Shown: positions 1 through 35,423 of the stretch, one piece after another | How positions within the stretch are numbered: position 1 is the stretch's first letter | How the letters are laid out: the number at the start of each line of letters is the position of its first letter | DNA from: Bacteroidales bacterium | GTDB taxonomy: Bacteria > Bacteroidota > Bacteroidia > Bacteroidales > Bacteroidaceae | Direction: 5' to 3' | Length of the DNA stretch: 35,423 nt | Assembly (NCBI GenBank): GCA_022788345.1 | Contig: JALFTM010000188.1 | Span: forward strand, 1-35,423 | Program-made: the position numbers and the translations under genes | Notes under the pieces: generated by a model | What the model was told of the DNA's origin: nothing | What the model saw: only the letters and a program-made list of their open reading frames with translations | The model's database searches: none

Positions 1-2931
1 GATCCAAGCCTTTTCAACATTTGTCAAAGAGATCTCATTCTTACCAACTACTGCCGTAGAAGCCTTAGCCACAGTGGTGTGTGCAATACCAGTTGCTTGT
101 GCTTCTGGAGCATCGGCCTCGCCTTGGTCGTGAAGATCAACTTGCTTAGGACGACCCTTAGACTCATCGCCTTGGATCTCTACCGCAAAGTCAATAGAGA
201 AACCTTTCGCTGTCAAGCCAACAGGGCCAGGGTGTGGGAACCAAGCATCTGAGAACACAACGCGCAAACGGCTCTTACCTACACGAGCATTTGCTGGGAT
301 AGTAATCTTTTGTTTGATACCTGGCTCTTGGAAGTTGTTTGTCCCTTTTCTTGCAGTACCAAGGTCGAAGATATTCTCTCCGCCTTCAGTAAGCGTACCT
401 GGGCTGAACGTGCGACTTTCATCGAGATCAAGGTAAGCTTTACCGAAGCAATAGCGCAAGCCATCGTCTGAAGCAGCACTTGCACGGCCAAAGTCAGCGG
501 CTTTGAAGAAGAGTTCTATCTCTTGGCCTTGTCTTACAATAAGCGGACGATGGGTTGTTGTTGCATCCACATATTGTGTATTATTAGGTTGAGGTTGGCC
601 ATTGGTGTAGTCCAAATCTTGGATAGCTCCCGTAGTTGTGAAAGTTGTGATATAGCGTTGTTCAACAGCTTTCTGCAAGCCTTCAGAAGCAGGATTGATT
701 TGAGATTTTCCGTAAGACTTATCTGAGTAAGCTGGTACGCCTGCTGTGCGTTCAACTCCAAGCCATTGAATAGGTGAATAGGTTTTCAAATCCGTTGACA
801 CTGCACGAACGCCAAAGAAAGGTTTCTCTGCATCATTCTCAAAAATCATATCACCGATAAAAGCCGCCCAAGAAGAAGTAGTAGCAATCACGTGAGGCGT
901 GCCATTCTCTCCATTCTTGTAAACAACCTCAAAGTGGTCGATATTGAGCTCGTCATTATAAGCCATGCCAAACTCCTTGCGGTCTTTTCCTTCACCTTCA
1001 ACAGCCCAACTAAGCTTTACTGCCATAGATTGAGTAGTCTCTTCCTTTACTTCAGCAAGGAGACTATTTTCCTTAATAGAAGCTGGAGCAACTTGCGTAT
1101 CATCATTGATTTCCAGTTTACCTACATAGAGATCGTAGGCAGAACCATCGCCTTTTACACGCAAACCGACGTGAGTGATGACATCACCAGCGTTGAGACC
1201 TGTGATTTGTACATCATTCTCTTTCCATTGCTTATCGGCTGTTTCACCTGCAGGAACTTCAATCCAATCAGTGCTACCCTCCTTTTGAAGAATAACATAA
1301 AGATTTGAAGCTGTTGCACCTGCTTTACCTTCTGCCCATTTTAAGGCGACTTTCAAGTAAGGGTTAGTACCTACTACGAGATTCGTGCGATAAAGCACCA
1401 CATCTGTGTTATTTGGCGTGCCTTTCAATCGAAGTGAAGAACCTCCCATGTAAGAGTCACGATGTGTGAAAGATGGCTGCAAATCTGTAGCTATTTGTGT
1501 CGTACCTGTTTGATACACCAGCCAGCGGTATGTAGGCACTACATCCTGCGCACTCATATTGTACCATGAAGTGAAAGTCTTCTTACCCTTATAGTTGTAG
1601 CGATCGCCATTACCCAAAGAGAAATGAGTGCGGAAAGGCAATTTGCCTTGAATAGCAGAACGTTCAGGAATATAGGTGGCAAGTCCAGGGAAGTTGTACA
1701 TAGCAGGATTTGAGCCTTGGCTTCCCCATGAATATTCTCCACCTCCCATAGGGCGATTAGAAGGATTACGCTTACCTCCAGAGAACACACGTTCCAATAA
1801 AGATTGATAGTTCTCTTGGGCATCAAACGCATCTGTACCTGTATTGTTTGACCACAAACGGCTATTAGAGTGTTCACCCCAAAGAACCATATTCATGCGC
1901 TTTGAAGCCTCCTTTTCTTCTGGAGAGGTGTCGCCATATCCTTCGCCCGCGAAGTTCTCCCAAGAGCGGTTCATGTGCACAATCCATGCACCAGCGTACA
2001 CACCTTCTGCCGTACCAAAGTTTCGTTCAGCTACAAGAACAGAGCGACCAGGAGAGCTTGTAAAATCATCACCTTCATAGTTAAGGAAAGTATCAGCAGT
2101 CTTACTGCCTCTCGTTCCATACAAATGATCGACATTGGCATCCGTCAATCTACTTGTATTGGTGTACATACCAATGTGGAAGTTTCTAAATCCAAGTTCT
2201 TCTGCTCTCTTATAGAGTTGCTTATGGAACTGAACAATCTCTTGATCGGCATAACGATAGGTACTCTCCCAGTTGTAGTTGATACCATCAGTACCGAAGT
2301 ACAATAAGATATTCAGCAGTGGATCTATGTATTTATACTTACCATTTTCTTTTTCAATGATAAAAGAAAAGAAGTTTTCAGCCGCAGATCCTGTTCCATG
2401 ATCAAAGAACTTGATACCGCTATAAATGTCTGTACCATTCTTGTGCGCTGCATCTGCCCAAGCACCAGGACCTTGGAAAAGGCCGTGATTCCAGTTACCA
2501 AACTTCGCAGTGTAGTTCCACATAGAAAACACGTCATCATTGAAGTTGGCACTGGGATAGCCACCCAAGCCTTTACCATCGCCAGATGGGATATTCATCC
2601 ACAACTTACGGGTAGGATACAAGCCCTTTACCAGAAGGTCTTCTGCCTTAGGTTCGATAATGGCGCGAGGGCGCACGTGTGAGCGTACAAATTCAAGGTC
2701 ATGTTTACTAAAACCTGCAGCCTCAAACTCTGCCATAGTAGGGAATTTTTTACCTGCCTTATGAGCATTATAAAAGAGTTTAAGGAAGTTATTATCAGAG
2801 AATGGGTCGAAGTTGTAAACCTTCGTTGATGCAGAAGCAGGAATTGAAGTTGTCTGCGCAACCATTGTCTGAGGTATGCCCACGGCCATAGAGCCGAAGA
2901 GTGTCATCAAGAGTAATGATTTCTTGTTCAT
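1..2931 (-). CDS. GH85-like endo-beta-N-acetylglucosaminidase, secreted; 3' end truncated by window start
   Basis: Read manually: ATG at 2931, frame open to base 1. N-terminus MNKKSLLLMTLFGSMAVGIPQTMVAQ is a signal peptide. GH85-type blocks: WADAAHKNGTDIYSGIKFF, YFGTDGINYNWES (N-x-E catalytic arrangement), TADTFLNYEGDDF, VYAGAWIVHMN. Located next to a SusC/SusD pair. Confidence 0.72.
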   Translation of the reverse strand, partial: MNKKSLLLMTLFGSMAVGIPQTMVAQTTSIPASASTKVYNFDPFSDNNFLKLFYNAHKAGKKFPTMAEFEAAGFSKHDLEFVRSHVRPRAIIEPKAEDLLVKGLYPTRKLWMNIPSGDGKGLGGYPSANFNDDVFSMWNYTAKFGNWNHGLFQGPGAWADAAHKNGTDIYSGIKFFDHGTGSAAENFFSFIIEKENGKYKYIDPLLNILLYFGTDGINYNWESTYRYADQEIVQFHKQLYKRAEELGFRNFHIGMYTNTSRLTDANVDHLYGTRGSKTADTFLNYEGDDFTSSPGRSVLVAERNFGTAEGVYAGAWIVHMNRSWENFAGEGYGDTSPEEKEASKRMNMVLWGEHSNSRLWSNNTGTDAFDAQENYQSLLERVFSGGKRNPSNRPMGGGEYSWGSQGSNPAMYNFPGLATYIPERSAIQGKLPFRTHFSLGNGDRYNYKGKKTFTSWYNMSAQDVVPTYRWLVYQTGTTQIATDLQPSFTHRDSYMGGSSLRLKGTPNNTDVVLYRTNLVVGTNPYLKVALKWAEGKAGATASNLYVILQKEGSTDWIEVPAGETADKQWKENDVQITGLNAGDVITHVGLRVKGDGSAYDLYVGKLEINDDTQVAPASIKENSLLAEVKEETTQSMAVKLSWAVEGEGKDRKEFGMAYNDELNIDHFEVVYKNGENGTPHVIATTSSWAAFIGDMIFENDAEKPFFGVRAVSTDLKTYSPIQWLGVERTAGVPAYSDKSYGKSQINPASEGLQKAVEQRYITTFTTTGAIQDLDYTNGQPQPNNTQYVDATTTHRPLIVRQGQEIELFFKAADFGRASAASDDGLRYCFGKAYLDLDESRTFSPGTLTEGGENIFDLGTARKGTNNFQEPGIKQKITIPANARVGKSRLRVVFSDAWFPHPGPVGLTAKGFSIDFAVEIQGDESKGRPKQVDLHDQGEADAPEAQATGIAHTTVAKASTAVVGKNEISLTNVEKAWI

Positions 2932-3027
2932 ACTTGATTGATTAAAAGAGTTAGTGAAGAAAGATGGCGGAGGAGTGATCCTCCGCCATCAGGAGGATAT
3001 TTTATTTTGTACCTAAAAGGCTAAAGT

Positions 3028-4815
3028 TTAGAAATTGGCTTGGTTTTTATCCCACCAAAGGCGAGTGGCTTGCACATCTTCGCCTCCAAGAGCCTTGAGG
3101 CCTGATGTGGCGATGTCTGCTGCAACAGAAGCCTCGGAACGTCCGGGGAAAGGAATGCGACGAATGAGATCGCCAGGTTTCAAGCTACCATCGCCATCGT
3201 CAACATTGAGCACTGGGAACATCTTGGGATAACCCGTGCGCCGTGCCTCTGTCCAAGCCTCATAAGAGTAAGGATAAAGGGCGATGTACTTTTGTGTAAT
3301 GATCTTCTCAAGCATTGTCTCTTTAGAGTCGGCAGCGTTCCAAGCTACACCAATCTTTGTCACACTTTCTGCATTGTTTGCCGCATCAAGAGGATCCACA
3401 TAAGTGTAGGCAGTTGCTTCCTTTTGGGCTTTGTAAGCCTCCAAACGCGATGTATAGCGAGAGTTGTTGCTGGGATCGTCAAGGAAAGCGTTATCAATAC
3501 CAGCGTTATAGAAGCTTTCGGCTGTTCCGCCCATGTCCCAACCACGAAGTGCACCTTCAGCACGGAGGAATTGTACTTCTGCGAGCTTCATAATATATAA
3601 TGGAGCTTGTGCGAAAGGACGCTTATCGATACGAGAGTAAGCAATGCGTGTATTCACATCATAACTCTGCCCCTCGCTCATGTAAGTTCCTGCGCGCAAA
3701 CCGACAATACGGCTTCCTGAGGGCAAAGATAAGGATGGATCTGTGGGGTTGTTGAGATCGCCTGAGTTCTTACGGAAAATATAGTTGATGTAAGGGTGGT
3801 TCAAGCTCATCAACAAACTCTCGAACGAAGCATTCAAACGGGTATCGCTCCAAGACTCTGAAATTTCCACCAAAGGGTTGGTGAAGCCAAGCACTGAAGG
3901 ATAGAGCGCAGCTTCTTCCTCGTGCGAAGTGATAACACCTTCCTTGATGGCAGCCTCTGCCCACAGCTTTGCGGTGTCGGGGCTGACCTTAACGATGTGC
4001 ATCGCCATACGAAGCTTCAGAGAGTTGGCCAAAAGGCGAAGGTTTTCAATGCTGGGGGCTTTAGCAATAGAGATGTATTTCTTCACTACGCTGTCCACCT
4101 TGTTGCGATACCATTCTGGCTTCGTTGGATAGTGCTTAAAGCACGCATTGATAGTGTCAAGGTTTTCTACGATGCTGTGATAGATGTCATGCACAGAGTT
4201 GTAGGTGTAAGGGAAGTCTTCCTTCTGACGCTTATAGTCTTGATAGGTGATTGGTCCATAAACATCTGTCACCTCTTGGCTGGCATAGTTAAAAAGGAGT
4301 AGAGCGGCTGCTTTCAATTCTGGCACGCTGTCCACAGCTGGGTGGTTCAACAAAGGAACGACACCATTGCGCACAATGCCATAAGAGCCATTTGCACCTG
4401 AAGTGTACTTGGGGTTATCGTCATAAGTCGATGACATGCTACCGCCCGTACCCGATGAGAAGTTGTGAGGAAGTACGGAGTAGCCTGCATAGTTGTCAAT
4501 ACACATGGTGAATTGGTACTGATAGGCGTGTGCACCGGGGAAAGCACCTTCTTTACCGCCACGCATCGCATACTGTGCCGTCAACATCTGCCCAAAATTG
4601 AGCGTCAATTTATTGAGGCTGGAGTCTACGCTGGCGCGAGAAGCCAGTTTGGTATAAAGAATAGAGTCTGCCTTACCTGAGTTGTAGGTGACACGTTCCA
4701 CAATGCCTTCGCTCTTCGTCACATTGGAAGCTGGCGTATCATAGTCCAAGCAAGATTGAAGGCTCATTGTGCCAGCAGCCAACAACGATGCAAGCGTTAA
4801 TATCTGGGATTTCAT
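3028..4815 (-). CDS. SusD/RagB-family nutrient-binding outer membrane lipoprotein
   Basis: Lipoprotein signal MKSQILTLASLLAAGTMSLQSC; SusD-like C-terminal region (QKYIALYPYSYEAWTEARRTGYP; RIPFPGRSE); directly downstream of a SusC homologue. Confidence 0.92.
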   Translation of the reverse strand: MKSQILTLASLLAAGTMSLQSCLDYDTPASNVTKSEGIVERVTYNSGKADSILYTKLASRASVDSSLNKLTLNFGQMLTAQYAMRGGKEGAFPGAHAYQYQFTMCIDNYAGYSVLPHNFSSGTGGSMSSTYDDNPKYTSGANGSYGIVRNGVVPLLNHPAVDSVPELKAAALLLFNYASQEVTDVYGPITYQDYKRQKEDFPYTYNSVHDIYHSIVENLDTINACFKHYPTKPEWYRNKVDSVVKKYISIAKAPSIENLRLLANSLKLRMAMHIVKVSPDTAKLWAEAAIKEGVITSHEEEAALYPSVLGFTNPLVEISESWSDTRLNASFESLLMSLNHPYINYIFRKNSGDLNNPTDPSLSLPSGSRIVGLRAGTYMSEGQSYDVNTRIAYSRIDKRPFAQAPLYIMKLAEVQFLRAEGALRGWDMGGTAESFYNAGIDNAFLDDPSNNSRYTSRLEAYKAQKEATAYTYVDPLDAANNAESVTKIGVAWNAADSKETMLEKIITQKYIALYPYSYEAWTEARRTGYPKMFPVLNVDDGDGSLKPGDLIRRIPFPGRSEASVAADIATSGLKALGGEDVQATRLWWDKNQANF

Positions 4816-4962
4816 AAAGTATGTCTCTTAAGTAGGTAATTATTGGGGAAAGAAGACCGCAGGCAAGAGCTTAGGAAGGCACGATGGATAGGAATTTGCA
4901 CACAGAGCTGACTGTCACAGGCCTTATGTGCTTTCCTAAGTACCTGCCATGGGTCGAATTAT

Positions 4963-7900
4963 TTAGAAGTTCATCTTCACGGAGAAACCGAAGGAGCGTG
5001 CAGAGGGTTGTGAGAAGACTTCGAATCCGCTCAAACCATTTTGTGTTGATACTGCTACATCGGGGTCTACGGGAGCATCCTTATAGAGGAAGAAGAGGTT
5101 GCGTGCGATGAACGACACAGAAAGGTTCTTGGAATCGCCAAAGAGGTTGCGGAACGTGTAGCCGAGCGAGAGTTCACGCAAACGGAAGTTCGTCGCATTA
5201 TAGACGTACTGCGTAGGATAGAACTTGCTACCGATTTCGCGATAATAGCCTTCAATGGGCGTGAGCTGTCCGTCAGGAAGACGCATGGCAGGTTGGCCAT
5301 TGAGCATCAAACCTGTGCGTTCTGCCTCCAAGCGGGCATTAGCAGTGCGCTCCGACACACCATATTGGTCAAGCACAGCCTCTGTATAAGAAACAATTTT
5401 GCCACCAATGCGACCGTTGATCAGGAAGAAGAGTGAGAAGTCCTTATAATTAAGCGTGTTGCTCCAACCAAGTTGCCACTTAGAGTTCATGTTGCCGATA
5501 TACACCATCTTGTCCACATCGGGCGAGAGCGAAGGGATGCCACGGCTGTCGAGCTTGATGCTACCATCTGCATTGCGCACAAAGTCCTTCGCATACATGT
5601 CGCCATATGTGCCACCTGTGTTGTAGCGTATCTCAACATTACCGCCGACAAGGCTCTGTGCAATTTTGGCTTCTCGGCCTTTCTCTACGTAGGTTTCTAC
5701 GATGCGGTTGTGGTTATAGGACACATTCACACCTGTACGCCATTGCCAATCGCGGGCGAAAGGCCAGTTGTAACTGGCAGAGGCTTCAATACCTTGGTTG
5801 CGGATGATACCTGTATTCACCACACGACTGCGACCGCTCGCTGCTGGAATAACAAGGTAAGAGTTGTGCATGGCCGTATTATAATACGTCATGTCTAAGT
5901 TCAAACGGCTGTTGAAAAGCCCTGCTTCGAAACCAGTTTCAAAAGACTTGGTCTTCTCTGGAACTGGGTTGTTCACTACCTCGTATGCAGAAATACCGAC
6001 AGAGCCTGTCACCAAGTTGCTGGACACCTTGTTGAAGAGAATGTTGGGAATTGAGTTACCCACTTCACTATAAGACAGACGATACTTCAGATAGTTCACG
6101 AAGCTGGGCAAACGCAAGAGCTGGCTCAAGATGGCATTACCACCCAAAGAGAAGTAGCCATAGTTGTTGGCTGTGCCAAAATGTTTGAATTGCTCAAAGG
6201 CGCAATACCAGTCGTGGCGATAAGAGGCATCGAAGAACAACATGTCTTTCCAGCCCACTTGTGCTGTAAAGATAGTTGCGCGGTCCCAGTCGGATGTTTT
6301 ATACTGCGACATTGAACGATAGCCACCACCAGCTTCTGTTGAGAAGAAATTCACTGTGGAGGGCAACTTTTGCAACATGCCGTCATAAACTGTTGCTGGT
6401 GCTCCGAACGATTGATACTCGCCATGCACCGTGTGCCCTACCCAACCTGCTGTTGCAGAAAGGCTATAGTCGCCGAATTGCTTATTGAACGATGCCAGAT
6501 AATCAACATAAATCTCATCGCTCTTGCTGTGGTTGTTGTAATAGTCGCCGAAAGCAGAATAGTTTTTAGGCAAACGAGTGGTTGCCCAGCGTTCTGTAGC
6601 GCCACGCGAACGATCGAAGTTGGCAGAAATGCGTGCTTGCATCGTGAGCCATTCAAACACCTTGAGACGACCACTGATGTAACCGCTCACACGCTCATCA
6701 CGTAGGATGCTGTTGTTTTGGCGTGCCAACCAATAAGGGTTGTTGCTGGCTGTGTTCAAACTATAAGCCCAATCCTGCATTGTTCCCTTAAGGGTTGCTA
6801 CATCAGACTGCCACACATAACCATTTGCACCGCCCACATAGTGATAGATAGGCAATGATTCCCACGTTCCCTCGGTAGCATAATGATTGGCATAATAGTC
6901 CATATCTATGTTACGAGGTGTCAAGTAGATATCGTAGAGAGGGTTGAGCGTTGTGCCACCGCCGAGACGGTTTTGTGTGCGGGTTTGCACATAGTTCAAG
7001 CTCACATCAACTCCCAATCGCTTATTAAAAAGTTCGTAGCTTTGTCGGAAAGAAAAAGTATTGCGGTTATAAGCGTTGTTTGGTATCATGCCCTTGGCAT
7101 GGTTGTTCGCCATAGAGAAGTAGGTTTTAACCTTCTCTGTACCGCCACTCACAGAAACGCTATTATTGGTTGTCACACCTGTACGGAGGAAGTTGGCGAT
7201 GTCGTCAGCACCTTGACGACGCAAGCGAGCTGGCGAGCCAGCAATTTGCGCATCGGTGATGTCGGCCAATTTTCCACCCCAGCTGTCATACGTTGGAGTG
7301 TTACCATTGAATTGTGAACCATAGATGTTTTGGATCTTTGGCGTTACGAAAGGCGATTCAAAGACAACACTTGAAGATACATTGACATCCAAACGGCCTT
7401 CCTTACCTTTCTTTGTGGTAATCATCAACACACCATTGGCTGCTAAGCTACCATAAAGTGCAGAAGCGTTAGCACCCTTCAGCACATTGATATCCTCAAT
7501 ATCATCAGGGTTAATCATTGACAAGGGGTCGGAACCTTCCGTCGTGCCTTGATAGGTCAAACTTTGACCATCGCCCCACCCTTTTTGGTTGCTCGTGTTG
7601 TTGGTCATGGGGATACCATCAACTACAATCAGCGGTGCATTATTACCCAAGATGGATTTTGCACCACGGAGCTGTATCTTAGACGCACCGCCTGCACCAC
7701 CTGCACTGGGCGTAATCGTCACGCCAGAAACGCGACCTTCCAAAGAGTTGGCCACGTTCGCATTTTGCACACGCTGCAAGTCGGTAGAAGAAATCTTTTG
7801 GGTCGAATAAGTCAAAGACTTCTCTTTGCGTTGGATACCCATAGCTGTTACAACTACTTCGCTGAATTGGTTGTCCAACTCTTGTAGTGTAATGTTAAGG

Positions 7901-8214
7901 GCTTCGCCAGTCCATCGTGTCGTTGTAGCCTTATAGCCTATCAAGCTCACACGAATTGTTGCACCTTGCTTCACGTTTTTAAGCGTGAATTGTCCTTGTG
8001 CATCGGTCAGCACTACTTGTGAAGTACCCACAAGGACAACTGATGCCCCTTCAATGGGCATTCCTTGCGCATCTTTTACAACTCCAGATACTGTGCTCGT
8101 TTGTTGAACCACAGCGACATTAGGGGTTAATAGCAACGGCGTTGCAGATGCAGGCACTGCAAGTGCAAGTGGCAGAAGTGCTAATACTTTTCGAGAAAAG
8201 TTCTTTTTTGCCAT
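4963..8214 (-). CDS. SusC/RagA-family TonB-linked outer membrane protein
   Basis: Signal peptide, CarboxypepD_reg-like domain (STVSGVVKDAQGMPIEGASVVLVGTSQVVLTDAQGQFTLKN), plug domain (ANVANSLEGRVSGV... GAKSILGNNAPLIVVDGIPM), and a long C-terminal barrel ending in aromatic F (SFGFSVKMNF). Confidence 0.96.
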   Translation of the reverse strand: MAKKNFSRKVLALLPLALAVPASATPLLLTPNVAVVQQTSTVSGVVKDAQGMPIEGASVVLVGTSQVVLTDAQGQFTLKNVKQGATIRVSLIGYKATTTRWTGEALNITLQELDNQFSEVVVTAMGIQRKEKSLTYSTQKISSTDLQRVQNANVANSLEGRVSGVTITPSAGGAGGASKIQLRGAKSILGNNAPLIVVDGIPMTNNTSNQKGWGDGQSLTYQGTTEGSDPLSMINPDDIEDINVLKGANASALYGSLAANGVLMITTKKGKEGRLDVNVSSSVVFESPFVTPKIQNIYGSQFNGNTPTYDSWGGKLADITDAQIAGSPARLRRQGADDIANFLRTGVTTNNSVSVSGGTEKVKTYFSMANNHAKGMIPNNAYNRNTFSFRQSYELFNKRLGVDVSLNYVQTRTQNRLGGGTTLNPLYDIYLTPRNIDMDYYANHYATEGTWESLPIYHYVGGANGYVWQSDVATLKGTMQDWAYSLNTASNNPYWLARQNNSILRDERVSGYISGRLKVFEWLTMQARISANFDRSRGATERWATTRLPKNYSAFGDYYNNHSKSDEIYVDYLASFNKQFGDYSLSATAGWVGHTVHGEYQSFGAPATVYDGMLQKLPSTVNFFSTEAGGGYRSMSQYKTSDWDRATIFTAQVGWKDMLFFDASYRHDWYCAFEQFKHFGTANNYGYFSLGGNAILSQLLRLPSFVNYLKYRLSYSEVGNSIPNILFNKVSSNLVTGSVGISAYEVVNNPVPEKTKSFETGFEAGLFNSRLNLDMTYYNTAMHNSYLVIPAASGRSRVVNTGIIRNQGIEASASYNWPFARDWQWRTGVNVSYNHNRIVETYVEKGREAKIAQSLVGGNVEIRYNTGGTYGDMYAKDFVRNADGSIKLDSRGIPSLSPDVDKMVYIGNMNSKWQLGWSNTLNYKDFSLFFLINGRIGGKIVSYTEAVLDQYGVSERTANARLEAERTGLMLNGQPAMRLPDGQLTPIEGYYREIGSKFYPTQYVYNATNFRLRELSLGYTFRNLFGDSKNLSVSFIARNLFFLYKDAPVDPDVAVSTQNGLSGFEVFSQPSARSFGFSVKMNF

Positions 8215-8354
8215 ATTGATATATAGATCTTAAATAGATGATTTGGTTTACTTGTAGAATTGTTGTGTCTTCATTCCCTCAAGAATACTTTTCTTTTATT
8301 CCAAAAGGGGCAATGCGTAAAACAAATGTGTTTGGGTCTGTTTTAACATTGCTT

Positions 8355-8378
8355 TTAAGAGGAATGGCGCCCTCTTAA
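8355..8378 (-). promoter_or_regulatory. Hairpin in the presumed susC 5' leader, with a -7-like box (TATATTTG, minus strand, 8404-8411) just upstream
   Basis: Perfect 8-bp inverted repeat ttaagagg-N8-cctcttaa; caaatata at 8404-8411 on plus = TATATTTG on minus. No convincing -33 element seen. Confidence 0.4.
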
Positions 8379-8652
8379 TACGTGTTTTGCTATATCAGCG
8401 TTGCAAATATATAAATATAATTTTGACATCTGACATGGTTGCCTTATTTATTTTCTTAAACGAAACACTTTTTAATTTATACTACCCCTAAAATTGTTAA
8501 TTGGAGATGTCATTTTCCCAACACTAAAAATGGCTCAGAAATGCCGCACCCTTATCGTTTCCCTCCCACCCCAAAGAAACGCACAACTCTATGATTTTCA
8601 TTAAAATAAAGCATAAAAAACACAACTCACACAGGGCTATAAAACAAGTCGC

Positions 8653-8716
8653 CCACTTGTGTTTTCTGGAAGCGCAGGAAGAAAATCTTTCCTGCGCTTC
8701 CAGAAAACACAAGTGG
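8653..8716. repeat. Perfect 28-bp inverted repeat with 8-nt loop
   Basis: ccacttgtgttttctggaagcgcaggaa / gaaaatct / ttcctgcgcttccagaaaacacaagtgg; all 28 positions pair. Confidence 0.97.
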
Positions 8717-8838
8717 CGCAAGAAGGAAATGCGAAGAACATTATGGGAAAATTTTTCGCTTTTATGGCAGTTCACAAGCCTCTCAAAATGTTGATTTTAC
8801 TAAAAAAACAAAGCTTCTTAGCTTACATTTATTAACGA

Positions 8839-8874
8839 CATCGTGCCCCACCTCCGCAGAGATGGGGCACGATG
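8839..8874 (-). terminator. Probable intrinsic terminator downstream of sdaA
   Basis: catcgtgcccca ... tggggcacgatg, a 12-bp perfect stem 3' of sdaA on the minus strand. The T-tract is modest. Confidence 0.6.
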
Positions 8875-8961
8875 CCACAGCCGATATTGTCGGTTGTCTT
8901 ATTCTGTTGTGACTTAAAAAAGCTGTTTGCTACGACACGGCCACCATGGGATATTTACCTC

Positions 8962-10191
8962 TTAGCACATCGTTGGTGCGCCATTGCCATAGAGGTGTGC
9001 CATACCCTTGGCCAAACCACCCTCGCTGGTTTCCCGATAAAGAGAAGGAAGATCGAGTCCTGTTTGACGCATCACTTCTACCGCTTTATCGAACGACACA
9101 CGGTGCTCACCATCGGCCAAAGTGGCATACATATTGGCATCCAAGGCACGAGCTGCCGCATGGGCGTTGCGCTCAATGCAAGGGATTTGCACAAGACCAC
9201 AGACAGGATCGCAGGTCATGCCGAGATGATGTTCCAACCCCATCTCTGCGGCATACTCAATCGTTGCCAAGCTACCGCCAAAGACGTAGTTGGAAGCTGC
9301 TGCCGCCATGGCGCATGCCACTCCCACTTCGGCCTGACAGCCAGCTTCCGCACCCGAAATAGAGCCACGTGTTTTGGCCACATTGCCCACCAATCCTGCC
9401 GTGGCTAAAGCGCGAAGAATGCGCGCCTCTGATACGTTACGACTCTTTTGGATGTGGTAGAGCACAGAGGGCACAACGCCACAAGCTCCACAAGTGGGGG
9501 CTGTGACAACTAAGCCGCCACTCGCATTTTCTTCAGACACAGCCAAGGCGTAAGCAAAGACTTTGGAACGGGTTTGCAGATTAGGATTATATCCCTGTGC
9601 CTTCACATAATAGTAAGGGGCTTTGCGGCGCAGGTGCAACTCACCGGGCAATACGCCTTCGGTGTCCAAACCACGCTCGACGGCTGCGCACATCACATGC
9701 CACACTTCGGCAAGATAGTCCCATATCTCTGGCCCTTCGCAGTGTTGAACATATTCCCAATAGTCCATACCCCGCTCTTTGCACCATTTCTCAATGGCCT
9801 CCAAGCTATCGAGGTCGTAGACTTCAGGAGTGTCTATGGTGTTCTCGCCCTCTTCGGACAAGGCACCTCCGCCCACACTGAACACCATCCAAGCATCTGT
9901 CCAGTCGCCACTGACGGTCTTGGCTTCAAATTTCATGCCGTTGGGGTGAAACTCTGGAACGATTTCGGGATGCCAAATAACCTCTGTGCGGTCGCGCCCT
10001 AAGACATTGAGGATAGCCGTGTCGGTCAAGTGTCCCTTGCCAGTAGCTGCCAAACTGCCGTAGAGGGTCACTCGAAAATGTGTGGCTTCGGGATGCAATG
10101 CCAAGTAGCGCTCGGAGGCGTTATGAGGACCCATTGTATGGCTTGAGGAAGGGCCATGGCCTATGCGGAAAAGTTCACGTAAGGATTTCAT
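8962..10191 (-). CDS. sdaA: L-serine ammonia-lyase (iron-sulfur-dependent, single-chain)
   Basis: MKSLRELFRIGHGPSSSHTMGP N-terminus; C-terminal GAEAGCQAEVGVACAMAAAA and CDPVCGLVQIPCIERNA cysteine motifs. The ORF track start at 10224 is an upstream in-frame ATG; the family N-terminus suggests 10191. Confidence 0.95.
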   Translation of the reverse strand: MKSLRELFRIGHGPSSSHTMGPHNASERYLALHPEATHFRVTLYGSLAATGKGHLTDTAILNVLGRDRTEVIWHPEIVPEFHPNGMKFEAKTVSGDWTDAWMVFSVGGGALSEEGENTIDTPEVYDLDSLEAIEKWCKERGMDYWEYVQHCEGPEIWDYLAEVWHVMCAAVERGLDTEGVLPGELHLRRKAPYYYVKAQGYNPNLQTRSKVFAYALAVSEENASGGLVVTAPTCGACGVVPSVLYHIQKSRNVSEARILRALATAGLVGNVAKTRGSISGAEAGCQAEVGVACAMAAAASNYVFGGSLATIEYAAEMGLEHHLGMTCDPVCGLVQIPCIERNAHAAARALDANMYATLADGEHRVSFDKAVEVMRQTGLDLPSLYRETSEGGLAKGMAHLYGNGAPTMC

Positions 10192-10284
10192 ATTGTAAAA
10201 AGCGGTTTCTCCTATATATGTCAAGAGAAAAGCGTATGGTGTTTCTATCTATAATTATTACATCGTGTTCATTGACGGAAGCTT

Positions 10285-12279
10285 TCAATTGCCTTTACGC
10301 TCCTTGATGACACCCTTGCGATAGGCCAGAAGGAGTTTTTTCAAGTCGACAATCTGTGCTTTCAGCTCTCGCCCTTTGTCGGTATCGGCCACCATTTCTC
10401 TGCGCCCCATCATCTCAACAATCTGTATCGTTGAGCGGATGTCGGTGCCTTCTTCAATGGCTTTCTTCATCGACTCAAAAGGTTCGTGTTGCACGAGTTG
10501 GAAGCCACGGCTATGGTAAACCAATGTGTAGCCAGCTATCCCCGTAGTGCTATGATAGGCTTTTGAAAAACCGCCATCAATCACCATCAAACGCCCCCCT
10601 GCTTTAATGGGAGTTTCGCCTTGACTCACATGAACAGGCACATGGCCATTGATGATGTGGCGGTGCTCTCCTTTCACTTCAAACTCGTCAAAAATAGCGT
10701 CGCACACCGCCTCTTGTACACGCAGAGTGTAATAGTGTCCTTTCGCCTCCTTATGGGTCTCTTTATCGGCGATGAAGTAGCGTTCAAAAGTAGTCATGCG
10801 AGCCTTGTCGAACAAGGGGGAATTTGGCCCACACCATAAGTACCAGAAAAAGTCGATGGCTTGCTGGCGCTCCATCGCCTCTGCCTGAGAGTCGAAAGCG
10901 GTGCGCACCATCTGTTCGATGCGATCCATCAGTTCACGCCCCTTGAGCATCTGCCCACAGATGTTCACTTCTTTCAACGTGCCATCCTCATTGAGGGGCA
11001 TGGAAGCATGGAACAGCAAGTTGGAATTAAAGACTCCATACATCGAACCACGGGTGAGCATACAATTGATATGCTTTTGGAAGCGTTCATTGATGAGGAA
11101 AGAGTGGCGCAGTTGCTTCATCACTTCCTTTTCCTCTGCTGTCAATTCAAATGGATGTGCCGAATCGAGCGTTGGAAATAGGGTGTCTTTCAACGGATAT
11201 TCCTTGCCGTAAAGCGAAACAACGCCACGCTCCAAATCGAGATGTTGTAGCAGACCGCGGTCGTCCATATTCCACCAAGGATTGCGCCCATAGAGTTGTC
11301 CCTCAAGTTTGAACTGAATGATGCTAATGGCCTTGTGCATTTGCGCTATCAAGCGTTGCTGGCGTTCGCTGGGGCGGTTGTCTGTGCCCTCGAACTTTGG
11401 TAAGAAAGCTTCGCAACTATCTTCGCCATAGGTTTCCATAGCAAAGGTAGCGAGACGCACCATGTTGATGCCATAGCCGTCCTCCAAAGTGCGTGTGTTG
11501 CCATAACGCAACGACACACGAAGCACACTGGCGATGCATGCAAGGTTGCCCGCAGCTGCGCCCATCCATAGAATGTCGTGGTTACCCCATTGAATGTCGA
11601 TGCGGTGATAGCTACACAATTTTTCCAAAATCAGGTGTGCACCCGGCCCGCGGTCAAAGACATCACCCAATATATGGAGTTGGTCAATGGCCAAGCGTTG
11701 GATGAGATAACACAGTGCGCAAATAAAGTTCTCGGCACGCCCTGTTTCAATAATGGTCGCTATGATGCGGTTGAAATAGTCCTGCTTATTATGCCCGTCG
11801 GAAGTCTCGTGCAAAAGTTCTTCTATAATATAGGCGAACTCTTCTGGCAAACTTTTGCGCACCTTAGAGCGGGTGTATTTTGAAGACACATTGCGACACA
11901 CTGCCACCAAGCGGTTGAGCGTTGTTTGGTAGTAGTCTTCCAAATGTTCTTCCTGCGCACGCACAAGTTCGAGTTTCTCCTCTGGATAATATATCAAGGT
12001 GCAGAGGTCTTTCAACTCCTGCGAACGGAGCGTGTTGCCAAAGAGGTCGTTCACCTTGCGCTTGATGTTGCCAGAGGCGTTGCGCAAGACGTGTTCAAAA
12101 GCCTCATGTTCACCATGCAGATCAGCCAAGAAATGTTCTGTTGGCTTAGGCAGATTGAGGATGGCTTCAAGGTTGATAATCTCCGTGGTCACACTGGAGA
12201 TGGTCGGGAAGTCGTGGGCCAGCAAGCTAAGAAACCTGCGGTCGTTGTGTATTTCTTTCAATTGCGATGTTGTGGCCAT
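10285..12279 (-). CDS. fbp: Class III fructose-1,6-bisphosphatase
   Basis: 664 aa with metallophosphatase-type motifs (LADLHGEHEAFEHVL, LGDVFDRGPGAHLILEKL, WGNHDILWMGAAAGN, NGHVPVHVSQGETPIKAGGRLMVIDGGFSKAYH). Confidence 0.95.
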   Translation of the reverse strand: MATTSQLKEIHNDRRFLSLLAHDFPTISSVTTEIINLEAILNLPKPTEHFLADLHGEHEAFEHVLRNASGNIKRKVNDLFGNTLRSQELKDLCTLIYYPEEKLELVRAQEEHLEDYYQTTLNRLVAVCRNVSSKYTRSKVRKSLPEEFAYIIEELLHETSDGHNKQDYFNRIIATIIETGRAENFICALCYLIQRLAIDQLHILGDVFDRGPGAHLILEKLCSYHRIDIQWGNHDILWMGAAAGNLACIASVLRVSLRYGNTRTLEDGYGINMVRLATFAMETYGEDSCEAFLPKFEGTDNRPSERQQRLIAQMHKAISIIQFKLEGQLYGRNPWWNMDDRGLLQHLDLERGVVSLYGKEYPLKDTLFPTLDSAHPFELTAEEKEVMKQLRHSFLINERFQKHINCMLTRGSMYGVFNSNLLFHASMPLNEDGTLKEVNICGQMLKGRELMDRIEQMVRTAFDSQAEAMERQQAIDFFWYLWCGPNSPLFDKARMTTFERYFIADKETHKEAKGHYYTLRVQEAVCDAIFDEFEVKGEHRHIINGHVPVHVSQGETPIKAGGRLMVIDGGFSKAYHSTTGIAGYTLVYHSRGFQLVQHEPFESMKKAIEEGTDIRSTIQIVEMMGRREMVADTDKGRELKAQIVDLKKLLLAYRKGVIKERKGN

Positions 12280-12630
12280 AACTTAAACTTTAGGAGGGGG
12301 TCACAAAGACGACAGCCAAGGCATCTGACGATACGACAATGGCCTGCCGTGTGGAGCAACGAGTCTCTACTCTGTATGCAAAGCTTTCATAGACTATATT
12401 GCAGGCTCAAAGTTACAAATTTATTTTGTGACATTCTCACATATTTGCCTCTACTTATTGTTCCTCATCTGGCTTTTCAAACTTCTCGCCCTGCTTCTCT
12501 CTCAACCAACCATAGCTCTCAAAGAAAACTAATGCAGGTAGCTTTCCGTCACAGTTGCTTTCTTCACTTTCCAAACAGCACATAAAATAAAGAAAATGCG
12601 CCATTTATCACATTTTATTTTGCTTTTCCC

Positions 12631-12661
12631 TTTGATATCTTACAGACATCTCGTATCTTTG
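12631..12661 (+). promoter_or_regulatory. Bacteroidota primary-sigma promoter for the small ORF unit
   Basis: TTTG (12631-12634), 19-nt spacer, TATCTTTG (12654-12661). Confidence 0.75.
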
Positions 12662-12688
12662 CATCAGTTAAAAGAATAAGTAAAACTT

Positions 12689-12707
12689 GCTCCCGAAAGG
12701 CGGGAGC
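12689..12707 (+). promoter_or_regulatory. 5' UTR hairpin in the small-ORF transcript
   Basis: gctcccg-aaagg-cgggagc, 7-bp GC-rich stem between promoter and ORF. Confidence 0.65.
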
Positions 12708-12721
12708 GCAATTGATGAATT

Positions 12722-12844
12722 ATGAAGACGATGAATTTAATTGAAGAACTGAAGTATCGCATCAAGCGTTATCAGGAAATGGGCAACGGTGCTATGTGCC
12801 AAAGCCTTAATCAGCAGTTGGCAAAGCTTGTAGGTGTCAACTAA
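12722..12844 (+). CDS. Small 40-aa protein, function unknown
   Basis: MKTMNLIEELKYRIKRYQEMGNGAMCQSLNQQLAKLVGVN. Below the ORF-track length cut-off, but it has a promoter upstream, a terminator downstream and an amphipathic-helix-like composition. Confidence 0.62.
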   Translation: MKTMNLIEELKYRIKRYQEMGNGAMCQSLNQQLAKLVGVN

Positions 12845-12917
12845 AACATTGCAGGAAGCCCCTGCTTTCGTTGTAAACAACGTTCGCAATGCTAAGAATT
12901 GCGACTCATGATAATCT

Positions 12918-12950
12918 GAGCGGGACATTTGTTTGTTCCGCTTTTATTTT
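12918..12950 (+). terminator. Intrinsic terminator of the small-ORF unit
   Basis: gcgggaca-tttgtt-tgttccgc stem (extendable by A-T and G-T pairs) followed by ttttatttt. Confidence 0.75.
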
Positions 12951-12982
12951 GCAATAATCCTACCCCTATTATTTCTTTAACC

Positions 12983-14272
12983 ATGCGCCACCGCCCACGC
13001 CGTTTTGGTCTTTTGGCCATCAGCCCCCTCTTCGTCATGGCAGCCCTCTTCGTTGCTTTAAGCATCGTTGCTGGCGGATTATCGAAAGTGCCCATACTCA
13101 TAGTTTTTGTGCTCACGGCTGTCTATGCCCTCTCCATCACCAGAGGTCTGCCACTCTCCAAGCGCATCGCCCTTTTCTCCAAAGGCGCTGGCTCACCCGA
13201 TTTGGTGCTGATGCTTTGGATCTTCATCTTTGCAGGCATGTTTGCCACTGCTGCCAAAGAGATGGGAGCGATTGAAGCCACCGTGAACCTTGCTCTTTCC
13301 ATTCTCCCCAGCACAATGCTTGTTCCGAGCCTTTTTGTAGCCGCTTGCTTCATCTCTATGTCCATCGGCACGAGCGTTGGTACGATTGTGGCCTTAGCGC
13401 CGATAGGTATGGGACTTTCCGAGCAAACGGCCTTGCCCCTCTCACTGATCACAGCGGCAGTGGTCAGTGGTGCTTTCTTCGGCGACAATCTCTCTTTCAT
13501 ATCAGACACCACCATCGCTGCCACCCGCACACAAGCGTGTGCGCAGAAGGACAAGTTTCGCGCCAACATCCGCATCGCCCTGCCTGCGGCTATTGTTGCC
13601 ATGCTTATCTATGCTTTTGTTGGTCAACACACTGACGCAGACATACATTTGCAAGAGATTGCGTGGATAAAGGTCCTCCCCTACCTTGTTGTCATTGTTA
13701 CTGCTTTATTGGGGATGAATGTACTTTTGGTGCTAAGTATTGGTATTTTCACAACAGGCATTATCGGATTAGCAACAGGCACGCTGACGGGGGCTACATG
13801 GATCTCTGCTTCTGCGATGGGCATCATGGGAATGGCCGAACTTTGCTTGGTGTCGATGATGGCAGGGGGCTTGATGGAGCTGATACGTTACAATGGAGGA
13901 ATTATTTATCTCATCCACACTCTCACACGCCGTGTCACAGGCTGTCGTGGCGCAGAACTGAGCATTGCCACCTTGGTTGGCCTCACCAATCTCTGTACCG
14001 CCAACAACACTGTTGCAATCCTTTCCGTAGGACGCTTGGCCAATGATATTTCCACAAAGTATGGCGTTGATAAGCGTCGCAGTGCGAGCATTCTCGACAC
14101 TGTATCGTGTTGCGTGCAGAGCATCATCCCCTATGGCGCACAACTCCTTATCGCCAGCGGGCTCACGAGCTTAAACCCTTTCGACATCATTCCTTATCTC
14201 TTCTATCCTTTTGTGCTCATTGGCACCACGCTTCTCGCCATTCTTTGGCCGAGAGGAAAGCGAGTGCAATGA
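12983..14272 (+). CDS. NhaC-family Na+/H+ antiporter-type membrane transporter
   Basis: Multi-TM protein with family-like blocks (SPDLVLMLWIFIFAGMFA; SIGTSVGTIVALAPIG; VSGAFFGDNLSFISDTTIAAT). Start placed at MRHRPRRFG because the ORF-track start (12929) lies inside the preceding terminator. Confidence 0.85.
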   Translation: MRHRPRRFGLLAISPLFVMAALFVALSIVAGGLSKVPILIVFVLTAVYALSITRGLPLSKRIALFSKGAGSPDLVLMLWIFIFAGMFATAAKEMGAIEATVNLALSILPSTMLVPSLFVAACFISMSIGTSVGTIVALAPIGMGLSEQTALPLSLITAAVVSGAFFGDNLSFISDTTIAATRTQACAQKDKFRANIRIALPAAIVAMLIYAFVGQHTDADIHLQEIAWIKVLPYLVVIVTALLGMNVLLVLSIGIFTTGIIGLATGTLTGATWISASAMGIMGMAELCLVSMMAGGLMELIRYNGGIIYLIHTLTRRVTGCRGAELSIATLVGLTNLCTANNTVAILSVGRLANDISTKYGVDKRRSASILDTVSCCVQSIIPYGAQLLIASGLTSLNPFDIIPYLFYPFVLIGTTLLAILWPRGKRVQ

Positions 14273-14296
14273 CAAAACTCAGCTTTACTCAAAATG

Positions 14297-14329
14297 CACC
14301 TCCGCTCCACAGCTTGTGGAGCGGAGGTG
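14297..14329 (+). terminator. Hairpin downstream of the antiporter
   Basis: cacctccgctccaca-gct-tgtggagcggaggtg, 15-bp perfect stem. Confidence 0.6.
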
Positions 14330-14411
14330 TTGTGCTATAATGGGACATGAAAGAGTGCCCAAGTCAAATCATCATTCATGTCTTATCGCTTTGCGCTCAA
14401 AACATCTACAC

Positions 14412-14446
14412 AAAAAAGACCTGCGAAGAATCATCTTCACAGGTCT
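14412..14446 (-). terminator. Intrinsic terminator of the small lipoprotein gene (minus strand)
   Basis: agacctg(c)gaag-aatcat-cttc(a)caggtct, followed on the minus strand by TTTTTT. Confidence 0.8.
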
Positions 14447-14506
14447 GTTTCGTTTGCTCGTAGCAAACTTAGCCTTTTAAGGCTCAGGGACGAAACCCTG
14501 ATTCTC

Positions 14507-14704
14507 TCAAGCCTTTACGCTGTCAGCAGCAACCTTAGTGCTGTCAACTACTGTAGAATCTACAGAGTCAACCTTAGTGCTGTCGAGTGAATCAACTGTA
14601 GTAGAATCTACAGAGTCAGTTGCAGCACCAGCTTCAGTCTTAGAACCGCAAGAAGCGAAAGATACAGCTGCGAGAGCTACGAACACGAAAACCAACTTCT
14701 TCAT
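14507..14704 (-). CDS. Small secreted lipoprotein with acidic VDST-type repeats, unknown function
   Basis: MKKLVFVFVALAAVSFASCGSKTEAG lipoprotein signal and lipobox, then low-complexity TDSVDSTTVDSLDSTKVDSVDSTVVDSTKVAADSVKA. Start set at the MKK methionine (14704). Confidence 0.8.
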   Translation of the reverse strand: MKKLVFVFVALAAVSFASCGSKTEAGAATDSVDSTTVDSLDSTKVDSVDSTVVDSTKVAADSVKA

Positions 14705-14757
14705 TGTTGTGTAATTTTTTAAGAGTAAAACAATCAATTGCCTTTATTAAAACGATG

Positions 14758-14787
14758 CAAAGGTACGGACTTTTTTTATCTCTGCAA
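14758..14787 (-). promoter_or_regulatory. Promoter of the small lipoprotein gene
   Basis: On the minus strand: TTG (14787-14785), 19-nt spacer, TACCTTTG (14765-14758). Confidence 0.7.
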
Positions 14788-15048
14788 GAGCTAAGACTAT
14801 TTTTTTTGTCCACAGGGCAAAATTTAACATTTCCGACCTGCTAATCCACTGACTTTGAAAGATGCAGATAACAAACGAAGCTTTTTTTTCAACGACAATA
14901 TGTATCTCTTTCCTTGAAATCTCTTCTTTAGAAGCACCAACAGGTAATCCATTGTATCTGTTGTCTGCTTTGCCAAAATGCAAATTGTCGACAACTTAAT
15001 CCATATCCATACTTTCCATATATCCCAACTACATTTCTTAACATCTCA

Positions 15049-15132
15049 TTTGCTTTTCGCTTCAAAATATATTATCTTTGCCGTAACATCTAAAAGGGCA
15101 AGACCATGAACATCGCTGGTTTTGCCTTTTTT
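15049..15132 (+). ncRNA. Minimal promoter-hairpin-terminator cassette 1 (putative very short RNA)
   Basis: TTTG (15049-15052), N20, TATCTTTG (15073-15080); hairpin ggcaagacca-N10-tggttttgcc (15097-15126), then TTTTTT. Confidence 0.5.
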
Positions 15133-15401
15133 CGGCCTCTATCTCCCCTTTCGAGAGGCGCAAGAAAGATTTTCGCCCTGCGCTTGATGTTTTCACAGCA
15201 GTGCTTACTGTGGTATTTTCCCCTGCGAAGTATTCAAAAGCAAAGCTACTGTGCAAGGCCAATCTATAAACTTTCATAAAAAGTCAAGCACCACTTTTAT
15301 ATTCTGACCCAATAACAAGGATCTATGCGGTGTCTACATTTTCTTGGCATCGCATATCACGCCCTCATCATTTGTCTACATCTCTCTATATATTATTACG
15401 A

Positions 15402-16502
15402 ATGAATATCCCTATGCTTCTTTTAATGCTCGTCCTCATTGGTGCTGGCAATGGCTATGCTCTATGGCACATTTGGCACTTGCTTCCTTTGCCAATGGTC
15501 GGTCGCTGGATAGTCACAATGTGTTTTGCAGTAGTGGCATTCAGCCAATGGGCATTTTTTCTACTCAACGGTGCGGAGTGGCCTCTGCCCATTGCCTCTT
15601 TTTTCTATAAAGTAGGCAATTCGTGGCTCTTCATCATGGTGTATCTGGTCCTCATTTTCCTGCTTCTCGATTTGGGACGATGGGTTGGACTTGTGCCTAC
15701 GAGCTTTCTAAAAAGCAGTTGGATAGGCACTGGAAGCATTGCCAGTGTGATGCTTGCACTCTTCGCTTATGCCAACTATCACTTCCACGACAAACAAAGG
15801 GTTGCGCTTCACATCGCAACATCCAAGCCACTTACCCGTCCTCTGAAGGTGGTGATGTTAAGTGATATTCACGCTGGGTTTCATATCCGTAGAAACGAAA
15901 TTGCGCAGATGGTTGATCGCATCAATGCTGAACATCCCGATTACGTACTCATCGCTGGCGACATCATCGACATCAGCGTGCGTCCTCTCCTCGAAGAGGG
16001 CACTGCCAACGAGTTTCGCCGCATCGAAGCCCCCACTTACGCCATCCTTGGAAATCACGAATATCATTCGGGAAACCCTCAAGCCCTGAAATTCCTGAGA
16101 GATGCAGACATTCGATTATTGCAAGACAGCCTTGTCAATTTACCAGAAGGCATCACCATTGTTGGACGTGACGATCGTAGCAACCCACATCGCAAAAATC
16201 TCCGTGTACTCACCAAAGGTCTCGCGCCCGAACGCTTCACCATCCTCCTCGACCATCAACCCTATCACCTTGAGCAGGCTGAACAAGCTGGCATCGACTT
16301 CCAATTTTCAGGACATACGCACCGGGGACAAATTTGGCCTTTCTCATGGGTCACCGACAAACTCTACGAAACTGCATGGGGACACCATCAGCGTGGGAAA
16401 ACGCAGTATTACGTATCCTCTGGCTATGGTATTTGGGGTGGTAAATTCCGCCTCGGCACACAATCGGAGTACCTCGTCTTACACCTCTCACCAAGCCTTT
16501 GA
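15402..16502 (+). CDS. Membrane-anchored metallophosphoesterase (YkuE/YaeI-like)
   Basis: N-terminal TM segments, then LKVVMLSDIHAGFH, YVLIAGDIID, AILGNHEYH and FSGHTHRGQIWP. ATG at 15402 (MNIPMLLLMLV) preferred over 15330. Confidence 0.9.
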   Translation: MNIPMLLLMLVLIGAGNGYALWHIWHLLPLPMVGRWIVTMCFAVVAFSQWAFFLLNGAEWPLPIASFFYKVGNSWLFIMVYLVLIFLLLDLGRWVGLVPTSFLKSSWIGTGSIASVMLALFAYANYHFHDKQRVALHIATSKPLTRPLKVVMLSDIHAGFHIRRNEIAQMVDRINAEHPDYVLIAGDIIDISVRPLLEEGTANEFRRIEAPTYAILGNHEYHSGNPQALKFLRDADIRLLQDSLVNLPEGITIVGRDDRSNPHRKNLRVLTKGLAPERFTILLDHQPYHLEQAEQAGIDFQFSGHTHRGQIWPFSWVTDKLYETAWGHHQRGKTQYYVSSGYGIWGGKFRLGTQSEYLVLHLSPSL

Positions 16503-16553
16503 CCTCTTGATGCCATAAAGGCACAACCAGCGACGTCTCCGTCGCTCCTACAT

Positions 16554-16610
16554 CCACCTACCCTGAACAACGGATGCTGTTTTCGTTGCTCAACGTAGGT
16601 GGTTTTCTTT
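16554..16610 (+). terminator. Intrinsic terminator after the metallophosphoesterase gene
   Basis: ccacctac ... gtaggtgg with an internal gaacaacg/cgttgctc stem, then ttttcttt. Preceded by a separate hairpin agcgacg-tctc-cgtcgct (16529-16546). Confidence 0.7.
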
Positions 16611-16653
16611 GTCTTCTCCAAGGGCAACCAGAGATTTTTTGCTCAAAAACACC

Positions 16654-16682
16654 TTGAATGTGCCTAAAAAGTATTACCTTTG
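16654..16682 (+). promoter_or_regulatory. Promoter of the FadL/OmpP1-like gene
   Basis: TTG (16654-16656), N18, TACCTTTG (16675-16682). Confidence 0.65.
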
Positions 16683-16710
16683 CCGTGAAAAAGAACAACT
16701 AATCAGACAA

Positions 16711-18273
16711 ATGGTAAAACAACTATTCACAGCAACCGCCTTTCTTGCTCTGTCTAATGTAGCACTTGCAGGTGGTTTTTTGACAAACACCAATCAAAGT
16801 GCCTCTTTCCTTCGTATGCCCGCTCAAGAGGGTGTTATCAGCGTTGAAGGAGCCTACTACAACCCTGCTGGCGTTGGTTTCTTGAACAATGGTTGGCATT
16901 TCGCTTTCAACTGGCAAAGTGCCTATCAGAAACGTAACGTCACATCTACTTTCGGCCCTTATGCTTTAGGCGTAGACAATAATGGGGCAACCACGAAACT
17001 TTTTCAAGGCAAGGCCTCAGCACCTGTCATCCCCTCTATCGACTTGGCGTTCGTAAAAAATCGCTGGTTCGGTTCTTTCCATTTCGGTCTCACAGGTGGT
17101 GGCGGTAAGGCCAACTATGCCCATGGTCTCGGCACCTTCGAAAGCACCATCTCCACCATCCCCACAATCATCAATGCGATGGGACTTCCCACGATGAAAA
17201 TTGATGGTTACGACTTCGACAGCTATATGCACGGTCGCCAATACCACTTCGGTGCACAATTCGGTGCAGGCTACCGCGTCACAGATAACTTTTCCGTATC
17301 GGCAGGTGCGCGTATCGTTTACGCTACCGCCAATTACACTGGTTTTGTGAACGATATCCAATATCGCCTCAACGGCACGATGATGCGCGCCAGCCAAATC
17401 CCCGTTCTCCAAAACATACCTCTCTTGGCCGAGGGTATCAACCTTGAAGCCAAACAAAAGGGTTGGGGTGTTACGCCAATCCTTGGCATCAACTGGAAAA
17501 TCAACGATCAGTGGAACATTGGTGCAAAGTATGAATTTAAGACCCGCTTGCGCTTGAACACAACGTCGAACGTGACGCCCAACTCGACGTCCTACAATGT
17601 TGAGTCGTTGGCGAAGTTCCGTGACAACACGAAGATGGACAACGACATTCCTGCCATTGCAGCTTTGGGTGTGCAATATAGCCCCACTTCTCGCCTGCGT
17701 TTGAACCTTGCCAGCCATGTTTATTTTGACAAGCAGGCAACTCAATATAACAATGACCAAGAGAAGCTGGCAGGCAACTCATGGGAAATTCTCGCAGGTG
17801 CCGAATACGACATCAACGACCGCTGGACTGCCAGCATTGGCGGACAGCGCACAGATTACGGCCTTGGCAAAAACAGTCTTTACATCTCCGACATGAGTTT
17901 CAACACAGACTCTTACTCGCTGGCCTTAGGTGTGAAGTTTAAGGTCAATGACCGCATCAGCATCAACGCTTCATACTTCAAGACATTCTACAATGCGTAT
18001 AAGCGTACAGCTAACGACTACAACAATGTGGGTGCGACCTACTCTGCCCTTGCTTCTGGCATGGCTTCTAAACTCTCTGGACAGCTCGATGCGTTGAAAA
18101 CAGCAGGACAACAGGGTACGACAACCTACCAGCAGGTGGCACAAGCTTATGGTTTGGTGAACAGTATCCCTACGGTAGTGTCCAAGGTTAGCGATGCAGG
18201 CGTTTTGAAAGGCGCTGACCACTTCGACCGCACCAATGACGTCTTCGGTCTCGGTATCGACATCCGCTTCTAA
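16711..18273 (+). CDS. OmpP1/FadL/TodX-family outer membrane transporter
   Basis: Signal peptide MVKQLFTATAFLALSNVALAGG; NPAG motif (AYYNPAGVGFLNNGWHFAFN); barrel-like C-terminus ending in GLGIDIRF. Start corrected from 16609. Confidence 0.9.
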   Translation: MVKQLFTATAFLALSNVALAGGFLTNTNQSASFLRMPAQEGVISVEGAYYNPAGVGFLNNGWHFAFNWQSAYQKRNVTSTFGPYALGVDNNGATTKLFQGKASAPVIPSIDLAFVKNRWFGSFHFGLTGGGGKANYAHGLGTFESTISTIPTIINAMGLPTMKIDGYDFDSYMHGRQYHFGAQFGAGYRVTDNFSVSAGARIVYATANYTGFVNDIQYRLNGTMMRASQIPVLQNIPLLAEGINLEAKQKGWGVTPILGINWKINDQWNIGAKYEFKTRLRLNTTSNVTPNSTSYNVESLAKFRDNTKMDNDIPAIAALGVQYSPTSRLRLNLASHVYFDKQATQYNNDQEKLAGNSWEILAGAEYDINDRWTASIGGQRTDYGLGKNSLYISDMSFNTDSYSLALGVKFKVNDRISINASYFKTFYNAYKRTANDYNNVGATYSALASGMASKLSGQLDALKTAGQQGTTTYQQVAQAYGLVNSIPTVVSKVSDAGVLKGADHFDRTNDVFGLGIDIRF

Positions 18274-18287
18274 ATGAGGCACTTTTA

Positions 18288-18343
18288 ATAAAGCACAGCA
18301 CCTCCTCACGAACAAGTTGGCGTGAGGAGGTGCTGTGCTTTAT
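18288..18343. terminator. Bidirectional terminator between convergent genes
   Basis: Perfect 23-bp stem ataaagcacagcacctcctcacg-N10-cgtgaggaggtgctgtgctttat with A/T ends on both sides. Confidence 0.9.
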
Positions 18344-18355
18344 GCTATGTTTCTC

Positions 18356-20206
18356 TCAAAGATGCTTTGCCAAAAACTTTTCCATCGCACGGAAGAAATC
18401 GAAACGATTTTCCTCGTTGGCAAAGCCATGCCCTTCATCGTCTTTGACCATATATTCTACCGCAATGCCACGCTCTCGCAGAGCTTCAACCATTTGGTCA
18501 CTTTCGGCTTTGTTTACCCGTGGGTCGTTCGCTCCTTGGGCAATGAAAAGCGGTGCTTTGATCTTATCGGCATGAAGTGCAGGACTTGTGGCCGCCAGCT
18601 GCTCGTAATCGTGCTGAGGATGCCCCACTTCTTCGTATAGCATCTCCAACATCGGTTTCCAGTAAGGGGGAATTGTTTCCATGAAAGTGAAGAGATTGGA
18701 AACACCCACATAGTCAATGGCACAGGCATAAAGGTCGGGCGTAAAGGTCACACCTGCCAAGGCTGCATAACCGCCGTAAGAACCACCATAGATGGCCAAG
18801 CGGTTGGCATCTGCTATGCCCTGCATCTTGAGCCATTCTGCGCCGTCTGTGATGTCGTCCTGCATCTTCAAGCCCCACTGCTTATAGCTCGCTTCCAAAA
18901 ACTTACGTCCATAGCCCGTAGAGCCACGGAAGTTCATTTGAAAAACAGCGTATCCACGGTTACAAAGAAACTGCACCGAGGAGTCGAACCCCCAACGATC
19001 TCTCGCCCATGGGCCACCATGTGGATGTAGCACAACGGGAAGTGGATGAGCAGGCGCTCCATCCGTTCGCACAAGCCTATTGGTCTCGTCCAAAGCGTAG
19101 CCTTTTGGCAACGAAAGGTAAGCCTCAATGCGCAAGCCATCGCGGGAGGTGTAGACCACGGGATGCATCGCCACCATCTCTTCTTCGGGTAGCCAAGGCG
19201 CTGTGTCTGCGATATGCGAAACGACATCCGTTGTATCGTCATAAAAATAGTAAGTACCTCTGGTGCGATCTGAGCCAACGTAGAGAATATACTTCGTTTC
19301 GTCTTTGCTCATGTCGGCAATGCCACAACGCTTACCGGGGAAAAGGGCACGCAAGCGTTCCTTAAAAGCCTTTTCTTCCTCATCGAAATAGTGGCGCACA
19401 GGCTCGCTATGCCCCATGCAAAAGACACTGAGGAGCTTCTTCCGGCAGCGAGAATAGGTGATGCCACTCACATCGTAAGTGTCATGCTCAAAAAGCAATG
19501 TCTCCTCCCGACAAGTGGCAGGGTCAACTAAGACTAACGCCATTTTGTCGCGCCCTATATTTGTAGCTGCATAGACTTTGCGATTATCGGGAGTGAACTC
19601 AAGAAAGTTCAACGTCTCCTTGAAATTGGTCGTCAATACAGGGCGGAAATCTTCGTCCTCGGTGTCTCTATACAGAAGTTGCGTATTGATGCCATCTACA
19701 ATGGCTGTTGCCACACGCAACCGCCCATCATGGTCTGTCATCCACCCTTGGATATTTCCGGGGTTCTCGGCCAAAAGCGTCAGTTCGCCCGTCTGAAGGT
19801 TCAAACGATAGGGATCAAAGACCTCTGCATGGCGGCGATTCATGGAAATGAGTATCTCATTAGGCGTTTCTTCCAAGTCGTCCAAAATTCCCACACGTAC
19901 ATCGGGAAAGTCCGTATAGCATCGACTATCAGAGCCATCAAGGTTCACACCATAGAGACGGAAGTTCTCATCGCCTCCCGTGTCTTTCATGAAGAGCAGG
20001 CGACTATCGTCGGCCCACATGTATCCTGCCACACTCCGATCGGTCTCCGAGGTGATGCGTACAGCCTCACCCCCCTCTGCGGGGCGCACAAAGATGTTCA
20101 TTCGTCCTTCATAGGGGGCCAAATAAGAAATATGCGCTCCTGAAGGCGAAATCTGATAACCAGAGCTTTCCGAGTTGCGGAAGAAGTCTTCTATACTTAT
20201 ATACAT
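18356..20206 (-). CDS. S9-family (prolyl oligopeptidase-type) peptidase
   Basis: Beta-propeller-like N-terminus; catalytic GGSYGGYAAL; AQGANDPRV; DDEGHGF. Start at MYISIEDFF (20206). Confidence 0.93.
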   Translation of the reverse strand: MYISIEDFFRNSESSGYQISPSGAHISYLAPYEGRMNIFVRPAEGGEAVRITSETDRSVAGYMWADDSRLLFMKDTGGDENFRLYGVNLDGSDSRCYTDFPDVRVGILDDLEETPNEILISMNRRHAEVFDPYRLNLQTGELTLLAENPGNIQGWMTDHDGRLRVATAIVDGINTQLLYRDTEDEDFRPVLTTNFKETLNFLEFTPDNRKVYAATNIGRDKMALVLVDPATCREETLLFEHDTYDVSGITYSRCRKKLLSVFCMGHSEPVRHYFDEEEKAFKERLRALFPGKRCGIADMSKDETKYILYVGSDRTRGTYYFYDDTTDVVSHIADTAPWLPEEEMVAMHPVVYTSRDGLRIEAYLSLPKGYALDETNRLVRTDGAPAHPLPVVLHPHGGPWARDRWGFDSSVQFLCNRGYAVFQMNFRGSTGYGRKFLEASYKQWGLKMQDDITDGAEWLKMQGIADANRLAIYGGSYGGYAALAGVTFTPDLYACAIDYVGVSNLFTFMETIPPYWKPMLEMLYEEVGHPQHDYEQLAATSPALHADKIKAPLFIAQGANDPRVNKAESDQMVEALRERGIAVEYMVKDDEGHGFANEENRFDFFRAMEKFLAKHL

Positions 20207-20365
20207 GAATAATTTTTTCTGTGGGTTTAATGGGTGCGACACTCATCGCACAAATCATTTGTCACGGCAAAGGTACACACTTTTCAACAACTATTCCTTT
20301 GTTCAAGCTGTGCAAATGTGTCAACAAAGCCTACAAACCGCCCTCTAAGGCTTCTAAGACAAACG

Positions 20366-20549
20366 CCCTGCGCTAAAAAACTTTCTTCTTCACGCACGAG
20401 AACTTTAGTTCGCACTGCAATCTACATAACTCGCAGTGCAGATTATATAATTCGCAGTGCAATTTATATAACTCACAATGCAAACTAAAGTTTTGCTCCG
20501 CTTACAAGAAACTTTCCTTACGCAGGGAGCAAAGTTTTTTAGCGCAAGG
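20366..20549. repeat. Intergenic element A: 21-bp-phased heptamer array inside nested inverted repeats
   Basis: Outer IR ccctgcgctaaaaaacttt (20366-20384) / aaagttttttagcgcaagg (20531-20549), 18/19. Inner IR aactttagtt (20401-20410) / aactaaagtt (20483-20492), perfect. Heptamers gcactgc, gcagtgc, gcagtgc, acaatgc start at 20412, 20433, 20454, 20475. Confidence 0.9.
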
Positions 20550-20583
20550 AAGTAAGTTTCTTGGCACAAGGAGATGAAATGCG

Positions 20584-20591
20584 TATCTTTG
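20584..20591 (+). promoter_or_regulatory. -7 box upstream of mnmA
   Basis: TATCTTTG at 20584-20591, about 20 bp upstream of the mnmA ATG. Confidence 0.6.
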
Positions 20592-20612
20592 TAGCATTAA
20601 AATCACAACAAT

Positions 20613-21731
20613 ATGACTGAGCTTAAGACGGCAGTGCTTCTTTCTGGAGGCGTGGATAGCGCAGTTGTTACGCACTTGCTCTGCGAACAAGGATGGCACC
20701 CCGACCTCTTCTACATCCGTATCGGAATGGAGGGAGAAGACATGAGTTGCTCTGCCGAAGAAGACATAGAACTCGCACAAGCCACAGCGCGTCGCTATGG
20801 CCTCCCTCTGGAAGTCATTGATCTGCAAAAAGACTATTGGGACAACGTGGTCACATACACGATGGACCGTGTGCGCCGTGGACTGACGCCCAACCCCGAT
20901 GTAATGTGTAATAAGCTCATCAAATTTGGAGCTTTTGAACAACGCATTGGACATGCCTACGACCGCATCGCAACAGGCCACTACGGCACTATTGTCGAGA
21001 ACGGAGATGGCGCTCCCGTTGGTGGCGAAGTGGCTTTCCAAACAGGGCGTTGGCTGGGCACAGGTGTTGACCCAATCAAGGACCAAACAGATTTTCTCGC
21101 ACAGCTCAACCGTGAGCAAGTGGCCAAACTGGTACTTCCGCTCGGACGCTTGATGAAAGAGGAAGTGCGCCAAGTGGCTCTTGATGCCCGTCTTCCTTCA
21201 GCGCGTCGCAAGGACAGTCAAGGCATTTGTTTCTTAGGGAAAATAGATTACAACGAGTTTGTGCGTCGCTTTTTGGGCGAGAAAGAGGGGCTTGTCATAG
21301 ACATCGAAACAGGAAAGATCGTGGGCAAGCATCGTGGCTACTGGTTTCATACCATCGGTCAGCGCAAAGGATTGGGACTTTCAGGTGGCCCATGGTTTGT
21401 TGTCAAGAAAGACATTGACGAGAACATCCTCTACGTCAGCCATGGCTATGACACCGTATTGCAGTATGGCCGTTCTTTCGCCTTGGCCGACTTTCACTTT
21501 ATCACAGACAACCCTTGGGGCGAGGCTGAATGTATAGACATTTCCTTCAAAATTCGCCACACAGACTTCTTCACGCCGGGTCGCCTATTGCGACAAAGCA
21601 ATGGACAATACCTCGTAGAGAGTGACACGGACATTCAAGGCATAGCACCCGGACAATTTGGCGTCATCTACGACAAGACACACACCATCTGTGTAGGCTC
21701 CGGAGAGATTAGCGTTCCACAAAAGCAATGA
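20613..21731 (+). CDS. mnmA: tRNA-specific 2-thiouridylase
   Basis: PP-loop [59 protein letters not shown]. Confidence 0.95.
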
Positions 21732-21738
21732 CTTCCCC

Positions 21739-21999
21739 ATGCAAGAACAGTTCGTCAATGCCCTCGAAACCTACGTACACCACTTGCTACGCTTACAAGG
21801 CAACGAAGTGGAGTATCTCCGCAACGCTGTGGAGGTAGTAGATGCGCACAATCTGCTGTTCCGTGATGCGGGCGAGCAAGCTACGGATGAGACACAAAAC
21901 ATTTACACCCTTGCCGACCTTTGTTGCCTCGACAAAGATACGATGACTTACATCCCCAATCGTGGACGCATCATAGCCATCGCGCGCAATTTTTTCTAA
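21739..21999 (+). CDS. Conserved-looking 86-aa protein of unknown function
   Basis: Starts 7 bp after mnmA and ends 7 bp before the thioesterase gene. Compact globular-type composition, no motif recognised. Confidence 0.75.
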   Translation: MQEQFVNALETYVHHLLRLQGNEVEYLRNAVEVVDAHNLLFRDAGEQATDETQNIYTLADLCCLDKDTMTYIPNRGRIIAIARNFF

Positions 22000-22006
22000 A
22001 CCTATT

Positions 22007-22432
22007 ATGACAGAGAAATTTCATCAACTCCCCATACAAATTCGCTTTAGTGATGTCGACTCATTTGGCCATGTAAACAACAACTCCTACTTTTCTTTCT
22101 ACGATTTAGGAAAGCAGGAGTTTTTCAACGATGTGCTCTCTAAAAACTTTACGACACAAGACATCGTCCCTGTCATCGCCAACATTCAAGCCGACTTCCT
22201 GATGCCCATTTTCTACGGCGACAAGGTGCTGGTTGAAACCCGCGTAGGACATCTTGGCGAAAAAAGCTTCATGCTTGAGCAACAAGCCGTCAGTTTAGAC
22301 GGCACAAAGGTCTATTGTCGTTGCAACACGGTGCTGGTTTGTTTTTCACAATCGGAGAAAAAGGCGGTGCCCATTCCTGAAGACTATCGTATCGCTTTCG
22401 AAACTTACACGCCACGACCGTACACTTTCTAA
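22007..22432 (+). CDS. 4HBT/hotdog-fold acyl-CoA thioesterase
   Basis: IQIRFSDVDSFGHVNNNSYFSFYDLGKQEFF is a characteristic 4HBT motif. Confidence 0.9.
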   Translation: MTEKFHQLPIQIRFSDVDSFGHVNNNSYFSFYDLGKQEFFNDVLSKNFTTQDIVPVIANIQADFLMPIFYGDKVLVETRVGHLGEKSFMLEQQAVSLDGTKVYCRCNTVLVCFSQSEKKAVPIPEDYRIAFETYTPRPYTF

Positions 22433-22451
22433 TTCACCCACTTCTCTCCCC

Positions 22452-23498
22452 ATGAGCCATATCATCTACACCCACGACACGCCCACAGCACTGAGCGACA
22501 TCCTATCCCAAATAGCCCCCGACCATATTTTCACACTTAGCGACAGCAACACCTCGCACCTCTGCCTGCCTCTCATCGCTGATGCCAAGGCTCTTGAAGA
22601 AGCTGAACACATCCGCATCGAAGCTGGCGACACTGCCAAATCGCTCTTCACCCTATCCATGGTATGGGAAGCTTTATGCAACGGACGAGCCACTCGCCGT
22701 TCAGCACTCGTTTGTGTGGGAGGTGGCATGGTAACAGACCTTGGCGGATTTGCAGCAGCCACATTCAAACGAGGCATTGCACATATCAATATCCCCACCA
22801 CTCTGCTCTCCATGGTCGATGCTGCGGTGGGAGGAAAAACAGGTATCAACTTCGAGGGCTTCAAGAATGAGATTGGTGCGTTTGCCGATAGTCGTGCGGT
22901 GATTATTGACACAAACTTCCTACGCACACAAGACGCAGAAAACATCCGTTCGGGCTATGCCGAAATGCTCAAACACAGCTTGCTCAATGGCGAAGACATG
23001 TGGCGTCGCCATTTGCGCTTTCCGCTCGCAACACCCGACTACGATGAACTGTCCGTTTTGGTGCGCCAAAGTATTGAGGTCAAGCAAGCCATCGTCACCG
23101 AAGACCCCTGCGAGAAAGGCATCCGAAAGGCCCTGAATCTCGGACACACCATCGGACACGCTCTCGAAAGCCACTACATGAACGTTGGCCACCCCGTGCT
23201 TCACGGCAAAGCTGTCGCATGGGGTTTGGTGGCCGAATTGTATCTCGCTGTCAAGAAGTGTGCCTTTCCGCAAGAGAAGTTGCGCCACACGGTTACCTTC
23301 ATCTTTGAACATTATGGCAAGCCCGACATCCAGTGCAGTCAATACGACAGCCTTGTCGAACTGATGCAACACGACAAGAAGAATACTGACAGTCGTATCA
23401 ACTTTACATTGTTGAGCGATGTGGGGCAGATTTGTTTGGATCAATATGCCACGAAGGAAGAAATTGAGGAAGCGCTTGACTTCCTCCGCGAAGGTTAA
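22452..23498 (+). CDS. aroB: 3-dehydroquinate synthase
   Basis: VCVGGGMVTDLGGFAAATFKRGI, NIPTTLLSMVDAAVGGKTGINF, LNLGHTIGHALE and HGKAVAWG motifs. Confidence 0.96.
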   Translation: MSHIIYTHDTPTALSDILSQIAPDHIFTLSDSNTSHLCLPLIADAKALEEAEHIRIEAGDTAKSLFTLSMVWEALCNGRATRRSALVCVGGGMVTDLGGFAAATFKRGIAHINIPTTLLSMVDAAVGGKTGINFEGFKNEIGAFADSRAVIIDTNFLRTQDAENIRSGYAEMLKHSLLNGEDMWRRHLRFPLATPDYDELSVLVRQSIEVKQAIVTEDPCEKGIRKALNLGHTIGHALESHYMNVGHPVLHGKAVAWGLVAELYLAVKKCAFPQEKLRHTVTFIFEHYGKPDIQCSQYDSLVELMQHDKKNTDSRINFTLLSDVGQICLDQYATKEEIEEALDFLREG

Positions 23499-23522
23499 AT
23501 TTCGTTTCAATAGTCAGTGCGT

Positions 23523-24431
23523 ATGAAACCCTCCCTTTCGGCCAATTTTGCTGGCCTGCTCGCTGGCCTTGCCGCTGCTGTTGGTTACGGCTTAGTGCCA
23601 CTCTTTACGCTCCACATCAATGGCACGGCTCCCGTGGAGGCCGACCGCATGGGCGATGTTGTCATCCTTTTCTACCGCTTCCTCTTTGCCTCGGCCATCA
23701 TCGGGGGCATCATGCTCGTTCGAGGTCAAAGTTTTCGCATTTCGCTAAAGGAACTCGGCACACTCCTGCTTCTGGCCTATTTGAGCGATGCTTCTGCCCT
23801 ATTCAACATTGCAGGCTTCCAATATATTTCAAGTGGAGCAGCCACAACGATACGCTTTTTCTATCCCGTATTCACGACTCTCATCATGCTCGTCTTCTAC
23901 AAAGAGCCACGACGATGGAGCACCATCATCGCCATGTTGATGGCCGTTGTCGGAGTTGTGGTGCTGTCGTTGAAAGGCGATGCACATGCAGAGATAGAGG
24001 GCATTGTCTTTGAAATTCTCTCTGCCGTATGTATGGCTTTCTATTTGGTTTATGTGTCTCGCTCAAGGGTCAAGGACATGAATGGTCTGAAGCTGACATT
24101 CTACGTCCTATTCATCGGTGCTTTGATTTTCGGCGGAAGAGCCTTTCAAGAAGGCAGTTTCGAACCCATCACTACGCCAACTCAATGGTACAACCTCTTG
24201 CTCGCCGCTGTCATCTGCACGGCCGCCACAAATCTGTCGTTGGTCTTTGCGGTGAAAAAGGTTGGCAGCACGGTCACAGCTGTACTTGGGGCTTTAGAAC
24301 CGCTCACAGCCGTGGCGGTTGGTGCACTTTGCTTTGCCGAAAACATCACACTCTACACACTTCTTGGCATCGCCATCATTCTGCCAGCAGTGCTTATCAT
24401 CATCATCTCGCAACGCAAACAAGCCACATAG
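23523..24431 (+). CDS. EamA/DMT-superfamily transporter
   Basis: About 10 TM segments in two EamA-like halves. ATG at 23523; the ORF-track start 23517 is an in-frame GTG. Confidence 0.88.
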   Translation: MKPSLSANFAGLLAGLAAAVGYGLVPLFTLHINGTAPVEADRMGDVVILFYRFLFASAIIGGIMLVRGQSFRISLKELGTLLLLAYLSDASALFNIAGFQYISSGAATTIRFFYPVFTTLIMLVFYKEPRRWSTIIAMLMAVVGVVVLSLKGDAHAEIEGIVFEILSAVCMAFYLVYVSRSRVKDMNGLKLTFYVLFIGALIFGGRAFQEGSFEPITTPTQWYNLLLAAVICTAATNLSLVFAVKKVGSTVTAVLGALEPLTAVAVGALCFAENITLYTLLGIAIILPAVLIIIISQRKQAT

Positions 24432-24555
24432 ACGAAAAGACAAGCCCAAAGTGCGGACACGTTCCCTTTTGATTATAAGCTCTTTACAAACACTGCGCTT
24501 CTATCTACTCCTCATCCGCTCTTTTTCATCGCCTTTTAGGTTTTGCAACACATCA

Positions 24556-24639
24556 TTTGCAAATTGTGCTCAAACGCATTATCTTTGCAGTAAGCCCATG
24601 GCGGAGATAGGTTCACGAAGAACTTATCTCCGCCTTTTT
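24556..24639 (+). ncRNA. Minimal promoter-hairpin-terminator cassette 2 (putative very short RNA)
   Basis: TTTG (24556-24559), N20, TATCTTTG (24580-24587); hairpin ggcggagataggttc-acgaa-gaacttatctccgcc (24600-24634), then TTTTT. Confidence 0.55.
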
Positions 24640-25116
24640 CGGCCTAAAACCTCTCTTTCGGCCTGCGCTTGAAACTTTTTCTACTTGCGCTTCCCCGAAA
24701 TTCAAATGGCGCAAGGCGCCTCTACAACAACCACAAACTGGTATTATTAAGACGTTCAAAAGTTAAAGATTATATATTTTCAAGAGAGAAACATGGTGCT
24801 GTCCTATCACCTTAGCGTAGCATCTCAAAGCCCTAGCAATAGGCATAAAATATCACGAAGCCTCTGCCTTTCTATCTTCACTACACAAAAGTATTAGAAA
24901 TCCGAAGCAGGCTATACATTTAATCAATTTCTATATACTCTTATCCTCTTCATATCACATTTTGACATCTCTACAAGGCAATTGCACATAATACCTTTAT
25001 TTTTCTATAACAAATAAAATAAAAGCACAATATATTTATTTCAGAACAAGATATATTCACTATTTTTGCCAGCGAAATGCAATACAATTTAGATAAATAA
25101 CTTAACCTAAGCAATA

Positions 25117-28100
25117 ATGGTGAAGAGTTTATACAATTCGGCATATGAACACGATGCTTGTGGTGTTGGCATGATCGTAAACATTCATGGCAACAAAACG
25201 CATGAGTTAGTGGACAATGCACTCACGGTGTTGGAAAACATGCAACATCGTGGCGCAGAGGGTAGCGATGGCAAAACTGGCGACGGCGCAGGTATCATGG
25301 TGCAAATTCCGCACGAGTTCATTCTCTTGCAAGGCATTCCCGTCCCCGAAAAAGGCACATACGGAACAGGGCTCGTTTTCTTCCCTCGTGAAGAGGAAGA
25401 ACGTGAGGCCCAACTCGCCATCATTGCCGAAGAAGCCGACCGAATGGGCATGACACTGAGCGCAGTGCGCGATGTGCCAACAACGAGCGATTGTTTAGGG
25501 GAGACAGCACGTGCCGTTGAACCTGCTATTTGTCAAGTGTTCTTGACTGCTACAAAGGGCGGGCCGATTGAACAAATCGAGCGCACCCTTTATCGTATCC
25601 GCAAACGGGTAGAACATCGCATCTCTCACCCCGACTTTTATATCTGCTCACTCTCCTCGCAGACCATTATTTATAAAGGTATGCTTTCAAGTGCTCAGTT
25701 ACGCACTTATTTCCCCGACCTCCAAAGCCCCTTCTTCACTTCGGGTTTGGCGTTGGTGCATTCCCGTTTTTCGACCAATACGTTCCCCACTTGGAGCTTG
25801 GCACAGCCCTTTCGCCTCGTAGCTCACAATGGTGAAATCAATACTATCCGTGGCAATCGCGGATGGATGGCTGCCCGACAAAGTGTGCTCACAGGTGGAG
25901 CACTTGGCGACACAGCCGATCTACGCCCCATTCTCCAAGAGGGCATGAGCGACTCGGCCAGCTTCGACAACGTGTTCGAGTTTCTCGTCATGAGCGGTCT
26001 CTCGCTCCCACACGCCATGGCGGTGATGGTGCCAGAGAGTTTCAATGACAAAAACCCCATTTCGCCCGAACTGAAAGCCTTCTACGAATACCATTCCATT
26101 CTCATGGAGGCTTGGGATGGCCCTGCTGCACTTCTCTTCAGCGATGGGCGATACGCAGGCGGTATGCTCGATCGCAATGGTCTGCGCCCTGCACGTTACA
26201 CAATTATGAAGAACGGCACCATGGTGGTGGCTTCCGAAGTAGGCGTTGTGAACTTAGATCCTGCCGAAGTGGCCGAGAAAGGACGCTTACAGCCCGGTAA
26301 AATTCTCCTTATCGACACGCAAGAAGGGCGGATCTACTACGATGGTGAAATCAAAGCACAACTCGCCGCTGAACATCCTTATGTCGAATGGCTGCGCACC
26401 AATCGCATCGAGTTAGAAACCCTCCACAGCGGGCGAAAAGTAGAGAATAGCGTGGCCAATCTCCATCAATTGGAACGTGTCTTCGGCTATACCCGTGAAG
26501 ACATCGACGTGACCATCTCTCCCATGGCAATGAAAGGGGAAGAACCCACCGCAGCCATGGGCAACGACACGCCTTTGGCGGTGCTTAGCGAGCGTCCGCA
26601 GACCTTTTTCAACTACTTCCGACAGCAATTTGCCCAAGTGACCAACCCTGCAATCGACCCCATTCGTGAGAATTTGGTCATGTCCTTGGCCGAATACATC
26701 GGTAGCGTCGGCACAGGGATATTGACCCCCGATGCCAGTAATTGCAAAATGGTGCGTCTCCCTCACCCTATCCTAACCAACCGAGAGTTGGATCTTCTGT
26801 GCAATCTCCGCTACAAAGGTTTCAACACCATCCGCTTGCACACTACATTCCCCGCTTCGGAAGGCACAAAAGGCTTAGAGAAGGCTTTGGAGCAACTCTG
26901 TAAAAAAGCTGCAGAAAGCGTGGATCAAGGCTACAACTACATCGTGCTCTCCGATCGAAACACCGACCATGAACAAGTACCCATCCCTTGTCTCTTGGCG
27001 GTGAGTGCTGTACATCATTCTCTCATCCAAGCAGGCAAACGCGTGCAAACGGCACTCATTGTTGAGAGTGGCGAAATCCGTGAAGTGATGCACGCTGCCT
27101 TGGTATTAGGCTATGGCGCATCTGCGCTCTGCCCCTATATGACCTTTGCTATTCTCAATGACTTGGTGCGTCGCGGACAAGTGCCCGGCCAATACGCTAC
27201 GGCCGAGACCAACTACATCAAAGCCATCAAGAAAGGCCTCCTTAAGGTCATGGCAAAGATGGGCATCTCCACCATTCGCTCTTATCGTGGAGCAAAGATT
27301 TTTGAAGCCGTCGGGTTGAGCGAAGCGCTACTCCAACGCTATTTCGGAACGGCCACATCCACCATTGGGGGTATCGGCTTAGAACGCATTGCACACGATG
27401 CCATTGCACAACACGCCCTCGCTTTTTCCGAGAGTTGGACAGCCGAACCCGTAGCGCACGCCGGCCAGTTTCATTGGCGCAAAGACGGCATTGAACACGC
27501 TTGGACACCAGAAACAATCGCTACGTTGCAGCTGGCCACACGCTTAGGGAGTTACAAAAAGTACAAGGAATTCTCCGCCCTCGTGGATAATAAGGAAACG
27601 CCCATCTTCCTCCGCGACTTTTTGGACTATCAATGCTCGCCCATTCCTCTTGACGAGGTAGAGCCTGTTGAAGCCATCATGCGTCGCTTTGTGGTGGGCG
27701 CAATGAGCTTTGGTGCGCTCAGCCAAGAGGCACACGAAACCATCGCATTGGCCATGAACCGCATTGGCGGCCGGTCGAACACTGGCGAAGGCGGTGAGCT
27801 TTCCGAGCGTTTCTCTGCCACTGTCGATGGCATCTCTCTCTCCAGTAAAACAAAACAAGTGGCCTCTGGTCGCTTCGGGGTCACTACGGAATATCTCGTC
27901 AATGCCGAGGAGATACAAATCAAAGTGGCGCAAGGCGCAAAACCAGGCGAAGGCGGACAACTTCCGGGCTTCAAAGTCAATGAAGTCATCGCCCGCACCC
28001 GTCACTCCATCCCAGGCATCACACTCATCTCTCCGCCGCCACACCACGACGTCTATTCTATCGAAGACTTGGCACAGCTTATCTTTGACCTCAAGAACGT

Positions 28101-29592
28101 GAACCCTGAGGCAATCATTAGCGTAAAGCTCGTGGCTGAAAGTGGCATCGGCACTATCGCTGCCGGGGTTGCAAAGGCTAAAGCCGACTTGATTATCGTG
28201 TCGGGTGCAGAGGGGGGCACGGGTGCGTCTCCAGCCTCCAGTATGCGCTTTGCAGGCATCAGCCCAGAGATTGGTTTGAGCGAGACTCAGCAAACCTTGG
28301 TGCGCAATGGCTTGCGTGGACAGGTGCGTTTGCAGACCGATGGCCAGCTCAAGACAGGTCGAGATCTTGTTACAATGGCTCTACTTGGTGCAGAAGAGTT
28401 TGGCTTTGGCACGGGTGCCCTCATTGTCTTGGGCTGTGTGATGATGCGCAAATGCAACCTCAACACTTGTCCCACAGGTGTGGCCACACAAGACGAAGAG
28501 TTGCGCAAACACTTCCTCGGAAAAGTAGATCACCTCGTCAACTATTTCACCTACCTCGCAGAAGAGGTGCGTGAACACTTGGCAGAACTTGGCTATCGGA
28601 GCTTGAACGACATCATCGGTCACACCGAACTCTTGCAACGCAAGCCTATTGCGCCCGATAGCAAAGCGGCTACGCTCGACTTCTCCCGACTTCTTGCGCG
28701 TGAAGAAGGAGCGACTGCGCTCCGACAGACCGCAACACAGCATCACGACATCGCCAACGTGCTCGACCATCGCCTCATTGCCGATGCTCTCCCTGCCTTG
28801 GAGGAAAAGCAAGAAGTGCGACTCGACTATCCAATCAAGAACACCGATCGCTCCACAGGTCTCATGCTCAGCGGACAGGTAGCCAAACGATACGGCCAAG
28901 TCGGACTTCCTGAAGAAACCATCAAAGTCACCTTCCGGGGGTCTGCTGGACAGAGTTTTGGCGGTTTCCTCACTCGTGGCATCTTCTTCCGCCTCAAGGG
29001 CGAGGCCAACGACTATTTCGGCAAAGGCCTCAGCGGTGGACGCATCGCTATCATGCCCCCCTCACGTTCCACATTCGTGCCTGCCGAGAACGTCATTGCA
29101 GGCAATACGGGTCTTTACGGAGCAACGAGCGGTGAAATCTACATCAACGGCCGTGTGGGCGAACGCTTCGGGGTGCGCAATTCGGGAGCAACCGCCGTCA
29201 TCGAAGGCGCAGGCGACCACTGTTGTGAGTATATGACGGGCGGGCGTGTCGTAGTGTTGGGAGCTACAGGGCGCAACTTTGCTGCTGGTATGAGCGGCGG
29301 TATCGCTTACGTTTGGAACCCTGCGCACGACTTCGACTATTCCTGCAATATGGATATGGTGGAACTGAACCTCGTGGAAGGAAGTGCGGCCAAAGAATTG
29401 CACGAGTTGGTGCGCCAACACTATCTCTACACAGGCTCATCTCTCGCCCGCACCATGCTCGACGATTGGTTGCGCTATCTCCCCGACTTCGTACAAATAA
29501 TCCCCATCGAGTACAAACGTGTGCTGGCTGAGGAGGAGATGCGAAAGCTCCAAGAGAAGATGTCACAGCTCTCCGTAGAGAGTTCATACTAA
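25117..29592 (+). CDS. gltB: Glutamate synthase large subunit
   Basis: 1491 aa with N-terminal YEHDACGVGMI (amidotransferase Cys), central and FMN domains (ISVKLVAESGIGTIAAGVAKAKADLIIVSGAEGGTGASP), Fe-S CVMMRKCNLNTCPTGVATQ and a C-terminal GXGXG domain. Confidence 0.97.
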   Translation: MVKSLYNSAYEHDACGVGMIVNIHGNKTHELVDNALTVLENMQHRGAEGSDGKTGDGAGIMVQIPHEFILLQGIPVPEKGTYGTGLVFFPREEEEREAQLAIIAEEADRMGMTLSAVRDVPTTSDCLGETARAVEPAICQVFLTATKGGPIEQIERTLYRIRKRVEHRISHPDFYICSLSSQTIIYKGMLSSAQLRTYFPDLQSPFFTSGLALVHSRFSTNTFPTWSLAQPFRLVAHNGEINTIRGNRGWMAARQSVLTGGALGDTADLRPILQEGMSDSASFDNVFEFLVMSGLSLPHAMAVMVPESFNDKNPISPELKAFYEYHSILMEAWDGPAALLFSDGRYAGGMLDRNGLRPARYTIMKNGTMVVASEVGVVNLDPAEVAEKGRLQPGKILLIDTQEGRIYYDGEIKAQLAAEHPYVEWLRTNRIELETLHSGRKVENSVANLHQLERVFGYTREDIDVTISPMAMKGEEPTAAMGNDTPLAVLSERPQTFFNYFRQQFAQVTNPAIDPIRENLVMSLAEYIGSVGTGILTPDASNCKMVRLPHPILTNRELDLLCNLRYKGFNTIRLHTTFPASEGTKGLEKALEQLCKKAAESVDQGYNYIVLSDRNTDHEQVPIPCLLAVSAVHHSLIQAGKRVQTALIVESGEIREVMHAALVLGYGASALCPYMTFAILNDLVRRGQVPGQYATAETNYIKAIKKGLLKVMAKMGISTIRSYRGAKIFEAVGLSEALLQRYFGTATSTIGGIGLERIAHDAIAQHALAFSESWTAEPVAHAGQFHWRKDGIEHAWTPETIATLQLATRLGSYKKYKEFSALVDNKETPIFLRDFLDYQCSPIPLDEVEPVEAIMRRFVVGAMSFGALSQEAHETIALAMNRIGGRSNTGEGGELSERFSATVDGISLSSKTKQVASGRFGVTTEYLVNAEEIQIKVAQGAKPGEGGQLPGFKVNEVIARTRHSIPGITLISPPPHHDVYSIEDLAQLIFDLKNVNPEAIISVKLVAESGIGTIAAGVAKAKADLIIVSGAEGGTGASPASSMRFAGISPEIGLSETQQTLVRNGLRGQVRLQTDGQLKTGRDLVTMALLGAEEFGFGTGALIVLGCVMMRKCNLNTCPTGVATQDEELRKHFLGKVDHLVNYFTYLAEEVREHLAELGYRSLNDIIGHTELLQRKPIAPDSKAATLDFSRLLAREEGATALRQTATQHHDIANVLDHRLIADALPALEEKQEVRLDYPIKNTDRSTGLMLSGQVAKRYGQVGLPEETIKVTFRGSAGQSFGGFLTRGIFFRLKGEANDYFGKGLSGGRIAIMPPSRSTFVPAENVIAGNTGLYGATSGEIYINGRVGERFGVRNSGATAVIEGAGDHCCEYMTGGRVVVLGATGRNFAAGMSGGIAYVWNPAHDFDYSCNMDMVELNLVEGSAAKELHELVRQHYLYTGSSLARTMLDDWLRYLPDFVQIIPIEYKRVLAEEEMRKLQEKMSQLSVESSY

Positions 29593-29622
29593 TCATAGGA
29601 CTTGTCAAGACAATCAGCTATT

Positions 29623-30969
29623 ATGGGAAATCCTAAATCCTTTCTCACCATTGCTCGCCAAGAAGCGGGCTATCGTCCCCTCAACGACCGCTTGCACGAC
29701 TACGGCGAGGTGGAACAAACGCTCAATACGCACGACCGCCAGCGTCAGGCTTCACGCTGTATGGATTGTGGCGTGCCCTTTTGCCATTGGGGTTGTCCTT
29801 TGGGCAATAAGCCCCCAGAATGGAACGATGCTGTTTATCGGGGCGATTGGCAGGAGGCTTATCGCCTGCTCACAGCCACAAACGACTTCCCCGAATTCAC
29901 GGGGCGTATCTGTCCTGCACCTTGCGAAAAGGCTTGTGTGCTTCACCTCACAGGACGGGGAGCAACCACCATTCGTGAGAACGAATGCGCCATTGCCGAG
30001 AGGGCTTTTCTCGAAGGTTATGTGCAAACAAAAATCCCTGAACGCAATGGTTTGAAGATTGCTGTCGTTGGCTCTGGCCCTGCGGGCTTAGCTGCAGCCA
30101 ACAGGCTGAACCAAGAGGGGTTTTCTGTCACCGTGTTCGAGCGCAACGAAGCTCCCGGCGGACTGCTCCGCTATGGCATTCCGAACTTTAAGCTCAACAA
30201 AGCTGTGATCGACCGCCGTATTGCGTTTATGGAAGCAGAAGGCATCACTTTCCGTTACAACGAACACATCGATCTCCAAGCCCTCCCATCGGGTTTTGAT
30301 GCCTATGTTGTTTGTACAGGCACACCCATGGCGCGCGACCTTCCTGTTCCGGGCCGTGAACTCCGTGGCATACATTTCGCTCTTGACCTTTTGGCGCAAC
30401 AAAATCGGATACTTGAGGGCATCGAAGTGCCCAAGTCCGAGCTCATCTCAGCCAAAGGTAAGAAAGTGTTGGTCATTGGCGGTGGCGACACAGGTTCGGA
30501 CTGCATCGGCACAGCCAATCGCCATGGTTGCGAGAGTGTTCTTCAAATAGAAATCATGCCTCGCCCTGCCGAGCATCAAGACACAGCCACATCGTGGCCC
30601 TATTGGCCTACGGTATTGAAAACCACTTCGTCACACGAAGAGGGTTGCAGTCGTCGCTGGCTCGTGAATACAAATCGTTTCATTGGCAATGAGAAAGGCG
30701 AAGTCATTGGTGCAGAAATTGAGGAAATCGCATGGACAACACCGAACGATGGCACGCGTCCTGAAATGATACGCACTGGGCGCACTGAAGTTATCGACTG
30801 CGACCTCGTTCTCTTGGCCATGGGCTTCTTGCCCAACCGTTTGCCCGAACTTCCTGATAATGTTTTCGTTGCAGGCGATGCTTCCATGGGGCAAAGCCTC
30901 GTTGTCCGTGCCATTGCCGATGGCCGAAAAGTGGCCAAGGATGTGGCGAAGTTTTTGCTGAAAGGCTGA
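29623..30969 (+). CDS. gltD: Glutamate synthase small subunit
   Basis: RCMDCGVPFCHWGCPLGNKPPEWND Fe-S motif; AVVGSGPAGLAAANRL; VLVIGGGDTGSDCIGTANRHG. Follows gltB. Start at ATG 29623. Confidence 0.96.
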   Translation: MGNPKSFLTIARQEAGYRPLNDRLHDYGEVEQTLNTHDRQRQASRCMDCGVPFCHWGCPLGNKPPEWNDAVYRGDWQEAYRLLTATNDFPEFTGRICPAPCEKACVLHLTGRGATTIRENECAIAERAFLEGYVQTKIPERNGLKIAVVGSGPAGLAAANRLNQEGFSVTVFERNEAPGGLLRYGIPNFKLNKAVIDRRIAFMEAEGITFRYNEHIDLQALPSGFDAYVVCTGTPMARDLPVPGRELRGIHFALDLLAQQNRILEGIEVPKSELISAKGKKVLVIGGGDTGSDCIGTANRHGCESVLQIEIMPRPAEHQDTATSWPYWPTVLKTTSSHEEGCSRRWLVNTNRFIGNEKGEVIGAEIEEIAWTTPNDGTRPEMIRTGRTEVIDCDLVLLAMGFLPNRLPELPDNVFVAGDASMGQSLVVRAIADGRKVAKDVAKFLLKG

Positions 30970-30985
30970 AACGACAGCTACGCTT

Positions 30986-31140
30986 TGCGCAAGAAAAGTT
31001 GCTTCAAAGCGCGAGAAAAGTTTAGAACGCACTGCAATTTACATAAACTACACTGCGAGTTATATAGATTGCAGTGCGATTTATATAGCTCACACTGCAA
31101 AACGAACTTTCTTAGCGCATCGCAGTAAGTTTTGCTCCGC
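30986..31140. repeat. Intergenic element B: second 21-bp-phased heptamer array, related to element A
   Basis: Heptamers gcactgc, acactgc, gcagtgc, acactgc start at 31029, 31050, 31071, 31092. Imperfect IR tgcgcaagaaaagtt (30986-31000) / aactttcttagcgca (31105-31119). Shares the exact 14-mer aagttttgctccgc (31127-31140) with element A (20488-20501). Confidence 0.88.
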
Positions 31141-31337
31141 AAGCCATGAAGTCGTTTAGCGATGAAGCACAGCTTTATCTAAGGAGTGCTATTTCTCCAA
31201 AAAGATGGTCGGAGCATTTCCGCTAACTATAAACAGCAGACCTTGATTTACACCCAACCCGTACCTATACGCACATTTGCACAAAGCATCACACCTTATT
31301 TCTTTCGAACTTAGTGTCGCATTTCCCGAAAAAAAAC

Positions 31338-31345
31338 TACATTTG
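31338..31345 (+). promoter_or_regulatory. Possible -7 box for the lipoprotein gene pair
   Basis: TACATTTG at 31338-31345; no clear -33 element. Confidence 0.4.
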
Positions 31346-31378
31346 CATTCATGGTTCTATCAAAAAACAATAGCCCCC

Positions 31379-32410
31379 ATGTTTCGCAAATGTAGCTTAC
31401 TCGTTATCCTCGCCATCAGTTTGTTGCTGACAGCTTGCGGTGGCGATGCAGGCAACCGACCCGATCCAAAGCCATCGGTCTACTTTTGGCGCACCAACTT
31501 CGAACTTGCGCCAGAAGAAACGGCTTTTTTGCAGGCCCACCGCATCGGGCGCATGTATGTGCGCTACTTCGATGTGGTTCTGGACAATGATGAAGCTGTG
31601 CCCAACGCTTCAATCGTGTTCAATAGTCCTTTTCCAAAAGATGTTGAGATTATTCCCACGGTTTTCATTATGGAAAGCGTGTTACAGTCTCCTCACGAGG
31701 AGTTGGCCGATCGCTTGGTCAAGCGCATTTTGCAAATGAACGAAACGCACGATGTGCCCAACGTGCAGGAAGTGCAACTCGACTGCGACTGGACAGATCG
31801 CTCGCGCAAAGCATGCTATGCCCTCTTCAATGCGGTGAGATCAAAGCTCAAAGCACACAACATCAAACTCTCGGCAACCATTCGCCTGCATCAGTTGCGT
31901 ATGCCACCGCCACCTGTCGATTATGGAGTGCTGATGGTTTATAACACAGGCGTTGCAACAAAAGCCACTGGGCGCAACCCCATCATCGATCTTCGAGACA
32001 TACAGCCTTTCCTGTCTGCTTTGAAAGATTACGATCTGCCCCTTTGTGCCGCTTATCCCGACTTCGAATGGCGTCGCCTCTTTGGGAAAAAAGGTCTAAA
32101 AGGCATTCTCTATGGCGATGAAGTGGCGGATACACTTGTATTTCAACCACGCACGCCATCGAGCTATATGGCCATCTCGGCCCGCCATCTCACCACTTCG
32201 CTCGCTGGTGGCAATCAAGCCGACATTTATGTGGCCATCGGCGATAGTGTGCTCGTAAGTCGTAGCGACCAAAAGACAATAGAGGACGTGCAACAAGCCA
32301 TTGCCCAGCACCGTCCTTCCATCCATCAACAAGTTATTATCTATCCCTTGGCCAAGGAGAATATCCTGCGCCGCAAATCGTCCGATTATGAAAAAATACT
32401 TCATCCTTAG
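31379..32410 (+). CDS. Lipoprotein with a putative DUF3142-like TIM-barrel fold
   Basis: MFRKCSLLVILAISLLLTACGG lipobox; VQEVQLDCDWTDRSRKACYALFNAVRSKLKAHNIKLSATIRLHQL resembles the core strand/helix block of DUF3142 as I recall it. Start corrected from 31277. Confidence 0.7.
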   Translation: MFRKCSLLVILAISLLLTACGGDAGNRPDPKPSVYFWRTNFELAPEETAFLQAHRIGRMYVRYFDVVLDNDEAVPNASIVFNSPFPKDVEIIPTVFIMESVLQSPHEELADRLVKRILQMNETHDVPNVQEVQLDCDWTDRSRKACYALFNAVRSKLKAHNIKLSATIRLHQLRMPPPPVDYGVLMVYNTGVATKATGRNPIIDLRDIQPFLSALKDYDLPLCAAYPDFEWRRLFGKKGLKGILYGDEVADTLVFQPRTPSSYMAISARHLTTSLAGGNQADIYVAIGDSVLVSRSDQKTIEDVQQAIAQHRPSIHQQVIIYPLAKENILRRKSSDYEKILHP

Positions 32411-34592
32411 TGCCCTCCTCTGCCTTGGCACACTGCAAACGTTTGCTTGTTATTTCAAACCCGTAACGAACTATTACATTTTTCGCTCCGAAACCAACAC
32501 AGCTACCGATGGTGGGCTCACAGATCGTATGATGGCTTCTTGGGAAGAATACGCTGGTAAGGATGTGACCTATGACGTCTATCAGTTGGGCAGTATTGCA
32601 CCCAGTGGGTTTGCCATGAACGACAACGCCATCATCGCCACAGCACGAGAGCGCAACGACAAAGAGATGCTCGCCTATCTTCAGTTGCTGAATAAACAAG
32701 GCCGTTGCAACAATATCATGGGACGGATGAACGATAAATGGGACTATCCCACCAAAGCCGAAATATCTTTTGCACAAAATGGACTACGTTCTGTGCAAAA
32801 ACAGGCTTTGGCCTACAAGGGAAAGCGCCTGCGCGATCGCTATCTCCTAATGGCTATGCGCACAGCCTTTATGCTCAAATCGTATCCGCAAGCCACAAAT
32901 CTTTGGTTGCGTTTGAGCAAAGAACCCGCCAGTATTTACCGCGACTTGGGTGAAAATCTCTACGCAGGCATTCTTCTCCGACAAGGCAAGCGACAACAGG
33001 CCTTAGACATTTACGCCAAACAAGGCGACTGGATGTCGCTCAAATGGGCGGTGCGCAGAGAACGCAACGTGGCAGGCATGCGCAAAATCTACGCTACAAC
33101 CCCTAATTCTCCCCTACTCCGCTATTTGGTGCAAGACTTTGTGAATAATGTACAAGAGACCTGCGACAATCGTGACGACTTAACACTGTACACAGCCAAG
33201 GAACTCCAAAGCCAGTTCAATGCTATTGGGCGTGCGGTCATTTACGACAATGAGGTGAAAGCCTTTATGGCATTTGCCGATGAAGTGGTTAAGAACAGCA
33301 AGGTCGATGACCCAGCCATGTGGCAGTCGGCAACGGCTTTGATTGACTATTACTACCACCGCAACGCTTCAGCATTGGCACGTATCCAAAAGGCTTTAAC
33401 GCTGAAAGGTAGTGAAGTGAGCCAAGAAACCGCACGCCTTATTCTCCTTTTTATTTCCACCGCAGAGGCTTCTCCTACCAAGGAATACCAAAGCTACCTA
33501 AAAGGCGAATTGGAATGGATTCAGAAAAACCTCAGTAAGGGCGACGAACACTTCTCCAACCTTTATACCCGCTTGGTGAAGCAAGAACTGGACAGTCTGT
33601 TCATGCGCTGGCAACGCCCCGATCTCTCACTCTATCTCCTGACAAGATATGAAATGGACTATGATGCCAACTATCTGTCGGAGAAAAAGAAAGATTGGAC
33701 ACAAGAACCACTCAACTTCTATGGAAGCTTTATGCAGCGCATGGAAAAATTGCCCACAGAAGAAGTCATTAAATTCTACAATGGACTGCACCAGTCATCG
33801 CCCGACGACTTCACCAAATGGCTTAAGAAAACAGCCTATCATAACGAAGATTTCTACAACGACTATATCGGCACACGCCTCTTGGCCGATGGCGCATTTG
33901 AAAAAGCGCAACCCTATCTCGAACGTGTGTCGCTCAACTATCTCTCCAAACAAGGCATCGCTTTCTATGCCGCACAGCGCACGTATAAAAAAGAGGCATG
34001 GATAGACCCGCAGTGGAGTCGTGGCGACGAATGGGCAGATACGACTATCACTTTCAAACGCAATCAAAAAGTGGACTTCTGTCGGGACATGATTGCCACG
34101 AAGCGTGCCTATGAAACGGCCAGTGCAGGCGAGAGAGCTGAATTGGCCTATCAACTTGCGAACCTCTATTTTCAAGCTTCGCCCAAGGGACGTTGCTGGT
34201 ATCTGACCAGTTATTCATACTCTGGCTATAGCGATTATGAGTTTGTTGAAGAGAATTCGAAAGAGGGCTTTAGGAAAGAGGGCTTTAAGAAAGTGTTTAT
34301 TCACCACCCTTTCATAGAGAAAGCCAAAGCACTCTTGGAAGAGGCCGCTTTGACACGCAATTTCCTACTTAAAGAAAAAGCACTTTTTGCCCTCGCCTAT
34401 TTGCCACAAGATCCTCCTTTGATGGAACAAGGAGAATGGTACGAAGAAACAAACTTCGCAGAAGTAGTCAATCGGAAATCTCCACAATGGGAAGCATTTG
34501 GGCGACTCGCCATACTGGGTACAGAGCATGCACATAGCCAATATGTTTCGGCATGTGGCATTTACAGGGCTTATCTCCGTATTGCCAAGTAA
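32388..34592 (+). CDS. Large exported alpha-helical (TPR-like) protein of unknown function
   Basis: Signal peptide MKKYFILSALLCLGTLQTFACYFKP; many helical repeats (e.g. LWLRLSKEPASIYRDLGENLYAGILLRQGKRQQALDIYAKQGDW). Overlaps the previous CDS by 23 bp. Start corrected from 32301. Confidence 0.75.
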   Translation: MKKYFILSALLCLGTLQTFACYFKPVTNYYIFRSETNTATDGGLTDRMMASWEEYAGKDVTYDVYQLGSIAPSGFAMNDNAIIATARERNDKEMLAYLQLLNKQGRCNNIMGRMNDKWDYPTKAEISFAQNGLRSVQKQALAYKGKRLRDRYLLMAMRTAFMLKSYPQATNLWLRLSKEPASIYRDLGENLYAGILLRQGKRQQALDIYAKQGDWMSLKWAVRRERNVAGMRKIYATTPNSPLLRYLVQDFVNNVQETCDNRDDLTLYTAKELQSQFNAIGRAVIYDNEVKAFMAFADEVVKNSKVDDPAMWQSATALIDYYYHRNASALARIQKALTLKGSEVSQETARLILLFISTAEASPTKEYQSYLKGELEWIQKNLSKGDEHFSNLYTRLVKQELDSLFMRWQRPDLSLYLLTRYEMDYDANYLSEKKKDWTQEPLNFYGSFMQRMEKLPTEEVIKFYNGLHQSSPDDFTKWLKKTAYHNEDFYNDYIGTRLLADGAFEKAQPYLERVSLNYLSKQGIAFYAAQRTYKKEAWIDPQWSRGDEWADTTITFKRNQKVDFCRDMIATKRAYETASAGERAELAYQLANLYFQASPKGRCWYLTSYSYSGYSDYEFVEENSKEGFRKEGFKKVFIHHPFIEKAKALLEEAALTRNFLLKEKALFALAYLPQDPPLMEQGEWYEETNFAEVVNRKSPQWEAFGRLAILGTEHAHSQYVSACGIYRAYLRIAK

Positions 34593-34607
34593 AATCTCAC
34601 AAAAAAC

Positions 34608-34642
34608 TCCGCCTGCCTATCCTAAAAGGATAAGCAGGCGGA
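34608..34642. terminator. Terminator between convergent genes
   Basis: tccgcctgcctatcct-aaa-aggataagcaggcgga, 16-bp stem with one mismatch, flanked by aaaaaa on the left. Confidence 0.8.
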
Positions 34643-34664
34643 ATTGCTATTTTTCAAAGACTGA

Positions 34665-35423
34665 TCAGTCGCGATACCGTTTGAGGATGTCGCCATAGGC
34701 TTCTATGCGACGATCGCGTAAGAACGGCCACCAACGACGCACTTGCTCGGAACGGCACAAGTCGATGTCCACAACCTGCACAACTTCTTCCCCTTGCGGC
34801 GCACGATAGAGTAGCTCGCCTTGCGGACCAGCCACAAAGCTACTGCCCCAGAAAGTGATGCCATTGGTTTGCCCACTGGGGTCAGGTTCATGCCCTACAC
34901 GATTAACAGCCACCACAGGCAAACCATTCGCCACTGCGTGTCCTCGTTGCACAGTTGTCCATGCTTCTCGTTGACGCTCCTGTTCCTCTGGACTGTCGCT
35001 ACTCTCAAAGCCAATTGCAGTGGGGTATATCAGAATTTCTGCTCCTGCCAAAGCCATCAAGCGAGCACCTTCGGGATACCACTGATCCCAACAAACTTGA
35101 ACGCCAAGACGGCCCACACTGGTGTCGATAGGTTGAAAGCCGAGGTCGCCGGGAGTAAAGTAAAACTTCTCGTAATAAGCAGGGTCGTCTGGGATGTGCA
35201 TTTTACGGAATTTACCCGCTATCGTGCCATCTTTTTCAAAGACAACGGCCGTATTGTGATAAAGCCCAGCTGTGCGTCGCTCAAAGAGCGATGTCACCAG
35301 CACTACATCATGTTCCTTAGCCAAAGCTCCGAAAAACTCTGTGCTCGGTCCCGGAATGGGTTCGGCCAACTCAAAATTATCCACCGTCTCTACTTGACAG
35401 AAGTAAAGACTATTGTGCAACTC
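34665..35423 (-). CDS. aguB: N-carbamoylputrescine amidase-like carbon-nitrogen hydrolase, 5' end off-window
   Basis: ELHNSLYFCQ (frame open through 35423), PIPGPSTEFFGALAKE, GKFRKMHIPDDPAYYEKFYF and VCWDQWYPEGARLMAL: nitrilase-family Glu, Lys and Cys all present. The ORF-track 'M' at 35420 is an internal TTG. Confidence 0.93.
   Translation of the reverse strand, partial: ELHNSLYFCQVETVDNFELAEPIPGPSTEFFGALAKEHDVVLVTSLFERRTAGLYHNTAVVFEKDGTIAGKFRKMHIPDDPAYYEKFYFTPGDLGFQPIDTSVGRLGVQVCWDQWYPEGARLMALAGAEILIYPTAIGFESSDSPEEQERQREAWTTVQRGHAVANGLPVVAVNRVGHEPDPSGQTNGITFWGSSFVAGPQGELLYRAPQGEEVVQVVDIDLCRSEQVRRWWPFLRDRRIEAYGDILKRYRD

Follow-up and report, generated by a model that had tools for sequence, protein, structure and literature searches.

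Dispersed palindromes with a regional bias are known from the MatP/matS, SlmA/SBS and Noc/NBS systems. The matS sites mark the terminus, from which SBS and NBS are excluded; each is a single site of 12–14 bp belonging to one class. Phased direct repeats that are bound cooperatively are known as iterons and operator arrays, and the ends of Tn7- and Mu-type elements carry multiple transposase sites of ~22 bp. In Bacteroidales, Porphyromonas gingivalis has the BrickBuilt MITE, which outside this species has been found only in P. gulae; it is intergenic and consists of a variable number of short tandem units (23 nt, AGAYCATARTATCCTCTCRTRTG) with flanking inverted repeats, its TIR (GAGACCTTTGCA) being IS5-like (PMC4596501). 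The REP/REPIN sequences with RAYT are intergenic palindromic repeats of several classes (PMC3116915).

The locus studied here, element A, was found in a window of 35,423 nucleotides (the whole stretch of DNA analysed). It shares with BrickBuilt the intergenic position, the variable count of tandem units and the flanking inverted repeats, but its units are palindromic and the period of such arrays is 21–22 bp instead of 23. In contrast to REP/REPIN, the arrays lack RAYT, keep a strict 21/22-bp phase and are evenly spaced along the chromosome. Unlike iterons and operator arrays they are dispersed chromosome-wide with interchangeable classes, and unlike matS, SBS and NBS, whose regional bias they share (as seen on one chromosome), they are phased and have 3–6 sites each. 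The open-access literature yielded no description of such arrays. Our analysis suggests an undescribed set of putative protein-binding landmarks in Bacteroidaceae chromosomes. Little is known about chromosome organisation and segregation in Bacteroidota, a dominant gut phylum, and evenly spaced, zoned arrays provide a defined bait sequence for finding the responsible proteins, which makes the question testable.

Architecture of element A

Four GCASTGC-like palindromes follow one another upstream of mnmA with a period of exactly 21 bp: GCACTGC (20412–20418), GCAGTGC (20433–20439), GCAGTGC (20454–20460) and ACAATGC (20475–20481). These heptamers and their register had been described in an earlier sequence-only reading, and re-reading of the sequence bore out their positions. 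The two inverted repeats described there were also found in place: a perfect 10-bp inner repeat (AACTTTAGTT at 20401 and AACTAAAGTT at 20483) and a 19-nt outer repeat (95%) with its left arm at 20366–20384 on the plus strand and its right arm at 20531–20549 on the minus strand.

Both ends of the core are flanked by AAASTTT palindromes, which continue its phase at ±12 and then at 22 bp. The inner inverted repeat is the pair of these sites located 12 bp outside the outermost heptamers: its left half is the AAASTTT-type site at 20400–20406 (−12 from the first core) and its right half the site at 20487–20493 (+12 from the last core), both present in 9/9 copies. The outer inverted repeat likewise belongs to this phased flank and contains the next AAASTTT sites, at 20378–20384 in the left arm (−34 from the first core) and at 20531–20537 in the right arm (+119 on the same count). 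Alignment and flank scan of the nine four-site copies revealed the further sites 22 bp outward in 6/9 copies (−34) and in 7/9 copies (+97, corresponding to 20509–20515); the site at +119 and an AAASTTT-type site at +141 (20553–20559) belong to copy A. The whole composite array of core and phased flanks occupies 20366–20559 and, like its sites, is not assigned to a strand.

The second copy, element B (30999–31133, also unstranded), is situated 10.6 kb from element A and has cores at 31029, 31050, 31071 and 31092 together with the AAASTTT flanks. A scan of the 35-kb window for phased palindromic arrays (direct and inverted periodicity) returned element A, element B (at 31022) and, at 8652, one plain inverted repeat; the same scan of the shuffled window gave no matches. 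The repeat at 8652–8717 is long and near-perfect (CCCACTTGTGTTTTCTGGAAGCGCAGG...) and is probably an ordinary terminator.

Copies in the genome and in related bacteria

The genome of the window (G000; 2.09 Mb in 268 contigs) contains 11 diverged copies, all of them intergenic, so the family extends beyond A and B; nine copies have four sites each, another has three and the remaining one two. Identity among them is ~70–81% where the alignment is good. The two-site pattern gave 61 matches in this genome (mostly both-strand readings of ~30 places) vs 1 for the reversed control. Genomes of the same genus keep the register with different cores, e.g. TTTCACASTGTGAAA. With ≤2 mismatches allowed, 45 of the 400 family genomes match the three-site pattern, a few of them by chance, and the 21-bp register is kept in 13 of the 30 sampled genera; controls gave 0–1 in nearly all. 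Across the order the three-site register is nearly confined to Bacteroidaceae. Among the named organisms with such arrays are Bacteroides mediterraneensis (two genomes), B. caecigallinarum, Phocaeicola MAGs and Candidatus Caccomonas pullistercoris, the array locus of the last having the same sequence as in the same-genus genome G031. No matches to the arrays were found on plasmids or phages. A 359-kb sequence of a viral collection (IMGVR_UViG_3300035698_035310, L165:2600–2850) contains at least six TCACAGTGTGA palindromes ~19–22 bp apart.

Array classes and their spacing

The case for even spacing and zonation comes from relatives of the window's own, fragmented genome. The main one is the single-contig chromosome of B. 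mediterraneensis (LT635783, 4.03 Mb; G441), which has 20 arrays of class T1, the class of element A. Scanning 2.38 Mb of this chromosome de novo gave 91 matches vs 1 in locally shuffled DNA. Five sequence classes account for 80 of the 91: T1 (CACASTGTG, period 21), T2 (GTTTCC-6-GGAAAC-RTAY), T3 (GCGTTT-6-AAACGC-4), T4 (AGTACT-8-AGTACT-2) and T5 (TCACGNNCGTGA); the period of T2–T5 is 22. The other 11 appear to be mostly low-complexity or coding.

The arrays are separated by a minimum of about 8 kb, with typical intervals of about 20–30 kb. Compared with uniform placement over all DNA, genic and intergenic alike, the contiguous 1.47-Mb block at 1.05–2.52 Mb has 0/44 gaps <8 kb vs 9.6 expected (median 23 kb), and this absence was not reached in 20,000 simulations. 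The block at 0.40–0.96 Mb contains one gap <8 kb and has a coefficient of variation of 0.40 vs 0.93 (P=5e-5). T1 and T3 taken together over the whole chromosome give 66 gaps with a minimum of 8.2 kb, and the closest unlike T1/T3 neighbours are 11.5 kb apart; in both counts the T3 arrays beyond 3.0 Mb are those among the matches listed. The T1-like arrays among the matches listed for G002, which belongs to the same genus as the window, show 0/31 gaps <7.5 kb vs 8.0 expected. The three largest array-free gaps of the contiguous block (1.52–1.66, 1.72–1.82 and 2.05–2.14 Mb) hold either genes of conjugative transposons (TraG, TraM) or a defence-like island with methylase/SIR2 genes.

Zonation of the classes

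GC skew (20-kb samples) places the terminus of G441 near 1.8–1.95 Mb. Its sign is irregular near 0.08 and 3.9 Mb (inverted near both ends), and the published assembly may contain scaffold errors. T1 is absent from 1.04–2.73 Mb (1.7 Mb, 42% of the chromosome; largest-gap P=6.6e-4), and this T1-free zone is centred on the GC-skew terminus. The share of T1 is 6/19 arrays in 0.40–0.96 Mb vs 0/45 in 1.05–2.52 Mb (Fisher 3.6e-4), and that of T3 is 3/19 vs 33/45 in the same blocks (Fisher 2.8e-5). T1 and T3 differ in distance to the terminus with P ~2e-6 for any terminus in 1.80–1.95 Mb, the T3 positions >3.0 Mb being among the matches listed for G290, which has the same coordinates as G441. Thus T1 is excluded from the terminus as SBS and NBS are, and T3 is enriched there, where matS is found; our case for zonation comes from the one chromosome tested, G441.

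Interpretation of the arrays

We infer that element A is an array of binding sites in double-stranded DNA and belongs to a Bacteroidaceae-wide, evenly spaced and class-zoned set, the most likely role of which is that of chromosomal landmarks or anchors (probability of roughly 0.5). With palindromic sites every two helical turns and dyads ~10.5–12 bp apart, dimers would be aligned on one face of the DNA, so that cooperative binding would be possible. Putative proteins binding the arrays, possibly with a separate paralog for each class, would serve to organise the chromosome, to segregate it or to demarcate it, as in the matS/SBS/NBS systems; HU-HIG expansions in Bacteroidetes were considered as candidate binders. 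The phasing, dispersal, classes, spacing and zonation and the independence of the palindrome arms can be read from the sequences themselves; protein binding, cooperativity and a chromosomal function, probably architectural, are what we deduce. A more elaborate scheme is proposed tentatively: a chromosome-addressing or domain-organising system of interchangeable class-zoned arrays with class-specific proteins, which would be unrelated in sequence to matS, SBS, NBS and parS and in which classes would be exchanged at fixed positions. The minimum spacing across classes, together with the class exchange at one locus (see below), suggests that the position and architecture of an array matter more than its exact sequence. 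If so, the arrays would show that evolution can preserve the even spacing of DNA landmarks even as their sequences change.

The sequence-only reading had offered two possibilities, a phased protein-binding array and the internal part of a MITE/REP-like element. The former is supported, and the latter is disfavoured by the lack of a Y1/RAYT gene, the lack of a detected target-site duplication (a weak test), the orthologous positions of most sampled copies, the even spacing and the class differences at one locus. As a MITE, each array would be a non-autonomous mobile element having ends with multiple phased transposase sites, and target immunity would produce the even spacing. Such an origin would agree with the dispersed intergenic copies, the minimum spacing between arrays and the terminal inverted repeats of element A, a MITE trait present there in imperfect form, but the spacing also holds between unlike classes, identity among copies does not exceed the range given above, and plasmids and phages are devoid of matches. 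No target-site duplication signal was obtained, though both ends were called in only 9 of 30 elements, some of them wrongly. Most sampled copies occupy orthologous positions in sister species, and for An793 about ten array loci correspond to array loci there. Between sisters, the array is better conserved than its intergenic flank at some loci and worse at others; the greater divergence of the array at the latter is unlike a simple conserved site. At two further orthologous intergenic loci (G441 712.7 kb and 2791.9 kb vs L145 and L160) the classes differ between sister species, the sister carrying T2 (22-bp period) instead of T1 between the same genes. Since both loci compared in the empty-site check were occupied by another array class, insertion into an empty site was not seen there. 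We regard the mobile-element origin as unlikely. BrickBuilt itself was rejected: its 23-nt unit is absent at ≤3 mismatches and its TIR does not occur in element A.

It is still less probable that the arrays are operators or other local regulatory sites of a transcription factor. This would be in line with their intergenic location, with element A lying just upstream of mnmA and with T1 being often located between divergent genes, but arrays in G441 are mixed in gene orientation and T1 occurs in all orientations, the spacing is even and several classes replace one another. An effect on the mnmA operon had been considered in the sequence-only reading; a special link to this gene is unsupported because copies occur in every gene orientation.

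A similarly small probability is assigned to transcribed structured RNAs or bidirectional terminators acting as hairpins. The units are palindromic, and T3 and T4, unlike T1, are enriched between convergent genes in G441 (15/36 and 5/5, respectively), the T3 arrays having A-runs at the start and T-runs at the end; some classes (T3/T4) may thus be terminators. As a reading of the whole set, terminators were rejected in view of T1, which is found in all orientations, T3 and T4 fitting in part. Hairpin arms should show compensatory changes, but variable arm positions are independent (Fisher p=1.0 for T3 and for the G000 heptamers) and T2 has no covariation; the central C/G is complementary in 56/93 adjacent pairs and in 24/57 nested T1 pairs. 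With independent arms and a free central C/G, the palindromes look like half-sites read by proteins in double-stranded DNA. The exact helical phasing also speaks against hairpins. No Rfam family matched the arrays at the curated cut-off, and an Rfam structured RNA was rejected.

A population of REP/REPIN repeats dispersed by a RAYT (Y1) transposase would correspond to short palindromes between genes, to the presence of several classes in one genome and to long persistence, but it is highly improbable and already largely refuted, as PF01797 was found in 0/3 genomes (G000 and the two of B. mediterraneensis), with control genomes positive. Element A matches no catalogued family among those compared (Rfam, RAYT/REPIN, BrickBuilt, plasmid, phage); the sequence-only reading had not recognised one either.

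Relation to known sites and variation of T3

Known matS, SBS, NBS and parS sites were rejected as well, their consensus motifs being missing from the arrays at ≤1 mismatch. The half-sites of T1 and T2 (TTTCAC, TTTCCC) are similar to those of parS and NBS but have at least three extra bases between them; this is a resemblance only. T3-like arrays in six other genomes (G170, G184, G101, G299, G158 and G085) keep the AAACG...CGTTT ends or close variants of them, and their central bases vary between species.
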